This document shows positions 1 through 64,000 of a stretch of DNA of 64,000 nt, in pieces. Within the stretch, counting starts at the first letter, position 1; the number at the start of each line of letters is the position of its first letter. The translations under genes and the position numbers were made by a program. Where the stretch lies: NCBI GenBank assembly GCA_900177435.1, contig FXAI01000003.1:124001-188000 (forward strand). Direction: 5' to 3'. The notes under the pieces were generated by a model, which saw nothing but the letters and a program-made list of their open reading frames with translations, did no database searches and was not told the DNA's origin. The stretch is from Alteromonadaceae bacterium Bs31. Its GTDB lineage: Bacteria > Pseudomonadota > Gammaproteobacteria > Pseudomonadales > Cellvibrionaceae.

Positions 1-331
1 GTAATCGCGCAGCCGTTATAGAGTGGAAGATATCCATTAAAGCGGCAAAAACGAGCGATAAACCGATTACAGGCGTAACCATATTACCCGTCAGTCTAAA
101 ATGACTAAACGCGATTGCAGCGGTAAAAAAAGCACAAAGTATTGCGCACCACTCCATGAGCGTATGGAGCTGAGGGCCAAGCATGTAGAGGTAAAGATTG
201 TTGATTCGATCGCTTTCAGGAAGGAGCTCCAGTTGCTGCATGGAGGGCAGCTCCCTGGAAAACCCGAGATCAAAGCCAAGCAGTTGGAGCAGCAGCGGCA
301 ATAGGGTGATAGCTATCACCCCTGTGACCAT
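1..331 (-). CDS. N-terminal part of a multi-TM membrane sensor (MASE-like), cut by the window edge
   Basis: Reading leftwards from an ATG at 331, the minus strand stays open for 110 codons to the edge of the window. The translation has a hydrophobic segment at about residues 3-20, an extracytoplasmic stretch at 21-51, a second helix at 55-76 and a third at 84-103. The pieces HTLMEWCAI (56-64) and MDIFHSI (99-105) resemble the conserved helices of MASE-type sensory modules that precede histidine kinase or GGDEF domains; the output domain lies outside the window. The start is unsure: the ATG at 331 has no clear Shine-Dalgarno. An in-frame TTG lies at 358, and an ATT further upstream is preceded by AAAGGA. 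That it is coding is fairly likely; the MASE assignment is by resemblance only. Confidence 0.5.
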   Translation of the reverse strand, partial: MVTGVIAITLLPLLLQLLGFDLGFSRELPSMQQLELLPESDRINNLYLYMLGPQLHTLMEWCAILCAFFTAAIAFSHFRLTGNMVTPVIGLSLVFAALMDIFHSITAARL

Positions 332-965
332 GGGTCCAGGTATCGCGGGAGATATCAACGAAAGAGTATTATTTCGAATCTCGCAAGTCCTTTCTTATAC
401 GATGAATGAGCTCCTGCATGCCCCCTAACACTTCCGCAAACAGCCCCATGTCATAGGGGGAAACGCATGCGCTCGACGTATAGCCGATCGCCCGCACCAC
501 AGGCAGAGAGAAGTAAAACGCTGAAAACTAGAGAAGCCTTTACTCTGTTAAGAGCTGCATTAATATTTTCTCGACTATTCACACCAGCACAAGCTCTTCA
601 GCCTAATTACTGCAAGCACTGTTCGCTTGCCGCATTTATTCCATATTGAGTTTAGCAGGCTATCAGCAATCAGCATCACAATTAACGCCTGTGCAAGCTA
701 TATGCGTTTATGTAACCGGAGTAACTCGGGTAAAAACACCAAATGACGCCAATTGTTATTACTGGCGCTGTACCCTTGATATACGCGCGAATCTCGAATG
801 GCACGCTCTCAAAGCAAACAGTTCACTTCCGAACGATTGTTCAACATTAATGCTATGTTACAATCGCGCCGCTTTCGGTTACGAATATTCCCAGAGAGCA
901 AAGCCGAGAAATATTAAAATTAAAAAAAGAATATACTTAACACCACACAGCAGGACGAAACCATT
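332..965. other. Gene-poor intergenic stretch between the edge gene and ppa
   Basis: About 630 bases without a convincing gene. Short open frames on the plus strand (467-649 and 646-969) have no ribosome binding site, carry low-complexity or Cys/His/Arg-biased translations and resemble nothing I know, so they are not called. The right end carries the putative ppa promoter. I see no tRNA, repeat or obvious terminator. Confidence 0.5.
837..864 (+). promoter_or_regulatory. Putative sigma70 promoter of ppa
   Basis: TTGTTC (837-842) and TACAAT (859-864) are separated by 16 bases, and TGT immediately precedes the -10 hexamer. This would give a leader of about 95 bases before the ppa start at 966. 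Assigned by eye from consensus similarity. Confidence 0.45.
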
Positions 966-1511
966 ATGAGTCACCGTGTTCCAACAGGCGAAAACGCGCC
1001 AGATGAGATTAATGTAGTCATTGAAATACCCATGGGAGGTGAACCCGTAAAATATGAGGTGGACAAGATGTCCGGTGCGCTTTTTGTGGACCGTATATTG
1101 GGCACGGCTATGCATTACCCCTGTAATTACGGTTACATTCCTCACACTCTGAGTGATGACGGAGACCCTGCAGACGTACTGGTCTTTATGAATCGTCCTT
1201 TGCTGCCTGGCTCCGTTGTTTCTTGCCGCCCTCTCGGTATGTTAAAAATGACCGATGAAGCCGGAGAAGACGCGAAAATCCTCGCGGTTCCCGCCAGTGC
1301 TGTCACCAAATACTACGACGGCGTTGACTCAATAGAGCAGCTTCCACCAATCAAGGTTAAGCGTATTGCTCACTTCTTTGAGCACTACAAAGATCTAGAA
1401 GAAGGAAAGTGGGTAAAACTTGAAGGCTGGGCTGACGCTGCCGCCGCCAAACAAGAAATCATCAAAGCTATTGAGAAATACAAAGACGAACCCCACGCAC
1501 CTCGCTTCTAG
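966..1511 (+). CDS. ppa: Inorganic pyrophosphatase (family I, hexameric bacterial type)
   Basis: Hydrolyses pyrophosphate to two phosphates in the cytoplasm, pulling nucleotide, amino-acyl-tRNA and polymer synthesis forward. At 181 residues it has the usual length of bacterial family I enzymes (about 175). The metal-binding signature [10 protein letters not shown] spans residues 64-73. Asp65, Asp70 and Asp102 fall at the positions of the catalytic metal ligands of the E. coli enzyme, and [11 protein letters not shown] (95-105) is the second conserved block. Downstream it converges on a hypothetical gene with only 12 bases between the stop codons. Monocistronic by layout. Confidence 0.97.
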
Positions 1512-1523
1512 GTATAATTGGCT

Positions 1524-2297
1524 TCAGCCCTCATCAGCGAATGTAATCCCGTCCACATTGGGCGCTGGGGGAGGGCTGGGCTTATCCGGTGCAAGCTTGC
1601 TCCCAGGGGCAGCCAAGCTCAGCGCACTCAGGTCAAGTTCCCGCTGAGGCTGAGCCTTGCGTTCATCCGGCCGCAATACATCTGCCCCAGGCTCTGCCAA
1701 GTCAAACTCACTCAAGTCTAGGGACAAACTCTCTTCAGCCCGATACTCATCTTCATTTAAAAGCTTGCCGCTGGCCTCTTTCAGGGACAAGGCTGAGATA
1801 TCGACCTCCACCGGCTCAACGACAGATTTTTCATCAGGCTTTAACAGATCAACGCCAACAGGGGCCAGACCAAAGCCGGCGGAACGCTGATCATCACCCT
1901 CGGAATGAGCGCTTTCTGTCTCGGTGGCAGTTTCTGTCCCGGGGATAAGGCCAGGTTTTTGTTGTTCACTAGTGTCAGGTGTGGAGAAGTTGGCCTTTCC
2001 ATCACTGACCTTTCGATCACTGACCTTTCCATCACCGGGCTTTGCCGCAGGCTGACACAACTCAACATCAACAAGCGCCCCGGCTTTTTTTATTGCCACA
2101 CGATATTTACTGGCAACATCCAAAGACAAACCCCGTTTTAACACTACCGGCTTACCACTAAAGAGCGACTCAACTTTGTTGGCGTCAATCTTGAATAGAT
2201 GAGCAAGGTTGCGTTTAGCAACTTTGGCTTCGACGCCTTTTGCTAAAATTCCTCGAAAAACGAGGTTATATTGTTCGTTTTCAGATTGAGAATTCAT
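1524..2297 (-). CDS. Hypothetical protein: small conserved N-terminal domain plus acidic repeats
   Basis: 257 residues, apparently soluble and without a signal peptide. Residues 9-80 form a compact domain (LFKIDANKVESLFSGKPVVL at 34-53) that I recognise as a recurring proteobacterial domain of unknown role found at the N-terminus of assorted, often membrane, proteins. Residues 85-140 are a low-complexity, Ser/Thr/Glu-rich linker. The C-terminal half holds about three degenerate repeats of the type DxLxPDE...P..xDxSALSL (around 150-171, 180-200 and 206-228), then a Pro-rich tail. Acidic repeats of this kind suggest a flexible region. No enzyme motif is visible and I propose no function. It converges with ppa. 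Confidence 0.75.
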   Translation of the reverse strand: MNSQSENEQYNLVFRGILAKGVEAKVAKRNLAHLFKIDANKVESLFSGKPVVLKRGLSLDVASKYRVAIKKAGALVDVELCQPAAKPGDGKVSDRKVSDGKANFSTPDTSEQQKPGLIPGTETATETESAHSEGDDQRSAGFGLAPVGVDLLKPDEKSVVEPVEVDISALSLKEASGKLLNEDEYRAEESLSLDLSEFDLAEPGADVLRPDERKAQPQRELDLSALSLAAPGSKLAPDKPSPPPAPNVDGITFADEG

Positions 2298-2605
2298 AAG
2301 AACGGCTCATTTATAGAACAGCAATAAAAATGTTTAATTTAGCCCTTGCCGCTAAATGTTTAGAACTGTCGAAATATGTAACATCAAAATACTATTCCGA
2401 TTCTTTTCGCTGCGCAGTGTTACGGCGAAACACTCTTTAACATTTGCGTGCCTGAGCCCCATTAATCTGTAAGTAATATCGCACAAAGCACAGCGTCGAT
2501 CACTGCTAGCTTATTCGATGCTGGCTATCCATACTTTAACGTAGGTAAAGCGCTAGGGTAAGGCGATGAATTTGCAGCCTGTATTTCAAACGCCTGATAT
2601 CAATT
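2298..2605. other. Divergent intergenic region
   Basis: 308 bases between two divergently oriented hypothetical genes. It must contain promoters for both, but I could not identify a convincing -35/-10 pair or an operator. No RNA gene seen. Confidence 0.4.
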
Positions 2606-2932
2606 ATGAATAGCACACCAGAACTTGAAAAGACAGCCAGTAAAGGTTCTTCCAAGAAAGGGGCCAAGTCTACGTTAGCGCCATCGGAGCTTGGCGACAA
2701 ACTGCTGGCAATAGGAGATCAGAGGATACACGTGAACGCTGTAACAACGAAAATTAGGGATGATATCGCCTTCCTGGAAGATCGAATTCTACGAATGGAG
2801 AAAATGAAAAACCCCAGTGAAACGGTATTGAACACCTACAAAGCTATGCTGGATAGTCGCAAGTCTGTGCTCCAGTGGCTGAAAGAACACGATATGATTA
2901 CCACTCCCCCAGCCTCCGTAAAACGAGCGTAA
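2606..2932 (+). CDS. Small hypothetical protein with helical central region
   Basis: 108 residues. A Lys/Ser-rich N-terminus (1-25) precedes a charged, probably helical segment (residues 45-95) with heptad-like spacing, including a RILRMEKMKNP stretch around 61-71. No signal peptide, membrane helix or catalytic motif. I do not recognise the family. It ends 17 bases before the convergent HAD phosphatase gene. Called coding because it has an ATG start, a plausible composition and no competing frame. Confidence 0.65.
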   Translation: MNSTPELEKTASKGSSKKGAKSTLAPSELGDKLLAIGDQRIHVNAVTTKIRDDIAFLEDRILRMEKMKNPSETVLNTYKAMLDSRKSVLQWLKEHDMITTPPASVKRA

Positions 2933-2949
2933 AACGGACACAAACAGCT

Positions 2950-3615
2950 TTAACGCATTAAATCCTGCCAGCTTGTTAGCAGCTCTTCCATAGAACTCAC
3001 GCTTGCGCTGTTTTTTGGTTCAAGGGGGTTTCGCGCGCCACTAGCGGGTAGATATTTGATGAGCTTCATTCCAGCGGCTGTGGCGGCCTTGAAGCCAGAC
3101 TCGGAATCTTCCACCACCGTACAAAATCTGGCGGGCACACCCACAACCTCTGATGCATATAAGAAAATATCGGGTGCAGGCTTACCTCGTTGCACATCGT
3201 CAATGCTGAAACGCCGGTGAAACCCTGGCACACAGGGGAAATAATCGCTTAAGCCGGTCACTTCCAAGGAGTGATTTATTTTTTTGTGTGCGCCGTTAGA
3301 AGCAACACAATAAGGTATTCCGCTGCGCTGCAGTTGCTCCAGTAGCTTGCCAACCCCCTCGACAGGCTTTAGATCGGCAGCAAAACGAATGGCGCTTGCT
3401 TTCGCTAACGTTTCCGAAAAGTTTGCGGGTAACTTTTTATCGAACTGTTGTTCAACCCAAGAATAGCAATGAGCCAAGGAATGCCCATGAAAGGCAGTGA
3501 AGCACTCCGCCGGCGAGAAAAAAATTCCCAACAACGATAATTGCTCTGAAAAGACTTCCGCAGCCAAGCTTTCACTATCTACCAACACGCCATCACAATC
3601 GAAAATAACCAGCAT
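2950..3615 (-). CDS. HAD-superfamily phosphatase (YieH / phosphoglucomutase-like group)
   Basis: Predicted cytosolic phosphatase or phosphosugar mutase of HAD subfamily IA, 221 residues. Motif I is DCDGVLVDS with nucleophile Asp6 and Asp8. Motif II is ASNG (105-108), motif III is Lys145 in RGKPAPD, and motif IV is VEDSESG with Glu169/Asp170. A helical cap lies at about residues 15-85. The YieH-like group includes 6-phosphogluconate phosphatase, but substrate cannot be read from sequence. Its ATG lies two bases after the stop codon of the upstream M15 peptidase gene, so the two are very probably co-transcribed and possibly translationally coupled. Confidence 0.9.
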   Translation of the reverse strand: MLVIFDCDGVLVDSESLAAEVFSEQLSLLGIFFSPAECFTAFHGHSLAHCYSWVEQQFDKKLPANFSETLAKASAIRFAADLKPVEGVGKLLEQLQRSGIPYCVASNGAHKKINHSLEVTGLSDYFPCVPGFHRRFSIDDVQRGKPAPDIFLYASEVVGVPARFCTVVEDSESGFKAATAAGMKLIKYLPASGARNPLEPKNSASVSSMEELLTSWQDLMR

Positions 3616-3617
3616 AA

Positions 3618-4295
3618 CTAGGTCGCAACAAAATACTTAGATATATAAGTGGAATAAAGCTCGTCGAAGCTTTCCAGAATTTCTGCCTTGAGCAATATAT
3701 CCTGTTGCTCAAGCATATGCTTCAAGTGCTCAGGCTGAAGTGCCTGCTGAAACTTACTCGCCAAGGCTTGATAACTCAGGTGCCAAGGCTCCTCCGCCAC
3801 CCCTCCATTAGCACCATCGTAAGGGCGGTAAAACCCGGTGTTGCCGAGATGCTCACCCAACCAGCGGTAAAAAGGAGCAAACATGCCTCGCGCCTCCTCT
3901 AGCGTAAGCTGAAGCTGATAGCCTTCTGGCAGCGCAGTTGCATCATACACATCTATATCTGTGCCCCAGTGGTGCCGAGAACCCCCAGGAAGTGCAGACC
4001 AACGTAAAATCGCATACATAAGCTCTTTGGCCTCGAGCTGTTCAGCACTTAATAGTGCCCCACTTGCGCTTAATAGAGGCCGGGCACCAGAGGCCTTTGC
4101 ATTCCATATGGCTAATTGTCGTTCAAAACTACGAAAGCCACTCGCAACACACAGCTCGAAGCCCTCACGTTTCGCCTCATTCTTCAGCTGCAATAGCGGC
4201 TCTGCCAGATCCCGGTGAACCCCCTGCTCAAAACGATCAAAATCAACGTGAGTGTCCTCTCCACCGCACGCTTGCATAAAGCTAAGCAATTCCAT
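3618..4295 (-). CDS. M15 (VanY-type) D-alanyl-D-alanine carboxypeptidase family protein
   Basis: 225 residues of the LAS/M15B metallopeptidase fold, which trims the terminal D-Ala from peptidoglycan peptides. Substrate-binding SGFRS lies at 52-56. The zinc site is His108...Asp115 in SRHHWGTDID, and the catalytic Glu169 with the third ligand His172 is in EEPWHLSY. No signal peptide or anchor is visible at the annotated start. So it is either cytoplasmic (a recycling LD/DD-peptidase role) or the export signal is unrecognised. First gene of a two-gene minus-strand unit with the HAD phosphatase. The 287-base gap upstream, shared with the divergent TfoX-like gene, shows no clear promoter. Confidence 0.88.
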   Translation of the reverse strand: MELLSFMQACGGEDTHVDFDRFEQGVHRDLAEPLLQLKNEAKREGFELCVASGFRSFERQLAIWNAKASGARPLLSASGALLSAEQLEAKELMYAILRWSALPGGSRHHWGTDIDVYDATALPEGYQLQLTLEEARGMFAPFYRWLGEHLGNTGFYRPYDGANGGVAEEPWHLSYQALASKFQQALQPEHLKHMLEQQDILLKAEILESFDELYSTYISKYFVAT

Positions 4296-4582
4296 TGAAA
4301 ACCCCTACTTTTTCATCATTTTAGCGCTGCAAAGCAATTGCGCTGGCGTCATAAGTCTGTATTATGGAGTGTTCTTGGCGAGGGAAGGCAGTTTTGTGCA
4401 GTATTATTTGCACATCATAACAACTGCTCTCCCTAGAAAGCCGCTAGGGGGAGTTGTAATTCACCGTAGGTCTTACCTATATATTGATATTGCAACGGTT
4501 ACGCGGCTTTTTACTGCGAGAAACTCGTAAACAGTAAAAAACTAATAAATTCTAATAATAATTTAATGGGAGATCGTAAGTC

Positions 4583-4885
4583 ATGACTTCCACCAATGGT
4601 AATGGCGTACAGGGAGATCTACTCGGTTTAAAAAACCTAGGGATGGCCTCTGTCAACATTCTCCAAGCAATCGGTGTTAACAACTACGATGATTTATCGA
4701 AAATGGGTGCGGTTGATGCCTATTGCCGTATAAAAGCGCGCGGAATACATGTTTCGAAAGTAATGCTCTATGCACTTCAAGGTGCTTTGATGGACGTACA
4801 TTGGAACGACCTGTCACCCGACCTGAAATCACAATTAGTGGCGGAAGCGGAGCAGGCCGAAGCTGCGGAGAGTACTAGCGCATAG
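4583..4885 (+). CDS. Stand-alone TfoX C-terminal domain protein
   Basis: 100 residues matching the C-terminal domain of TfoX/Sxy competence regulators: LKNLGMASVNILQAIGV (16-32), then YDDLSKMGAVDAYCRIK and LYALQGALMDVHWNDLS. The fold is helix-hairpin-helix-like. Full TfoX proteins carry an additional N-terminal domain that is absent here, so this is a single-domain family member rather than a truncation: it has its own ATG and the body starts directly with the domain. A role in competence is not established for such short forms. Followed at once by a strong terminator. Confidence 0.85.
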   Translation: MTSTNGNGVQGDLLGLKNLGMASVNILQAIGVNNYDDLSKMGAVDAYCRIKARGIHVSKVMLYALQGALMDVHWNDLSPDLKSQLVAEAEQAEAAESTSA

Positions 4886-4915
4886 TTTTGTCTGGGTGCA
4901 GCTTTAATTTTCTTG

Positions 4916-4942
4916 AAAGGGCAGTACACCACTGCCCTTTTT
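4916..4942. terminator. Bidirectional intrinsic terminator
   Basis: Perfect 10-bp stem AAAGGGCAGT (4916-4925) / ACTGCCCTTT (4931-4940) with a 5-base loop and T residues on the plus side. It sits between the TfoX-like gene and the convergent sfsA gene and can serve both. Confidence 0.85.
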
Positions 4943-4952
4943 GCCGTTTCGC

Positions 4953-5657
4953 TTAAACCAAAACCACAGGCACAGCCTCGGTCAACACAAGCTGCTCGGC
5001 AGACAAGCGCGATTTATAAGCCATCACTTCCACCCCCGCATTCACCGCCTGGCGCAAAAGCTGACCATAGACCGGATCGATGTGATCCGCTGGGGCTACG
5101 CTTCGTATGCCCTCATGTTGCACACAAAAAAACAACACCGCACGGTGCCCCTGACGGCGCATGAGCATAAGCTCTTGTAAATGCTTCTGCCCGCGAGAAC
5201 TGACAGCATCGGGAAAGAAGCCTTCCCCGGGGGCAATTTCCAATGTAACGCTTTTTATCTCCACAAAGCAGCGCTTGCCGCAACCTGACAGTAAAAGTAT
5301 GTCTATGCGACTTCCTTCACCATATTTTTGCTCCCTCAGCATTTCGCAATAGCCAGCTAAGGGGGCAACAAGCCCAGTGTCAATGCCTTCTGCAACAAGA
5401 GTATTGGCTCGCAAGGTGTTTACGCAGGCAAAATGACCAGAGACGCTTGTAACCAGCTCCAGGGTATAGCGGTATTTACGCTTTGGGTTGTTTGAATCCG
5501 ATAAATAACACTGGGAGCCTTCAACCAGGCAAGCTTGCATACTGCCGGTGTTGGGGCAGTGCACAGTAATCTCCCTGTCGTCTAAAATTACGTCCGCAAG
5601 GAAACGTTTATAACGTCGCAGAAACACCGCAGGCTTAAGCTCTGGTGAGTAGATCAT
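4953..5657 (-). CDS. sfsA: SfsA, sugar fermentation stimulation protein homolog
   Basis: 234 residues, full length for SfsA. Conserved blocks are present: HCPNTGSMQACL near residue 33, RIDILLL around 117, the nuclease-like VEIKSVTL around 131, and FFPDAVSSRGQKHLQEL around 146. SfsA was described in E. coli as a DNA-binding factor affecting maltose metabolism. Structurally it contains an OB-fold and a PD-(D/E)xK nuclease-like domain, so its biochemical role remains open. In Pseudomonas relatives it also lies just upstream of dksA, though here it is on the opposite strand. Single gene ending at a shared terminator. Confidence 0.93.
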   Translation of the reverse strand: MIYSPELKPAVFLRRYKRFLADVILDDREITVHCPNTGSMQACLVEGSQCYLSDSNNPKRKYRYTLELVTSVSGHFACVNTLRANTLVAEGIDTGLVAPLAGYCEMLREQKYGEGSRIDILLLSGCGKRCFVEIKSVTLEIAPGEGFFPDAVSSRGQKHLQELMLMRRQGHRAVLFFCVQHEGIRSVAPADHIDPVYGQLLRQAVNAGVEVMAYKSRLSAEQLVLTEAVPVVLV

Positions 5658-5980
5658 GAAAATAAAACCTCGTTGTTGCTACTGGCAGCTGCTACCAAAG
5701 GAAACAAAATGCTTATTAATCTCTGTCATATCTCGTTAAAAAGCCCTCACAACTTGGTTCCTCTCAGAAACTGGGAAAAAAACTAGCGCCTTAAAAGTGA
5801 ATCTGGTAGCTTTCTCTGCCTGATTTCGCAGGCACATGCGAAACAGCCAGCGAAATAGGAGTAGGTCGGCTATATTTGTGTGACTTTTCCGCTTTTTAAC
5901 GGACAGAAGCGCACTACGACCTTGAAAGTATCAAAAACACCCCCATCTGGGTGCGATTGTTCAGCAATGAGGCGCAATTT
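5658..5980. promoter_or_regulatory. sfsA-dksA divergent region with inverted repeat
   Basis: 323 bases between the divergent sfsA and dksA starts. TTTCGCA (5824-5830) and TGCGAAA (5837-5843) form a perfect 7-bp inverted repeat with a 6-base spacer, either a protein-binding site or a small hairpin, about 140 bases before dksA. A TATATT at 5871-5876 could be a -10 element, but its -35 is weak. No other feature seen. Confidence 0.35.
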
Positions 5981-6421
5981 ATGCCTGAATCTCAAGTAAA
6001 AACCAACTTCGCCTTTCGAGATATCGCTCCGTACCAGGAGAAAGATGGCGAAGAGTACATGAACGACAAGCAAAGAGATCACTTCCGCGAACTGTTGTTC
6101 GCTTGGAAACGTGAGCTTATGGAAGAAGTTGATCGCACCGTTAGCCACATGAAAGACGAAGCAGCCAACTTCCCAGACCCGGCAGACAGAGCCAGCCAGG
6201 AAGAAGAGTTCAGCCTGGAATTGCGCACTCGAGACAGGGAGCGCAAGCTAATCAAGAAAATTGACAGTACTCTGGAACTGCTCGAAAGCGATGACTATGG
6301 CTATTGTGAAGCCTGCGGCGTGGAAATCGGCGTTCGTCGCCTGGAAGCAAGACCAACAGCTACCCAGTGCGTTGATTGCAAAACCATCGACGAAATTAAA
6401 GAAAAGCAAACCTCGCTTTAA
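5981..6421 (+). CDS. dksA: RNA polymerase-binding transcription factor DksA
   Basis: Binds the secondary channel of RNA polymerase and, with ppGpp, tunes rRNA and amino-acid promoters. 146 residues (E. coli 151). The coiled-coil tip motif DPADRA (66-71) has the conserved Asp66/Asp69, and the four-Cys zinc finger is C109-x2-C112 and C130-x2-C133. I chose the ATG at 5981 because GAGG at 5969-5972 gives an 8-base spacing; the GTG at 5951 would add ten residues not found in the family. gluQ follows closely, as in Pseudomonas. Confidence 0.96.
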   Translation: MPESQVKTNFAFRDIAPYQEKDGEEYMNDKQRDHFRELLFAWKRELMEEVDRTVSHMKDEAANFPDPADRASQEEEFSLELRTRDRERKLIKKIDSTLELLESDDYGYCEACGVEIGVRRLEARPTATQCVDCKTIDEIKEKQTSL

Positions 6422-6453
6422 AGTCAAGCAAGCGCGTTTTGCTGCCTGCTCGA

Positions 6454-7374
6454 ATGACTAAAGCGGCCCCCCGCTATGTGGGCCGCTTTGCCCCATCTCC
6501 TTCCGGGCCCCTGCACATGGGCTCATTGGTTTGCGCCCTCGCCAGCTATCTGGATGCCCGCAGCAGCAATGGCCGCTGGCTGCTAAGAATTGAGGATATC
6601 GACCCCCCCCGAGAGCAAGCGGGAGCCACCGCAGAGATCCTTAAGTGCCTGGAGAGCCACGGCCTGCACTGGGATGACCAACCGCTATATCAAAGTGAAC
6701 GCTCACATGCTTATCGAGACGCCCTGACCCAACTTGGCAATGCTAACTTAAGCTACTCGTGCAACTGCAATCGCGCTCGGATCAAGGCTATTGGAGGCAC
6801 TTACGACAAACACTGCTACCATCAACCGCCGCCCAAGACTGCGGCCACAGCTACCCGCTTTGATATGGACCGCGCACTAGAAGCGCTCAAGGTACCAGCC
6901 GCCTATCAGTTTCTGGACGGCATCCAAGGAGCACAGGTACAAGATCTGCGCTCTCAGGGGGACTTTGTCATCCATAGACGGGACGGCCTGTTCGCCTACC
7001 AGTTAGCCGTAGTAGTGGATGATATATTTCAGGGGATTACGCAGGTTGTACGCGGTGCCGACCTGCTGCCAATGACCGCACAACAATGCATACTTTTCCA
7101 ATGCTTTGGGTACACCGCACCCCACTATCACCATCACCGCTTGATTACAGATGCTGAAGGTAACAAACTCAGTAAACAGAACCACGCAGCGGCAATAAAC
7201 AAGCACCGCCATGAGGCTAACTTGATTCAGGCGATAAGCCTGCTTTCCCTGGCGGAGAGCCATCAGCATAGAAAAGAACTGGAGGCCTGCGACAGCAAAG
7301 ATTTACTAAGCTGGGCTGTGCAACAATGGAATGTGGAAAATCAGCCAAGCGACTCATCAGTGCTGTTAGAATAG
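6454..7374 (+). CDS. gluQ: Glutamyl-Q tRNA(Asp) synthetase
   Basis: Activates glutamate and attaches it to the queuosine base at position 34 of tRNA(Asp). 306 residues: the catalytic half of a GluRS without the anticodon-binding domain, as expected. The HIGH-type signature is GPLHMGS near residues 17-23 and the KMSKS-type motif is KLSKQ at about 238-242. The GluQRS zinc ligands Cys103, Cys105, Tyr117 and Cys121 are present. A TTG at 6439 would add five residues; the ATG at 6454 is preferred because MTKAAPRYVGRFAPSPSG fits the family start. Follows dksA by 32 bases. Confidence 0.95.
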   Translation: MTKAAPRYVGRFAPSPSGPLHMGSLVCALASYLDARSSNGRWLLRIEDIDPPREQAGATAEILKCLESHGLHWDDQPLYQSERSHAYRDALTQLGNANLSYSCNCNRARIKAIGGTYDKHCYHQPPPKTAATATRFDMDRALEALKVPAAYQFLDGIQGAQVQDLRSQGDFVIHRRDGLFAYQLAVVVDDIFQGITQVVRGADLLPMTAQQCILFQCFGYTAPHYHHHRLITDAEGNKLSKQNHAAAINKHRHEANLIQAISLLSLAESHQHRKELEACDSKDLLSWAVQQWNVENQPSDSSVLLE

Positions 7375-7448
7375 CTCCGCGTACTAACTTGCTACCTTTT
7401 ACTGAGAGACCCTCAGCTCGGATACCCTGCCTATGGGGCCAGGTTTTG

Positions 7449-7640
7449 ATGAAACGACAAAGACCACTGCTGCTCTTACTACTGCTGATCTACATATTTT
7501 CACCCACCCTCTTCGGCTGGATTACCAACCCGGACGGAGGCTGGTACCGCCCTTATGTTATCTGGCTTTTAGTGATTGTGATTGCTTACTTTTCGCAGCA
7601 AAGAGACACAGAAGAGCATGAGGAGCCAAGTAAGCAATGA
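7449..7640 (+). CDS. CbrX-like small membrane protein translationally coupled to cbrA
   Basis: 63 residues. Two hydrophobic segments (about 6-22 and 33-50) flank NPDGGWYRP, followed by a charged tail. A short membrane protein gene overlapping the start of cbrA is described in Pseudomonas as cbrX, and size, position and topology agree here. The TGA at 7638-7640 overlaps the cbrA ATG at 7637-7639 in an ATGA junction, which implies translational coupling. ATG at 7449 chosen: AGG lies 5-7 bases upstream, and the in-frame upstream extension into gluQ has no membrane-protein character. Confidence 0.8.
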   Translation: MKRQRPLLLLLLLIYIFSPTLFGWITNPDGGWYRPYVIWLLVIVIAYFSQQRDTEEHEEPSKQ

Positions 7641-10624
7641 CCTTCAGCTTTATCCAAGTAGGGCTGATTTGCCTGTGCTACATCGCTATTTTGTTCAGTA
7701 TCGCCTACTGCACGGAAAAAGGCCTGATCGCTCAACGGCTTGTTTATCACCCCGTAACCTACATTTTTTCGCTGGGTATTTTTGCGAGCGCCTGGGCCTA
7801 TTACGGTGTAATTGAACTCGCCGGGCGCTTTGGCTACGGAGCTCTGGCGTATTACATTGGAACCGGCGCGCTATTCCTGTTTGCACCAGCCACTCTGAAA
7901 CCACTGATGGAGCTGGCAAAGCGCTTTCAGATTAACTCAACTGCGGATCTTTTAACCTTCCGTTACCACAGCCATGCTGTGGGCGGTATCGTGACTCTTT
8001 GCATGTTGATGGCCATGGCCCCACTCATTGCCCTGCAGATTCAAGCTGTTGCGGACACTATTCATATTCTCACCCGCAACAACGGCACCAGCATCACCAT
8101 GCCGAACACAACCTTTGATACGCGCAAATTACTTGCGCTTATGTACTGCGCGATGGTAGCCGGCTTTGCCATGATGTTCGGCTCAAACCGCGAACACCAT
8201 AAAGGTCTGATCACTTCAATGGCTTTTGAGTCACTGGTGAAAGTTTTTGGCTTATGTGCCATTGGTCTATTCGCTATCTTCGAAGTATTTTCTGGCTTTG
8301 GTGGCCTTGAACAGTGGCTGGCAGAAAACCCGGATAATCTGGCAAGACTCAACCCAGAGGGCTCAAACGGCTCATCACATACCCTTTTACTAGTGTTTAT
8401 CGCCACCGCTGTTTCCATGCCACACATATTCCATATGACGGTTGTGGAAAACCCCATCAAAAATGTCACCAAAACCATCAGCTGGGCCTTTCCGCTGTTT
8501 CTTCTGGTAATGGCACTCCCCATTTTTCCTTTGCTGTGGGCCGGTATCAAACTTGGGGGGCAATTTCCTACCGAATATTACCCTCTGGCCATCCCCATCG
8601 TTAGCGGCAGTAACACCTTCACCATCATCTCCTTTGTGGCTGGTTTATCAGCGGCAACCGGCGCCATTGTGGCTATATCACTCGCCGTTGCCACCATGAT
8701 CCTCAACCACTGGATTTTGCCGGCAACCCCGCTGCGCACCCACAACGAAATATACGGCCAGTTAATTTGGATGCGGCGAGTGCTCATAGCCGTGGTCATT
8801 CTATCCGGCTACGGCTTCTACCTGACCCTGGGTAACAACTTCAACCTGAGCGCACTGGCCCTTACCTCGTTTATCGCCACGCTGCAATTTCTTCCCGGCG
8901 TTATCGCTGTTGTTCATTGGTCCCGGGGCGATAGAAACGGCTTGCTTGCGGGGCTTTTTGTCGGGGTCACCATCTGGTTTATTGGCTTATTGCTGCCCAT
9001 GCTGCTTGGGCTTCATGAGCTGGAGGTACCGCTACTAGGTATTACTTTTAACGCAGGGGTGGAGCATTGGAGCAGCATCACCCTGTGGTCCCTGGGCTTG
9101 AATATCGTAGTTTTCGTTGCAACCTCCCTGCTCACCAAGCAGTCTGACGATGAAAAGTACAGTGCTGAACTCTGCGCTGAGGATGAGCTCAGTCATCCCA
9201 TACGGATGGCGCTGGATATTCGCTCCCCGGAAGAGTTCATCGAACGGCTGATAGACCGCATTGGCGAGTCCACCGCCAGGACGGAAGTAGACAGGGCACT
9301 GGAGAAACTTGGCTTGAATGCCAGTGAGCGCCGCCCCTATGCACTGCGACGCCTGCGTGACGAGGTTGAAGCCAACCTCTCCGGCCTGATGGGTATAAGT
9401 ATGGCCACAGAAATTATGGATAATCAGGTACCCTACCGCGTTCCAGGCATTGATGGTGTGGCAGATATCAACCTGATGGAAAGCCGCATTAACGAGTATC
9501 GGGATCATCTGACCGGCCTGGCTGCAGAGCTTAACAACTTGCGTCTCTACCACCGCAGAACACTGGAAGAGCTGCCCATGGCGGTATGCTCAGTTGGTAA
9601 GGACATGGAAGTGCTCATGTGGAACAGCGCCATGGAACACCTGACCGGCATTAGCAGTGAAAGCGTAACCGGCTCTCGCCTGGCAGATATTCTGGAACCG
9701 TGGGGGGAATTACTGGACCGCTTTGCCAACTCCAGCGCCCCCCACTTTTATAAGCAGGAAGTCGAGCTGGCGGGGCGCACTCACTGGATAAGCCTGCATC
9801 AGTCGACCATTCCCTCAAGCAATGTCCACGAATCTGACGGCCAGGTGATTCTGCTTGAGGATGTCACTGAGCTACAGATTCTGGAAAAAGAGCTCATGCA
9901 CAGCGAACGTCTTGCCTCTGTGGGTCGCCTGGCTGCGGGCGTCGCTCACGAGATCGGCAACCCGGTCACCGGCATCGCCTGCCTCGCTCAGAATATGAAG
10001 TACGAAACAGAAGATGCCGAGTTGTTAGACTCGGTTACCCAGATCCTGTCGCAAACTGACCGCGTAAGCCGCATTGTTCACTCCCTGGTGAACTTCTCCC
10101 ACTCCGGTGAGCAAAAAGATACCGGCTTGCAGGTTGTGGGCCTGTTTGAGTGTGCTCAAGAAGCGGTCGACCTGATTCGACTACAAAAAGAGAAAGGCCT
10201 GGTGAGCTTCAGCAACGAGGTAGAGCCAAACCTTAAAGCCTGGGGAGACAACCAGCGTATTATTCAGGTTTTTGTCAACTTGCTGTCCAATGCCCGCGAT
10301 GCCTGCACCGAGGGAGGCCATATCTTGGTGGAAGGCAGCCGCAGAGGTAACTGGGCTCGCATTGCCGTCAGCGATGATGGGCCAGGTATACCCGAGGACA
10401 TTCAGGAGCGGATCTTCGAACCCTTCTTTACAACCAAAGACCCCGGAGAGGGCACAGGCCTTGGGCTGGCGATGGTGTACAGCATTGTCGAAGAGCATAA
10501 AGGCCTTTTGGACATTATTAGTCCAGTGGATAAAGTGTTACAAAAAGGCACAAAATTCGTGATAAAGCTTCCCATACCCCTTGAATCTGACGCCACTACA
10601 GGTAACACTAAGCACCGATTGTAA
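7637..10624 (+). CDS. cbrA: CbrA-type sensor histidine kinase with Na+/solute symporter domain
   Basis: 995 residues, inner membrane. Residues 1 to about 500 form a multi-helix SSF/SLC5-type sodium:solute symporter domain. A cytoplasmic linker follows, then a PAS domain at about 640-750, HisKA with phospho-acceptor His771 in GVAHEIGNPVTG, and an HATPase with N-box NLLSNARDA and G boxes DDGPGIPE and GTGLGLAM. This is the architecture and length of Pseudomonas CbrA (about 980), which with CbrB adjusts carbon/nitrogen use. In Pseudomonas its histidine uptake has been reported to be separable from signalling. Start overlaps cbrX; cbrB follows. Confidence 0.95.
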   Translation: MTFSFIQVGLICLCYIAILFSIAYCTEKGLIAQRLVYHPVTYIFSLGIFASAWAYYGVIELAGRFGYGALAYYIGTGALFLFAPATLKPLMELAKRFQINSTADLLTFRYHSHAVGGIVTLCMLMAMAPLIALQIQAVADTIHILTRNNGTSITMPNTTFDTRKLLALMYCAMVAGFAMMFGSNREHHKGLITSMAFESLVKVFGLCAIGLFAIFEVFSGFGGLEQWLAENPDNLARLNPEGSNGSSHTLLLVFIATAVSMPHIFHMTVVENPIKNVTKTISWAFPLFLLVMALPIFPLLWAGIKLGGQFPTEYYPLAIPIVSGSNTFTIISFVAGLSAATGAIVAISLAVATMILNHWILPATPLRTHNEIYGQLIWMRRVLIAVVILSGYGFYLTLGNNFNLSALALTSFIATLQFLPGVIAVVHWSRGDRNGLLAGLFVGVTIWFIGLLLPMLLGLHELEVPLLGITFNAGVEHWSSITLWSLGLNIVVFVATSLLTKQSDDEKYSAELCAEDELSHPIRMALDIRSPEEFIERLIDRIGESTARTEVDRALEKLGLNASERRPYALRRLRDEVEANLSGLMGISMATEIMDNQVPYRVPGIDGVADINLMESRINEYRDHLTGLAAELNNLRLYHRRTLEELPMAVCSVGKDMEVLMWNSAMEHLTGISSESVTGSRLADILEPWGELLDRFANSSAPHFYKQEVELAGRTHWISLHQSTIPSSNVHESDGQVILLEDVTELQILEKELMHSERLASVGRLAAGVAHEIGNPVTGIACLAQNMKYETEDAELLDSVTQILSQTDRVSRIVHSLVNFSHSGEQKDTGLQVVGLFECAQEAVDLIRLQKEKGLVSFSNEVEPNLKAWGDNQRIIQVFVNLLSNARDACTEGGHILVEGSRRGNWARIAVSDDGPGIPEDIQERIFEPFFTTKDPGEGTGLGLAMVYSIVEEHKGLLDIISPVDKVLQKGTKFVIKLPIPLESDATTGNTKHRL

Positions 10625-10686
10625 CCATGCGAATCAAGCGTCACTCTGTGGAGCTATTCGCCAAACGTGCGGAAGCTTGCCTGTCC

Positions 10687-12087
10687 ATGAGCAAAATACT
10701 GATTGTTGAAGATGAAGATATTATCCGCACAGCCTTGCGGAAATTGCTCAGTCGCAATAAGTATGACGTAGAAGAAGCGGGTTCCGTTAGTGAAGCAACC
10801 GGCAAACACAAGCTCGACACCTTTGACCTGATTATCAGTGACCTTCGCTTGCCCGGCGCGCCGGGAACCGACCTCATTCAGCTGGCCGGGGAAGTTCCGG
10901 TGCTAATAATGACCAGCTACGCCAGCCTGCGTTCGGCCGTCGACTCCATGCGCATGGGTGCGGTGGACTACATCGCCAAACCTTTCGATCACGACGAAAT
11001 GCTTGCTGCCGTGAAGCGTGTGCTCGTAAAAACCAGCAAGAAAGTTATCGTTAACAAGGGCGACAATCACTCTGCCATTAAGGGCATGATCGGCAGCAGC
11101 ATGGTGATGAAGGAGCTCTACGCGAAAATCCACAAAGTTGCACCTACCGGAGCGACGGTTCTGGTTCACGGCGAAACTGGCACAGGTAAAGAGTTGGTCG
11201 CCCACGCCATTCACGACGAAAGCCCCAGACATGCCAAACCGCTGATTTCCGTCAACTGCGCAGCCATCCCCGAAACGCTCATCGAAGCAGAACTCTTTGG
11301 ACATGAAAAAGGAGCCTTCACCGGCGCAGCCAGCAATCGTGAAGGGCTGGTAGCCGCCGCAGATGGTGGCACGCTGTTTTTGGATGAAATAGGCGAGCTC
11401 CCCCTGGAAGCTCAGGCCCGCTTATTGCGAGTTCTTCAGGAGGGCGAGGTCAGGCCAATTGGTTCTGTAGAGTCCCGTACCGTAGACGTGCGTTTGGTGG
11501 CCGCAACTCACCGTGACCTGGGCAAGCTTTCTCGCGAAGGCAAATTCCGCGAGGATCTTTACTTCCGTATTAACGTTGTTCAACTGAAGCTGCCGCCTCT
11601 ACGAGAGCGTGGTAAAGACATCCTGGCGCTGGCGGAAACCTTCGTTAAACGCTTCTGCGCCGAAATGCTGAAGCCCGCACTAACACTAACACCCGAAGCC
11701 ATACAGGCCATTACCACATACACCTGGCCAGGAAATATTCGTGAACTGGAGAACGCCATTCAACGGGCAGTAATCCTGTGTGATAACGACACTGAGATAG
11801 ACCACAATCAACTGGCCATCGATCTGGACCTGGTGAACCTTTCAGAAGATATTCACCAGGATAACAGTGCTGGCAGACCTCAGAGCAACATGCAAAGCTC
11901 ACAAGAGCCAGGGGAAGACCTGTCTCTGGAAGACTATTTCCAGCGCTTTGTGCTCGAGCATCAAGACACCATGAGCGAAACCGAACTGGCACGCAAACTC
12001 GGCGTTAGTCGCAAGTGCCTGTGGGAACGCCGCCAACGCCTCGGCATCCCCCGCAACAAGCCTACCCAGAACGCCGCAGGCAAATAG
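10687..12087 (+). CDS. cbrB: CbrB, NtrC-family sigma54-dependent response regulator
   Basis: 466 residues. The receiver domain is at 1-115 with phospho-acceptor Asp52 (SDLRLPG) and Lys98. The sigma54 AAA+ domain follows, with Walker A GETGTGKE (162-169), the sigma54-contacting GAFTGA (209-214) and Walker B LFLDEIGE (230-237). A Fis-type HTH ends the protein (ETELARKLGVSRKCLWERR, from about 431). Start at 10687 chosen because MSKILIVEDE begins the receiver and GGAAG lies upstream; the earlier ATG at 10627 would add 20 atypical residues. Activates sigma54 promoters on phosphorylation by CbrA; the obvious candidate target lies just downstream at 12340. Confidence 0.95.
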   Translation: MSKILIVEDEDIIRTALRKLLSRNKYDVEEAGSVSEATGKHKLDTFDLIISDLRLPGAPGTDLIQLAGEVPVLIMTSYASLRSAVDSMRMGAVDYIAKPFDHDEMLAAVKRVLVKTSKKVIVNKGDNHSAIKGMIGSSMVMKELYAKIHKVAPTGATVLVHGETGTGKELVAHAIHDESPRHAKPLISVNCAAIPETLIEAELFGHEKGAFTGAASNREGLVAAADGGTLFLDEIGELPLEAQARLLRVLQEGEVRPIGSVESRTVDVRLVAATHRDLGKLSREGKFREDLYFRINVVQLKLPPLRERGKDILALAETFVKRFCAEMLKPALTLTPEAIQAITTYTWPGNIRELENAIQRAVILCDNDTEIDHNQLAIDLDLVNLSEDIHQDNSAGRPQSNMQSSQEPGEDLSLEDYFQRFVLEHQDTMSETELARKLGVSRKCLWERRQRLGIPRNKPTQNAAGK

Positions 12088-12216
12088 GTAAGCACTCTTT
12101 ACTTTACTGCACCCACAAGCTCCCCACCTGAAACGCCTTATAAGCAAATGATTGCCCCTTATATGCAGGCAAGACATGCTGACGCCTCGATAAACAAAAA
12201 GAACTGTGTTTCGGTG

Positions 12217-12244
12217 TGTTACCGAGCTTTTCGGGTTCGTAACA
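12217..12244 (+). promoter_or_regulatory. Candidate upstream activator site for CbrB
   Basis: TGTTAC (12217-12222) and GTAACA (12239-12244) form a perfect inverted repeat with 16 bases between the arms, and a further GTAAC half-site lies at 12260-12264. The repeat ends about 95 bases before the -24 element at 12342, a typical enhancer distance for an NtrC-type activator. That CbrB binds it is inferred from position and from the resemblance to inverted repeats proposed upstream of Pseudomonas crcZ. Confidence 0.45.
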
Positions 12245-12339
12245 ACCGCGAGACAGAAAGTAACGAATCGAAATAGCAAAAGATCATAACGCGGGGGTCA
12301 ATTTGTGCTATGTGATTGATATATAACGTTTTTCTATAG

Positions 12340-12356
12340 TTGGCACAGCAAATGCT
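12340..12356 (+). promoter_or_regulatory. Sigma54 (-24/-12) promoter
   Basis: The 17-mer TTGGCACAGCAAATGCT matches the YTGGCACGRNNNTTGCW consensus at all but two fixed positions. The invariant GG (12342-12343) and GC (12354-12355) are exactly ten bases apart. Predicted transcription start at about 12366, just before the A-rich sRNA candidate. Confidence 0.8.
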
Positions 12357-12365
12357 CTAGTAACC

Positions 12366-12616
12366 GGCACAATAACAACAATAAAGAATAATAAGAAACA
12401 GATACATAGCGAATAACAACAATAAATAATAAAAACAAGTGTAAAACAACATAATAACAACAAGAAATAATAAGAAGATAAAGCGTATAAACTGACTTGT
12501 GTACCTTTGGAGAGGTGTTGCTGAACAGCAAAATAGCGGACAGGGATGTGTCCAATTGAAAAAGAATAATAAAACACGTCCAGATTAAGCGGGAAAGTAT
12601 AAACTTTCCCGTTTTG
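12366..12616 (+). ncRNA. CrcZ-like Hfq-titrating small RNA (candidate)
   Basis: A roughly 250-nt transcript is predicted from the sigma54 promoter to the intrinsic terminator. It has no convincing reading frame. It carries four A-rich clusters made of overlapping AANAANAA motifs: 12371-12397, 12412-12438, 12453-12476 and 12562-12572. AATAACAA / AACAACAA occurs three times, at 12371, 12412 and 12453. In Pseudomonas, CrcZ and CrcY are CbrB/sigma54-dependent RNAs between cbrB and pcnB (CrcZ) or elsewhere (CrcY). They carry several such CA motifs and sequester Hfq/Crc to relieve catabolite repression. Position, promoter type, motif content and terminator all agree; length is shorter than the roughly 400 nt of P. 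aeruginosa CrcZ. Function is inferred. Confidence 0.75.
12590..12616 (+). terminator. Intrinsic terminator of the CrcZ-like RNA
   Basis: Perfect 9-bp stem CGGGAAAGT (12590-12598) / ACTTTCCCG (12603-12611), loop ATAA, followed by TTTTGGTTTT. Ends the sRNA about 110 bases before pcnB; partial read-through into pcnB is possible. Confidence 0.85.
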
Positions 12617-12723
12617 GTTTTCAGCCCCCGTAAAACCCATCATTCCAGCCTTAATCTGCATACTGCACAACTTGTGTTAGACTGCCACGCGCATAAGCCC
12701 ATCAACCACAACTTACCATTCAG

Positions 12724-14100
12724 ATGCTTAAACAGCTGCTGCAACTCAATAAAAGTCTTTCAGACAAATTATTCGAATCAGGCAAGGGCCCCATGGGTTC
12801 CAAGGTGATTTCCGAAAAGGCGCATGGCATCAAGAAAAAAGATGTGAGCACTGGTGCTATCAAGGTCATCGAGCAACTCCACGCAGCAGATTATCAAGCC
12901 TACTTAGTGGGCGGTGGAGTGCGGGACCTGCTTTTGGGCTCCAAGCCCAAAGACTTCGATATCGCCACGGATGCGACACCAGAACAACTAAAGTCCCTGT
13001 TTAGAAGCGCTCGCATAATAGGCAAGCGCTTCCGTATCGTTCATGTGCGTTTCGGCCGAGAAATTATCGAAGTCACCACCTTTCGCGACAGCCATGAAGA
13101 AGCGGACGGCGAGCACGAAGCGGCACAATCGGAACACGGAGTGTTACTAAAAGACAATGTCTACGGTAACATCAAAACAGACGCAGAGCGCCGCGACTTC
13201 ACCATTAATGCCCTCTACTACAATCCGGAGAACGGCGATTTACTGGAATTCAGCTCCGGCCTGGAAGATCTCAACGCAAGAACCCTGCGCATCGTTGGCA
13301 ACCCGGAAGACCGATACAAAGAAGACCCGGTGCGCTTGTTACGCGCTATACGCTTTGCCGCAAAACTGGGTTTTTCCATTGAGCAGGCCACTGAAGCGCC
13401 TATTCGGGAACACGCTGACTACCTCAGCCATATACCCCCTGCTCGCCTCTTTGAAGAGGTACTAAAGCTATTTATGTCTGGCTCCGCTACCGCCACACTA
13501 AACTTGCTGAGAGATTACCACTGCCTGCAGTACTTGTTCCCAAGCACAGATTACTGCATGAACAACGGTCGTGAGACCGATAGCAATATGGTGAGCTGTG
13601 CAACAGCCAACACCGACAAGCGTATTCGCCAGAACAAAAAGGTTACTCCTGCCTTTGTCTATGCGGCTTTCCTTTGGCCCGCGATGCGCGCTGCAATGCG
13701 ACACCAGATAAAGGAACACCAATTGTCGCCCCACGAAGCGATGCAAAGAGCCGCCCAAGGGGTAATCTCCCAGCAGCTCTCGTACACCGCCATACCTAAG
13801 CGCTTCCTTATTCCCATGCGAGAGATTTGGGTACTGCAGCTTCGCCTTCCCCAGCGCAACGGTAAACGCGCTGACGCACTGATGGAGCACCCTCGCTTCC
13901 GCGCTGCCTACGACTTCCTATTGTTGAGAGAGCAGGCAGGAGAAACAGTGCAAGGCCTGGGGGATTGGTGGACTCGCTACCAGGCCGCAGATGATGAAAC
14001 TCGCGCAGCAATGAAAAACGAGCTTTCCAAGGAGCCAAGTAAGCGTCCTCGCCGCCGCTCCAGAAGAAAAAACACCAAGCCAAGCGACAGTGCACAGTAA
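12724..14100 (+). CDS. pcnB: Poly(A) polymerase I
   Basis: Adds 3' poly(A) tails to RNA, marking it for decay. 458 residues. The nucleotidyltransferase core has LVGGGVRDLLLG (61-72), the catalytic pair Asp77/Asp79 in KDFDIATDA, and then the tRNA nucleotidyltransferase-like RRDFTINALYY and DPVRLLRAIRFAAKLGF blocks. The very basic C-terminal tail (KRPRRRSRRK) is typical of PcnB and separates it from CCA-adding enzymes. Start is uncertain: ATG at 12724 or the internal ATG at 12793, and pcnB in E. coli uses a non-AUG start. folK overlaps its end by 11 bases. Confidence 0.95.
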   Translation: MLKQLLQLNKSLSDKLFESGKGPMGSKVISEKAHGIKKKDVSTGAIKVIEQLHAADYQAYLVGGGVRDLLLGSKPKDFDIATDATPEQLKSLFRSARIIGKRFRIVHVRFGREIIEVTTFRDSHEEADGEHEAAQSEHGVLLKDNVYGNIKTDAERRDFTINALYYNPENGDLLEFSSGLEDLNARTLRIVGNPEDRYKEDPVRLLRAIRFAAKLGFSIEQATEAPIREHADYLSHIPPARLFEEVLKLFMSGSATATLNLLRDYHCLQYLFPSTDYCMNNGRETDSNMVSCATANTDKRIRQNKKVTPAFVYAAFLWPAMRAAMRHQIKEHQLSPHEAMQRAAQGVISQQLSYTAIPKRFLIPMREIWVLQLRLPQRNGKRADALMEHPRFRAAYDFLLLREQAGETVQGLGDWWTRYQAADDETRAAMKNELSKEPSKRPRRRSRRKNTKPSDSAQ

Positions 14101-14605
14101 AAATCTTAATGATGTTTTTATCGGGCTGGGAAGCAACCTCGAGCAACCACTTGAGCAAGTTAAGCGGGCCCTTAAAGAGCTGAGCGAACACCCAGAGCTA
14201 TCGCTGATAACAAGCTCCCCGTTATACCGGAGCAAAGCCATAGGGCCCAGCCAAGCGGATTACATCAACGCTGTAGCTCAAATTAAAACTCCCTTAAGTG
14301 CCTTACAGCTACTGGACCAGTTGCAGCATATAGAACAGCTGCACCAGCGCGTGCGTATACAACACTGGGGCCCTCGTACACTGGATTTGGATATCTTGCT
14401 GTACGGCAACGCTAGCATCAACAATGAACGTCTCATTATCCCTCACGCACACATGTGCGAGCGCAACTTTGTGCTACAGCCACTACATGACATCGCGCCG
14501 GATTTACACCTTCCCAGCGGTATATCAATTGCGTCATTATTAGCCGGGCTAGGTACAGCAGAACTAAAACCAATACCTCAAACGGAGTACGGGAGCAGTA
14601 GTTAA
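14090..14605 (+). CDS. folK: HPPK, 6-hydroxymethyl-7,8-dihydropterin pyrophosphokinase
   Basis: Transfers pyrophosphate from ATP to the pterin in folate synthesis. 171 residues. FIGLGSNLEQP (10-20) and the signature RVRIQHWGPRTLDLDILLYG (87-106) with metal ligands Asp99/Asp101 are diagnostic. It begins at a GTG overlapping the last 11 bases of pcnB, so translation is probably coupled. The deoxynucleoside kinase starts two bases after its stop. Confidence 0.94.
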   Translation: MHSKNLNDVFIGLGSNLEQPLEQVKRALKELSEHPELSLITSSPLYRSKAIGPSQADYINAVAQIKTPLSALQLLDQLQHIEQLHQRVRIQHWGPRTLDLDILLYGNASINNERLIIPHAHMCERNFVLQPLHDIAPDLHLPSGISIASLLAGLGTAELKPIPQTEYGSSS

Positions 14606-14607
14606 AT

Positions 14608-15297
14608 ATGCAAGGTGATGAAAAAGATTGGCAGATCGATCTTGGCGAACAACACATTCCGCAATATATAGCAGTGGAAGGCCCTATTGGCGTTGGAAAA
14701 ACCACACTGACTAAAAAGCTCGCTCGCACATTCAATTACGAAACCCTGCTGGAGAAAGCCGAAGAAAATCCTTTTCTCGAACGCTTCTACGCCAATGAAA
14801 AAAATGCGGCCTTACCTACGCAGCTGTTTTTTTTATTTCAACGAATGCAGCAATTAAATGAGCTGCGTCAACATGATCTATTTCAGCCCGTTAGAGTGGC
14901 CGACTTTTTAATCGAGAAAGACCAGCTTTTTGCCCAGGTCACCTTGTCCAGTGAAGAGCTGCGTTTGTATCAGCAAGTGTATGATCACACTACCATCGAC
15001 GCACCGCGGCCAGATTTGGTCATTTATCTACAAGCTCCCATCGATATCCTGCTGGAGCGCATTCACAATCGCGGTATTCGCTCCGAACAAACCATAGACG
15101 GCGACTATCTGGAGCAGCTCAATGCCGCCTACACCAACTTTTTTCACTATTACGATGAGGCTCCCTTACTCATAGTCAATGCCGCCGAAATTGATTGGGT
15201 TAACAACCCGGAAGACTACCGAGAGCTCGTTAATTACATGCTCAACATCACCTCGGGCCGACACTACTATAACCCCCAACCATCTATGCTGCGCTAA
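14608..15297 (+). CDS. Deoxynucleoside kinase family protein (dGK/dAK type)
   Basis: 229 residues. The P-loop is GPIGVGKTTL (25-34), followed by ENPFLERFY (58-66), ADFLIEKDQLFA (~98-109) and the arginine-rich LID segment RIHNRGIRSEQ. This is the deoxyadenosine/deoxyguanosine kinase family, which phosphorylates salvaged deoxynucleosides. Homologs are commonly found between folK and panB in gammaproteobacteria, where the true substrate is not established. Part of a tight pcnB-folK-kinase-panB unit. Confidence 0.9.
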   Translation: MQGDEKDWQIDLGEQHIPQYIAVEGPIGVGKTTLTKKLARTFNYETLLEKAEENPFLERFYANEKNAALPTQLFFLFQRMQQLNELRQHDLFQPVRVADFLIEKDQLFAQVTLSSEELRLYQQVYDHTTIDAPRPDLVIYLQAPIDILLERIHNRGIRSEQTIDGDYLEQLNAAYTNFFHYYDEAPLLIVNAAEIDWVNNPEDYRELVNYMLNITSGRHYYNPQPSMLR

Positions 15298-15356
15298 AAC
15301 ATTTTTACCACACGCGCACACCCCCTGGCGGAGTAAAAAATAGAGAGTAATTACTT

Positions 15357-16178
15357 ATGGTTTATCAAGGCAACTCAGACAAACTGGAAAAAAAAGTTTC
15401 CATAAAAACCCTTCAGGCGTTAAAAACTCAAACAGAAAAATTCGTTACCGTTGCGCTTTATGACGCACCCATGGCAGCGATGGCGGAGCGCTGTGGCGTT
15501 CAGGCAGTATTGGTGGGAGACAGCCTTGGCATGACCGTATTGGGCCACGACAGCACAATACCGGTAACCATGGAGCAGATGATCTACCACGTAGAAGCGG
15601 TGGCCAGAGGCAATAAAAAATCACTCATTATCGGCGACTTGCCCTTTATGAGCTACGCAACACCAGAGCAAGCCATGACAAATGCCAGCCGTATTATGCG
15701 AGCCGGAGCGCATGTGGTTAAACTGGAAGGGGGCGCCTGGCTAGAACAAACAATCATCATGCTCAGCGAACGAGGTATTCCTGTTTGCGCACACCTGGGC
15801 CTCACCCCCCAGTCGGTGAATAAATTCGGTGGTTTTCGTGTACAGGGTAAAAATAAAGCCCAGGCAAGCCAGATATTAAACGACGCCAAGTTATTAGCCA
15901 ATGCGGGGGCGGACCTGCTGGTGCTGGAATGCGTTCCGCCAACACTGGCAAAGCAAATCACAGATAAACTGTCGATTCCCACTATTGGTATTGGTGCTGG
16001 TGCTGATACCGATGCCCAGGTCTTGGTGATCAATGACATACTGGGGCTGACAGAAAAACCACCCAAATTCTCAAAAAACTTTCTGGTGGAAGCTGCAGAC
16101 ATTCCCTCTGCCTTGCAAAAGTTTGTGCGTGATGTGAGAGAAGGTACTTTCCCTGAAGAACAGCACTGCTTTGGCTAA
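15357..16178 (+). CDS. panB: 3-methyl-2-oxobutanoate hydroxymethyltransferase
   Basis: First committed step of pantothenate (CoA) synthesis: transfers a hydroxymethyl group from methylene-THF to ketoisovalerate. 273 residues. LVGDSLGMTVLGHDST (52-67) carries metal ligand Asp55; GDLPFMSYATPEQA, VKLEGG, HLGLTPQSVN and PTIGIGAGADTD are the conserved blocks. The N-terminus is about 12 residues longer than E. coli PanB. The usual partner panC does not follow: a terminator and ppc come next, so panC must be elsewhere. Confidence 0.96.
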   Translation: MVYQGNSDKLEKKVSIKTLQALKTQTEKFVTVALYDAPMAAMAERCGVQAVLVGDSLGMTVLGHDSTIPVTMEQMIYHVEAVARGNKKSLIIGDLPFMSYATPEQAMTNASRIMRAGAHVVKLEGGAWLEQTIIMLSERGIPVCAHLGLTPQSVNKFGGFRVQGKNKAQASQILNDAKLLANAGADLLVLECVPPTLAKQITDKLSIPTIGIGAGADTDAQVLVINDILGLTEKPPKFSKNFLVEAADIPSALQKFVRDVREGTFPEEQHCFG

Positions 16179-16211
16179 ATAAAACAAAACCTCTTGCTTT
16201 AGCGACACCTG

Positions 16212-16242
16212 ATGCCTGCACGGCAAAAGTGCAGGCATTTAA
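16212..16242 (+). terminator. Terminator hairpin after panB
   Basis: Perfect 10-bp stem ATGCCTGCAC (16212-16221) / GTGCAGGCAT (16229-16238) with a 7-base loop. The T tract is short (TT, then AAAT), so efficiency may be modest. It closes the pcnB-folK-kinase-panB unit. Confidence 0.65.
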
Positions 16243-16439
16243 ATAAGCACCAACTACAGTCACGCAAGCCTCCATGGCTAGCCTTATATGTGGCTATAAA
16301 GCCCGTTTTCGTCTTCCCGGCACTGGCTTTGCAAAGCTTCTCAGCTGCGCGTAAAGATATTCGGCATAAAATACACCACCATTGGAAACAAAGGCTTTCA
16401 TTGCCTACAATGCGCGATCATTTTCTCCGGGATTAACCG

Positions 16440-16454
16440 CACTTTATTAAAGTG
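16440..16454. promoter_or_regulatory. Palindrome upstream of ppc
   Basis: CACTTTATTAAAGTG is a perfect palindrome with 7-bp arms and a single central base, 50 bases before the ppc start. It may be an operator. The remainder of the 16243-16504 gap shows no gene or RNA. Confidence 0.3.
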
Positions 16455-16504
16455 TTTAGCTAATCCTCTCCCTAGCGTTTTGCAACTAAGTTAAGGTTTT
16501 ATTG

Positions 16505-19141
16505 ATGCAGCAACTACCCGCAACACTACGTGATAATGTCAGACTTCTCGGCGAACTACTCGGCGAAAATTTGCTGGAACACGAGAGCGCAAAACTTTTC
16601 AGAAAGGTAGAAGAAATTAGAGCCCTTTCCAAAAAGTTGGCCCAGTCCAGCGCAGAAGAACGCAGTGCGGAAGGCGCAGCGGAACCCCTGGTAGAAGCCT
16701 TAAGCCAACTGGAAGACGCGGACATCTTGCCCATTGTGCGGGCCTTTAATCAATTTCTGAACCTCGCCAACATTGCCGACCAGCATTACTTTTACGGCCC
16801 CGAAGCAGTTCAGGCTGATGCATTGGAAGGCCTGCTGGAAGAGCTGGTAGACAGTGAAGGTAAAGACAAGCTCTTTACCCTGGTAAGTGACCTTAAAATA
16901 GAGTTGGTACTCACCGCTCACCCCACTGAGGTGATGCGACGAACGCTGATTCGCAAGTACGAGCAATTGGCGGCGCTGTTAAATGACCTGAAACGCACAG
17001 ATTTACTCCACTACGAGACGGCCCGTATTAAAGACCGCCTGTACCGACTGATTGAAGAGATCTGGCACTCCAACGAAATTCGCAGTGCGCGCCCAACAGC
17101 GGTAGACGAAGCCAAATGGGGCTTTGCAGTGATTGAAAACAGCCTTTGGCATGCCCTGCCCAATTTTCTGCGCCACCTCGATGCCCTCTCCCGCAAGCGC
17201 CTGGGCAGTCCATTACCTCTGGACATTTCGCCCTTCCAGTTTTACTCCTGGATGGGAGGAGACCGTGACGGTAACCCAAATGTTACCGCCAAGGTAACTG
17301 AAGAGGTCATTCTTCTGGGTCGCTGGAAGGCAGCCGACCTCTACCTCCAGGACGTAATCGAGCTCACTGGCGATTTAAGCATGCAAAGCGCCAGTGAGGA
17401 GCTTTACACCGCACTGGGTTTCCGCAGCAAAACGCCCTATAGAGACCTATTACACCATTTGCGCAGCCGCTTGGAATCTACCCTCAACTGGGCAGAGAAG
17501 CGCATCAACAACCCGGATGAACCCCAGCCAGACAACATTATTCACGGTAAAGACGAGCTGCTGCAGCCCTTACTGCTATGCCATCGCTCGCTGGTTGAGC
17601 AGGGGCTATTGCATATCGCCGACGGGCCTGTGCTGGATTTAATTCGGCGGATACACGCCTTTGGAATCAACCTGGTACCGCTGGATATTCGCCAGGATGG
17701 TGATCGTCACGTTGAGTTACTGGATGAGCTGTGCCTGTATCTGGAATTGGGCAGTTATCGCGAGTGGGACGAGCAAAAACGCCAGCAATTCCTGCTGGAA
17801 CAACTGGGCAGTAAGCGACCACTGTTACCACAAAACTGCCCATTAAGTGATGACGCACAGGAGGTGGTAAACACCTGTAAGGTTATCGCTAAGCAACCGC
17901 GAGAAACACTGGCGCATTACGTGATTTCCATGGCCAAGCAGCCTTCGGATGTTCTCGCCGTTGCCTTGGTTCTGAAGGAATGTGGCGTGCGCTGGAATAT
18001 GCCCATCGACCCCTTGTTTGAAACTCTGGACGACCTCGACCGCGCCCCCAAAGTAATGAATAGCCTGTGGCAGATGCACTGGTACCAAAGCTACATTCAG
18101 GGCCACCAGACGGTGATGATCGGCTACTCCGATTCAGCAAAAGATGCCGGAAAATTCGCAGCAACGTGGGCACAATATAAAGCTCAGGAGCAGCTAGTAA
18201 GCCTCGCACAGCAACACAGCGTACAACTCAACCTGTTTCATGGCCGCGGTGGCACCGTTGGCCGCGGCGGCGGCCCAGTAGAAAAAGCCATTCAGTCTCA
18301 GCCGCCTGGCTCCATTAACGGTCGTATACGAGTTACAGAGCAGGGAGAGATGATTCGCTACAAGTTCGGCATGCCTCGCGTCGCCTATGCCAGTCTCAAC
18401 AACTACGTGGTAGCCACCTTGAAAGCCACAGTGGAACCCGGCGCCGCACCCACACCCGAATGGCGAGAGCTACTGGAAGGCATGGCCAAGGCCGGTCTTG
18501 ATTCTTACCGGGCGGTGGTTCGTGGCCACGAAAAATTTGTCCCCTATTTCCGCAGCCTCACTCCCGAGCAGGAGCTAAATAAGCTGGCACTGGGCTCGCG
18601 CCCGGCTAAACGCAAAGCCAGCGGCGGCGTAGAAAGCCTCAGAGCAATCCCCTGGGTATTTGCCTGGACACAAGTGCGTCTGAACTTACCTGGCTGGCTC
18701 GGCACCCGCCAAGCGCTGGACTACGCCCTGACTAACTCCCCCGAGGTGTTGCGCGATATGCACAATAACTGGCCCTTCTTCGCCAGTTTTATCGACCTGC
18801 TGGAGATGGTACTGGGCAAAGCGGACACCAATATCTGTGCACACTACGAGCAACAGCTGGTGGACGAAGACTTGCAGGAGCTGGGCCAGCAGTTACGCCA
18901 GGATCTTGAAGCGCTGGCCCAACAAATTAACCAGCTCAAAGGGCAATCAGAGCTACTGGACACCACGCCAATACTGCAACAATCGATAAATATTCGTAAA
19001 CCCTACCTGGACCCCTTGAACTACCTGCAGGCAGAATTGCTCAAGCGAGAGCGAAAAGCAGGGGAAATCAGCCCGGAACTTGAGCGAGCGCTAAAGGTAA
19101 CAATGACGGGAATTGCAGCGGGTATGCGCAACACCGGCTAA
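16505..19141 (+). CDS. ppc: Phosphoenolpyruvate carboxylase
   Basis: Anaplerotic carboxylation of PEP to oxaloacetate. 878 residues from the ATG at 16505, which has AAGG eight bases upstream; the TTG at 16502 is less likely. Signatures: LTAHPTEV with catalytic His139, MGGDRDGNPNVT, GYSDSAKDAGK, the phosphate-binding FHGRGGTVGRGGGP, and the C-terminal MTGIAAGMRNTG carrying the allosteric-site tail. Full length and intact, stands alone between panB and dxs. Confidence 0.97.
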   Translation: MQQLPATLRDNVRLLGELLGENLLEHESAKLFRKVEEIRALSKKLAQSSAEERSAEGAAEPLVEALSQLEDADILPIVRAFNQFLNLANIADQHYFYGPEAVQADALEGLLEELVDSEGKDKLFTLVSDLKIELVLTAHPTEVMRRTLIRKYEQLAALLNDLKRTDLLHYETARIKDRLYRLIEEIWHSNEIRSARPTAVDEAKWGFAVIENSLWHALPNFLRHLDALSRKRLGSPLPLDISPFQFYSWMGGDRDGNPNVTAKVTEEVILLGRWKAADLYLQDVIELTGDLSMQSASEELYTALGFRSKTPYRDLLHHLRSRLESTLNWAEKRINNPDEPQPDNIIHGKDELLQPLLLCHRSLVEQGLLHIADGPVLDLIRRIHAFGINLVPLDIRQDGDRHVELLDELCLYLELGSYREWDEQKRQQFLLEQLGSKRPLLPQNCPLSDDAQEVVNTCKVIAKQPRETLAHYVISMAKQPSDVLAVALVLKECGVRWNMPIDPLFETLDDLDRAPKVMNSLWQMHWYQSYIQGHQTVMIGYSDSAKDAGKFAATWAQYKAQEQLVSLAQQHSVQLNLFHGRGGTVGRGGGPVEKAIQSQPPGSINGRIRVTEQGEMIRYKFGMPRVAYASLNNYVVATLKATVEPGAAPTPEWRELLEGMAKAGLDSYRAVVRGHEKFVPYFRSLTPEQELNKLALGSRPAKRKASGGVESLRAIPWVFAWTQVRLNLPGWLGTRQALDYALTNSPEVLRDMHNNWPFFASFIDLLEMVLGKADTNICAHYEQQLVDEDLQELGQQLRQDLEALAQQINQLKGQSELLDTTPILQQSINIRKPYLDPLNYLQAELLKRERKAGEISPELERALKVTMTGIAAGMRNTG

Positions 19142-19202
19142 GGGCGCCACATAAATCGTTCTTATACGCTTCCAAAGACTGATGGTAATCAATACAATGG
19201 CC

Positions 19203-19240
19203 TGCTCGATCACACCAGCCCTGGCTGGTGGATCAAGCAG
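19203..19240. repeat. Large imperfect hairpin between ppc and dxs
   Basis: CTGCT-c-GATC and GATC-a-AGCAG flank a perfect core CACCAGCC (19213-19220) / GGCTGGTG (19223-19230) with a two-base loop. No T tract follows, so it is not a standard intrinsic terminator; it could be a Rho-associated 3' structure of ppc or part of the dxs leader. Confidence 0.45.
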
Positions 19241-19322
19241 AGAAGGCCAGAGATTTCTCTAATTATTAATGTATAAATGGCCCCGGTAAGCCACAGCCTC
19301 GGCTGTATGTAATAGCGTATTC

Positions 19323-21254
19323 ATGTTTAACGAAATCCCACTAGAAAAGCCCGCAACGCCGCTGCTCGACACCATAAATTATCCAGCAGAATTGCGTAAA
19401 CTCGACGAAAAGCAGCTCCCAAAGCTGGCTGAAGAGTTGCGTGCGTTTCTTTTATACACCGTGGGGCGCACCGGAGGGCATTTCGGTGCCGGCCTTGGTG
19501 TGGTGGAATTAACCATCGCATTGCATTACGTAATGAACACCCCGGAAGACCGGCTGGTATGGGATGTGGGGCACCAGACCTATCCACATAAAATCCTCAC
19601 CGGACGCCGCGAGGAGATGCACAGTATCCGCCAACTGGAGGGTTTGTCTGGCTTTCCGAAGCGCGGCGAAAGTGACTACGATACCTTTGGCGTTGGACAC
19701 TCAAGCACCTCAATCAGCGCCGCTTTGGGCATGGCCATGTCCAACAAATATCAAGAGAGCAATAGAAAATCCGTAGCGGTCATTGGCGATGGAGCCATGA
19801 CAGCGGGTATGGCTTTTGAGGCTTTGAACCACGCGGCGCACGCAAAGTCAGACATGCTGGTGGTACTTAATGACAACAACATGTCTATCTCAAAAAATGT
19901 TGGTGGGCTCGCCAACTACTTCTCTCGAATTTGGGCCAGCAAAACCTATATCGCGCTTCGCGAGGGCAGCAAGCGCGTACTAACTGCGATACCCCAGGCC
20001 AGAGAGTTTGCCCGCCGAACAGAAGAGCACATGAAGGGAATGGTGTCCCCTGGCACACTGTTCGAAGAACTCGGCTTCTATTATGTAGGCCCCATTGACG
20101 GGCACGACCTGGAACGACTGGTTCACGATATTCGCAACCTGCTGGAAATTCCCGGGCCAAAATTGCTGCACATAATTACCAGCAAGGGCAAAGGTTTTGG
20201 GCCCGCCGAAAACGATCCGGTAGGCTACCATGCGCTGAACAAGATAGAACCGAAAAGCCAGAATGGCGAGAAGCTGGTTCCCGTTAGCCCCAAACCGGCA
20301 CCAAAGAAAATCAAGTATCAGGACATTTTCGGGCAGTGGCTCTGCGATATGGCCGCGCAGGACCCAAAACTGGTTGGCATCACTCCGGCTATGTGTGAAG
20401 GCTCCGGTATGGTGGACTTCGCCAGGCTCTACCCAAAGCAATTCCAAGATGTAGCCATCGCAGAGCAGCACGCTGTCACCCTCGCTGCAGGGCTGGCGTG
20501 CGAGAAGCTCAAGCCCGTAGTGGCCATTTACTCAACTTTTCTACAGCGGGCCTACGATCAACTTATTCACGATGTGGCTCTGCAAAACCTGGATGTACTG
20601 TTCGCTATAGACCGAGCGGGCTTGGTTGGAGAAGACGGCCCAACCCATTCCGGCAGCTTCGATATCTCGTTCCTGCGCTGCATACCCAACCTCATTCTGG
20701 CTACCCCCAGTGATGAGAATGAGTGTCGGCAGTTGCTCTTCAGCGCCTATCACCATAACGGTCCATCCGCTATTCGCTACCCTCGCGGGAAAGGCGAGGG
20801 GGTCGAGTTACAGCAAGACAACCAACAGTTTCCCGTAGGTAAAGGCCGGCTGCTTCGTCAAGGAAGAAACCTTTGTATCCTGAATTTTGGTGTTTTACTG
20901 CCCCAGGCTATGGCCGTGGCAGAGAAATTTAACTTTAGCGTCTGCGATATGCGCTGGGCTAAGCCCCTGGACGAGGAACTCATCTTTGAACAGGCTGCAA
21001 GGCATGAAGGTTTTGTCACTCTGGAAGAAAATGCTCTGGCTGGTGGCGTTGGTAGTGCCGTAATGGAATTGCTGGCTACCAACGGTATTGCCAAGCCTCT
21101 GCTTCCTCTCGGCCTGCCAGATGCCTATTACGATCAGGGCAAGCGCAGCGAATTACTGGCGATAGCGGGGCTTGATGAACTCGGTATTGGCAAAAAAATT
21201 GGCAACTGGCTGGATCAAGTGCAAGCTAATGGCCCGCAAGTTAGCGGCCTTTAA
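19323..21254 (+). CDS. dxs: 1-deoxy-D-xylulose-5-phosphate synthase
   Basis: Entry enzyme of the MEP isoprenoid pathway: condenses pyruvate and glyceraldehyde-3-phosphate using thiamine diphosphate. 643 residues. [20 protein letters not shown] lies at about 49-68. The TPP-binding motif runs from [13 protein letters not shown] to [23 protein letters not shown] carries the catalytic Glu, and [18 protein letters not shown] belongs to the transketolase-like Pyr domain. Complete. No thiamine or other riboswitch is visible in the 180-base upstream gap. Confidence 0.97.
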
Positions 21255-21616
21255 GCCTCCCGTCTCAACGAATAAGTAGCGGCAGAGAAATCTGCAATAA
21301 TAATAAAGCACACGCCAGCACTAACCAACCAACGCCATCAAATACCCCTCTAGACTTCTCACGCCCACAAAACGATTTCATTTCTACCCTCTTCTGCTTG
21401 TTCATGCATAGATTTAAGCAGCCAATAGCGACAATCAGAGGTGTTAAAAACGGCAGACTTTAGACCAATCATGGCAAATTCAGTCCATACTAAAGTGGTG
21501 GAATCTTTGTAAACAGTTATACTCAAATTTGCACGTTTAATAGGCACGGACACCAATGTACAGCGAGCATTGAAAGGCCACCCTTCCGAGAAATCGGTTT
21601 TCTCCTCAGCGAAGCT
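21255..21616. other. Intergenic region after dxs with a possible minus-strand frame
   Basis: 362 bases. No plus-strand gene. The minus strand is open from 21994 to 21359, and its C-terminal part (21616 down to 21359) reads like a globular protein. But the frame has no good start outside the yfiR coding region, only GTG/TTG candidates near 21555, so I leave it as a possible remnant. No strong terminator for dxs is evident. Confidence 0.35.
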
Positions 21617-22189
21617 ATGGTTAACAAGAACAAGATAAGTTCCAGACCAGGGGTATTTGTCGCCAGTATAAGACTGGCGTTGGCCTTGTTTTGCCTTCTC
21701 GTAATCAATGGTGCAGCCGGAAATCGCCACAATCACATCTCCACTGACGAAGCCTCCCTTCGCGCAGCAATCATCGTAAAGATCATTCATCACGTCAGCT
21801 GGCCTATCGACCTCAGTAAAAATATCAATTTTTGCTCCAGCGGCAACAGCCCCTCGCTGGATAAACTGCGCGAAATGCAAGGTACCCGCATAACCAAGCA
21901 GCAAGCCACGATGAAATTGCTTCCAAACACTCCTGCTGACCGCGGCGAGCAGACCTGCCATGTGCAAATTTTGGGAGCTGGTGGCAGCAACCAAGCCAAC
22001 AAGGAAGCTCTGGTTGTAATCTGTGATAACTGTGAAGCCAGTGACGCTCCCACCTCAACGGTGGAACTGTTGAAGCGCAAACAAAATATCCGTTTCAACC
22101 TCAACCTGAAGGAAGCTAAAAAAAGAGACATTCGCTTCAGCGTTTCGCTGCTAGAACTCGCCGACAAGCTGAGGGGGCACAATGAATGA
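21617..22189 (+). CDS. YfiR-family periplasmic protein
   Basis: 190 residues. A signal peptide (hydrophobic about 17-34) is followed by a YfiR (DUF4154) domain: SLRAAIIVKIIHHVSWPIDL (47-66) matches the family's opening helix, and a C-terminal NIRFNLNLKEAKKRDIRFS / LLELADK block closes it. In Pseudomonas, YfiR is a periplasmic repressor of the diguanylate cyclase YfiN. Four Cys residues are in the mature part; redox control through disulfides is known for YfiR. Overlaps the next gene by 8 bases (ATGAATGA), so the pair is translationally coupled and probably functions together. Confidence 0.85.
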   Translation: MVNKNKISSRPGVFVASIRLALALFCLLVINGAAGNRHNHISTDEASLRAAIIVKIIHHVSWPIDLSKNINFCSSGNSPSLDKLREMQGTRITKQQATMKLLPNTPADRGEQTCHVQILGAGGSNQANKEALVVICDNCEASDAPTSTVELLKRKQNIRFNLNLKEAKKRDIRFSVSLLELADKLRGHNE

Positions 22190-24617
22190 TAGCCCCATCG
22201 TAAAACGTTCTACTATCAAGCGTCGCCTGATGCGCAGTATCGGCTCAACTCTGGTTGTGGCTGTACTTTTGGTTGCCTCCATACTGGCATGGGTGGGCAA
22301 TCGGGACGCAAAAAATAACCTTATTGGAGATCTCAGCGTTATTGGGCAGATTATTGCCAATCGCTCTGCCACCTCCATGTTCTTCGCTGAGTTTGCCGAT
22401 AAAGATGTGATCGAAGACAATCTGCGTTCAGCGAGTTTTCACCGCGATATTAATTTAATCTGTGTCTATGACAAGAGCGGGCAACCCTATCACCACTACA
22501 CCTACCGCCCCAGCCCAAACCGCTGTAAAAAAAGTTTTAGCTATATCTCCAGTGTTAAAGTCATCGATGAAGAGAGAGCTGTTCGCGTTGCAGTGCCCAT
22601 TATTCATAGCGATGAATTTTATGGAATAGTGGAAATATACTCCAATAACCGCGGCGCCAACGAAGCGTTTATTCGCTTTAGCCTTATTCTCGCTTTTACG
22701 CTTGCTGTCGCACTTTTTGTTGCCTATTTTGTTGGCGGGCGCATGGTCCGGTCCAGCTTAGTACCCTTGGATGACCTCTTTAAAAGCTCCCACAAAATTG
22801 CCAAAAGCCCCTACTCCAATATACGAGCCACCAAAAAAAGTAATGATGAAATTGGAGATTTAGTAGAAGTTTTTAACACCATCCTAGATAACCTGGAAAC
22901 GGACAACGCTGCCTTAGCCGCTTCGGAATCTCGATTTAGAGTGCTGGCAGAACATGCGCCCATTGGAATATTTCTTAAGAACCGAAAGATGGAGCTCGAA
23001 TACACCAATGAGCGCTGGTCCGAAATTACCGGGCTGGCAAAAAAACAGGCCGACGCCTTTAGCAATAACATCGACACAAAAGACAGCAGCCTTTACGAAA
23101 GCGTTCAAGAGCGCGCTCGCAGCCAACGCACACCGCAAGTTATTGAATACAGTTACACCACTCCCCTGGGTTCACGCAGAATTCTGATGGAGCATATTGC
23201 GCCGCTTTCAGACAATCACGGCTTCCAGGGTTTTGTGGGTTCACTTCTGGACGTTACCGAGCTAAAAACCGCACAAATGGAATTGGAAAAGCTCGCATTT
23301 TATGACCCTCTGACAGAGTTACCAAACCGTCGTTTCTTCCGGGGCCACCTTGAATTAACCATTGCATCTGCGAAGAAATATGACAAGAAACTGGCAGTCA
23401 TGATGACTGACCTTGATGACTTCAAAAAAATCAACGACACCTTTGGTCACGACGCCGGTGACCGGCTGCTAACAAAAATAGGCGCGAAGCTCAAGGCAGC
23501 GGCGTCCAGCATTGATGTAGTTTCCCGTATGGGTGGCGACGAATTTATGGTGCTGGTAAAAAACATTGAAAACAACTCCCAGCTGGAACGAAAAACCCAA
23601 CTGATTCTCGAAGCCCTTAATGAAAAAGTCACAATAAAAGGTCAGGCCGTTAAAGTAGGTGGCTCAATTGGCGTAGCCGTATACCCCACCGACGCTATCG
23701 CCTATGAAGAACTTATTCGCTATGCCGACATCGCTCTCTACAATGCGAAATCACATGGCGGCAATAGTATTTCTTACTACTCCAGTGACCTCGACAAACG
23801 TATTAAAGACAAAATGCGCTTGGAGCAAAAGCTTCGCAAAGCGCTGGACGAAGGTAAGCTGGATGTTTACATCCAACCTATTTATGACGCAAAAACACGG
23901 GAAATGTACAAGGGCGAAGCTCTGGTGCGCTGGATAGACGAAGAGGATGGCTACATTCGCCCTGATATTTTTGTTGCACTGGCTGAGGAGTCCGGGCTGA
24001 TTTACGACCTCGGCCGGGTAGTATTGGAAAAAGTATGTGCTTTTATCAGCGAAAACAAAGACAAATTACTGTCCTTCGGAATGAACAGCATTGCGGTTAA
24101 CCTTTCAGCAAAACAATTCTTTGCTACGCAGTTGGTTTCGTTTTTCAGCAATATGTTTAGTCACTACAATATCAACCCGGAAATGATTGAATTTGAATTA
24201 ACCGAATCTATGGTAATGGATGACGTTAACGATGCCATAGGTATCATGCGCGCAATACGTACCTTGGGTTGCAAACTGTCTATCGATGATTTTGGTACTG
24301 GTTATTCCTCTCTGTCTTACCTAAAACAGTTTCCAATTAATACTCTAAAAATCGACAGGTCGTTCATCAAGGATATTCCCGAAGATAAAAACGATGTAGA
24401 AATTGCCTACACCATAATCGCGATGGCTCACAACCTTGGTTTGAGTGTGGTAGCAGAGGGCGTAGAAACCAAGGAGCAGTGGCAGCTGCTAAAAGAACAA
24501 AACTGCGACCATATACAGGGGTATTACTTCTCCAAGCCTCTGCCAATGGCAGAGGTATTATTGCTGGACAATGTGTTTAATCTCGTCAACGATGGAATAG
24601 CAAGCAAAGCAACCTGA
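22182..24617 (+). CDS. YfiN-like membrane GGDEF-EAL protein with PAS domain
   Basis: 811 residues, inner membrane. TM1 is at about 20-41, followed by a periplasmic CHASE8-like domain (42-160), TM2 (165-187), HAMP (190-240), PAS (250-370), GGDEF with intact RMGGDEF near residue 451, and EAL with EALVRW near 579, DDFGTGYSS and VAEGVE. Both catalytic motifs look intact, so it could make or break c-di-GMP. Pseudomonas YfiN ends after GGDEF and lacks PAS and EAL, so this is an extended version. Its partner is the upstream YfiR-like protein, which presumably represses it through the periplasmic domain. Confidence 0.9.
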   Translation: MNDSPIVKRSTIKRRLMRSIGSTLVVAVLLVASILAWVGNRDAKNNLIGDLSVIGQIIANRSATSMFFAEFADKDVIEDNLRSASFHRDINLICVYDKSGQPYHHYTYRPSPNRCKKSFSYISSVKVIDEERAVRVAVPIIHSDEFYGIVEIYSNNRGANEAFIRFSLILAFTLAVALFVAYFVGGRMVRSSLVPLDDLFKSSHKIAKSPYSNIRATKKSNDEIGDLVEVFNTILDNLETDNAALAASESRFRVLAEHAPIGIFLKNRKMELEYTNERWSEITGLAKKQADAFSNNIDTKDSSLYESVQERARSQRTPQVIEYSYTTPLGSRRILMEHIAPLSDNHGFQGFVGSLLDVTELKTAQMELEKLAFYDPLTELPNRRFFRGHLELTIASAKKYDKKLAVMMTDLDDFKKINDTFGHDAGDRLLTKIGAKLKAAASSIDVVSRMGGDEFMVLVKNIENNSQLERKTQLILEALNEKVTIKGQAVKVGGSIGVAVYPTDAIAYEELIRYADIALYNAKSHGGNSISYYSSDLDKRIKDKMRLEQKLRKALDEGKLDVYIQPIYDAKTREMYKGEALVRWIDEEDGYIRPDIFVALAEESGLIYDLGRVVLEKVCAFISENKDKLLSFGMNSIAVNLSAKQFFATQLVSFFSNMFSHYNINPEMIEFELTESMVMDDVNDAIGIMRAIRTLGCKLSIDDFGTGYSSLSYLKQFPINTLKIDRSFIKDIPEDKNDVEIAYTIIAMAHNLGLSVVAEGVETKEQWQLLKEQNCDHIQGYYFSKPLPMAEVLLLDNVFNLVNDGIASKAT

Positions 24618-24641
24618 GCGTTATCCCCGTCACCGAGCCCT

Positions 24642-26375
24642 CTATTTGAATAAATTAGCCTCGGCGCGACCAAGCAGATTGGCTGCATAATTCATTGCAT
24701 GAAAAATCACATTTTGCTCGTGGCTCCCCGAAATCAAATAGGCTCCTGGCCCACGGGCATAAATAGCCACGTCTTCCCCACCATGTGTTTCAGACTCCAG
24801 CGCAACCAGGCTTTCTTGATGGTAACCGCTGTTTTCCGTATCGATATTCTTCAGCGACTGACGACCCGCATTGATCGCTTGCTGATAGCGCTGATCCGGG
24901 TCTGTATTATCCTCTAAAAAAGCCTGACCTCTACCGTTCATGTAACCCAGTGTGGTGTAGGGCTTGCCTTGTGCATCCAAAGTAAACTCTGTATTTTTTT
25001 TACCTCCGGGATGGGGCCCTATTACTTTCCCCAAAATCGGGTTACCCCGTTGCGGATACCCCGCCATAGTAAATACATGACTGTGATCGGCAGTAACAAT
25101 AATGAGCGTATCGCGTTTGTTAGTTTTTTCTACGGCTAATGCAACTGCCTCAGAAAATGCCAGCGTATCCGAGAGTGCATTAAATGCGTTATTGATATGA
25201 TGAGCGTGATCAATACGACCCGCCTCCACCATTAAGAAATAACCTTTTTTATTTTTTGAAAGCGTGCCAATAGCCGCCGCAGTCATTTCAGCCAGAGACG
25301 GCTCAGAACTTTGAAGACTTTCCGTACTGGCAGATTTTCGCTCTGCTTCGTAGGCCATATGTGATTCACTAAACAAACCAAGAATCTTATCGGGATGTTT
25401 AGCGAGCGCCCTTTTAAGCTCTACGGAGGAGTGAACCGCAAGCCCATCCTTATTTCTGTGCACCCACGTCTCAAGCAGGTTCTGCTGATCTAGCCTTCGT
25501 CCATTAGTTTTCCAAGCGCCTAAAGAATGCTCTCCCTCTGGTAAAAAAGCGCGCAGCCCGCCACCCAAAATCACGTCGAGGCCATCTATTCTCGCCAGCC
25601 GCTTTTTATCAATTTTACTTGCGAAGCTTTGCGCGATTAAAGACTCTCGCATGCGCTCGGGAAAGTAAACCAGCTGGCTGGCAATATCTTCACAGCCGGC
25701 CGCCTTTGCCTCGCTGTCCATATCTTTATCGCTTTCCCAGCCTCTATCGGCAGCGCTTGCATAGGTCGCGGCGGGTGTTGCGTGAGTAATACGGGCAGTA
25801 GAAACAATGCCGGTGGACATGCCCGCAAATTCAGCCAGTTCAATGGCACTGAGTAGTTCGTTTCCTTTTTGGCTGGCACAGTCTCCACGGATAACATTGT
25901 CGTTAATACTTAGTACTCCCGCTTTAGTTTTTACCCCTGTCACCAAGGCTGTCATGGTGCCTGCGGAGTCCGGCGTTTGTGCATTCGTGTTGTAAGTGCG
26001 CGCCAGACCGGAATATGGGAATTTATCGAAGCTCAGTTCAAACTCCTCTCCCGCCAGGCCCTTCTGCTGACCGGCAAAAATTCGCGCGGCAGTTACTGTA
26101 CTCACACCCATACCGTCACCAACGAATAAAATTATATTTTTTGCCTTCGCTATGCCCCGCTGCCCCTCACTCTCAGCTCGCAGCTGAATTTTTTTTGCAG
26201 CGGGAGCAAACCAGTCATTAGCCGCCTGGGGGTATATCAGCAGGTCCGAGCCGGCGTAGGCGTTTACCGTAGAGAAAAGCAGCAGAACATTTAAAAGCGA
26301 TAACAAACGCCACAGCCATGAAAGACACATAACGAGCCCCCGAGTAATAAGCATGTTGGTTTTAATAGGCTGCAC
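24642..26375 (-). CDS. Alkaline phosphatase, exported
   Basis: Periplasmic or secreted phosphomonoesterase releasing phosphate from organic esters. About 577 residues with an N-terminal signal (hydrophobic core SLLNVLLLFSTVNAYA). Motifs: metal-binding FVGDGMGVSTVTAARI, nucleophile Ser in TPDSAGTMTALVTGVK, ITHATPAATYAS, VEAGRIDHAHH, VTADHSHVF and ETHGGEDVA. This is the larger PhoA-family type rather than the 470-residue E. coli form. Start unclear: ATG at 26375, 26354 or 26330; the last gives the tidiest signal peptide. Upstream lies a terminator-containing leader or sRNA (26425-26584). No Pho box recognised. Confidence 0.92.
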   Translation of the reverse strand: MQPIKTNMLITRGLVMCLSWLWRLLSLLNVLLLFSTVNAYAGSDLLIYPQAANDWFAPAAKKIQLRAESEGQRGIAKAKNIILFVGDGMGVSTVTAARIFAGQQKGLAGEEFELSFDKFPYSGLARTYNTNAQTPDSAGTMTALVTGVKTKAGVLSINDNVIRGDCASQKGNELLSAIELAEFAGMSTGIVSTARITHATPAATYASAADRGWESDKDMDSEAKAAGCEDIASQLVYFPERMRESLIAQSFASKIDKKRLARIDGLDVILGGGLRAFLPEGEHSLGAWKTNGRRLDQQNLLETWVHRNKDGLAVHSSVELKRALAKHPDKILGLFSESHMAYEAERKSASTESLQSSEPSLAEMTAAAIGTLSKNKKGYFLMVEAGRIDHAHHINNAFNALSDTLAFSEAVALAVEKTNKRDTLIIVTADHSHVFTMAGYPQRGNPILGKVIGPHPGGKKNTEFTLDAQGKPYTTLGYMNGRGQAFLEDNTDPDQRYQQAINAGRQSLKNIDTENSGYHQESLVALESETHGGEDVAIYARGPGAYLISGSHEQNVIFHAMNYAANLLGRAEANLFK

Positions 26376-26424
26376 ATCAGAGTGCAGCGAGTCATGGCGG
26401 GATTGTAACTGTTTTACCTCAGGG

Positions 26425-26584
26425 AAAATAAAAAACCCTCACCGTAATGGCGAGGGTTTTTTACTTGCCCGATCCTGTGAGTGGAGTCTGAAGCAAATAG
26501 GCTGAACTGGAAGTTAGCCATGGGAGCTGATAACCTCAGCGGTTTCGCAACGGGGTAAATATACCCTCTGTTTTGCGACTTTCT
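26425..26584 (-). ncRNA. Candidate small RNA or attenuator leader upstream of the phosphatase gene
   Basis: On the minus strand a perfect TATAAT (26596-26591) is followed by about 160 bases without a reading frame, ending in a strong terminator (26463-26430). Near the 5' end TCGCAA and TTGCGA pair around an inner stem GGGTA-tatt-TACCC (about 26575-26542), giving a clear hairpin. The -35 element is poor. The transcript could be an independent sRNA. It could also be the 5' leader of the phosphatase gene, whose start lies 55 bases beyond the terminator. I do not recognise it as 6S, tmRNA, 4.5S or any other standard RNA. Confidence 0.5.
26430..26463. terminator. Strong intrinsic terminator between divergent genes
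   Basis: AAAACCCTC (26432-26440) pairs with GAGGGTTTT (26452-26460), extended by CC/GG inside, with long A and T tracts on either side. It can act in both directions. It lies upstream of both neighbours (phosphatase on minus, hemB on plus), which is why an RNA in between, or attenuation, is suspected. Confidence 0.85.
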
Positions 26585-26685
26585 GATTAAATTATAGTCA
26601 TGCTTTCACCAAAAAACATAAGAATGATTTTTTATGGAAAGGTGAGAAAACAAAAAAACATCCTATAACGCTTTTAATGAAAACA

Positions 26686-27725
<1,040 letters not shown>

Positions 27726-27727
27726 AT

Positions 27728-28822
27728 TTATTCGTTGTACCAACGCCCATCGGCCAGTCGCCGAATAAACAAGTGCGAATACCAGTAGAAACGCCCACCC
27801 CCGGCATGCAGTGTACAGTTGTAGCGGCTGCGGCCTGAGGGCAAAGCACCTTGAGCCTGAGTCACCATGGTGCTGCCATTCTTGCTGGTTTTAATCGCAC
27901 CCTGCCCGGAAGCAAAACACTGTAGATTTTCGGCAAACTGAAATACCGGTGAAACCAACTCCATACGCGGCTTACTCTCTCCTGCCGGCAGCTCTGGCTC
28001 CAGCAGGGAGCGCCCCTGAGAATCTTTCACCACCACCTTCAAACGGGGAAACGGTAAACTGAAGACCTTGGTGGCAAAGTCCTGCATATCTTTCCCGTAG
28101 GCGCCACCAAAGGGAAAACGCGGCAACAACTGCATATCGCTATCAGGCGATACAGGGCCAGACTGCTGGCCGAAGGCAATAAAGCCCTTGCGCTCAAGTA
28201 ACTTGAGCAAGGCCTGATCGTACTCACCATAGGTGTGAGCGTACATTTTTGGTGCTCGCCCCATTTCCTTTTTGATACGCTGCTGCGCAAAATCAATATC
28301 TCGCTCACGCCGCTGCTGCCATTGTGCAAAGGACTCTCCTGAACGCTTTCTTAAGAAATGCGGATGGCTATCACTATGATTGGCAACGCTGGCTCCCTTC
28401 TTCGCCATTTCACGCAGTTGATCCCAATTCATATAGTTGGGGTTTTTCTCATCGTGCGGCTTACTGTTTACAAACACCGTAAAGGGCAGCTTACGTTTTT
28501 TCAATAGGGGCCATGCATTGTCGTAGATGGAGCGATAACCGTCGTCAAAGGTGATGATAACTGCCCTGTCCGGCAAGGAAGCACCTCCATTTTTACTTCG
28601 TGCAAGCAGCTTTGGCAGCTGCTCAATGGATAGCACCTTAAAACCCTGCTCCTGTAAAAAATCCAAATGTGCTTTAAACAGGGCCGTAGAAGTACTGGTG
28701 GACTTGGGTGTTTTATCGGAAATGTGGTGATATTGAAGCACTACCAGAGCTTCCACCCTGAAGGGGCAGAGTAAAAGTAAAGCAGTGATAAGTGATAAGC
28801 ATTTCCAGCGGCCCAAACACAT
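27728..28822 (-). CDS. Exported polysaccharide deacetylase (NodB domain)
   Basis: 364 residues with a signal peptide (1 to about 24). The NodB carbohydrate esterase 4 domain has motif 1 TFDDGY (91-96; Asp93 catalytic base, Asp94 metal) and motif 2 NHSDSH (148-153; His149 and His153 metal ligands). LQYHHIS near 29 resembles the PgaB-type start. The C-terminal about 110 residues are a beta-rich extension I do not recognise. Likely removes acetyl groups from an envelope or exopolysaccharide amino sugar. Converges with hemB with two bases between stops. Confidence 0.9.
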   Translation of the reverse strand: MCLGRWKCLSLITALLLLCPFRVEALVVLQYHHISDKTPKSTSTSTALFKAHLDFLQEQGFKVLSIEQLPKLLARSKNGGASLPDRAVIITFDDGYRSIYDNAWPLLKKRKLPFTVFVNSKPHDEKNPNYMNWDQLREMAKKGASVANHSDSHPHFLRKRSGESFAQWQQRRERDIDFAQQRIKKEMGRAPKMYAHTYGEYDQALLKLLERKGFIAFGQQSGPVSPDSDMQLLPRFPFGGAYGKDMQDFATKVFSLPFPRLKVVVKDSQGRSLLEPELPAGESKPRMELVSPVFQFAENLQCFASGQGAIKTSKNGSTMVTQAQGALPSGRSRYNCTLHAGGGRFYWYSHLFIRRLADGRWYNE

Positions 28823-29019
28823 AATCTTCTCCGAATCTGTGAAATTTGATACAAGCTAACTGTAATGCTTTATGACGCCAAAAGAAAAAATTTATGTAAG
28901 AATCACGGGTGTCTATAATTAAGTAGACTAAACATAATATTAAAAATTAGCCTCTAAGGGGCAGAAACCCCGTTAAATGCGAAGGATTGCCCATTTAAAG
29001 GCCCGGACCTACGCTAATA

Positions 29020-29955
29020 ATGCTCAGATACAGCTGCTCACTTAAAAATTCAGTTCTAACCACCGTATCTTTACTGCTAGCGTTTTCCACTCAGGCAAAT
29101 TCACCGGATGAATTAAAGGTTTGGCTCGGAGAGCTCAGCCCCTCTCTACAGCAATACAGTCGCTCACTGATCGATACCGTACTGCAGCGCAGCAAGGCGT
29201 CCACCCCCTTCGCCAAAGCCCACTACAGCACTCGTAAAATGAATACCGAGCGCTGGCGTATGGAAGCGCTCAAGGGAGAGCGCATGCACCTGTTTTTCTC
29301 TGCGGATGGAGAGCACATCAAGCTTGCCTTCCCCGGTGTTAAAAACATCGTGCAACCTTTTTTAAATTACCGGCTTGGCCTGCGCAAGTGCATCGTTCAT
29401 CGAACCAAGAAAAATAAGCTGGATTCAGTTAGCGACTTACAGGGCCTCAAGCAAGTCCGTATAGGGCAGGTGCATTATTGGCCCGATATTGCACCCTATC
29501 AACAACATGGCCTCTCGGTAACAGCGGCGGATACCTACGAAAGCATGTTCAGTATGCTCGACCGTGGCCGTTTTGACTGCTTACCCCTCAGCGTTCTTGA
29601 AATTGATGGTGCACTTAAAGAACAAATTATTTTGTACCCGGAGCTCACGCTAAGTGAAAAGCTTTATTTTTTTTACCCTCTTCCCTACTATATTGGAATC
29701 ACAAAAAGCCAACCCGACTTACTCACGCGCTTTGAATTAGAACTGGCAACAATGGCAAAGGACGGCAGCCTTAGTGCTCTCTATGCTGATGTTTTTGCTC
29801 CGACAGAAGAGATTTTTACTAACAGCAGCGGCAGCCTGTTTATTTTGACTAACCCCAATCTTAGCCCGCAAATGAACGCTCTTTTCACCAAAAATTTTCT
29901 TTTATCTTTACCGCGTGGGCATCAACTGTCTATTGTGCATGTAGACAAGCGCTAA
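29020..29955 (+). CDS. Periplasmic solute-binding-protein-like protein
   Basis: 311 residues with a signal peptide (1-26). The body is a divergent type 3 periplasmic-binding fold: KLDSVSDLQGLKQVRIGQV and DTYESMFSMLDRGRFDCLPL correspond to the second-lobe start and the ligand-site return strand, and YYIGITKSQPDLLTRFE to the late helix. No transporter genes are adjacent, so it may be a sensor-type or orphan binding protein. The next gene also contains two binding-protein domains. The ligand is unknown. Confidence 0.75.
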   Translation: MLRYSCSLKNSVLTTVSLLLAFSTQANSPDELKVWLGELSPSLQQYSRSLIDTVLQRSKASTPFAKAHYSTRKMNTERWRMEALKGERMHLFFSADGEHIKLAFPGVKNIVQPFLNYRLGLRKCIVHRTKKNKLDSVSDLQGLKQVRIGQVHYWPDIAPYQQHGLSVTAADTYESMFSMLDRGRFDCLPLSVLEIDGALKEQIILYPELTLSEKLYFFYPLPYYIGITKSQPDLLTRFELELATMAKDGSLSALYADVFAPTEEIFTNSSGSLFILTNPNLSPQMNALFTKNFLLSLPRGHQLSIVHVDKR

Positions 29956-30104
29956 TCTACCCGGCTTTAATGCCTTTAAAACTTAGTATTGCTAAAATCG
30001 GCCACCGGGGTGATGCTGTAGTTCTGCTATTCAATCAACATCAAACAAACTAGCGTCGAATCTACGGCGCGCGCTTTGAAATCGCTTTTTAGCTGGAGAT
30101 ACCT

Positions 30105-32201
30105 GTGCCTAGAGTAAAACTTATACTGCTCCCTCTTGTGCTCCTGGTGCTTGGCAGCTGCGATTCGAAAACGCAGCAAGAAAATTCAAGCGTCGAGAAA
30201 ACTGAACAAGCAGCCCATGCACCAGCTCCAGCCCGCCGAGAGACCGGAGACCTGGCCACTATTAAGCAATACGGGAAACTTCGGGTGCTGGCACCCAGCT
30301 GGGAGGATACGGGCCTACCCAGAGAGGGCCTGCCCTCCCACGGCTACCGCACGCTGGCAGAAGATTTCGCGGCCTCGCAAGGGCTGGAAGTGGAGTGGGT
30401 TTACACCGAAACCCACACGCAACTGATTGATATGCTGGAGCAGGGCCTGGGAGATGTGATTGTTGCGCACCTCACGCAAACACCCGAGCGAGAACAAGGT
30501 ATTGCCTTCTGCTTACCCATCTCAAGCGCTTACGAACAAATCGTAAGCTCCACGGACAGCAAATTGCTACAGCATGCCGACCTCCACAATAAAAAAATTG
30601 TGGTGGGTTCCGGGTCTTCTTTCAGCACCTCCGTTAAAAAACTGGCGGCGCAAAACCCTGAAATAAAAATACAATTACATGAACACCAAAGCGGCGACCC
30701 AGACCTGCTTCTGGATATGGTTAACGAGGGTAAATTCGATGCAACGGTCATGGATAGCAATATCGCAACATCCATGAGTGACTATAGGGATGACTTCAAT
30801 ATCGGCCTCACCATTACCCCTTCGCGCCCAATCGCGTGGGCAGTTCGAAAAAACAATGGCAAGTTGCGCAGCACACTGAATACTTTCCTTACCGAAGCAC
30901 GTCTTGTTGACGACCGCAGCAGGAATCACACAGAAGATTTCTCGGATATTAAACAACGTAAAACCTTGCGTATTATTACCCGCAACTCGCCAGCCTCCTA
31001 TTTTGTATGGCGAGGAGAGCTAATGGGCTATGAATACGATCTGATGAAAAAGTTTGCCGAGCGTCAGGGGCTCCGCCTGGAGGTGGAAGTAGCTCAGCCC
31101 GAGGATGACATGATCCAAATGTTACTGGATGGCCAGGGCGATATTATCGCAGCAAATATGACAATCACAGAAGAACGGCAAGCAAGGGGCGTGAGTTTTA
31201 GCCGGCCCTACCATATTATTCAGGAACAACTTGTCACCCACAGCAATGCTCCCGCGCTGGATTCACTCGAAGCCCTTACCGACAGAACAATCACTATCAA
31301 GCCCGACCATGCCTATTGGAACACTGCTCTGAATTTAATTAATAGTGGCCATAGATTCAAGCTGGTTGCGGCTCCCAACCACCAGACAACCGTAGATTTG
31401 CTAGCGGCCATTGGCAGAGGGGAGCAAGATGCCACTATTGCAGACAGCCATATTGTCGCTATCGAACACAGATTTAATGATAATTTGCAGCCGGGATTAA
31501 AATTAGAGAAGGAATCACATTTAGGCTGGGCAGTACGCGCGAGTAACCCAGAGTTATTAGCAAAATTAAACCACTACGTAAAGCTCCACTATCGCGGCCG
31601 TTTTTTTAATATTACGTATAATAAATATTTCAAAAACGAAAAACGTATCGACAAGTATCAAGGGCAACGACTAACCGATTCCAAACAACTCTCCCCCTAT
31701 GACAACATAGTAAAGCCTCTCGCATCCCAATATCATTTTGACTGGCGAATATTGGTCGCACAAATGTACCAGGAAAGTAAATTTAACCCCAAAGCCAAGT
31801 CACACGCAGGCGCACAGGGGCTGTTCCAGGTTATGCCCAGAACCGCAAAAAAACTAGGCATTAAGCTACCGTTCACACCAGAGACAGGTATTTTTGCAGG
31901 CATTCGCTATATGGACTGGGCGCGAGATAGATTTGAGGCTACCTTGCCGCTGGAGGAGCGACTGTGGTTTACACTTGCGGCCTACAATGCCGGTTTTGGT
32001 CACGTAAATGATGCGCGCAGGCTAGCCAGGCAACAGGGTTGGAATGGCGATGTTTGGTTCGATAATGTCGAGCGAGCAATGTTACTGCTAAGTAAAAGAC
32101 AATATTACAGTAAAGCCCGTTTCGGATATGTACGCGGCTCCGAACCCGTCAATTATGTGCGACAGATTCGCGATCGCTACCATGCTTACCTGGCGCTTTA
32201 A
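30105..32201 (+). CDS. MltF-like lytic transglycosylase lipoprotein with two binding-protein domains
   Basis: 698 residues, starting at a GTG. Lipoprotein signal with lipobox LGSC (Cys19). A first type 3 solute-binding domain (about 48-275) begins KQYGKLRVLAP and a second (about 282-515) begins KQRKTLRIITR. An SLT lytic transglycosylase domain (about 530-690) has catalytic Glu557 in YQESKFNP, then GAQGLFQVMP and AAYNAGFGH. E. coli MltF has one binding domain (about 518 residues), so this protein carries a duplicated sensor. It cleaves peptidoglycan at the outer membrane, presumably gated by ligands in the two lobes. Confidence 0.9.
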   Translation: MPRVKLILLPLVLLVLGSCDSKTQQENSSVEKTEQAAHAPAPARRETGDLATIKQYGKLRVLAPSWEDTGLPREGLPSHGYRTLAEDFAASQGLEVEWVYTETHTQLIDMLEQGLGDVIVAHLTQTPEREQGIAFCLPISSAYEQIVSSTDSKLLQHADLHNKKIVVGSGSSFSTSVKKLAAQNPEIKIQLHEHQSGDPDLLLDMVNEGKFDATVMDSNIATSMSDYRDDFNIGLTITPSRPIAWAVRKNNGKLRSTLNTFLTEARLVDDRSRNHTEDFSDIKQRKTLRIITRNSPASYFVWRGELMGYEYDLMKKFAERQGLRLEVEVAQPEDDMIQMLLDGQGDIIAANMTITEERQARGVSFSRPYHIIQEQLVTHSNAPALDSLEALTDRTITIKPDHAYWNTALNLINSGHRFKLVAAPNHQTTVDLLAAIGRGEQDATIADSHIVAIEHRFNDNLQPGLKLEKESHLGWAVRASNPELLAKLNHYVKLHYRGRFFNITYNKYFKNEKRIDKYQGQRLTDSKQLSPYDNIVKPLASQYHFDWRILVAQMYQESKFNPKAKSHAGAQGLFQVMPRTAKKLGIKLPFTPETGIFAGIRYMDWARDRFEATLPLEERLWFTLAAYNAGFGHVNDARRLARQQGWNGDVWFDNVERAMLLLSKRQYYSKARFGYVRGSEPVNYVRQIRDRYHAYLAL

Positions 32202-32216
32202 AATAAACGCCGAGCG

Positions 32217-33602
32217 CTAGTAAACGGTGAGGTTTTTCATCCAGATTCGCTTACCAATACGCAGGCGCACCGGCGTAAATTTTGTAATGTCTTCGATAAA
32301 TGTGGCGAAATAAATAAACAGGAAAGGTACTCCCCCCCAAAAAACTGCGGCACTAAAAATAGGTATACCTATCAACCACATTACAATGCTATCCATCGCC
32401 AGGCAGAACTTGTTGTCGCCACCTGCGCGCAGCACGCCGAGTATGCGAACCATATTTAACACTTTCACCCAGATCAACAAACAAAAAAGTGCAAGGGTAT
32501 CGTTCAACAATAAAACCGTTTGCTCGTCCAGCTCGCCAAAAATACCCACCACCCATGAACGAGACAAAAATAAAGCAAGACTAAAACCCAGCGCCATCGC
32601 TAGGGTAAGTTGATCAAAAAACTTGTAGATAAACCAGGCGCGGTCCTGCTCACTCGCCCCCAAAGACCGTCCAACCATAATCGTTGATGCGTTGGAGAGC
32701 CCGACAAACAGCGAAAAGAATAGGCCTTCTATGGGCACAATAACCCCCATTACCGCCAGGGCCTCTGTGCCAGCATAACCGGTGAGTACATGATAGGCGG
32801 CATTACCAACACCCCATACCACATGGTTCATTACCACAGGCGAAGAGAAGCTAACGAAACGCCTGAACTCCTTTTTATTCAAAGCCAGCGCAAAGGCTTT
32901 CCGCCCCAAAGCAAAAGGATGTCTTTTAGCGTAAAGCCAAACAATAAAACCCAAGAGTTGTAAAAACCGCGATATTAACGTGGCCCAGGCAGCCCCTTCG
33001 ATACCCAATGCCGGAAAACCCCAATGACCAAAAATAAGCAAGTAATTCAGCAGTACATTTATGGCAACCGCAAGGCCTCCCATCAATAGAGGTACCGCAG
33101 TATTGCCAATGGAACGCAGGCCACTCTCAAATATCACTACACACTGGGTAAACAACAGCACCAGAGCGGTTATCTGCAAATAGCTCGCAGCCATGGCAGA
33201 TACTTCCGGGTCTGGGTTTATCAGCGGTACCCAGTAGGGGCTGAGCAAAGCAAACAATACAACGAAGGGAATCATCACGGCCACGCCGACGATAAGCCCC
33301 AAGGCTACCACCCGCTGACAGGCAGCGTGATCCTTCGCACCGCTATACTGTGCCACCAGCACGCTGCAGCCCGCGCCGAAACCCGCCATAAGCACCAGCA
33401 GCAGAAAATGCAGTTTAGCCGCCAGCCCCACGGCCGCTATGGCGCTTGAGCCCAGCTGGCCAACCATCAGCACATCCGCCATACCCAGCAAGGACTGCAG
33501 CAGCATTTGCAAAGCTACCGGCAAGGCAAGTGTTACCACAGAAAGCCAGAACGCCCTTGAGGCTGTCAGTGCAGGAAAGACAGCGAACAAGATTTTAGAC
33601 AT
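32217..33602 (-). CDS. MATE family multidrug/sodium antiporter (NorM/DinF-like)
   Basis: 461 residues with about 12 membrane helices in two similar halves. MADVLMVGQLGSSAIAAVGL (42-61) is the typical first-half entry and LTGYAGTEALAVMGVIVPIE the second-half counterpart. Exports cationic compounds using Na+ or H+. It converges with the MltF-like gene. Monocistronic; the substrate cannot be deduced. Confidence 0.9.
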   Translation of the reverse strand: MSKILFAVFPALTASRAFWLSVVTLALPVALQMLLQSLLGMADVLMVGQLGSSAIAAVGLAAKLHFLLLVLMAGFGAGCSVLVAQYSGAKDHAACQRVVALGLIVGVAVMIPFVVLFALLSPYWVPLINPDPEVSAMAASYLQITALVLLFTQCVVIFESGLRSIGNTAVPLLMGGLAVAINVLLNYLLIFGHWGFPALGIEGAAWATLISRFLQLLGFIVWLYAKRHPFALGRKAFALALNKKEFRRFVSFSSPVVMNHVVWGVGNAAYHVLTGYAGTEALAVMGVIVPIEGLFFSLFVGLSNASTIMVGRSLGASEQDRAWFIYKFFDQLTLAMALGFSLALFLSRSWVVGIFGELDEQTVLLLNDTLALFCLLIWVKVLNMVRILGVLRAGGDNKFCLAMDSIVMWLIGIPIFSAAVFWGGVPFLFIYFATFIEDITKFTPVRLRIGKRIWMKNLTVY

Positions 33603-33798
33603 GAGCTATACCAGAGAGAGGAACAAGTGAGAGCAAGAGCGGGAGTATAGCCACAGGCACATCAAGGCTCCATCAAAGTGCTTAAACACCTTCGCTGGCT
33701 GCACGCCCAGCAATAACAGAACACAACAATTACGCCGCGAAAGCCACACCTTATTTGACAGAGCGTTTACAATAGGGGCTTTTTTATCTGGTGTATTT

Positions 33799-34284
33799 AT
33801 GAAGATCGCAAAAGACTGTGTGGTTAGCTTTCACTATCAACTGAGTGAAGTGGGGGGAGAAGCGCTGGAGTCCAGTGAAGACGGCGTACCAATGGCGTAC
33901 TTACACGGCCACGGTAACCTCCTCAAAGGGCTTGAGGAGGCCTTAATCGGCCTTGCAAGCGGGGATAAAAAATCCGTGACACTGCCGCCAGAAAAAGCCT
34001 ACGGTGAACGTCGAGACAATGCCATGCAAAAAGTGCCTATCAAACATTTAATTGGCAAGTACAAGCGCCTTATGCCCAACATGCTGGTAAAAGTTAACAC
34101 AGAAAAAGGCCCGGTAAACGCACGCGTGATTAAGCCAGGCAAGTTTATGGTGGAGCTGGACACCAACCACCCTTTCGCGGGTAAAACCCTTGAATTTGCA
34201 GTTGAAATTAAATCCGTGCGAGAAGCCACAGAGGAAGAGCTGGCTCATGGCCATGCCCATGGTGAAGGCGGCCACCAACACTAA
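33799..34284 (+). CDS. slyD: SlyD-type FKBP peptidyl-prolyl isomerase
   Basis: 161 residues. FKBP half-domains flank an insert-in-flap domain: VVSFHYQLSEVGGEALESS (8-26), MAYLHGHGNLLKGLEEAL, then LPPEKAYGER, and the closing strand VEIKSVREAT. The His-rich C-terminus (HGHAHGEGGHQH) is a short version of the metal-binding tail of SlyD. Acts as cytoplasmic prolyl isomerase and chaperone, and in E. coli aids nickel delivery. A TTGACA occurs at 33757-33762 but no matching -10 is convincing. Confidence 0.92.
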   Translation: MKIAKDCVVSFHYQLSEVGGEALESSEDGVPMAYLHGHGNLLKGLEEALIGLASGDKKSVTLPPEKAYGERRDNAMQKVPIKHLIGKYKRLMPNMLVKVNTEKGPVNARVIKPGKFMVELDTNHPFAGKTLEFAVEIKSVREATEEELAHGHAHGEGGHQH

Positions 34285-34303
34285 ACTCTTCCGGGCAGTT
34301 TGC

Positions 34304-34897
34304 TCAGTGTTGAATTATTTTTCTGCTCATGAGCAACCAGTCCCCCAGCGGTTCCGCTTCGGGCAGGGCCTCGGCGACCAATGCATCTATTGGGTCGAAG
34401 CCCATTGCACGGTATAGCGCTAAAGCCGCTTTATTTTTAGAGGAAACGATAAGGCTGCAGTATTCACAGTGATTCGCTCGGGCCTGAGCAATAGCATCTG
34501 CCAGCAGAGCTTTTGCCATCCCCCGCCCTCGATAGGGCTCGAAAGTGGCGAGGGCATTGATATACCAACTGCCTGCGACCCTACTTTCCAATTCGACAAG
34601 GGGGCGAACTACCAGGGGATAATCCGATAGTTTCGCCAAATCTATCTGATCTGGTAAACGATAAGCAAGCGACATTGCAGCCACCAGCTCTTCTCGCTCT
34701 GGTTGAAGACAAACCCGCGCGTGACGAAAACTAAAGCTACCTTCGTTGCGCGCAGCCCGCCTCTCTCCTACATCCAGTTCGCTCTGCCCATTTTCGCGCA
34801 TGCTTTGCCATAAAAAAAAGGGAATACCCTCGCCAGCCAGATTAATCAGCTCGGCAAGCTCGCGAGCGTGATGCTGCAGAGCATTTACAATTCTCAT
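34304..34897 (-). CDS. GNAT family N-acetyltransferase
   Basis: 197 residues. The acetyl-CoA-binding motif A is FEPYRGRGMAKALLADAIAQ at about 136-155, followed by the motif B strand and helix YCSLIVSSKNKAALALYRAM, which is typical of the fold. The N-terminal half is variable; substrate unknown. Convergent with slyD. Homologs are annotated simply as GNAT acetyltransferase. Confidence 0.88.
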   Translation of the reverse strand: MRIVNALQHHARELAELINLAGEGIPFFLWQSMRENGQSELDVGERRAARNEGSFSFRHARVCLQPEREELVAAMSLAYRLPDQIDLAKLSDYPLVVRPLVELESRVAGSWYINALATFEPYRGRGMAKALLADAIAQARANHCEYCSLIVSSKNKAALALYRAMGFDPIDALVAEALPEAEPLGDWLLMSRKIIQH

Positions 34898-34989
34898 TAA
34901 AATAAGGTAGTTGCGCGCACTTTAGGTGCTAACACAAAAAAACTGTTTTAAAAGGGGGCAGTTTTCTGCGCCGCAAATAAAAAAGATAA

Positions 34990-35295
34990 CTAAACGACAA
35001 CGACAGAATTGTCTGTACCAATCACATTCGGCACGTACTTATCTGCGTCGTAATCGTTTTCCCAGCGCTCACCGTCCAGCACATAACGATACTCATATTC
35101 CTGACCTGGCGCGAGATCGATGGTAGTGGCATAGCTTCCGTCTTTTTGTTTACGCAAAGGGTTTTCAGAAAAATCCCAACCATTAAACTCACCAGCAAGA
35201 TAGATTTTTTTTGACGTTTCGACGAGGGGGTCTGGCGCAATAAACTTCACTTTGCACACAGGCTTGGATTTTAGATACCGCTTATCTAGGCTCAT
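34990..35295 (-). CDS. Small CBM48 / AMPK-type glycogen-binding domain protein
   Basis: 101 residues consisting of a single early-set domain: VKFIAPDPLVETSKKIYLAG (16-35), then EFNGWDFSENPLRKQKDGSY and the YEYRYVLDGERWENDYDADK strand pair. The fold is that of the isoamylase N-terminal domain and the AMPK beta carbohydrate-binding module. No catalytic domain or signal peptide. Likely a cytoplasmic binding or regulatory module for glycogen-like glucan; no glycogen genes are adjacent. The gap 35296-35472 shows nothing. Confidence 0.85.
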   Translation of the reverse strand: MSLDKRYLKSKPVCKVKFIAPDPLVETSKKIYLAGEFNGWDFSENPLRKQKDGSYATTIDLAPGQEYEYRYVLDGERWENDYDADKYVPNVIGTDNSVVVV

Positions 35296-35472
35296 ACCGA
35301 TTAAACTCCTGATTGGATAATGCGAGAGTGTATTTTAACAAATTTCTGACTGCACTAAAGTGACACAACATAAATAAAACTGATGCTCCTTTGCAGCAAG
35401 GGACAAGAATAACTGAACTCAATCAGCAAATTTTCGGCCAATTGTTTATTGCCATTCTTTTTGGCGTGCGTA

Positions 35473-36303
35473 TTAAGGCGCGTGGGGTTTAAAAGGCTGC
35501 ATACTCACGTCTCCCTGTTCGACTATCAGCATAGTTGACTCGTCCACAGGCAACCACACACCCTGTAAATCACTTAAAGGTTCGGAAACAACCGCCCGCA
35601 TATTGGATGTCAAATCTCTGGCGCGAAGGTTATCCGGATACAGCGCTTTTATTTCATCGGCAGAATTACTATAAAACAGTGAGCGTGAGTCACCTTCAGA
35701 TGAATAGCGAAAAGCGTAGAGCTTCTGCCCGTCTGTGATACCCAGGCTCATCTGTATGGGGAACGCCGTTCCCTGCTCTTTAGCCAGCTTTTCAATGAGT
35801 CCAATGGTAAGTTCAACCGCCCGCAAGGGGTCTTCCCGCAAGCCGAAGGTGAGAGCAAGAAAAAAGATAAGCTCAGAATCAGTATTACCTTCCATGTACG
35901 AAAAATATTTCGGATCGACGGTTACCACTAGTTCACGACGTATTTTCTGAAAATCACGGATAAGGCCGTTGTGAACAAACATCCAGTTCGCATGGCGAAA
36001 AGGGTGGCAATTGCTTGTCTGCACCGGCGTGCCCGTGGACCGACGCACATGAGCCATAAAAAGACCGCTGCTAATATGATGGCTGATTTCTTTCAAATTC
36101 TGATCGCCCCAGGCAGGCAGGGTGGAGCGATATATTCCCGGCTCATTATTGCGACCATACCAACCTACACCAAAGCCATCTGCATTGGTGGGTTTGGCAC
36201 TCATTTTTGCCGACATACTTTGGTCAATCAATGAATTCTGAGGCGTAATTAAAATGGACTCCAAACTAATGGGGTCACCTGAATACGATATCCAACGACA
36301 CAT
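35473..36303 (-). CDS. Class II glutamine amidotransferase domain protein (YafJ-like)
   Basis: 276 residues. Nucleophile Cys2 is exposed after Met removal (MCRWISYSG). Conserved GFGVGWYG (43-50), AHVRRSTGTPVQTSNCHPF (~84-102), FVHNGLI and GNTDSELIFF are the glutaminase-fold residues. No acceptor domain is attached, so it is a stand-alone Ntn hydrolase of the YafJ/EgtC group. Follows the symporter-fusion gene on the same strand with a 24-base gap (36304-36327), so the two are possibly co-transcribed. Confidence 0.92.
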   Translation of the reverse strand: MCRWISYSGDPISLESILITPQNSLIDQSMSAKMSAKPTNADGFGVGWYGRNNEPGIYRSTLPAWGDQNLKEISHHISSGLFMAHVRRSTGTPVQTSNCHPFRHANWMFVHNGLIRDFQKIRRELVVTVDPKYFSYMEGNTDSELIFFLALTFGLREDPLRAVELTIGLIEKLAKEQGTAFPIQMSLGITDGQKLYAFRYSSEGDSRSLFYSNSADEIKALYPDNLRARDLTSNMRAVVSEPLSDLQGVWLPVDESTMLIVEQGDVSMQPFKPHAP

Positions 36304-36327
36304 ATTTCTCTCCTGATAATTTTTATT

Positions 36328-38463
36328 CTATTCAATCCAGTGCAAAACATCTTTCATAATCGACCAGCGGGGAAGCTCTGCTTTCGGGTCTTTGCCCAAC
36401 ACCCAATAATCGTAGATCTTATCCATAAACCCGTTACTCTCCTTAAGCGCCAACCAGGTATTAGTATAGTGTACCAATCCCATTTCACCCTTTGGAAAAG
36501 CCAGAGCTGCCGGCGCTTTGCTGTTTAAACCCTCAGGAACAAGCACGGAATATTCCGGGTAGAGCAAGGTCCAGGCCGAAGCGACTTCAACCGCAAAAAC
36601 CATGGCGTTCACATTGTCGACTTCAGCACGAAAAAAATCCCGCGGGGAAGAAACAGTAAGCAACTCCGCTGTGGGCAAGAAGCCTTGTATCGCCTCAAAA
36701 TAATAGCCTGCACCAAGCACCGCCAGGCGTAAATCCTGCATTTGTTTAATGCTTTCTAGCGAACGAAAGCTATCGCGTTTTTCATCACGCACGACCAGCC
36801 CAATGGTGTGATACATGTGAGGGTCGCTATACGAAACAGTTAAAGCCCTCTCCGGTAAAATGGCAGAGCCACCAAGCAAGACATCGAGACTGCCATCGTT
36901 CAACAGATCTACCGCGTTGGCCCAGGTAACTTTGTGAATTTCCAAAGCAATATTTAAATCTTTAGCAAACTCGTGAATCAGATCCAGATCATGACCAATC
37001 ACTTGTCCCTGGTTATTACGGAATGCATAAGGTAAATGATCACTAAAGTAACCAACACGCAGTGAGCCACGCTCAATCACAACATCCAGCCTGGAAGCGG
37101 CTAATTTATCCCCCGGCAATGCACTCATCGGCCTGTCATAAACCGGCGCAGGCTCCGCCATTAGCACCATGGCTTCAAAAGATTTATCACCAGCATATTG
37201 ATAGGGAATAATTTTTTGCAGTAGAAAGCCAAGTGCGATCATGGCAAGAGCAGATATCGCGAGATGTACCGCAAGCGCACTAAACAATTGCCTCCATTTT
37301 AATTTATTGAGAATGGACGAAGCCACCAACAGGCAAATAATAAAGCCGTGCAGCGCTGCCATGGCGGTGGCAAATCGCGCGGTAATAACACTACCCAACA
37401 AATACAATTCAAACTGGTCGGCTGGCAGGCCAAAATAATCCAGCATGAATGGAATGGCAACCGCCATACTGCCAAAAGCCGAGAGCGTGCCCATCACCAC
37501 GTAGGAAGCATACTGCTCAACGCCAATGGGAGAACCCAGATACCAGCCGGAAAACAAAATAAAACCTAGGCCCATCAAGGTTCCCACGCTGGGAAAACTA
37601 TAGGCAGTAGGTGCCATTACATCTACCGCAGCCATGGACTCTTCCGACGCCATTGCATTTTCTTTTAGCAGCTCTTTACAGCGCTCGGCGATCATCGGTA
37701 ATACGATAAGTACGGTACCGGCGGCAAACGCAGTTACCATAGCTTCACCGGCGATTTTATTGATATCGCGATAATTAAAAGGCGAGCTCCAGGAAACAAA
37801 CAAGGGCAGTGCAACAAAACTCATCAATGCCCACACCGCCAGGTAGCCCCATAAGAAAACCTGCAACTTACCCATCTCTTCAGGTTGCAAAGTACCCGCC
37901 GCAGATGCCGATATGGCAAAAATCCCGATAGGCGCCAACTTGGTAACATAAGAAGCCATGCCCATTAAGGCATCGGCAATATTGCCAACCACCTTGAGCG
38001 TTACCTCTTTATCCCGTACACCAATAAATGCCACCCCCAGTAGCAGGCAAAATAAAACCACAGAGGGAACAACCGCGTTAGAGAGTGAATAAAATATATT
38101 GGAAGGGATATAGAGTTTTAGAAAATCAAATTTTTCGCTACTCTCCAACAAACTGGTGCTGAAGAAACTGGCTGACTGCCAATTGGGATAGGCCAAGGGC
38201 AGGAGCAGATTGGTCAGCATGGTAGCCAACCATAAAAAGAGCACCAGTAAACCCGCACTGGTTCCAATTTTTGCAGCGGTCTCCGCATTTAATTTTCCCA
38301 GCCCGCCAATAATCGACACCAAGAGGTAAGGCAGCACAGTCATTTGCAGCAAGCGAACATAGGCGGTGCCAAATATTCCCAACTCTCCGGCGGGCTCTCC
38401 CACAAAGAGCCCTACAAAAACACCCAAAAACAGGCCGGCGATAACCCGCTGAAACGAGCTCAT
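36328..38463 (-). CDS. Na+:dicarboxylate (DAACS) symporter fused to a periplasmic binding-protein domain
   Basis: About 711 residues. Residues 1-420 are a sodium:dicarboxylate/glutamate symporter with about 8-9 helices and re-entrant loops (e.g. LLQMTVLPYLLVSIIGGLG; FAAGTVLIVLPMIAERC; TAYSFPSVGTLMGLG). A short linker follows, then a type 3 solute-binding domain (about 465-695: GSLRVGYFSDHLPYAFRNNQ, GHDLDLIHEFAKDLNI). DAACS carriers normally work without a binding protein, so this fusion is unusual. I prefer the ATG at 38463; an in-frame GTG at 38493 adds ten residues. May co-transcribe with the amidotransferase gene. Confidence 0.9.
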   Translation of the reverse strand: MSSFQRVIAGLFLGVFVGLFVGEPAGELGIFGTAYVRLLQMTVLPYLLVSIIGGLGKLNAETAAKIGTSAGLLVLFLWLATMLTNLLLPLAYPNWQSASFFSTSLLESSEKFDFLKLYIPSNIFYSLSNAVVPSVVLFCLLLGVAFIGVRDKEVTLKVVGNIADALMGMASYVTKLAPIGIFAISASAAGTLQPEEMGKLQVFLWGYLAVWALMSFVALPLFVSWSSPFNYRDINKIAGEAMVTAFAAGTVLIVLPMIAERCKELLKENAMASEESMAAVDVMAPTAYSFPSVGTLMGLGFILFSGWYLGSPIGVEQYASYVVMGTLSAFGSMAVAIPFMLDYFGLPADQFELYLLGSVITARFATAMAALHGFIICLLVASSILNKLKWRQLFSALAVHLAISALAMIALGFLLQKIIPYQYAGDKSFEAMVLMAEPAPVYDRPMSALPGDKLAASRLDVVIERGSLRVGYFSDHLPYAFRNNQGQVIGHDLDLIHEFAKDLNIALEIHKVTWANAVDLLNDGSLDVLLGGSAILPERALTVSYSDPHMYHTIGLVVRDEKRDSFRSLESIKQMQDLRLAVLGAGYYFEAIQGFLPTAELLTVSSPRDFFRAEVDNVNAMVFAVEVASAWTLLYPEYSVLVPEGLNSKAPAALAFPKGEMGLVHYTNTWLALKESNGFMDKIYDYWVLGKDPKAELPRWSIMKDVLHWIE

Positions 38464-38658
38464 CTTTTTTACAAAAGTAAACACAATTAGCACACTTGAA
38501 TATTTAGATGTTTGAAAGGAATAGACCGGCTAGCAGAAGAACAATGCTGCCCACCACCACAATCCATCGTGTATGAAGAAGTCGGGTAATAATACCATAA
38601 GGGCCGTGTTTGTATTAAGCCCAGGCCCTAATTAATCGATCAAAGAAGGTGCCGGGCC

Positions 38659-39243
38659 CTAGCGCTGGCCAAGTGCCTGAACCACCGCACCGACACCACA
38701 GTGAAACTGCCCCTCCTGTATATCCCTCTTCAACTCCTGCAAATGCTGGAATGACAGCCCCCGCAACTCGTCTCGCAGCAAATCTGCCGTCATCATCATT
38801 TCCTCTACCGGCGGCCCGCCAGTGCCAAGTGCCAGCTGAGCGGGTGTATAGGCTTCTAGTAACATCACGCCAGAAGGTTTCAAGGCCGTGAGAAGGTTTT
38901 TATGAACAGATTTACGCAAACTCGGCGGCAAATGGCAAAAGATGGACACAATGCCCTGCCAGCATTCCACACCGAAATCAAAGCTGGATAAGTCTACACA
39001 GTGGTATTCAATGGTCACGCCTTTCTGTTCGGCCAACGTCAAGGCTTTATCCCTCGCGACACAGGAAGCATCCACAGCGCATACCTGATAACCCTGCTGC
39101 GCCAGGAACACGGCATTACGCCCTTCTCCTTCGGCCAGGCAAAGCACTTTGCCTTTTGCAATACTCGTATAATGCTCGCGTAAAAAATCGTTTGGCTCAG
39201 TACCGTAAACATACTGCTCCACTGCATAGCGTTTATCCCACAT
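38659..39243 (-). CDS. Class I SAM-dependent methyltransferase (TehB-like)
   Basis: 194 residues. SAM-binding motif I is VLCLAEGEGRNAVFLAQQGY (33-52), then AVDASCVARDKAL, and motif IV-like ECWQGIVSIFCHLPP. The N-terminus WDKRYAVEQYVYGTEPNDFL is typical of the TehB / tellurite-resistance-like methyltransferase group. The acceptor is unknown. Divergent from the aldo/keto reductase, with 48 bases between starts. Confidence 0.9.
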   Translation of the reverse strand: MWDKRYAVEQYVYGTEPNDFLREHYTSIAKGKVLCLAEGEGRNAVFLAQQGYQVCAVDASCVARDKALTLAEQKGVTIEYHCVDLSSFDFGVECWQGIVSIFCHLPPSLRKSVHKNLLTALKPSGVMLLEAYTPAQLALGTGGPPVEEMMMTADLLRDELRGLSFQHLQELKRDIQEGQFHCGVGAVVQALGQR

Positions 39244-39291
39244 GCTTTTCCCCTGTTACAATAGCCGTTTGAACCAAGTTGAGGTGCTCCA

Positions 39292-40209
39292 ATGAGTGTA
39301 AGCCGAGTAACAATGTCCCCTAATGGCCCGGAGGTTTCCCGGTTTATTGCAGGTTACTGGCGCCTTAATTCCTGGGGTATGAGTACCCAGCAAATTTTGG
39401 CCTTTATTCAGCAACACCTCGAGCTGGGTATTACAACCGTAGACCACGCCATGGTATACCGCAGCGAACAAGCTTTTGGCCAGGCGCTGGCCCTGCAGCC
39501 AAGCTTACGTGAAAACCTGGAAATAGTAAGCAAGTGCGGCATACGACCCGCCGGCTTCGGACCATTGGGCGCTCAGGCGATTAATCATTACGATAGCAGC
39601 AAAGGGGCTATTGTTGAATCTGTGGATGCCTCCCTAAGCAATCTGCAAACGGAATACCTCGATCTACTGTTAATTCACCGCCCCGATTTCCTGATGAACC
39701 CCGAGGAGATCGCCGAGATATTCCTGCAACTAAAACAGTCAGGCAAGGTGCGCTACTTTGGTGTATCCAACTTTAACGTCGCCCAAATGGATTTATTACA
39801 GTCGGCGGTAAGCAAGCTCATTCCCGAAGGCCTGGTAAGCAATCAAATAGAATTCTCGCCCTATAATCTGCATGCCCTGTATGACGGAGTGCTGGAACAA
39901 TGTCATCGCTATAAAATCACCCCCATGCTCTGGTCCTGTTTGGCCGGGGGTAAATTACTCTCCCCCGAGGATGATAAAGGCGAGCTACTCAAGCAAAACC
40001 TGCAAATTGTGGCAGATGAATTAAATATTGAGGATATTGAAGCGGTAGCCTATGCCTGGGTAATGACCCCGCCACATAACAGCCTGCCACTATTAGGCAC
40101 CAGTAAAATAGCGAATATGCGCAAGGCCATTGCTGCGGAGCAAATAAGCCTTAGTCGCGAACAATGGTATCGAATCTGGGAAGCTTCAACAGGTCACCCG
40201 GTTCCTTAG
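39292..40209 (+). CDS. Aldo/keto reductase (YdhF-like)
   Basis: NADPH-dependent carbonyl reductase, 305 residues, (beta/alpha)8 fold. The catalytic tetrad is visible: Asp51 and Tyr56 (TTVDHAMVYRS), Lys81 (IVSKCGIRP) and His129 (LLLIHRPD). VRYFGVSNFNVAQ and the C-terminal LPLLGTSKIANM hold the cofactor-binding residues. Closest in style to E. coli YdhF; substrate unknown. recQ follows by 30 bases on the same strand. Confidence 0.92.
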   Translation: MSVSRVTMSPNGPEVSRFIAGYWRLNSWGMSTQQILAFIQQHLELGITTVDHAMVYRSEQAFGQALALQPSLRENLEIVSKCGIRPAGFGPLGAQAINHYDSSKGAIVESVDASLSNLQTEYLDLLLIHRPDFLMNPEEIAEIFLQLKQSGKVRYFGVSNFNVAQMDLLQSAVSKLIPEGLVSNQIEFSPYNLHALYDGVLEQCHRYKITPMLWSCLAGGKLLSPEDDKGELLKQNLQIVADELNIEDIEAVAYAWVMTPPHNSLPLLGTSKIANMRKAIAAEQISLSREQWYRIWEASTGHPVP

Positions 40210-40239
40210 ATCGTATTCTCAGAGTAGATAACCCCCAAA

Positions 40240-42039
40240 ATGCAATCACCGCTCCACATACTGCAACACACCTTTGGCTACCACCAGTTTCGCGATCGCC
40301 AGCAAGAAATCATTGAATGCTTGTGCCAAGGCGAGGACGCGCTGGTCATTATGCCAACCGGCGGCGGAAAATCCCTTTGCTATCAAATTCCCGCTCTTGC
40401 GCGAGGTGGCGTGGGCGTGGTGATCTCACCACTGATTGCCTTAATGGAAGACCAGGTAAGCGCACTGCGTGAGCTTGGTGTTCGGGCGGGCTATTTAAAT
40501 TCCACGCTGGATAGAGACACCGCCTGGCACACGGAAAACGCCATTCGCAGTGGCGAGCTGGACCTTGTGTATATAGCCCCGGAGCGTTTAATTCAGGAAC
40601 GCACCATTGGACTGTTTAAAGAATCCAATATCACCCTCTTCGCAATAGACGAAGCGCACTGTGTTTCCCAATGGGGCCACGACTTTCGTGCAGATTATTT
40701 AAAACTCAATTTATTACACGAATTATTTCCGCAAGTCCCTAAGGTAGCACTTACCGCTACCGCAGATGAGCGTACCCGGCAGGAAATTGTAGCCAGGCTA
40801 AACCTGCACAGCGCGCAGCAGTTTATTAGTGGTTTCGATCGCCCCAATATTCAGTATCGAATTCAGCAAAAAAACAAACCTCGGGAGCAACTGTTACGCT
40901 TTTTAAGGGATGAGCAGCAAGGCAATGCAGGTATTGTTTATTGCCTATCGCGGAAGAAAGTAGACGATACAGCGCAATGGCTTGCCAACCAGGGTTTTAA
41001 TGCGCTGCCCTATCACGCTGGCATGAGCGGGGAATTACGGCAGCAAAATCAGGCGCGTTTTCTGCGCGAAGATAACATCATAATCGTGGCGACAATTGCC
41101 TTTGGTATGGGTATCGACAAGCCCGACGTGCGCTTTGTCGCTCACCTGGACCTGCCTAAAAGCCTCGAAGCCTACTATCAGGAAACCGGTCGTGCCGGGC
41201 GGGATGGTGAGGCCTCTACTGCCATTTTATATTACGGCTTGGAAGATATTGTAAAGCTACGGCAAATGGTTGAAGGCTCTGCAGGCAACGAACAATTCAA
41301 ACGCTTTGAAATGCAACGCATGAACACCATGTTTGGCTTGTGCGAAATTACCACCTGCCGCAGGCAGGTACTGCTGCGCTATTTTGGCGACGAACTTAAA
41401 GAGCCCTGTGGCAATTGTGATAACTGCCTTCACCCACCCGACACCTGGGATGCCAGCGAAGCCGTGCAAATGGCTTTAAGTAGCGTTTATCGCAGTGGCC
41501 AGCGTTTTGGTGCTGGTCAGGTCATTGATATTTTGCGCGGCGCAGATACCGAGAAAGTTCGCCAGTTTAATCACAACCAACTATCCACTTATGGCATCGG
41601 CGCTAAGCTCTCTACGAACGAGTGGCGCAGCATATTTAGGCAGTTGGTGGCGCGCGGCCTATTGAATGTCGATACTCAGGGCTACGGCACACTACAACTT
41701 TCCGAAGCATGCCGCGCTATATTACGCGGTGACGAAAAAATATTTTTACGGCGAGATATCACAGTTAAGAAGTCTGAACCCGTGCGCAAACGTGTATTCG
41801 ATATAGATGAGGGCGATATCCCCCTCTGGAACGCGCTGCGTCAGCGCCGAAAAGAATTGGCGGAAGAGCACGGTGTCCCCCCCTATGTCATTTTTCATGA
41901 TGCCACGCTTAAAGAAATGATTATTAAACAGCCACTTAACGATGAGGAGCTGCTAGATATAAGCGGTATTGGCGACCGAAAACTGGAGCAGTTTGGCGAG
42001 GCCTTTTTGGAGGTGATTCGCGATTTTGAATACCAATAG
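40240..42039 (+). CDS. recQ: ATP-dependent DNA helicase RecQ
   Basis: 3'-5' helicase acting in recombination and fork repair. 599 residues. Walker A is [12 protein letters not shown] and the DEAH box is [15 protein letters not shown]. Motif VI is [10 protein letters not shown]. The RecQ-Ct zinc ligands lie in a Cys cluster ending CGNCDNC, then comes a winged helix and a complete HRDC domain (about 520-595). Full length, intact. Confidence 0.97.
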
Positions 42040-42479
42040 CCCACCGCGCCTGCAAACCCACTAAGCATTACCAACACTAGCGCCCGTATTTACCTTCGAC
42101 AGTTCAAGAAGGTTCGGGCCTAAGGCCTTGTATCTTTTTCTCAGCAAATCACTACTTCCCTGTTGTTCCATACTGTTTGTTCACTAAGTCTGGTACGCAC
42201 ACTCATATCTGCCAACCTGAGGCGGGGCAAAGCATCGTCAGCAACAAGCTACCCTTATGCGCCAACGAAGCCCGGAACCTTTAAAGAGCGAAGCGCTTTG
42301 CAAGTATGCTCACAAGAAAAACACGATGATTAGCAGGATAAAACAGTATTTAAACTTTCTTGTTTAAATGGATTATTTCCTCTTACCTTTCGGCAATATA
42401 GCTCCTGTAAGCACTTTAGCTAGCTTCACCGTTGAAGCTCACAACAAATTTTTTACTACCTATTTAAAAGGGAATTATC
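42040..42479. other. Intergenic region between recQ and the poly-serine lipoprotein gene
   Basis: 440 bases. No reading frame with gene-like character, no tRNA and no clear terminator for recQ. The right part is AT-rich and presumably holds the promoter of the lipoprotein gene. Confidence 0.4.
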
Positions 42480-43544
42480 ATGAAGTTTTATCAACTTGGC
42501 TTAATAACACTTAGCGCTTTAACTCTGGCTGCCTGCGGCGGCGGATCAGGCTCCTCTAATCCGGACCCGGATAATAGCGGGTCTTCGAGCAGCTCCAGTT
42601 CATCCTCCAGCTCTTCGAGTTCCTCTTCTGGAGCGGGTAATGGCACCAGCAGCTCAGGCGGATTTACTGAAGTGTCTGAAAGCGAACTGATGAATGTTTT
42701 CGGCAATTTTACCGGCACACTGAAATACCATCATTTTTCCAACTACAGCGCCAATACCACCATGGAAGTATTGGGTGAGACCTACAACACGAGAACCGAG
42801 AGTGATATTGAAGCCCTGCAGGTGCAAACCATGGTAAATAATGGTACAGATATTACTGTTGATAACTGCGAGGCGGGAGGCCCGGAGTCAGAGCTGGTAA
42901 CAGACTTTACTGACTTTGAGATCGACGATGAAAGCGAGGTGGAACTTGGCTGTAGCTACACGCATGAATTTTTTTACAATGGCAGCGACCAGGCACGCAT
43001 GGACGTTTACTGTGATGACCAGCTATTTAGCACCAGCTACATCACTAAGCTTTCTGAAAACCCTGAAATGAATTTTGGAGCCTTCTCCTTTAGCTCATCT
43101 CAGTACAACGATGTTGACACCAGCAGTGGCGTTTGTGCGTCGATACTGTGGGTAGATGGCGAAATGGAATTTAGCGGGGACAATGTACCCACCATGCTAC
43201 AGGGTGTTCAGCAAATTAAAAATGCCTCAATTTCAGTGCGCGCGCCCTACGGAGACGACTACTTGATGATGAATATTGAGTTTCTGGGTATAGCAAAGCC
43301 TGAGGAACTCACCGCAGGTGACTACCCAGTTGTCTACAGCGGAGACGAAACAGGTAAGGATGCCGTGGTCAGCTTCGACTCATTCGCCTTTGGCTCATTT
43401 GGGGATGAGCCTGAAAGCTTACTGGCTGAAGCAGGCACAGTGACTATCAGCTCAACATCAAACAAATCCGTCAAAGGCAGCTATCAGGTAAGGACCTTCT
43501 CCGGCGACAGCATTACCGGAAGCTTCGACGTAAGCATTCCATAG
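42480..43544 (+). CDS. Poly-serine-linker lipoprotein of unknown function
   Basis: 354 residues. Lipoprotein signal with lipobox LAAC (Cys19), followed by Gly/Ser, then an uninterrupted serine linker (about 34-50) and a beta-rich acidic domain (about 62-354) with four or more Cys residues that may pair (VDNCEAG, LGCSYTH, VYCDDQ, GVCASI). No CAZy module is recognised. Poly-serine linkers behind a lipobox are known for surface-attached proteins in Saccharophagus and Teredinibacter, so surface display is likely. Function unknown. Followed by a strong terminator. Confidence 0.85.
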   Translation: MKFYQLGLITLSALTLAACGGGSGSSNPDPDNSGSSSSSSSSSSSSSSSSGAGNGTSSSGGFTEVSESELMNVFGNFTGTLKYHHFSNYSANTTMEVLGETYNTRTESDIEALQVQTMVNNGTDITVDNCEAGGPESELVTDFTDFEIDDESEVELGCSYTHEFFYNGSDQARMDVYCDDQLFSTSYITKLSENPEMNFGAFSFSSSQYNDVDTSSGVCASILWVDGEMEFSGDNVPTMLQGVQQIKNASISVRAPYGDDYLMMNIEFLGIAKPEELTAGDYPVVYSGDETGKDAVVSFDSFAFGSFGDEPESLLAEAGTVTISSTSNKSVKGSYQVRTFSGDSITGSFDVSIP

Positions 43545-43565
43545 AACACCTTAATCACTTCCTTT

Positions 43566-43603
43566 GCGGGTACAGGGCCATAGGGCTGTGTACCCGCCTT
43601 TTT
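43566..43603 (+). terminator. Intrinsic terminator after the lipoprotein gene
   Basis: GCGGGTACA (43566-43574) pairs with TGTACCCGC (43589-43597), a 9-bp stem with an internal GGCC...GGGC loop region, followed by CTTTTTG. Confidence 0.85.
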
Positions 43604-43702
43604 GCAATCAAAGGCACATTTATTTTTGATTAAGCGCATGCACCCAAGTTCAGTGTAAAATACCTGCTCGTCAAGCTATATCATTCCCAGGCAGGTAACT
43701 TC

Positions 43703-44629
43703 TTGCAACTAGTCAATCACCTCTACTCCGCCCTCAACATTACCGGCCCAGTGCTACTCATCTTGCTAGCGGGCGTGTATTTTAAAAAGACGGGGCTTAT
43801 CGATGCCCACTTCGTTTCAGTAGGCAATAAACTGGTGTTTAATATCACCTTACCTTGCTTACTGTTTTTAAGTGTCGCCTCCAGCTCAATGTCCGAGAGC
43901 TTGAACCTGCCACTGGTGCTCTTTGCAGCCGCTTCCACGCTTGTTTCAGTAATACTGGTCTGGCTGATATCGCCACTTTTTACCGAAAAATCCAAGCGCG
44001 GAGTTTTTACCCAGTGCGCTTTTCGGGGCAACATGGCCATTATTGGCCTGGCATTATGTGTCAACGCATTCGGTGAGGGAATACTCGCCATGGCCGCTGT
44101 TTATCTCGCTTTTATCACAATACTATACAATGTACTCGCCGTTATTCTTCTGAGCGACACTCGCGGCGCTATATTTAGCAAGCTCGCAAAAAATCCTTTG
44201 ATTATAGCGATCGTTCTGGGAGCACTTTGGTCTGCCACGTCCTTGCCGATACCAAAGGTTATGGAGTTGTCGCTGGCCTACCTAGCCCGGCTAACCTTAC
44301 CCCTTGCCCTCTTGTGCATTGGCGCCAGCCTCGATTGGCATAGCTTTAAGGCCAATCACCAACAGGCGGCTGCGGCAACGTTTTTAAAATTAATTTTCTT
44401 ACCGGGAACTATTGTCGCCGTTGCACTTCTGTTTGGGTTTCGCGACGAAGCCATAGGCTTGCTGTTTTTAATGATGTCTGCCCCCACCGCCGCTGCGGCC
44501 TATATTATGAGTAAGCAAATGACAGCGCACGGGGCCCTTGCCGCAGAAATTATTACACTGTCCACCGCTTTGAGCCCATTCACGGTAACTATCGGTTTAG
44601 TTTTACTGAGTTATTTCAATTTTATTTAA
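43703..44629 (+). CDS. AEC (auxin efflux carrier) family transporter
   Basis: 308 residues with about ten membrane helices. ITGPVLLILLAGVYFKKTGL (13-32) and FRGNMAIIGLAL (~107-118) are family hallmarks, as is the C-terminal TAAAAYIMSKQMTAHGALAA. Bacterial members export or exchange organic acids such as malate. The start is a TTG at 43703, supported by CAGG eight bases upstream. Its 3' end overlaps that of the convergent cupin gene by eight bases. Confidence 0.88.
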   Translation: MQLVNHLYSALNITGPVLLILLAGVYFKKTGLIDAHFVSVGNKLVFNITLPCLLFLSVASSSMSESLNLPLVLFAAASTLVSVILVWLISPLFTEKSKRGVFTQCAFRGNMAIIGLALCVNAFGEGILAMAAVYLAFITILYNVLAVILLSDTRGAIFSKLAKNPLIIAIVLGALWSATSLPIPKVMELSLAYLARLTLPLALLCIGASLDWHSFKANHQQAAAATFLKLIFLPGTIVAVALLFGFRDEAIGLLFLMMSAPTAAAAYIMSKQMTAHGALAAEIITLSTALSPFTVTIGLVLLSYFNFI

Positions 44630-44984
44630 TGGCTTGACCGGGGCAAGACATCTCCAAAATCACCACATCCCCATCGGCGACAAAGGGCCCATGTACCTCA
44701 CCAGGAGGCCTGCTAGCATAACAACCAGGTTCCAGCCAAAGGTCAAAAGCCTTATCGTATAAACGACCGGATACTACAAATATTTCTTCCGGATAGTCAT
44801 GGCTTTTAGCTCCAAAGGCTGCTGTGGAATACCCGTTTTTAAATCTTGTCAGGCGCGAGTAGTCTCCGGACAGCGCATCCTCGGCGAGCGTTAGCTGCAT
44901 TAAATTACCATCACTTCCCGGGACTTCCTCCCAGCTTGCGTCATCTTCCAGCAATGGATTGCAATAACTACGTGTCGATTTCAT
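44622..44984 (-). CDS. Cupin domain protein (ChrR-like)
   Basis: 120 residues with a single cupin barrel. SHDYPEEIFVVSGRLYD (~61-77) holds the His/Glu pair of cupin motif 1 in a shortened form, and SRPPGEVHGPFVADGDVVI the motif 2 His. The ChrR C-terminal cupin group (anti-ECFsigma-like) is the best resemblance; no sigma factor is adjacent. Possibly a small dioxygenase-like or sugar-binding protein. Convergent overlap with the AEC transporter. Confidence 0.8.
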   Translation of the reverse strand: MKSTRSYCNPLLEDDASWEEVPGSDGNLMQLTLAEDALSGDYSRLTRFKNGYSTAAFGAKSHDYPEEIFVVSGRLYDKAFDLWLEPGCYASRPPGEVHGPFVADGDVVILEMSCPGQAIK

Positions 44985-45093
44985 TACATTCCTTAAGCAT
45001 AATCGAGTTTATTAACATTCCCCAAAAATAAGAAAAATAAGCGCCTTCAACTCGCGCACTGTTAGCAATACCAACTAGTAATAGTAATACCAG

Positions 45094-45921
45094 CTAGTAA
45101 AGTAATGCCAACACCCACGCAAAAGAAGGTTCACCAACTTTGCCGTGCTTTACGTCAAACTGTTCAAAATAAATATTCTCTTTAGGGTAGGCATTACTGA
45201 GCATTAGTTTAATAAAGGTTTGGGTCTCCGTATCATTCCCTCCCCGCAACGCGCTGCTTATAAATATTTTTGGATGGCTTGGCCAATCAAAGCCCTCAGC
45301 GTGCTTAATATATTCTTCGAACCAGCCAATTTGGTATAAATACTCAGCATCGGTATCAAATGCTGCGTCAAACAATAAATAGCTGCTAAATTGTAAATTC
45401 GTTATTTCCTGATCAATCAACATTACAGCGGCAAATGCGCCACTAAGGGATATTCCGGCCAAGGTTCTTTTGCCCGCTTCGATGCGATAGTTTTTTTCAA
45501 GCTTGGGGATTAGCTCATCCTTAAGAAAAAAAGAGTACTCAAGTGCCCCTCGAGGGCCATAATCCAGCAAACGCCTATTTTTTTGTCCCTCTCCTATACC
45601 CACCAAGATCAAAGGTAAGCGCTGTGCGGCGACCAGGCGTGCATAGCGGGAAAACACCCAATGGCCGTCGAGAATATAAATCACAGGGAAGCGTTGCTGT
45701 TTATTTTTGTTGTAGCTTGCGGGCAGATAGATATCAATAGGGTAATCGCTATCTGTTTGTTCAGAGTAAAAAGTAAATTGAGGCAGGCGCTGACCAGAAA
45801 CTTCAGCGTTCATCTGAAGGCAAGCCACCAAGCTATAAAAGAGCATAGCCGCAGCGGCGAACAATAAAAGAATTAGAATAAAAGCGAGGCTAATTAGCAA
45901 GCGGGGCTTGAATTCCGCCAT
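45094..45921 (-). CDS. Membrane-anchored esterase of the alpha/beta-hydrolase (esterase D-like) type
   Basis: 275 residues. An uncleaved N-terminal helix (8-34) anchors a periplasmic alpha/beta hydrolase domain. FPVIYILDGHWVFSR (~78-92) is the oxyanion region and GISLSG (~155-160) holds the nucleophile Ser; the catalytic His is probably in DVKHGKVGEPSF near the C-terminus. Similar folds include feruloyl/acetyl-xylan and siderophore esterases. Starts two bases after the stop of the GH2-like gene upstream, so the two form a transcription unit; a shared glycan-related role is inferred. Confidence 0.82.
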   Translation of the reverse strand: MAEFKPRLLISLAFILILLLFAAAAMLFYSLVACLQMNAEVSGQRLPQFTFYSEQTDSDYPIDIYLPASYNKNKQQRFPVIYILDGHWVFSRYARLVAAQRLPLILVGIGEGQKNRRLLDYGPRGALEYSFFLKDELIPKLEKNYRIEAGKRTLAGISLSGAFAAVMLIDQEITNLQFSSYLLFDAAFDTDAEYLYQIGWFEEYIKHAEGFDWPSHPKIFISSALRGGNDTETQTFIKLMLSNAYPKENIYFEQFDVKHGKVGEPSFAWVLALLY

Positions 45922-45923
45922 AG

Positions 45924-47021
45924 CTATTTTTCTAAATCTTGCAGGTCCTTCTTGCGAACAATAGCGACGGGCCCTTGATAGATACCGCCTTCGCCGCCAT
46001 GATCGAACACCCGCAGGTCGAGCACATTTTCCTCTTTTAAGAGGGAAGAAGAAAACTCGTAGCGGCGCATAAGCTTGAAGTAATGAGAGTCCCGCTTTTT
46101 ATCAATTTTGGATAAGCTGCCGGTTCGGCCAATAAACTCACCGTTAAGCGTCACCTCTTCCGTATCATCAATTTTACCCAGCAATAACACCAGCTTTTCG
46201 TCTGGCTCTACATCCAGCGCACCGAAGCTTTTGCGGTAGTATGCCATGCCGTCATAGTCACCATAGCCTTGTTGCTCCCAGACACCAGGCACCTGAATAG
46301 AATGGAAGTCTTTGCTCTCGTCCACTCGAAACTGCCACTCGCCTTGCAGGCTAACTAGCGGCCTGGGCATATTGGAGGCATAAATGCCAATGTGCTCACC
46401 AACAATTCCGCCGCCTTGCTGAGCGTCATAGACTCGCAGAGCAATCACATTTTTACCTTCCCGCAGCAGTTCAGCCGGCAGAGGGTAATCCCGCCGCTGG
46501 TTCCAAGCGCTTATATAGGTTGGAGGTACTCCACCCATACCGCCAACTTTCTGGCCGTTTAGGAAGGCTTCGTCGGCATCATCAATGGTCCCCAATGACA
46601 AAGAGAGCGTGCGCTTTAGATCCGCAGCGCTCAGCGTCAGCTCTTTTCTGTACCATGCAAAACCGTCATAGCCCTTAAAGCCCTGCCACTCCCAGCGACC
46701 GGGAACCTCAACCTCGGCCCACTCACTATCATCAAAATCTTCCGCTGCCCATGCCATATCGTCACCCACACTAAAATGCCAGATGCCATCAAGTGCCACG
46801 ATCTGCTTGCTACCCTCATCTATCTTGAAGGTAGAAAAGGTCTCCTTATTTTTTGCCTTATTAAGGTAGAAAAAAATGCCCTTGTTGTTGATGGCATTGA
46901 AGCTTGCCAGCGGAATAATAATGGCCAGGCCGACTAATACGGCAATCAGATTACGTTTAGCTCTGTGACTTTGCATGGGAAGGTGCAACTCGTTGCTTGT
47001 CATTGTTGTTAGGTCCAGCAC
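45924..47021 (-). CDS. Membrane-anchored protein with two GH2-type sugar-binding domains, no catalytic domain
   Basis: 365 residues. An N-terminal helix (about 24-43) is followed by two tandem jelly-roll domains of the glycoside hydrolase family 2 sugar-binding type. The first is at about 75-220 (LDGIWHFSVG, VEVPGRWEWQGFKGYDGFAW) and the second at about 225-358 (LQGEWQFRVDE, VPGVWEQQGYGDYDGMAYYR). In family 2 enzymes this domain precedes the catalytic barrel; here no barrel follows and the protein ends. A periplasmic glycan-binding or scaffold role is plausible. Co-transcribed with the esterase. Confidence 0.82.
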   Translation of the reverse strand: MLDLTTMTSNELHLPMQSHRAKRNLIAVLVGLAIIIPLASFNAINNKGIFFYLNKAKNKETFSTFKIDEGSKQIVALDGIWHFSVGDDMAWAAEDFDDSEWAEVEVPGRWEWQGFKGYDGFAWYRKELTLSAADLKRTLSLSLGTIDDADEAFLNGQKVGGMGGVPPTYISAWNQRRDYPLPAELLREGKNVIALRVYDAQQGGGIVGEHIGIYASNMPRPLVSLQGEWQFRVDESKDFHSIQVPGVWEQQGYGDYDGMAYYRKSFGALDVEPDEKLVLLLGKIDDTEEVTLNGEFIGRTGSLSKIDKKRDSHYFKLMRRYEFSSSLLKEENVLDLRVFDHGGEGGIYQGPVAIVRKKDLQDLEK

Positions 47022-48246
47022 CCTATCTAATCATAATCTTGCACCCGGTTGAACACCCGAGTGCACCCCATCGCATCAAAATGGCCTTAAATAGCCATGT
47101 TCACTAGCACTGGTGAAAGATTAGAGCGTTTGGGGTGAGCAGAAGATCAAAGTACAAGCGGCTAAGAGATGGGCCACAGCACTCCACGTTGGGCACTTGG
47201 AAGGGCTTCCCCCTATTGAAAGTAGAGCAAAAAATACACTATAACCACAAGTTCACCTTTAGGTAGTAGTCGTCATACTCATCTGAACATCCCCAACCCC
47301 ATAGGGAGTCGTAATCACTAATAGCTCGCGAGTAAGCTAAGGATAAGGCCCAAGTGACGCTTAAATAATGAAGCTCCCCGCAGAGTAAGCGAATGCCCAT
47401 TGCTTAGCGCAGAAAAGTACTTGCTGAATAAGTGGTAGGCCGCATCAACAGCAACGCCACAGCCTTTCAAGGCAAGCAGTATGACTAACCTGATGATTGT
47501 ATTGAGCGGCAAAAGGGGAGCGTTTTTTCCGGCATTTCTCCCTGTTAACAACGTTGTAAGAGCGCATATAAAAGCTTTGGATGATTCCGAGCAAAGTGCG
47601 GGTCAAATATTTCAGAATGTTTCCTCAAGCTAACAGAGCGGCTTACTCTCTGAGCCGCAGTCAAACAATATCAGTTCGCCTCTGGAGGAAAAACAGGCGG
47701 CGCACGTTTATCGCTGGCATGACGATAGTTTGAGCAAGACTGTTTTTTCAAATACCGCATTAAGCTCTAACAATTGACACGAAGCTAGGCTAGCTAAGAT
47801 CCAGGTTGGACAGAAAAGTCAGAGCCCCAACGCGAACAATTATCGGCACCAGCCATAAGTATGAAGTGAATAGTCTCGCGAGAATACAGATGTCGCGTTT
47901 CTAGACCGGTGGTTAATAAATTTTCGGTGCGCATTAATAGCACTCCAATAGCAATACATCGCCATTTACGCACCCTAAAAAGGCAAACATAAGCAATGGC
48001 CTAGGGCAGCAATTTTCCACTAATAATAAAGGCAATTAACCCAATTAAGCAGGGCTATATAACGCAGCAAAAATCCGACCATTCAACACTTTTACTTCCT
48101 TCTTTGCTCAATATGTTAAGTAACGCATCTTTACCGTGTAGGCTTTTGCGCCTACATCGTTATAATCGGCAAAGCGACCCAGGCGCAGCTTAATCCACAC
48201 TCGTTTTAATCACACTTTATTCCCACTGGATACACCCGAAACTCAT
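47022..48246. other. 1.2-kb gene-poor region
   Basis: No convincing gene on either strand. The longest frame (47318-47551, minus) has a TTG/ATG-type start without ribosome site and a Leu-rich translation that I do not recognise. A palindrome TCTCGCGAGA is at 47874-47883. Stop codons are dense in all frames from 47600 on. The right end has a plausible promoter at 48138-48166. It may be the scar of a lost gene or element, but I see no terminal repeats or transposase fragment to prove it. Confidence 0.45.
48138..48166 (+). promoter_or_regulatory. Inverted repeat and -10 element before the 48247 gene
   Basis: GTAGGC (48138-48143) and GCCTAC (48150-48155) form a perfect inverted repeat just ahead of a consensus TATAAT (48161-48166). 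The repeat covers the place of the -35 element, as an operator or activator site would. No good -35 hexamer exists, consistent with an activator-dependent promoter. Confidence 0.4.
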
Positions 48247-48648
48247 ATGAAAAATATGCTTGTCTATCAGGCCAATGTCGACCATTTTATGGCTCAGTGC
48301 GGTTGGCGTTTTGATAAAAGCTGGTTCGGCCGTTTTGATGTATCACTGTGGATAAAGCCACTACTGAAATGTAATGTGGGACTGGAACTGATCTTTATTA
48401 TTGAAGACCAGTCGAGAAGGCGAGCAATACTTCTGGATCAATACAACGCTTTTTCAAGCCAGGAGATCCTGTTAACCCGATCCATCCCTCTTTCAGGAAA
48501 AGGTAGCCTTAAAGATCTTAAAATTAAACTCCATTATCAGGGGTGCGAACAGAGTGAAATAGTGCTTGATCACTTTCACTTTAAACCAATTCCGAAGGTT
48601 GAACCTAAGCTGGACTTTTACACCAAACGTAGAGTTAAAGAAGCGTAA
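48247..48648 (+). CDS. Hypothetical protein
   Basis: 133 residues, apparently cytosolic, aromatic-rich N-terminus (FMAQCGWRFDKSWFGRFDVS), mixed alpha/beta composition and a basic C-terminus. No motif, signal peptide or membrane helix. I do not recognise the family. Its start lies 80 bases after a TATAAT element. Isolated after a long gene-poor stretch. Confidence 0.6.
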   Translation: MKNMLVYQANVDHFMAQCGWRFDKSWFGRFDVSLWIKPLLKCNVGLELIFIIEDQSRRRAILLDQYNAFSSQEILLTRSIPLSGKGSLKDLKIKLHYQGCEQSEIVLDHFHFKPIPKVEPKLDFYTKRRVKEA

Positions 48649-48686
48649 GTTCCTGCTCGCTTGCGCCTCAAAGAGCAGCCTGAAGG

Positions 48687-48941
48687 CTACATCCCGCAAT
48701 TACCCCCAGAACAGGATCCACTGGAAAAACACGGTGGCGCCTCTGGATTTTTCAAAACGTGACTTTGTACCACCGCGCCACCACTAATTAATTTTGTTAG
48801 CTTTGTGTCCGCAGGGATATCCCCCAGGCTTATTCCGGTTCGCTCACACAGCTCTTGCCAGGTGTTCAAGCGCTCGGACATAGAGTGCTGTACTTCATAA
48901 ACTTGTTGATCGGCTTCACAGCGATAATCATAACTGGGCAT
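48687..48941 (-). CDS. FmdB-type zinc-ribbon-like small protein, atypical
   Basis: 84 residues. MPSYDYRCEADQQVYEVQHS at the start and TKLISGGA in the middle match FmdB-family regulatory zinc ribbons (MPxYxYRC...F/YEVxxSM...RLISGG). The usual CxxC pairs are incomplete: Cys8 has no partner at +3 and only Cys32 remains in the middle, but a Cys/Gly-rich tail (CFSSGSCSGGNCGM) could supply metal ligands. Function unknown. Confidence 0.75.
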   Translation of the reverse strand: MPSYDYRCEADQQVYEVQHSMSERLNTWQELCERTGISLGDIPADTKLTKLISGGAVVQSHVLKNPEAPPCFSSGSCSGGNCGM

Positions 48942-49055
48942 TATTTAACCTGTTGCTTTTTAGAGCTTGTTAACACTAATATTTTTATCATTCCGTTTTG
49001 GGCGAGAGTATTTTCCACCTTTGCGGTGAATTACTTTTGAGAAAGATCAAAACCT

Positions 49056-49088
49056 AAAAAGCCCCAGTGACAAAACCGGGGCTTTTTT
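49056..49088. terminator. Intrinsic terminator (bidirectional)
   Basis: AAAAAGCCCC (49056-49065) / GGGGCTTTTT (49078-49087), 10-bp stem with a 12-base loop, T tract on plus and A tract on minus side. It lies downstream of the minus-strand CBM protein gene and ends its transcript. Confidence 0.85.
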
Positions 49089-49115
49089 GTTATTTAAACG
49101 CAGTAAAGAGAGCGG

Positions 49116-50717
49116 CTAACACTCACCGGGTACAGTGCTTAGCACTGCAGCATTTGCACACGCACTACAGGAATTACCTGCTGTGTAGGTGCTGCCGTCT
49201 GCACGGGTGGCGCATACAGGGTCCCATAGAGCGGTACACACCTCCGGGCGAGGCTCGCTGCATAGTTGAGCTTCAGGCTCCTTGCTTGGCTCTGCACCAC
49301 GGTTTGCACAAAATCCCACAGAGGTATTTACCTCGCCAGGCTGTAAGGTGCCATTCCACGCTACGCCTTCGACATTGAGTTGCGCACCGCTCTGGCTCCA
49401 ATTGGCGTTCCATAAGCTGGATACCTGGCCCTCAATAGTTAGTGAGACATTCCAGCTCACAGCACTGCTACTGGTATTTTCAACAACCAGAACTGCGCAG
49501 TAGCCTTCACCCCAGTCGTTATTGATATCCACATCAGCAACAACCTCGCCCTGACCTCCGCTGGAGCTGCTGGATGAACTTGAACTGCTGCTTGTGCTGC
49601 TGCTAGAAGAACTGGAAGAGGAACTCGAACTACTTGATGAAGAAGAGGAAGTACTCGATGAGCTGCTACTGGAACTGCTAGAGGAAGAAGAGGATGAGCT
49701 CGAGTTACTGGAAGATGAGCTCGAAGACGATGAAGACGATGAGCTTGAGCTGGAACCCTCAATCGCGCAATAGCCATGATTAAAAAATACTTCCAGTGGT
49801 AAATGGGAATCCACCTCATAGCGTGTTTGTGTAATGTAGCCGAAAGACGATTCAGCTCCGGGCTGGAGCGTACCATTCCAGCTGCCAGCATCATTGGAAA
49901 CAACCAGCTCGTCGAGCGCACTGTTGTAGTATTCACTTGAAAAATCTGCGTTCCAGCCTGAGGAAAACTCCTGCCCGTAACGCAGCAACCAGCGAGCAGT
50001 GTACCCGTCGATAGTTTCATCTGATGTATTGGTGATTGTCACATTAAACTGGGACTGCCCCCATCCTGGCATTTCATCAAAACGAATATCGCAAAGCTGT
50101 GGAATATCTTTTGGTGCAGGGGGGCAAGCTTTAACACCCCCACCATAACCACAGCCGCCGGAAGCGCCGCAATCAATGCTGAGGTTAAGCGAAACTCTAT
50201 CAATATTGGGGCCACCCTCTTCTGTAAGGGAGATTAAACGCACTCTATCTTTACCCGCTACAGAGCCTACCTGAATCATTTCACTGCCCCATACATCCCA
50301 GCCACCGGTGGGAGCGAAGGTAAACGCGTAATCATAGACTATATCAGCCTCTTCTATTTCCATACGCATTGGTCGGTCAAAGCTGGAGCCATTGGCATAT
50401 ACCACGTTAACGGTACTGTATCCCACAGCAGGTGGGCCGCCATCGATAATGAAATCGGGAAGCACTACGGTGCTGTATAAGGCATCGTCCACATTAAAGT
50501 AGTCTCCTTCTTTTGCGCCGGGGTTACGCCGCTCAATTACACCATCACTCCCTTCACAGGCTCGATTTCCCATAATCGTGGTTGCATACCAGGAGCCTCC
50601 ACTAGAAGAAGTAGAGCTTGTGGACGAAGACGAGCTACTGGAGGATTGTGCGATAACCTGTGCATTGATTAGTCCAAAAAGCGCAAAGGTAACTAGCGCG
50701 GGAATTAATTTATTCAT
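49116..50717 (-). CDS. Exported multi-CBM poly-serine protein with a C-terminal Kazal-like domain
   Basis: 533 residues, signal peptide 1-23, no catalytic domain. Order: short Ser linker (25-39); a beta-sandwich domain (about 41-183) resembling carbohydrate-binding modules of the CBM6/35 style; a CBM2-like domain (209-319; SWNGTLQPGAESSFGY at 279-294); a serine linker of about 65 residues broken only by Asn and Thr; a second CBM2-like domain (about 392-475; AWNGTLQPGE); and a Cys-rich C-terminus (about 486-533). The last reads CTALWDPVCATRADGSTY then CSACANAA...GEC, the spacing of Kazal-type protease inhibitor domains. Probably a secreted cellulose/xylan-binding protein that also inhibits proteases or uses the domain structurally. 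Confidence 0.85.
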   Translation of the reverse strand: MNKLIPALVTFALFGLINAQVIAQSSSSSSSSTSSTSSSGGSWYATTIMGNRACEGSDGVIERRNPGAKEGDYFNVDDALYSTVVLPDFIIDGGPPAVGYSTVNVVYANGSSFDRPMRMEIEEADIVYDYAFTFAPTGGWDVWGSEMIQVGSVAGKDRVRLISLTEEGGPNIDRVSLNLSIDCGASGGCGYGGGVKACPPAPKDIPQLCDIRFDEMPGWGQSQFNVTITNTSDETIDGYTARWLLRYGQEFSSGWNADFSSEYYNSALDELVVSNDAGSWNGTLQPGAESSFGYITQTRYEVDSHLPLEVFFNHGYCAIEGSSSSSSSSSSSSSSSSNSSSSSSSSSSSSSSSSSTSSSSSSSSSSSSSSSSSSTSSSSSSSSSSSGGQGEVVADVDINNDWGEGYCAVLVVENTSSSAVSWNVSLTIEGQVSSLWNANWSQSGAQLNVEGVAWNGTLQPGEVNTSVGFCANRGAEPSKEPEAQLCSEPRPEVCTALWDPVCATRADGSTYTAGNSCSACANAAVLSTVPGEC

Positions 50718-51178
50718 ATTTTATTATCTCCTGTTTATTGCTCGCATTTTAGTGGCACACCGGCCTATTGAGATAAGCCTCGGCAGCGCCTTTGCGAGAC
50801 CTTGATCATAAATCTTATAAATAGAAAAAGATAAATGTTATCTGTTATGAGCTGGAGCAGGAGTTATTCAAATTCGAAATTTATTTTTAGGTGAGGACGC
50901 TAAAAGGCACATGAGGGCATTGGATGTGTTATTTGTACTTGGCGCGTATAAAGCAAACTGAATTATCTACAAACCCTGTCACAAACTGGCGCTTTAGAAG
51001 TGCGCTCTCCCCGCTTAAGTCCCGCAAATAAAAAACTCGATTTAATCAATTAAAAAGCGCCTTCTTTTACTTAGCCTTTACCCACACCATGCTGCCTCCC
51101 TGAAAACGTCCAAATTCTTCTTTAATCGAAAAAACCGGCTGGGCCTTAATAAAGCCGGCGAAACACACCAGCGCTATT
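50718..51178. other. Intergenic region upstream of the CBM-Kazal gene
   Basis: 461 bases between two minus-strand genes. Left part: presumably the promoter of the CBM-Kazal gene, AT-rich around 50800-50840, with no clear hexamers. Right part: the terminator of the LytTR gene at 51127-51160. Nothing else recognised. Confidence 0.4.
51127..51160 (-). terminator. Intrinsic terminator of the LytTR gene
   Basis: On the minus strand CCGGCT (51158-51153 region) pairs with AGCCGG (51140-51135) and is followed by TTTTTTCG. Eighteen bases after the stop of the LytTR gene. Confidence 0.75.
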
Positions 51179-52060
51179 TTACACCAGCGCTTTAAATGCA
51201 TTCCTATAGCGACGAGAAAGGCTCAGCCTTGTACCGTCTAGCAGGATGAGTTCGTAGTCTCCACTCTCCAGTGGGCGCAGTGTTTTAACTTGATTAAAGT
51301 TAACAATCGCTGAACGATGAATTCGGGCGAATTTTGCTACCGGCAAAGCCTGCTCAAGCTTGGTCATTGTCGTGCGCATGGGGTACAAGCTGCTGCCAAT
51401 GTGCAGATTGGCATAATTACCGGCAGCCTCTATCCATTCAATATCGTTCACATTCACAAGAAACTCCTTGCCAAGTTTCTTTACCAGAAAACGCTCCGGC
51501 TGCTTTTCCTCAGGGTTCGCTTCCTGCTCGCCTTCACCCACCAGGCTGGCCTCGCCATGGAGGCGCCGTACAATAAAACGGTAGCTAAAAATAAAAGCCG
51601 CAATAACAACGTAGGAGTAAAAGTCCTTACGGTACTCGTAAAGCAATTCATAAGGGATATCGCCAAAGGTATACCTTGTGCCCACCACCCAATACCAGAG
51701 CTTGCGCAGCGCCACCATGCCACCAACATGTATTGCTGAAAAAGGAATCGTCAATAACAGGTGAGCGAGAATCTGTTTTTTAAGCGATAGATCTGTAAGC
51801 CATTTATCCGATATATAGACAACACAGGGGATCAGCAAAAGCACCATAAAAATGCTGGTAATCTCCCAGCAAAACGGCTGCCAAAAAGACAGCTGATTAC
51901 CATCTCGACCGTGCTCCAAAATAATCGTGGTGGCGAGTACTAACACATTGGAAATCGCCCACAGCAACAACAAACCTGGCGCCCATAGACGCTGGTGCGA
52001 TAAAAAATGCCGGGTAAGGGCCGAGTGCTGCTGTGTTGTCATAGGTGACAGTATGTCCAT
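51179..52060 (-). CDS. Membrane-bound LytTR transcription regulator
   Basis: 293 residues. Four predicted membrane helices (about 28-48, 62-84, 93-116, 148-166), a short linker, then a LytTR DNA-binding domain (about 190-290). The domain reads FLVKKLGKEFLVNVNDIEWI, EAAGNYANLHIG, FARIHRSAIVNFNQV and LSLSRRYRNAFKAL. No histidine kinase or receiver domain: a one-component membrane regulator of a type common in marine gammaproteobacteria and Bacteroidetes. A second ATG at codon 7 is possible. Divergent from the acyltransferase gene, the most likely target. Confidence 0.88.
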   Translation of the reverse strand: MDILSPMTTQQHSALTRHFLSHQRLWAPGLLLLWAISNVLVLATTIILEHGRDGNQLSFWQPFCWEITSIFMVLLLIPCVVYISDKWLTDLSLKKQILAHLLLTIPFSAIHVGGMVALRKLWYWVVGTRYTFGDIPYELLYEYRKDFYSYVVIAAFIFSYRFIVRRLHGEASLVGEGEQEANPEEKQPERFLVKKLGKEFLVNVNDIEWIEAAGNYANLHIGSSLYPMRTTMTKLEQALPVAKFARIHRSAIVNFNQVKTLRPLESGDYELILLDGTRLSLSRRYRNAFKALV

Positions 52061-52230
52061 TCAATAAACTAAAATAATTTCTACTAAACCCAGCTAAAAA
52101 CTGTAAGCACTTTCGTCACAGTATCCTTCCGCTTATCACAAGCTCATGTATTTCAATCACTTAGCATTGGACGGATATAGCAAAGCTTCGCAAGCTGTCA
52201 AAAACAGATCAGCACTACGGAGACTCTAGC

Positions 52231-53511
52231 ATGAAGCAGCAAAGCAATTCGACCAAGCCTCCCTGGCATACAGTACGGCGCGTTGAGCTTGATTGGTTGA
52301 GAGTACTAGCCTTTGGCATACTGATTTTTTACCACGTGGGCATGCTCTATGCTCTCAACTGGGATTATCACTACAAAAGCGCCTATAGCAGCCAATTTAT
52401 AACCAACATTATGCTCTGGTCCAATCAGTGGAGAATGTCGCTACTGTTTCTAATCAGTGGTGTGGCAGTCTCCTACCTCCTGCAAAATATGCCCTATTGG
52501 CGCTTTTTTCGCAGCCGTCACACAAAAGTGCTGTTGCCCCTGCTTTTTGGTATGACGGTAGTCGTGGTACCTCAGGTTTATATTGAATTGGACAGCAAAG
52601 GCATTATTGACAACCTGGGCTACCTTGAATTCTGGTTGGCCTACCTGGACCAATCCAGCCCACTATTTGAGCAGGCAAAAACCGTAGGCGACTACCATCT
52701 CACCTGGAACCACCTGTGGTTTCTCATGTATATATTCAGCTACTCCCTTGTTCTATGGGCGGCCTACCCCATTCTTAACAGCATCAAACTGCGTCGTATT
52801 TGCTTTGCTGCCAGCCTGGCTATACCAAAGCCTATGTTACTTATCGGGCCTATCATCTGCTTTTACTTGATCGGCCTATTACTCTGGGAGCGCTTCCCCA
52901 CCACCCACGCATTTTGGGACGACTGGTATAACCATGCAAAATCGTTTACCTGCTTTCTGCTGGGCTTTGCCCTTGTTCGCTCGTCGCGCCTGTGGAACGC
53001 AATAAGAGAATTTCGCTGGCCCGCGCTCATACTCGCTCTGGCAAGTTACGGCTACATAGTATTTGCATACAACGGCGGAGAACTTGGCAAAGGAGAATTC
53101 TGGAGGCAATTAAATGGTTTTTTATGGTCTGCGAACGGCTGGCTATGGATACTAAGCATAATAGCCTGGGCACAACACAAACTGGCAAAATCCAACTCTG
53201 TACTCAAGTACCTGAATGGTGGCGTGTATTGTTTTTATATAGTGCATCAAACGGCAATTATCGTGCTTGCTTACTTTTTAGCTCCTGTGCATCTCGGGCC
53301 TGTAATCGAGCCCTTGGCAATTATTTTTGGTACCGCACTAATCTGCTGGGCAGGTTACGAAATTGTTGCTCGCCTTCCAATCTTATGCAGCTTATTCGGC
53401 GCAAAACAAAAAAAACCAGGTGGGAAATCGCAAGGTCAACCTTCCAGCTCCAAACTTTCTGTGCTTGCGATGCCCTCCCAGACAACGGGGCTCGCGCAAA
53501 AAAACGTTTAG
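52231..53511 (+). CDS. Acyltransferase family 3 membrane protein
   Basis: 426 residues with about ten membrane helices. RRVELDWLRVLAFGILIFYH (16-35) with the conserved Arg/His is the signature N-terminus of OafA/OpgC-like O-acyltransferases; HQTAIIVLAYF is a late conserved helix. These enzymes acylate extracytoplasmic glycans or glucans. Substrate unknown. Sits opposite the membrane LytTR regulator with 170 bases between starts, suggesting a regulator/target pair. Confidence 0.9.
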   Translation: MKQQSNSTKPPWHTVRRVELDWLRVLAFGILIFYHVGMLYALNWDYHYKSAYSSQFITNIMLWSNQWRMSLLFLISGVAVSYLLQNMPYWRFFRSRHTKVLLPLLFGMTVVVVPQVYIELDSKGIIDNLGYLEFWLAYLDQSSPLFEQAKTVGDYHLTWNHLWFLMYIFSYSLVLWAAYPILNSIKLRRICFAASLAIPKPMLLIGPIICFYLIGLLLWERFPTTHAFWDDWYNHAKSFTCFLLGFALVRSSRLWNAIREFRWPALILALASYGYIVFAYNGGELGKGEFWRQLNGFLWSANGWLWILSIIAWAQHKLAKSNSVLKYLNGGVYCFYIVHQTAIIVLAYFLAPVHLGPVIEPLAIIFGTALICWAGYEIVARLPILCSLFGAKQKKPGGKSQGQPSSSKLSVLAMPSQTTGLAQKNV

Positions 53512-53633
53512 CCGATAATCTGCCCGACATGCCGCGCACACAGTAATTGCAGCGAATCAGCACAGAAAGCCCTGATGATGAAAACAAAGCCGTAGGCGCG
53601 ATCAGGCAGAGCGATGTGCTGAGCTTAACCACT

Positions 53634-53888
53634 CTAGGACTCAATAATTGTTGCCCCTTTAACAACAGTATCTGGAAGCTTGTCCGGCGCGGGACATATC
53701 TGAATAGATTTAATGTTATCCCTGGGATAAATATAAAGCGTTCCCTCAGCTTCTACCGTGAAATAAGCTTGATCCATCACCTGGTTAATTTTTTGTACGA
53801 CCAGGGAGGGATCGAACTGTTGTGGGTAGCTAAAGGCTACGCTTGTTTTGTCAGTGAAGTAGATCACCACGCTTCGCTCGATGGTCAT
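53634..53888 (-). CDS. Small hypothetical protein
   Basis: 84 residues, soluble, beta-rich N-terminus (MTIERSVVIYFTDKTSVAFS), central helix and a second strand pair (GTLYIYPRDNIKSIQI). No motif recognised. An AAATGGAG ribosome site precedes the ATG (GGAG on the minus strand), which supports translation. Converges with the acyltransferase gene. Confidence 0.7.
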   Translation of the reverse strand: MTIERSVVIYFTDKTSVAFSYPQQFDPSLVVQKINQVMDQAYFTVEAEGTLYIYPRDNIKSIQICPAPDKLPDTVVKGATIIES

Positions 53889-54192
53889 ATTTTGCTCTCC
53901 ATTTGATTGATTTAATTAAGCCTGCGCTATGGAACCCTTGATTAAGCCCAATCTACGCTACTCAATTATAGACCTGCAAGGTTTTCAGGTAGGCTTGTCA
54001 GCCGCCTGATATGCCCTTGGGAATAATGATCACACTGCACATCCCTTGCAGGCATCACCCGCAACACTGCTGACAAGCAGCAACCCCTTACCTAGCCGAA
54101 CTCAAAATCAGTTAGCCTCCAGGCAATCCAAGCAGGCCCCTTATGCGTACTAAGCATACACACAACTTTAAATTGAGCCTTGGAACCTACGT
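53889..54192. other. Intergenic region
   Basis: 304 bases between divergent small genes. No RNA gene or clear promoter identified. Confidence 0.35.
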
Positions 54193-54372
54193 ATGTTTGG
54201 ATTTTTTAATGGAAACTCAGCGCAGAAAGAGCGCGAACAGCGTTACCACTCACTGCTACATGAAGCCATGCAAGCACAGCGTTCAGGAGATATACGACTT
54301 TATTCCGAATTAAGCGAGGCCGCTGACCTGCTCCTAAAAGAAATAGAAAAAGCAGAACAGACCCAAGCTTAA
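54193..54372 (+). CDS. DUF6435-like small protein
   Basis: 59 residues: MFGFFNGNSAQKEREQRYHS at the start, then LLHEAMQAQRSGDIRLYSEL and a Glu/Lys-rich end. Start with an aromatic MFxFF, the central EAMQAQRSGDIRLYSEL helix and the LLKEIE close strongly resemble a conserved family of about 55-60-residue gammaproteobacterial proteins (DUF6435). Probably a helical hairpin; function unknown. TGGA lies eight bases before the ATG. A stand-alone gene in a long gene-poor stretch. Confidence 0.8.
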   Translation: MFGFFNGNSAQKEREQRYHSLLHEAMQAQRSGDIRLYSELSEAADLLLKEIEKAEQTQA

Positions 54373-55117
54373 GCTAGCAGTGCTCCCATAGCACTGGCCA
54401 TCATTGCTGTGCAGCTTAAGGCAATGTCTAACATGGCTCTCGACTCTGCATCAGTAAGGCCGCCTGGCTTGCCAACTAGATACTATCATTCAGACTACGG
54501 TAACTGCAGCCTGCTAACCTGAGGTTTACCCTATTACACTTGTGATTACAGCGTCAGGGTAGACCGTCGCTTACAAGTTTATAGCTCCTGATATGTTTAC
54601 AGCTACCGAGCTAAACACACGCTTAACCTGCTAAGGAAATAGATCTCCCCGGGGCCCGTTAAACTCGATATAACCAGCTTCCGGGCCAACAATAGTTCAA
54701 CTACTTGATCAACCATTACTACCTCCACCTCTCTTTAGAATTTCCGCGCACCAGTCGCCACTGCTTTTTGATAGAACTATTACAAAAATATTTAGCCCGA
54801 AACGCTCGACAATACGCAAGAGCGCCCCACCACTGCCAGTATAAACGAGGCGAAATACCCTAAAAAAAAGCGCAGTGTTAATTTTCTGAGAATAGCTGCT
54901 ATTTGAGAATGCGTGTATTTTATTTCAGGTTTTACAGCAGCCTTAGCGGTTTATAAGCGTAAAGCAGGGCTAATTATTGTCGCTCCTAATTCTTTAGGTT
55001 TATATGCAAAATAATATTTTGTAAAACTGTGAACTGCACTAACAATTGCCACGCAATTTTGAGTATGTTTGGGCCTTAATAATCATAAAAATAATTTTAT
55101 TTCTGAGGATACCTTAA
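54373..55117. other. Intergenic region upstream of the xylanase, with palindrome
   Basis: 745 bases, no gene seen on either strand. AATTGC-CAC-GCAATT at 55044-55058 is a perfect 6-bp-arm palindrome 60 bases before the xylanase ATG and is a candidate operator. The xylanase promoter must lie in 55020-55100 (AT-rich), but no -35/-10 pair is convincing. TGAGGA at 55104-55109 is its ribosome site. Confidence 0.4.
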
Positions 55118-57397
55118 ATGCACAATCAAGCTTCACAACAGCATTTCCGCTCGCGCATCATCGCCGCAGCGGCATTACTGCTGGTTTTTTTCACTTCCCA
55201 GGCCTTCGCGCTGGAGTGTAGTTATAAAACCACCAACGACTGGGGCAGCGGTTTCACCGCCAGTATTACCCTTAGCAATAACGGAGAAACGACAATAAGT
55301 GGATGGCAGGTCAGCTGGCAACAAAACGGCGGATCACAAATAAGCAGTCTTTGGAATGCCAAGTACTCAGGAGACAATCCCTATTCAGCAAGCAATATGG
55401 GCTGGAACGGAAATATAGCAGTGGGCAACTCTGTGAGCTTTGGTTTTCAGGGTGAGGGTAGCGATTCCACGGGAACTATTACGCAATGCCTGGCAGAAGG
55501 TGGCACTAGCTCCTCATCGTCCAGCTCAAGCTCCAGCAGCTCTTCTTCAAGCACATCCAATTCCAGCTCCAGTAGCTCATCTTCTAGCTCTAGCAGCTCA
55601 TCTTCTAGCTCTAGCAGCTCATCTTCTAGCTCTAGCAGTTCGTCCTCCAGCTCTGGGGCCCTAGGCTGTGTGGATATGTGCAAGTGGTATCAGGATGAGC
55701 CACGCCCCTTGTGTACTAATCAAGACAACGGCTGGGGCTACGAAAACAACCAGAGCTGTATTGGTGTTAATACCTGTAACAGCCAGTCCGGTAGCGGTGG
55801 CGTTGTATCGGTTTGCAACGGCAGCTCTAGCTCGTCCAGTTCTAGCAGTTCCAGTTCCTCCTCATCTTCCAGCTCTAGCAGTTCCAGCTCCTCCTCATCT
55901 TCCAGTTCGAGTAGCTCCAGTTCCAGCTCGTCTAGCAGCTCATCGTCTGGTGGAAGCTCCAGTTCAAGTAGCAGTTCATCATCAAGCTCAAGCAGCAGCT
56001 CCTCTGGCAGCACAGGAAGCAACACAATAACTGTGCGAGCCGCCGGTAATGCAGGCACAGAGCACCTCACCATCAAAGTGGGCGGCACCGCCATTGGCGA
56101 TTTTACCCTTAGCACTACCATGGAAGATTACACCTTCGAAACCAATGCCGGTGGCGATGTAAAAGTGGTTTATGACAACGATGCTGGAAATGCGGATGTG
56201 CAGATCGATTACGCCGTAATTAATGGTGTTACCCTGCAGGCAGAAGATCAGCCAGATAATACCGGTGTGTGGAACAGTGGTCAGTGCGGCGGCATCGCCT
56301 CTGAATGGCTGCAATGCAGTGGCCATATTGGCTTTGGCTTCCTCAGCCCTGGCGAGCCAGGAGAGTCAACGGGTACCGGTTTGTTTACTCATGCGGATTT
56401 CCCCATTGGTATGGCGGTTTCTGGACCGGGAGAAAACCGCAGTTTCCTTGATATTGCTGAAAAGCAGGTGTCCATCAACGAGCACTTCGGAGAGCTCACA
56501 GCGGGTAATATCATGAAGATGAGTTATCTGCATCCCGCCGAAGATCGCTACAACTGGGATAACGCAGAACAGATGCTCAATTGGGCAAACGCGAATGGTA
56601 AAAAGGTTCACGGGCATACCTTCATCTGGCACTCCGATTATCAGATTCCCAACTGGATGAAGAATTACAGCGGCGATTTCGAAGCCATGCTGGATGAGCA
56701 CGTCAGAACCATTGCTACGCGCTTTAAGGGCAGAGTTGTGAGCTGGGATGTGGCCAACGAAGTCATTAATGAGGCCAATAATTGCTGGCGCGACTCAGTG
56801 TTTTATCAAAAGCTCGGCAAGGATTTTGTTGCCAATGCTTTCCGCGTGGCCAACGAAGCGGATCCGGATGTTGACCTTTATTACAACGATTTTGACACAG
56901 AAGGCGGCAACACAGCCAAGCTATCGTGCTTGTTAGAATTAGTGGATGAACTGCAAGCTGCAAACGTGCCCATTGACGGTGTTGGCTTCCAAATGCATGT
57001 GCAAATAGACTGGCCAAGTACCAGCGCAATCGCCAGTGCCTTTCAGGCCATTGTTGACCGCGGCCTGAAGGTGAAGATTACGGAACTGGATATTCCGCTC
57101 AATAACCCGTGGGCGAGCGCTCCTTTTCCACAATATACAGCCTTCACCGACGCTGCAGCCGAGCGCCAGAAACAGCGCTACAAGTCCATAGTGCAAACTT
57201 ACCTGGATACCGTACCGGCACACTTGCGTGGTGGTATTACGGTATGGGGGCTGTGGGACGGTGACAGCTGGTTGTTGGAGCTGGGCTCTCGACAGGGCAC
57301 TGCCGATTGGCCCTTACTCTTTTCCGGCCCTGCAAACGGGCCTTATGAAGCCAAACCGGCACTAGATGGCTTTATTGAGGCGCTGGACGGCCAGTAA
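55118..57397 (+). CDS. Secreted GH10 endo-xylanase: CBM2 - CBM10 - CBM60-like - GH10
   Basis: 759 residues, hydrolyses internal beta-1,4-xylan bonds outside the cell. Signal peptide 1-31; CBM2 33-125 (Cys34/Cys124, WNGNIAVGNSVSFGFQG); serine linker; CBM10 about 181-233 (CKWYQDEPRPLC, GWGYENNQSC); second serine linker; a CBM36/60-like calcium-type xylan-binding module at about 303-408 (ITVRAAGNAGTEHLTIKVGG, VDGVTLQAED-like core, CGGIASEWLQC); GH10 domain 420-757. Acid/base Glu548 is in WDVANEV and the nucleophile Glu656 in KITELDI; WHSDYQIPNW is also typical. Architecture matches Cellvibrio/Teredinibacter/Saccharophagus xylanases. Strong terminator follows. Confidence 0.95.
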   Translation: MHNQASQQHFRSRIIAAAALLLVFFTSQAFALECSYKTTNDWGSGFTASITLSNNGETTISGWQVSWQQNGGSQISSLWNAKYSGDNPYSASNMGWNGNIAVGNSVSFGFQGEGSDSTGTITQCLAEGGTSSSSSSSSSSSSSSSTSNSSSSSSSSSSSSSSSSSSSSSSSSSSSSSSSGALGCVDMCKWYQDEPRPLCTNQDNGWGYENNQSCIGVNTCNSQSGSGGVVSVCNGSSSSSSSSSSSSSSSSSSSSSSSSSSSSSSSSSSSSSSSSSSGGSSSSSSSSSSSSSSSSSGSTGSNTITVRAAGNAGTEHLTIKVGGTAIGDFTLSTTMEDYTFETNAGGDVKVVYDNDAGNADVQIDYAVINGVTLQAEDQPDNTGVWNSGQCGGIASEWLQCSGHIGFGFLSPGEPGESTGTGLFTHADFPIGMAVSGPGENRSFLDIAEKQVSINEHFGELTAGNIMKMSYLHPAEDRYNWDNAEQMLNWANANGKKVHGHTFIWHSDYQIPNWMKNYSGDFEAMLDEHVRTIATRFKGRVVSWDVANEVINEANNCWRDSVFYQKLGKDFVANAFRVANEADPDVDLYYNDFDTEGGNTAKLSCLLELVDELQAANVPIDGVGFQMHVQIDWPSTSAIASAFQAIVDRGLKVKITELDIPLNNPWASAPFPQYTAFTDAAAERQKQRYKSIVQTYLDTVPAHLRGGITVWGLWDGDSWLLELGSRQGTADWPLLFSGPANGPYEAKPALDGFIEALDGQ
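55571..55640. repeat. 21-bp tandem repeat in the first serine linker
   Basis: Three copies of a 21-bp unit (AGCAGCTCATCTTCTAGCTC plus T, one mismatch in the first) at 55571-55591, 55592-55612 and 55613-55633, plus a partial fourth. Each encodes seven serines, so copy-number change would alter linker length in steps of seven without a frameshift. Other linkers in the window use mixed AGC/AGT/TCN codons with only loose repetition. Confidence 0.85.
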
Positions 57398-57422
57398 AGA
57401 CATAACAAAAACATCAGAGAAT

Positions 57423-57455
57423 AAAAAGCGCAGCTTATGGAGCTGCGCTTTTTTT
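57423..57455. terminator. Intrinsic terminator after the xylanase
   Basis: 13-bp stem AAAAAGCGCAGCT (57423-57435) / AGCTGCGCTTTTT (57441-57453), loop TATGG, then TTTTA. Symmetric, so it may also end the convergent 57481 gene. Confidence 0.9.
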
Positions 57456-57480
57456 ACTTTTATTCCACAGGTATAAACAT

Positions 57481-57702
57481 CTAGCACGCCAGCGAATAGC
57501 GCTTTTGCACATCAGCAAAGCCCATAACAGCACCAGAAGCAAAAACAATCACCTTTCTTCCGGAGTAACGCAGGCACGAAGGAACCTGAGACTGCTTCGA
57601 CTTCATGTTTTTGGGCACAAATACATCGCTGATCTGATGTACTCGACCTATCTGATCTTTTAGTTTGGCTCCAGGCCTAATAGTTTTGGCATCGCTTACC
57701 AT
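57481..57702 (-). CDS. Small hypothetical protein behind LexA-like boxes
   Basis: 73 residues from the ATG at 57702, which has GAGG nine bases upstream; a TTG at 57723 would add seven. MVSDAKTIRPGAKLKDQIGR at the start, then a basic middle (VPKNMKSKQSQVPSCLRYSG) and GRKVIVFASGAVMGFAD near the end; Cys at both the middle and the terminus. Soluble, basic, no motif I recognise. A promoter TTGTAA-N17-TACATT and two LexA-like boxes immediately upstream suggest SOS control. Function unknown; a damage-induced regulator or inhibitor is only a guess. Confidence 0.6.
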   Translation of the reverse strand: MVSDAKTIRPGAKLKDQIGRVHQISDVFVPKNMKSKQSQVPSCLRYSGRKVIVFASGAVMGFADVQKRYSLAC

Positions 57703-57725
57703 GGGGCACACCCTCACCGACAAAA

Positions 57726-57776
57726 ATGTATGGATATACAGTACTTTTTACAAATGTACATACATACAGTACTTTA
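57726..57776 (-). promoter_or_regulatory. Tandem LexA-like operators within a 28-bp direct repeat
   Basis: Read on the minus strand, CTGTATATCCATACAT (57741-57726) and CTGTATGTATGTACAT (57769-57754) both fit CTGT-N8-ACAt, one base short of the E. coli consensus CTGT-N8-ACAG. They lie in two direct-repeat units exactly 28 bases apart that share ATACAGTACTTT. The promoter TTGTAA...TACATT overlaps the first box. Binding by LexA is inferred. Confidence 0.5.
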
Positions 57777-57893
57777 TGTCAAGTGCGATACTTAGAAAAC
57801 CTGAGGCTTTACCTATTATTTTTTACATGGTCAATGTTTTACACGCAAAAGGCTTAGCCTGGGAAGAATGGTATTGATAATTCTGGCTGCACC

Positions 57894-58100
57894 CTAAATT
57901 TTTATAAAAAATGGAAGCAATACCAGAATAAAACCGAGCAATACCAAGAGGTAGATGCTAGTAACGAAATAGGGAAATACACAAAGAGCAATACCGCAAA
58001 TAAGCGACATTGCATGCCTTTGTTTTTTGCCATACACGAAGTAACTAAACCCTATTAGCCCAAAAAATAAGCTCCAGATAATTTGAGGTCCACTTTCCAT
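57894..58100 (-). CDS. Small integral membrane protein
   Basis: 68 residues with two or three hydrophobic segments (about 6-23, 31-50, 51-67) and a short basic loop GKKQRHAM. WSLFFGLIGFSYFVYGKKQR followed by LICGIALCVFPYFV is a widespread small membrane protein pattern, often labelled only 'amino acid transport protein' without evidence. Function unknown. Sits between the LexA-box gene and the L,D-transpeptidase gene on the same strand. Confidence 0.75.
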   Translation of the reverse strand: MESGPQIIWSLFFGLIGFSYFVYGKKQRHAMSLICGIALCVFPYFVTSIYLLVLLGFILVLLPFFIKI

Positions 58101-58217
58101 ACTGGCGAGACACCTTTAAACGGGGCAAGCAATTCACGGCTCGCGCTTGGTGATGATTGTCAGCTGAGCAGGCGCTCAGTAAACGTTCTTTACATCTTTG
58201 GCTGCACGCTTGGGCCT

Positions 58218-58955
58218 TCACTCAAACACATACTTACCGGCCTTAAGCTCCACATTAGGAGGCTTGCGCTGCGCTTCAAAATAGTCGTACCCCTCCTTCA
58301 AATTCTGCCAAAAACTAAACCACTTACTTATCCGTCGCTCCTGCAAGCGCTCTTCCGTCATCTTGAAGGGGAAAATATGCACCCGTACAAAGGGCTGGCC
58401 ACTTCGGTATGCTGCATCCATAAGCGCGTATATCTCTTCTATGTATTTATTGGTCATCGCATAGCAACCAATGGAAACACATTTGCCATGTACCATTAAG
58501 GCACTGCCAGTGCGACCGTGATAGCGATCGTATTTATTGGGGTAGCCCAAATTAAAAGAGAGGTGATATCGGCTCCAAGGGTTAAGGTTGGCTGGCGGCA
58601 CATAATAGAATCCTTCAGGTGCCTGCCAATCCCCTTGCTTGGTTTTTGGACCTAATCTACCGGAGTAAGTGCAGATGGAATAGCGCTTGAACAGCTTGAA
58701 TGTCTGCTCTTCGCTTTGTAGCCAAACTTCAAGCTTTTTGGTGTTTTTGAATATTCGAATAAAAACGGCAGAGCCCAGCTCCAGGTTTTTCTCAGCCAAT
58801 TCTATTTCGATTTTAGCAGAGACTCTCTCGATGGCCGCACGAGAGCGCTCACTGGAAGGGATCTTATTTGCATTAGCTGAAGAACACTGAGCAATAAGAA
58901 ACAGCAAAATAGCAATGCTCTTAAGGCCAATACAGCTCTTCACTACTCGATGCAT
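58218..58955 (-). CDS. YafK-like L,D-transpeptidase (YkuD) family protein
   Basis: 245 residues with a signal peptide (hydrophobic about 11-24). The YkuD catalytic motif is present as MVHGKCVSIGCYAM with His and Cys, within a domain containing NTKKLEVW, GDWQAPEGFYYVPPANLNPW and LSFNLGYPNKYDR. YafK-type members (DpaA in E. coli) detach lipoprotein from peptidoglycan; that role here is inferred. Start: ATG at 58955 lies inside a 10-bp hairpin; a GTG four codons on (58943) also gives a good signal peptide. Follows cysteine synthase on the same strand. Confidence 0.88.
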   Translation of the reverse strand: MHRVVKSCIGLKSIAILLFLIAQCSSANANKIPSSERSRAAIERVSAKIEIELAEKNLELGSAVFIRIFKNTKKLEVWLQSEEQTFKLFKRYSICTYSGRLGPKTKQGDWQAPEGFYYVPPANLNPWSRYHLSFNLGYPNKYDRYHGRTGSALMVHGKCVSIGCYAMTNKYIEEIYALMDAAYRSGQPFVRVHIFPFKMTEERLQERRISKWFSFWQNLKEGYDYFEAQRKPPNVELKAGKYVFE

Positions 58956-58978
58956 TCCCACGCAGAAACGTGGGAATG
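58953..58978. repeat. REP-like palindromic hairpin CATTCCCACG...CGTGGGAATG
   Basis: Perfect 10-bp stem (58953-58962 / 58969-58978) with a 6-base loop, between the cysteine synthase and L,D-transpeptidase genes. The same kind of TTCCCACG/CGTGGGAA palindrome is a frequent REP-type intergenic repeat in Proteobacteria. No T tract, so not an ordinary terminator. It covers the likely start codon of the downstream gene. Confidence 0.7.
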
Positions 58979-59002
58979 AAGGCAAGCCAGAAAACAAATT
59001 TA

Positions 59003-60049
59003 TTAACTCATCTGATAGCCAGCAGTAGAACGAGAAATGTCTAATTCTTCCTCACTCATATCCACCTCAACGCCATCGAACAAGGGCGTAGATAAATAAC
59101 GCTCCCCGGTATCCGGCAGCATACACAAAATATTGCTGCCCTCAGGCGCTGTCTTAGCAATTTCCAAGGCTGCAGCCAAAGTGCCACCGGCAGAAATACC
59201 CACAAATATACCCTCCTGCTGAGCTAGCTGCTGCGAGCACTCAATACTCCGCGGGCCTGTAACAGGAATATTTTCATCAAACAGGTTTTCATCAACTGCG
59301 TCTTCCACCAGCTTGGGAATAAAGTCTGGCGTCCAGCCCTGAATGGGGTGTTTAGTAAAGGAGGGATGAGAAGCGGCGGGCGAGCCGTCGGCATGTCGTT
59401 GCTGTTTTATACCGCTGGCAACTTCTGCTGCGTTAGCAGGTTCAGTTATGACAATTTTGGTGCTAGGGCTTTCTGCACGCAATACACGAGCAACGCCTTT
59501 TAAGGTACCGCCAGTGCCCATTCCCGTTACCCAATAGTCCAGCGAAATATCGCTAAAGCTATTCATAATTTCTCTTGCGGTGGTGCGCGAATGCATATCC
59601 GGGTTGGCTTCGTTTTCAAACTGGCGAGCAAGAAACCAGCCGTTTTTTTCTGCCAGCTCCTTGGCTTTGTTAACCATGCCGGTACCTTTTTCAGCAGCCG
59701 GGGTTAATACTACCTTGGCACCGAGGAAACGCATTAATTTACGGCGTTCAATACTAAAGCTTTCAGCCATAGTAATTACCAGAGGATAACCTTTTTGCGC
59801 ACAGACCATTGCAAGGCCAATGCCTGTGTTACCACTGGTGGCCTCAATGACTGTTTGCCCAGGCTTAAGCGCACCCGACTGCTCAGCGGCTTCGATAATG
59901 CCCAGTGCCAGGCGGTCTTTTACAGAGCTCATGGGGTTAAAGCATTCGGCTTTCACATATAAGTTAACGTGTGAAGGAGCCAGTTTATTAATTTTTATAA
60001 CGGGCGTATTACCAATGGTGCCCAGTATATTTTCATGCCTCGCAGTCAT
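59003..60049 (-). CDS. Cysteine synthase A family protein (O-acetylserine sulfhydrylase)
   Basis: Converts O-acetylserine and sulfide to cysteine with PLP. 348 residues from the ATG at 60049, which follows AAGGAG; the longer frame to 60109 is not needed. PLP lysine Lys44 in NPMSSVKDRLALG, TSGNTGIGLA (~71-80), phosphate-binding GMGTGGTLKG and GISAGGTLAAAL. About 25 residues longer than E. coli CysK; the extra piece includes an HADGSPAASHPSF insert-like segment around 230-245. Upstream neighbour is the outer-membrane barrel gene. Confidence 0.92.
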   Translation of the reverse strand: MTARHENILGTIGNTPVIKINKLAPSHVNLYVKAECFNPMSSVKDRLALGIIEAAEQSGALKPGQTVIEATSGNTGIGLAMVCAQKGYPLVITMAESFSIERRKLMRFLGAKVVLTPAAEKGTGMVNKAKELAEKNGWFLARQFENEANPDMHSRTTAREIMNSFSDISLDYWVTGMGTGGTLKGVARVLRAESPSTKIVITEPANAAEVASGIKQQRHADGSPAASHPSFTKHPIQGWTPDFIPKLVEDAVDENLFDENIPVTGPRSIECSQQLAQQEGIFVGISAGGTLAAALEIAKTAPEGSNILCMLPDTGERYLSTPLFDGVEVDMSEEELDISRSTAGYQMS

Positions 60050-60077
60050 TGCTATTCTCCTTATAATTCGCTTTAGC

Positions 60078-60644
60078 TTATAGCTTGAATTCAACGCGCA
60101 GGTTAACACCGCTGAAGGTATAGTCGTCAGAATCTATCATGTTCATGTATTCAATATTAAAGAACAAGGAGCCTTCTGGAGAAAAGCCTACACCAAGGCC
60201 ATAGCTCAAACCGGAGTCTTCGCCGGAGTCGTAAGCATTGGTATCTTCAATGGCCATTTCAATATTGGCACCCGCTAAGCCCAGCAGGCCGTATACCTGA
60301 AAACGTTCCTGGGAGTACTGTGGTCGCAGGTAAAGGCCGTAATAGCGCGTTAACTTGGTTTTTACTTTGGGTTCCAGCACACTTATGGCAACGGTTTTTT
60401 CGTCATTGGCAACGCCCAATCCCAAACGACCTTCAATGGCCAAAAATTCGTTTAGCATCATACCGCCTGCCATATCGAGTGCGCTCATATTGAACTCCAC
60501 AGTACTGGCCTCGGCACCCAGTACTTCCCCGTCAACCTCGATGCTGGCCATGGAATAACCACCGCCGAAGAAAGCCTTGTAGCCCGCCGCATGCAACGAG
60601 AAGGAACTAAGTGCTAATACGAGGAATAAAACCGTCTTTTTCAT
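60078..60644 (-). CDS. Outer-membrane beta-barrel protein (OmpA-like/OmpW-size)
   Basis: 188 residues with a clean signal peptide (MKKTVLFLVLALSSFSLHAA). The mature part alternates hydrophobic/polar residues over about eight strands (e.g. GYKAFFGGGYSMASIEV, YYGLYLRPQYSQERFQVYGL), which fits an eight-stranded barrel; the last residues VNLRVEFKL resemble a terminal strand ending in Leu rather than Phe. ATG at 60644 chosen: GGAGAA is ten bases upstream. No periplasmic OmpA domain. Ligand unknown. Confidence 0.85.
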   Translation of the reverse strand: MKKTVLFLVLALSSFSLHAAGYKAFFGGGYSMASIEVDGEVLGAEASTVEFNMSALDMAGGMMLNEFLAIEGRLGLGVANDEKTVAISVLEPKVKTKLTRYYGLYLRPQYSQERFQVYGLLGLAGANIEMAIEDTNAYDSGEDSGLSYGLGVGFSPEGSLFFNIEYMNMIDSDDYTFSGVNLRVEFKL

Positions 60645-60856
60645 ACATTTCTCCATTAAGGTCCACAGGCGCTTTTTGCTAGCGCCCTTGTAATCGTCTG
60701 CCATACAGCGGCAGCCATTGTAGCCGATCAATACAATGGATGTTACTAGGCGGCGAAATACCTATCTAAGGTAACAATGCGAGGCTATAATGCGCGCCTT
60801 TTAATCAATGGGCATTTATCAAATGCCCTATTCCAGAGTTATCGAGGCACCCCCCT

Positions 60857-62677
60857 GTGATAGAAAAACTGCGCAATATTGCCATTATTGCCCACGTAGA
60901 CCATGGCAAAACCACCCTGGTGGACAAACTGTTGAAGCAATCCGGCACACTGGATCGCAAAGATGAAGGCTCCGAACGCGTTATGGATTCCAATGACCAG
61001 GAACGCGAGCGCGGCATTACCATTCTGGCCAAAAACACCGCCATCAGCTGGAACGGCTACCGTATCAACATCGTGGACACGCCTGGACACGCCGATTTCG
61101 GCGGTGAGGTAGAACGCGTTCTTTCGATGGTGGACTGCGTACTGCTGTTGGTGGATGCTGTTGATGGACCCATGCCGCAAACCCGCTTTGTTACCAGTAA
61201 AGCTTTTGAAAAAGGCCTGAAACCCATTGTGGTGATCAACAAGGTTGACCGCCCCGGCGCCCGCGCCGACTGGGTGCACGATCAGGTATTCGATCTATTC
61301 GACCGCCTGGGTGGCACAGACGAGCAGCTGGACTTTCCCATGATCTACGCTTCGGCCCTTAACGGTTATGCAGGTACAGACCTGGATAACATGGCCGACG
61401 ACATGAACCCACTGTTGAAGTTGATCGTGGAGCAGGTTCCACCACCCAAAGTGGAAATCGATGGCCCCTTCCAAATGCAAATTTCCGCGCTGGACTACAA
61501 CAGCTATGTAGGTGTTATCGGTATTGGACGCATCACCCGTGGAGAGCTAAAACCCAACCAGCAGGTTGTTGTACTAGACCCCCAAGGGAATGCCCGCAAA
61601 GCAAAAGTACTGCAGGTAATGGGCTATCACGGCCTGGAGCGGGTGGATACGGAGCTGGCCACCGCCGGTGATATCGTGTGTATTACTGGTGTCGATAAAC
61701 TGGGCATCTCCGATACCCTTTGCGACCCCAACACTGTAGAGGCCCTGCCCCCACTGAGCGTAGACGAGCCCACGGTAAGCATGACCTTTCAGGTTAACGA
61801 CTCCCCGTTTGCCGGTCTGGAGGGCAAGTTTGTTACCTCACGTAATATCAGAGAACGCCTGGACCAGGAGCTTATCCATAACGTCGCTTTGCGTGTTGTG
61901 CAGGGTGATAGCCCCGATAAATTTGTGGTTTCCGGTCGCGGCGAATTACACCTGTCGGTACTAATCGAAAACATGCGCAGAGAAGGCTTTGAGCTGGGTG
62001 TTTCCCGCCCTGAAGTAATCCAGAAAGAAGTGAATGGCGAAATTCACGAGCCTTTCGAGCAAGTGGTTATCGACGTGGAAGACCAGCACCAGGGTTCGAT
62101 TATGGAAGAGATTGGCCTGCGTAAGGGCGAGCTCACCAATATGGAGCCCGACGGCAAAGGCCGGGTAAAACTGGAATTTTTGATTCCTTCGCGCGGGCTG
62201 ATTGGCTTTCGCGGCCTGTTCCTTACCCTCACCTCTGGTTCCGGCATTATGACCAGCATCTTTGACCATTACGGCCCGGTAAAAGCCGGTGAAGTAAGCA
62301 GCCGTCAGAACGGTGTACTGGTCAGCATGGTAAAAGGTAAGACGCTGGCTTACGCGCTATTTAATCTGCAAGACCGCGGGCGCCTGTTTTTGGGCCATGG
62401 TGCAGAGGTTTACGAAGGCCAGGTGGTGGGTATTCACTCACGCGATAATGATCTGGTCGTTAACCCCACCAAAGCCAAGCAGCTCAACAATATTCGCGCA
62501 GCGGGTACCGATGAAGCCTTGATTCTTACCCCTCCTATCAAGCATACCCTTGAGCAGGCGCTGGAATTTATCGAAGACGACGAACTGGTAGAGGTTACCC
62601 CTGAGTCCATTCGCGTGCGTAAAAAACTGCTGACAGAAAACGAGCGCAAACGCGCGAAAAACGCCGCTGCAAAATAA
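60857..62677 (+). CDS. typA: Translational GTPase TypA/BipA
   Basis: Ribosome-associated GTPase needed for growth at low temperature and under stress. 606 residues, starts at a GTG. G1 [10 protein letters not shown] (~11-20), switch region RERGITI, G3 [13 protein letters not shown]4 NKVDRPGA; then EF-G-like domains and the TypA C-terminal domain ([25 protein letters not shown]). Full length. Shares a bidirectional terminator with the convergent glutamine synthetase gene. Confidence 0.97.
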
Positions 62678-62702
62678 CCTGCGGTCCATTTCTGTAGACA
62701 AA

Positions 62703-62732
62703 AAAAAGCCGGAGCATTTGCTCCGGCTTTTT
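62703..62732. terminator. Bidirectional intrinsic terminator
   Basis: AAAAAGCCGGAGC (62703-62715) / GCTCCGGCTTTTT (62720-62732), perfect 13-bp stem with loop ATTT. Between the convergent typA and glutamine synthetase genes. Confidence 0.92.
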
Positions 62733-62764
62733 CTTTTTCGATACAACTAACAAAAGCTAATAAA

Positions 62765-63781
62765 TTAAACGCCAGCTTCTTTAGTGGTTTTAACGATCGC
62801 TGCGGCCACTTTGTAGGGATCAGCGTTAGAAGCAGGACGACGGTCTTCCAGGCGACCTTTCCAGCCATCATCAACAGTACCCACGGGGATACGAATGGAA
62901 GCACCACGGTCAGATACACCGTAGCTGAATTCGTCGATAGCCTGGGTTTCGTGCTTACCAGTAAGACGCTGGTGGTTGTCTGCACCGTAAACACTGATGT
63001 GACGTTCAATGTTTTTACCGAACTCTTCACAGATCTTAGTAAATACTTCTTCTTTACCCAGATCACGCATCGCGCCGTTAGAGAAGTTGGCGTGCATGCC
63101 GGAGCCGTTCCAGTCGGTATCGCCAAGGGGCTTAGGATGCCAGTCGATAGCGTAGTCATATTTCTCAGCAGTGCGCTCCAGAAGGTAACGACCCAGCCAG
63201 ATTTCATCACCAGCACGCTTTGCGCCTTTAGCGAAAATCTGGAATTCCCATTGGCCAGCGGCCACTTCAGCGTTGATACCCTCAACGTTCAAACCCGCAG
63301 CCAAACAGATGTCCAGGTGCTCTTCGATGATTTCACGGCCGAAGGCATTTTTAGCACCTACTGAACAGTAGTATGGGCCTTGTGGGTCAGGGAAACCGCC
63401 AGCAGGGAAACCGGGTGGACGGTTAGTTGCCATGTCCCACAGGAAGTATTCTTGCTCAAAACCGAACCAGAAATCGTCGTCGTCATCGGATTCGTCGATA
63501 GTGGCACGGCCATTGGTTACGTGAGGTGAACCGTCAGCGTTAAGGACTTCTGTCATTACCAAGTAAGAGTTGTTGCGATCGGGGTCGGGAATGATCGCTA
63601 CTGGCTTAAGCAAGCAATCTGAGTCACTGCCGTCAGCTTGCTCAGTGGAGCTGCCGTCGAATGACCACATTGGGCATTCTTCCAGGGTTCCGCCAAAATC
63701 ATTGCGAACCATAGTTTTACTACGAAGGCTTTGAGTTGGCGCATAACCGTCAAGCCAGATGTATTCCAACTTACTTTTCAT
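62765..63781 (-). CDS. glnII: Type II (eukaryotic-like) glutamine synthetase
   Basis: Makes glutamine from glutamate, ammonia and ATP. 338 residues, the GSII length; GSI enzymes have about 470. Motifs: YIWLDGYAPTQSLRSKT (8-24), WSFDGSSTEQADGSDSD (39-55), FGFEQEYFL (~107-115), EVAAGQWEFQ, the GSGMHANFSNGAM ATP/glutamate loop, and RGASIRIPV near the C-terminus. No adenylylation site, as expected for GSII. GSII occurs in rhizobia, actinobacteria and scattered gammaproteobacteria, so its presence suggests past transfer. Ribosome site GGAG upstream. Confidence 0.96.
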   Translation of the reverse strand: MKSKLEYIWLDGYAPTQSLRSKTMVRNDFGGTLEECPMWSFDGSSTEQADGSDSDCLLKPVAIIPDPDRNNSYLVMTEVLNADGSPHVTNGRATIDESDDDDDFWFGFEQEYFLWDMATNRPPGFPAGGFPDPQGPYYCSVGAKNAFGREIIEEHLDICLAAGLNVEGINAEVAAGQWEFQIFAKGAKRAGDEIWLGRYLLERTAEKYDYAIDWHPKPLGDTDWNGSGMHANFSNGAMRDLGKEEVFTKICEEFGKNIERHISVYGADNHQRLTGKHETQAIDEFSYGVSDRGASIRIPVGTVDDGWKGRLEDRRPASNADPYKVAAAIVKTTKEAGV

Positions 63782-63851
63782 GTTGAGTTTTACTCCGATA
63801 GGTTTTATTGAGATTTAGGGGGAGCCCCATGTTTATCCGGGTTATTCCAAA

Positions 63852-63868
63852 AGCAGGTTTTATTCCAA
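63852..63868 (-). promoter_or_regulatory. Possible sigma54 promoter of the glutamine synthetase gene
   Basis: On the minus strand TTGGAATAAAACCTGCT has GG (63866-63865) and GC (63854-63853) exactly ten bases apart, with TTGG and TGCT matching the -24/-12 ends but a poor middle. Predicted start about 63842, giving a 60-base leader. Sigma54/NtrC control would suit a nitrogen-assimilation gene. The rest of 63869-64000 shows no gene; NtrC sites are not evident. Confidence 0.35.
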
Positions 63869-64000
63869 CTTTTTCAAACGCTCATCTATGTGATTCAAAT
63901 TACGCCCAAAAACAGCGCATAGCCGCAATAGCCCTGCAACTCAGCAATGTAAGCACTGCCGAGGCTCGCACTATTCGGCACATCCAGAAGGCATACAGTA

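What the first reader, a model, noticed from the sequence alone, without database searches (positions are those of the whole stretch)
49116..50717. Kazal-like protease-inhibitor domain on a non-catalytic multi-CBM poly-serine protein
The protein joins a CBM6/35-like domain, two CBM2-like domains, a serine linker of about 65 residues and a C-terminal Cys-rich segment with Kazal spacing (WDPVCATRADGSTY...CSACANAA...GEC). There is no catalytic domain. A substrate-bound inhibitor could protect secreted hydrolases from proteases on the plant polymer surface or inside a host. I know of no described system of this exact kind.
Basis: partly seen in the sequence, partly recalled or inferred. Interest (0 to 1): 0.65.

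Follow-up and report, generated by a model that had tools for sequence, protein, structure and literature searches.

The report
Cellulose-anchored Kazal-type protease inhibitor
A wood-degrading marine bacterium from the shipworm-symbiont group makes a secreted protein that should grip plant cell walls with three binding domains and carries at its end a small domain built like animal-type (Kazal) protease inhibitors, perhaps to limit protein breakdown on the wood surface.

Summary
The 533-residue ORF lies on the minus strand: signal-peptide-like start, short Ser tract, CBM35-type domain, CBM2, Ser linker (62 of 67 residues Ser), second CBM2 and a C-terminal six-cysteine domain; no catalytic family matched. 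The C-terminal domain is Kazal: isolated it exceeds Pfam's Kazal_1 cut-off (24.5 vs 21 bits; in the whole protein only 19.5), a 20-sequence profile finds ovomucoid in the PDB (E 1.3e-5), and its AlphaFold2 model (pLDDT 87.9) aligns best to Kazal structures. It belongs to a widespread bacterial family, mostly small lipoproteins, for which I found no functional work. The genus contains genomes whose sizes match Teredinibacter species (shipworm gill symbionts). In five of eight genus genomes a Kazal lipoprotein gene faces a GH5-CBM10(-CBM2) gene; the window protein's second CBM2 and Kazal domain are both closest to such a neighbouring pair in its own genome, so its C-terminal half probably came from that locus. 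No second CBM-Kazal fusion was seen in the samples examined. Most likely: a wall-tethered inhibitor of elastase- or subtilisin-type serine proteases (P1 Ala), analogous in role to cellulosomal dockerin-serpins. Inhibition and target are untested.

The parts
49116..50717 (-). Complete gene, 533 aa, non-catalytic CBM35-CBM2-polySer-CBM2-Kazal protein, predicted secreted
50728..50732 (-). AGGAG ribosome-binding-site-like sequence, 10 nt before the ATG
   Evidence: read from sequence
50646..50717 (-). Signal-peptide-like start (residues 1-24, no lipobox Cys)
   Evidence: read by eye; no predictor was run
50598..50645 (-). Short Ser/Thr tract (residues 25-40)
50169..50597 (-). CBM35-type domain (residues 41-183)
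   Evidence: profile A4 vs PDB, 2vzp E 3.3e-13; Pfam CBM_6 sub-threshold
49764..50096 (-). First CBM2 (residues 208-318)
   Evidence: Pfam CBM_2, two stretches in the protein; PDB 3ndy and 1exg E about 2e-4
49554..49754 (-). Poly-serine linker (residues 322-388, 62 of 67 Ser)
   Evidence: no near-identical DNA copy seen elsewhere in the genome
49296..49550 (-). Second CBM2 (residues 390-474)
   Evidence: Pfam CBM_2 395-478; closest relative G000:C41:59860-60114, 74% identity
49119..49262 (-). Kazal domain (residues 486-533); predicted reactive bond Ala496-Leu497
   Evidence: P1 by alignment to ovomucoid
49056..49087 (-). Intrinsic-terminator-like hairpin directly downstream

Best explanation
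A secreted, plant-wall-tethered Kazal-type serine-protease inhibitor. The signal peptide exports the protein; the CBM35-type and two CBM2 modules hold it on cellulose and hemicellulose; a short stretch after the last CBM2 presents the Kazal domain. The loop Cys494-Thr495-Ala496-Leu497-Trp498 (P3 to P2') would enter the active site of an elastase- or subtilisin-type serine protease in a substrate-like way and block it, so that wall-bound carbohydrate-active enzymes with protease-exposed linkers are spared where they work. Shown here: coding frame, domains, Kazal sequence family, predicted Kazal fold, conserved loop positions, relatedness to a GH5-enzyme/Kazal-lipoprotein locus. Inferred: secretion, wall binding, inhibition, P1 preference, protective role. 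Unknown: the target protease (host gut, competitor, or own).
For: Kazal identity: isolated domain 24.5 bits vs cut-off 21, and 20 of 20 members of A1 match Kazal_1 at E <= 1; family profile finds ovomucoid, E 1.3e-5; model pLDDT 87.9; rows 1-42 of the VIA-align list are Kazal-type inhibitors except row 40 (Fstl1), best 1ovo Z 4.7 (rmsd 2.8, 51 residues) and the elastase complex 1ppf_I Z 4.5 (rmsd 2.6, 51 residues). Inhibitor-like features in A1, whose rows were found by overall similarity: six Cys, Pro and Val of the loop invariant, Thr at P2 nearly invariant, P1 variable (M 11, R 5, Q 2, A 1, H 1), Asn two before the fourth Cys in 15 of 20 (16 of 26 in A5), the place of ovomucoid Asn33 (recalled). 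P1 Ala is accepted by a serine protease in ovomucoid (title of 1sgp). Tethering: CBM2, CBM35-type. Context: Teredinibacter GH5 and GH6 enzymes are said to lose CBM2 and CBM10 with their linkers by proteolysis in the shipworm caecum (earlier observation restated in PMC9653257, section 12 read), so proteolysis of such enzymes is real. Precedent of function: dockerin-serpins, suggested to protect cellulosomes (PMC5301203, passages). Gene intact.
Against: I found no inhibition data for this bacterial family. Kazal-like folds also occur in proteins that are not protease inhibitors (follistatin-like and complement modules, recalled; Fstl1 and complement C6 appear). Foldseek found no match at E <= 0.001 (best 0.45) and no VIA Z reaches 5. 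Kazal_1 is below its cut-off in the whole protein (19.5 vs 21) and for the closest relative, the C41 lipoprotein domain (18.3 bits; the whole ORF has no Pfam match at E <= 0.001). The domain has 14 rather than 10 residues between Cys3 and Cys4. Only one genome shows the fusion.
Confidence: 0.55

Rival explanations
1. The Kazal domain acts on the bacterium's own secreted serine proteases: it keeps them off the enzymes that share the wall surface.
For: The Trypsin model finds five places in the own genome; one is a full trypsin-type protein (E 7.1e-62, frame of 913 aa; trypsin part followed by LRR-like and calcium-repeat-like parts, read by eye), the others look HtrA-like or partial by eye. A trypsin-like protease is listed in T. 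turnerae secretomes (PMC12055684, passages), and two T. turnerae CBM proteins carry predicted serine-protease domains (PMC2699552, section 13 read).
Against: The trypsin has Asp at the specificity position (read by eye in GGQDSCHGDSGGP), which prefers Lys or Arg at P1 (recalled), while the inhibitor has Ala. No CBM was seen on it by eye. The only S8 match of the genome is a 67-aa frame.
Confidence: 0.15
2. The domain is a non-inhibitory Kazal-like module: a structural cap or protein-binding module at the C-terminus.
For: Kazal-like domains are appended to unrelated bacterial proteins: an alpha/beta hydrolase (L211), a META-domain protein (L103), an Ig/cadherin-repeat protein (L264). Follistatin-type Kazal domains need not inhibit (recalled).
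Against: The binding-loop positions (Cys-Thr-P1-x-aromatic-x-Pro-Val-Cys) are kept while P1 varies (M 11, R 5, Q 2, A 1, H 1 in the 20 rows of A1), as one expects of inhibitors.
Confidence: 0.22
3. The fusion is an assembly chimera of two poly-Ser genes.
For: Relatives of the N-terminal half end in CBM10-like segments, not CBM2-Kazal (L005, L006, L007; by eye); poly-Ser tracts are repeats that can mislead assembly.
Against: The linker DNA showed no near-identical copy in the genome (next best 69% over 174 bases; 40 of 133 candidates were scored). The CBM2-Kazal junction holds no repeat by eye, and its closest DNA relative that I aligned is only 70-73% identical. One continuous frame, followed by a terminator-like site.
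Confidence: 0.05

Closest known systems
Kazal-type inhibitors (Pfam PF00050; ovomucoid third domain, SPINK1)
   Same: Six-cysteine pattern, loop sequence pattern, predicted fold; profile and structure matches
   Different: Bacterial; 4 extra residues between Cys3 and Cys4; fused to CBMs; inhibition untested
Bacterial Kazal-like small lipoproteins (e.g. G000:C41:60164-60322; A1 matches in 64 of 293 genomes of the order)
   Same: Closest sequence relatives of the domain (54-60% identity to the C41 copy)
   Different: Those lie mostly in frames of 80-200 aa, and 73 of the 80 loci have a lipobox-like motif (rough pattern), so they are presumably envelope-bound; here the domain is on a protein without lipobox and with CBMs
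Dockerin-bearing serpins of cellulosomes (PinA of Clostridium thermocellum; Piromyces and Ruminococcus serpins)
   Same: Serine-protease inhibitor attached to a plant-wall-degrading system; suggested to protect it (PMC5301203, passages and cited titles)
   Different: Serpin fold and suicide mechanism (recalled), dockerin-cohesin attachment, anaerobes; here Kazal fold, direct CBM attachment, marine gammaproteobacterium
CBM35-CBM2-polySer proteins of relatives with a CBM10-like end (L005, L006; L007 with two CBM35-type domains)
   Same: N-terminal half 41-44% identical over 281-328 residues
   Different: They end in a CBM10-like segment (by eye; Pfam does not report CBM_10 for L006 and L007 at E <= 0.001); no second CBM2 and no Kazal domain
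Kazal-like secreted inhibitors EPI1/EPI10 of Phytophthora infestans
   Same: Microbial Kazal inhibitors secreted against a plant protease (stated in PMC10084794, passages)
   Different: Oomycete pathogen; no CBM (recalled)

Membership tests
Kazal-type serine protease inhibitor (MEROPS I1 / PF00050) | Sequence match to the family model above its curated cut-off | tested here: met
   Isolated domain 24.5 vs 21 bits; genome scan 23.1 bits, 0 of 14 control genomes over the cut-off. Against it: only 19.5 bits in the whole protein
Kazal-type serine protease inhibitor (MEROPS I1 / PF00050) | Six cysteines in Kazal order with C2-x7-C3 and C4-x2-C5 | tested here: met
   C486 x7 C494 x7 C502 x14 C517 x2 C520 x12 C533 (positions); C3-C4 is 14 instead of 10 as in ovomucoid (alignment)
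Kazal-type serine protease inhibitor (MEROPS I1 / PF00050) | Kazal fold | tested here: met
   Predicted model, pLDDT 87.9; rows 1-42 of VIA-align are Kazal-type inhibitors except row 40, Fstl1 (best Z 4.7); Foldseek's top three are Kazal but with E 0.45-0.62. A prediction, not a solved structure
Kazal-type serine protease inhibitor (MEROPS I1 / PF00050) | Disulfide pairing 1-5, 2-4, 3-6 (recalled) | not tested
   Model coordinates were not returned to me; only cysteine order was checked
Kazal-type serine protease inhibitor (MEROPS I1 / PF00050) | Tight inhibition of a serine protease | not testable with these tools
   Needs an enzyme assay
CBM2 | Match above Pfam cut-off | tested here: met
   PF00553, 83.8 bits vs 24, two stretches
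CBM35 | Sequence relation to solved CBM35 structures | tested here: met
   Profile A4 vs PDB: 2vzp 3.3e-13, 2w47 1.3e-10, 2w87 2e-9; that these are CBM35 is recalled
Cellulosomal dockerin-serpin | Dockerin plus serpin fold | tested here: not met
   No dockerin or serpin family matched; analogy of function only

The most novel reading that the evidence does not exclude
A shipworm symbiont has moved an envelope Kazal inhibitor onto wood: the protein coats ingested wood particles and restrains the proteases, of host or symbiont origin, that cut the linkers of symbiont cellulases in the gut. It would thereby set how long the enzymes stay attached to their substrate, an inter-kingdom control of digestion.
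Probability: 0.15. Interest if true: 0.78.

Novelty: new variant of a known kind. Interest (0 to 1): 0.56.

Why it matters
If the domain inhibits, this is a bacterial Kazal inhibitor delivered to the plant cell wall by CBMs, a second, independent solution to the problem that cellulosomal serpins are thought to solve. It would give a handle on which protease trims the CBMs from shipworm-symbiont cellulases (the trimming is restated in PMC9653257, section 12) and a ready-made module to protect enzyme mixtures on biomass. It also points to a large bacterial Kazal-like lipoprotein family for which I found no functional work.

Tried and rejected
PF07648 (Kazal_2) scan of the own genome: no match; PF00050 gave three. 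NCBIfam gave no match over a cut-off: linker and low-complexity matches, plus the CBM2 part of an exoglucanase model; the 40-aa Kazal piece matched nothing there. That scan's pattern fixed Thr at P2, M, A or R at P1 and Asp-Pro-Val, so the loop conservation in A5 and the P1 counts of its 80 loci (M 49, A 25, R 2, L 1 in the 77 that fit my pattern) are biased; I use the 20 rows of A1 for these instead.

Assembly chimera and frame artefact: considered and judged unlikely. A recently acquired animal gene: rejected, because the closest relatives found are bacterial, the best in the same genome. A CBM on the own trypsin: looked for by eye, none seen. An S8 target in the own genome: only a 67-aa frame. 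A second CBM-Kazal fusion: none seen (the full report tells what was examined and the limits). Kazal in shipworm papers: 0 papers hold both terms.

Full report
WHAT IS THERE. The ORF at 49116-50717 is on the minus strand and encodes 533 residues; the plus strand read in the frame has many stops. By residues: signal-peptide-like start 1-24 (by eye, no predictor run), Ser tract 25-40, CBM35-type domain 41-183, a Gly/Cys-rich hinge, CBM2 208-318, Ser linker 322-388 (62 of 67 Ser), second CBM2 390-474, and a Cys-rich end 486-533. Pfam finds CBM_2 in two stretches (E 1.2e-23), CBM49 just over its cut-off (23.6 vs 23.4 bits; its best stretch lies inside the first CBM2) and Kazal_1 at 19.5 bits, below its cut-off of 21. 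No catalytic family reached its cut-off in Pfam or NCBIfam. The gene has AGGAG 10 nt before the start and a 13-pair terminator-like hairpin 28 bp downstream (a consensus match only), so it looks like a complete single-gene unit.

THE N-TERMINAL DOMAIN. Five related domains (window, L005, L006 and two from L007; alignment A4) were made into a profile. It matches PDB chain 2vzp (E 3.3e-13) and 2w47, 2w1w, 2w46 and 2w87 (1.3e-10 to 2e-9). I recall these as CBM35 structures; the tool names only the parent enzymes. Pfam's CBM_6 is matched by all five rows at E <= 1, the window's below the cut-off (17.2 vs 28.9 bits). CBM35 is therefore a better label than CBM6.

THE KAZAL DOMAIN. The isolated 59-aa piece scores 24.5 bits for Kazal_1 (cut-off 21, E 2.8e-5), and 20 of 20 members of A1 match Kazal_1 at E <= 1. 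In the genome scan it scores 23.1 bits, over the cut-off; 7 of 14 control genomes give matches at the loose threshold used, none over the cut-off. Against: the closest relative, the C41 lipoprotein domain, scores 18.3 bits. Against all PDB sequences the single sequence finds Kazal inhibitors weakly (best E 0.008); the A1 profile finds ovomucoid at E 1.3e-5, and the first unrelated row is row 48 of 56 at E 0.29. AlphaFold2 on a 26-row alignment (A5) gave pLDDT 87.9 and pTM 0.65. Foldseek's first three PDB rows are Kazal inhibitors, with poor E-values of 0.45-0.62. The VIA-align second look lists Kazal-type inhibitors in rows 1-42 except row 40 (Fstl1), led by quail ovomucoid 1ovo (Z 4.7, rmsd 2.8 over 51 residues) and ovomucoid in complex with leukocyte elastase 1ppf (Z 4.5). 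The tool warns that Z under 8 can mean little alone; the purity of the list and the independent sequence evidence make the call. The cysteine spacing is C x7 C x7 C x14 C x2 C x12 C (positions); ovomucoid has 10 in the C3-C4 interval (alignment). By the same alignment the predicted reactive bond is Ala496-Leu497.

RELATIVES OF THE KAZAL DOMAIN. In the own genome the Kazal_1 model finds three places: this one, a 98-aa frame on contig C41 and a 237-aa frame on C25, the latter two below the cut-off. With A1, 64 of 293 genomes of the order match at E <= 1e-4 and 22 of 369 of the class at E <= 1e-5; the samples share at least G000, and at most 22 and 17 candidates per genome were scored. In the collection of named genomes 158 relatives were found, 80 kept: mainly gammaproteobacteria (many Psychrobacter and Halieaceae), with some Desulfobacterota-type bins, Caulobacter, Myxococcales and archaea. 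Of these 80, 73 have a lipobox-like motif in front (my own rough pattern) and 4 lie in frames over 200 aa. P1 in the 20 rows of A1 is M 11, R 5, Q 2, A 1, H 1.

IS THE CBM FUSION UNIQUE? What I examined: the five frames over 240 aa other than the window's (G344, G141, G155, G110, G245; read, the last three also by Pfam), the four such frames (G426, G716, two in G580; read; G426 by Pfam, the two of G580, G716 only by eye); all 80 loci for a run of six Ser (0 of 80) and for length, and the sequences of 42 of the 80 by eye. In the family, 100 genomes were searched with the domain; matches with E <= 1e-5 lie in frames of 86-193 aa except the window's. None of these showed a recognisable CBM. L264 has two repeated stretches that remind me of CBM9-type domains, but Pfam reports only Ig and cadherin families there, so I leave that open. 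Shorter frames were judged by length only. The 78 relatives dropped were not seen.

WHERE THE GENOME BELONGS. So the window's genus is very probably Teredinibacter; the named species come from shipworm gills (titles and abstracts). Whether this particular species lives in a shipworm is not known to me.

ORIGIN OF THE FUSION. Relatives of the N-terminal half in the genus (L006, L007) and in another genus of the family (L005) end in a segment with the CBM10 look (CNWYGW...GWG.EN..C, by eye; Pfam at E <= 0.001 did not report CBM_10 for the two genus proteins). The halves are 41-44% identical. The second CBM2 of the window protein has its best match among the eight genus genomes in the own genome at C41:59860-60114 (74%, 133 bits; next 63%, 125 bits, in G087; next in the own genome 61%). 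That CBM2 ends a GH5-CBM10-CBM2 protein (Pfam), and 46 bp beyond it, on the opposite strand, lies the Kazal lipoprotein gene that is the closest relative found of the window's Kazal domain (54-60%). In five of eight genus genomes (G000, G023, G045, G078, G083) the Kazal gene lies between a convergent GH5-CBM10-type gene and an rlmD-like gene (name recalled; no family search was run on it). In G061 the GH5 and Kazal genes are about 3 kb apart and no rlmD-like match was seen in the 18-kb stretch; G071 had no Kazal match and G087 only a weak one (E 0.06, with stops). The simplest account is that a copy of this locus gave the window gene its C-terminal half, with the Kazal part turned round. DNA identity is only 70-73%, so this is old or the donor was a relative; the inversion is inferred. 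A neighbourhood kept within one genus is weak evidence of joint function.

CHIMERA CHECK. The linker DNA showed no near-identical copy in the genome (best 69% over 174 bases; a few pieces of 31-54 bases reach 81-90%; 40 of 133 candidates scored), and the CBM2-Kazal junction holds no repeat by eye. An assembly error is unlikely but not excluded.

HOW IT LIKELY WORKS. The lipoprotein relatives would sit in the cell envelope; this copy lacks the lipid anchor and has CBMs, so it should act on the plant wall. Inhibition would follow the substrate-like loop mechanism of Kazal proteins (established for the family, recalled). Ala at P1 points to elastase- or subtilisin-like targets rather than trypsin (recalled preference); the own trypsin-type protein has the Asp that prefers Lys or Arg. 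Proteolysis matters in this niche: symbiont GH5 and GH6 enzymes are reported to lose CBM2, CBM10 and linkers in the shipworm caecum (PMC9653257, section 12 read), and T. turnerae encodes CBM proteins with predicted serine-protease domains (PMC2699552, section 13 read). The steps from fold to inhibition to protection are inferred.

LITERATURE. Kazal with carbohydrate-binding module and bacteria: 12 papers, listing read, passages of two. Kazal with lipoprotein, Pseudomonas and protease inhibitor: 19 papers, listing only. Kazal with prokaryot, inhibitor and MEROPS: 15 of 23 listed. Shipworm with Kazal: 0. Kazal with domain-fusion words: 12 of 7,594 listed, a weak search. Kazal, Teredinibacter, Cellvibrio, Saccharophagus, any two: 8 of 118 listed, none of the 8 holds Kazal. 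Five phrases on bacterial Kazal proteins: 0. None of what I saw describes a CBM-Kazal protein. The library lacks most subscription journals.

VERDICT. A real, well-formed and rare architecture that extends a known principle. Its value rests on an inhibition test that is easy to do.

Noticed in passing
L064:8381-10436 (G000:C41), L042, L190, L191, L192: Conserved convergent pair in the genus: GH5-CBM10(-CBM2) gene facing a small Kazal lipoprotein gene, next to an rlmD-like gene, in 5 of 8 genomes.
   Followed up: partly
L125:3437-4375 (Candidatus Woesearchaeota MAG): An archaeal protein with a lipoprotein-like start (by eye) and four Kazal stretches (Kazal_1 E 3.2e-36).
   Followed up: no
L211 (G426:C79), L103, L098, L087: Kazal-like domains appended to an alpha/beta hydrolase, a META-domain protein, a lipoprotein with an uncharacterised C-terminal part, and a possible DUF4214-type protein (last label recalled).
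   Followed up: partly
L045-L050 and others: A subfamily of the Kazal lipoproteins has an insert with two extra cysteines (CVTTPC type) between Cys3 and Cys4 (8 of 20 rows of A1).
   Followed up: no
window 55118-57397 +: GH10 xylanase-family protein with CBM2, CBM10 and CBM60 modules.
   Followed up: no
window 45924-47021 -: Protein with a GH2 sugar-binding-type match only, no GH2 catalytic match, next to an esterase-family gene at 45094-45921.
   Followed up: no
window 51179-52060 -: LytTR-type regulator gene upstream of the CBM-Kazal gene, same strand, about 460 bp away.
   Followed up: no
G000:C45:164104-164259 (L194): The only subtilisin-family match of the genome is in a 67-aa frame, possibly a gene remnant.
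   Followed up: no
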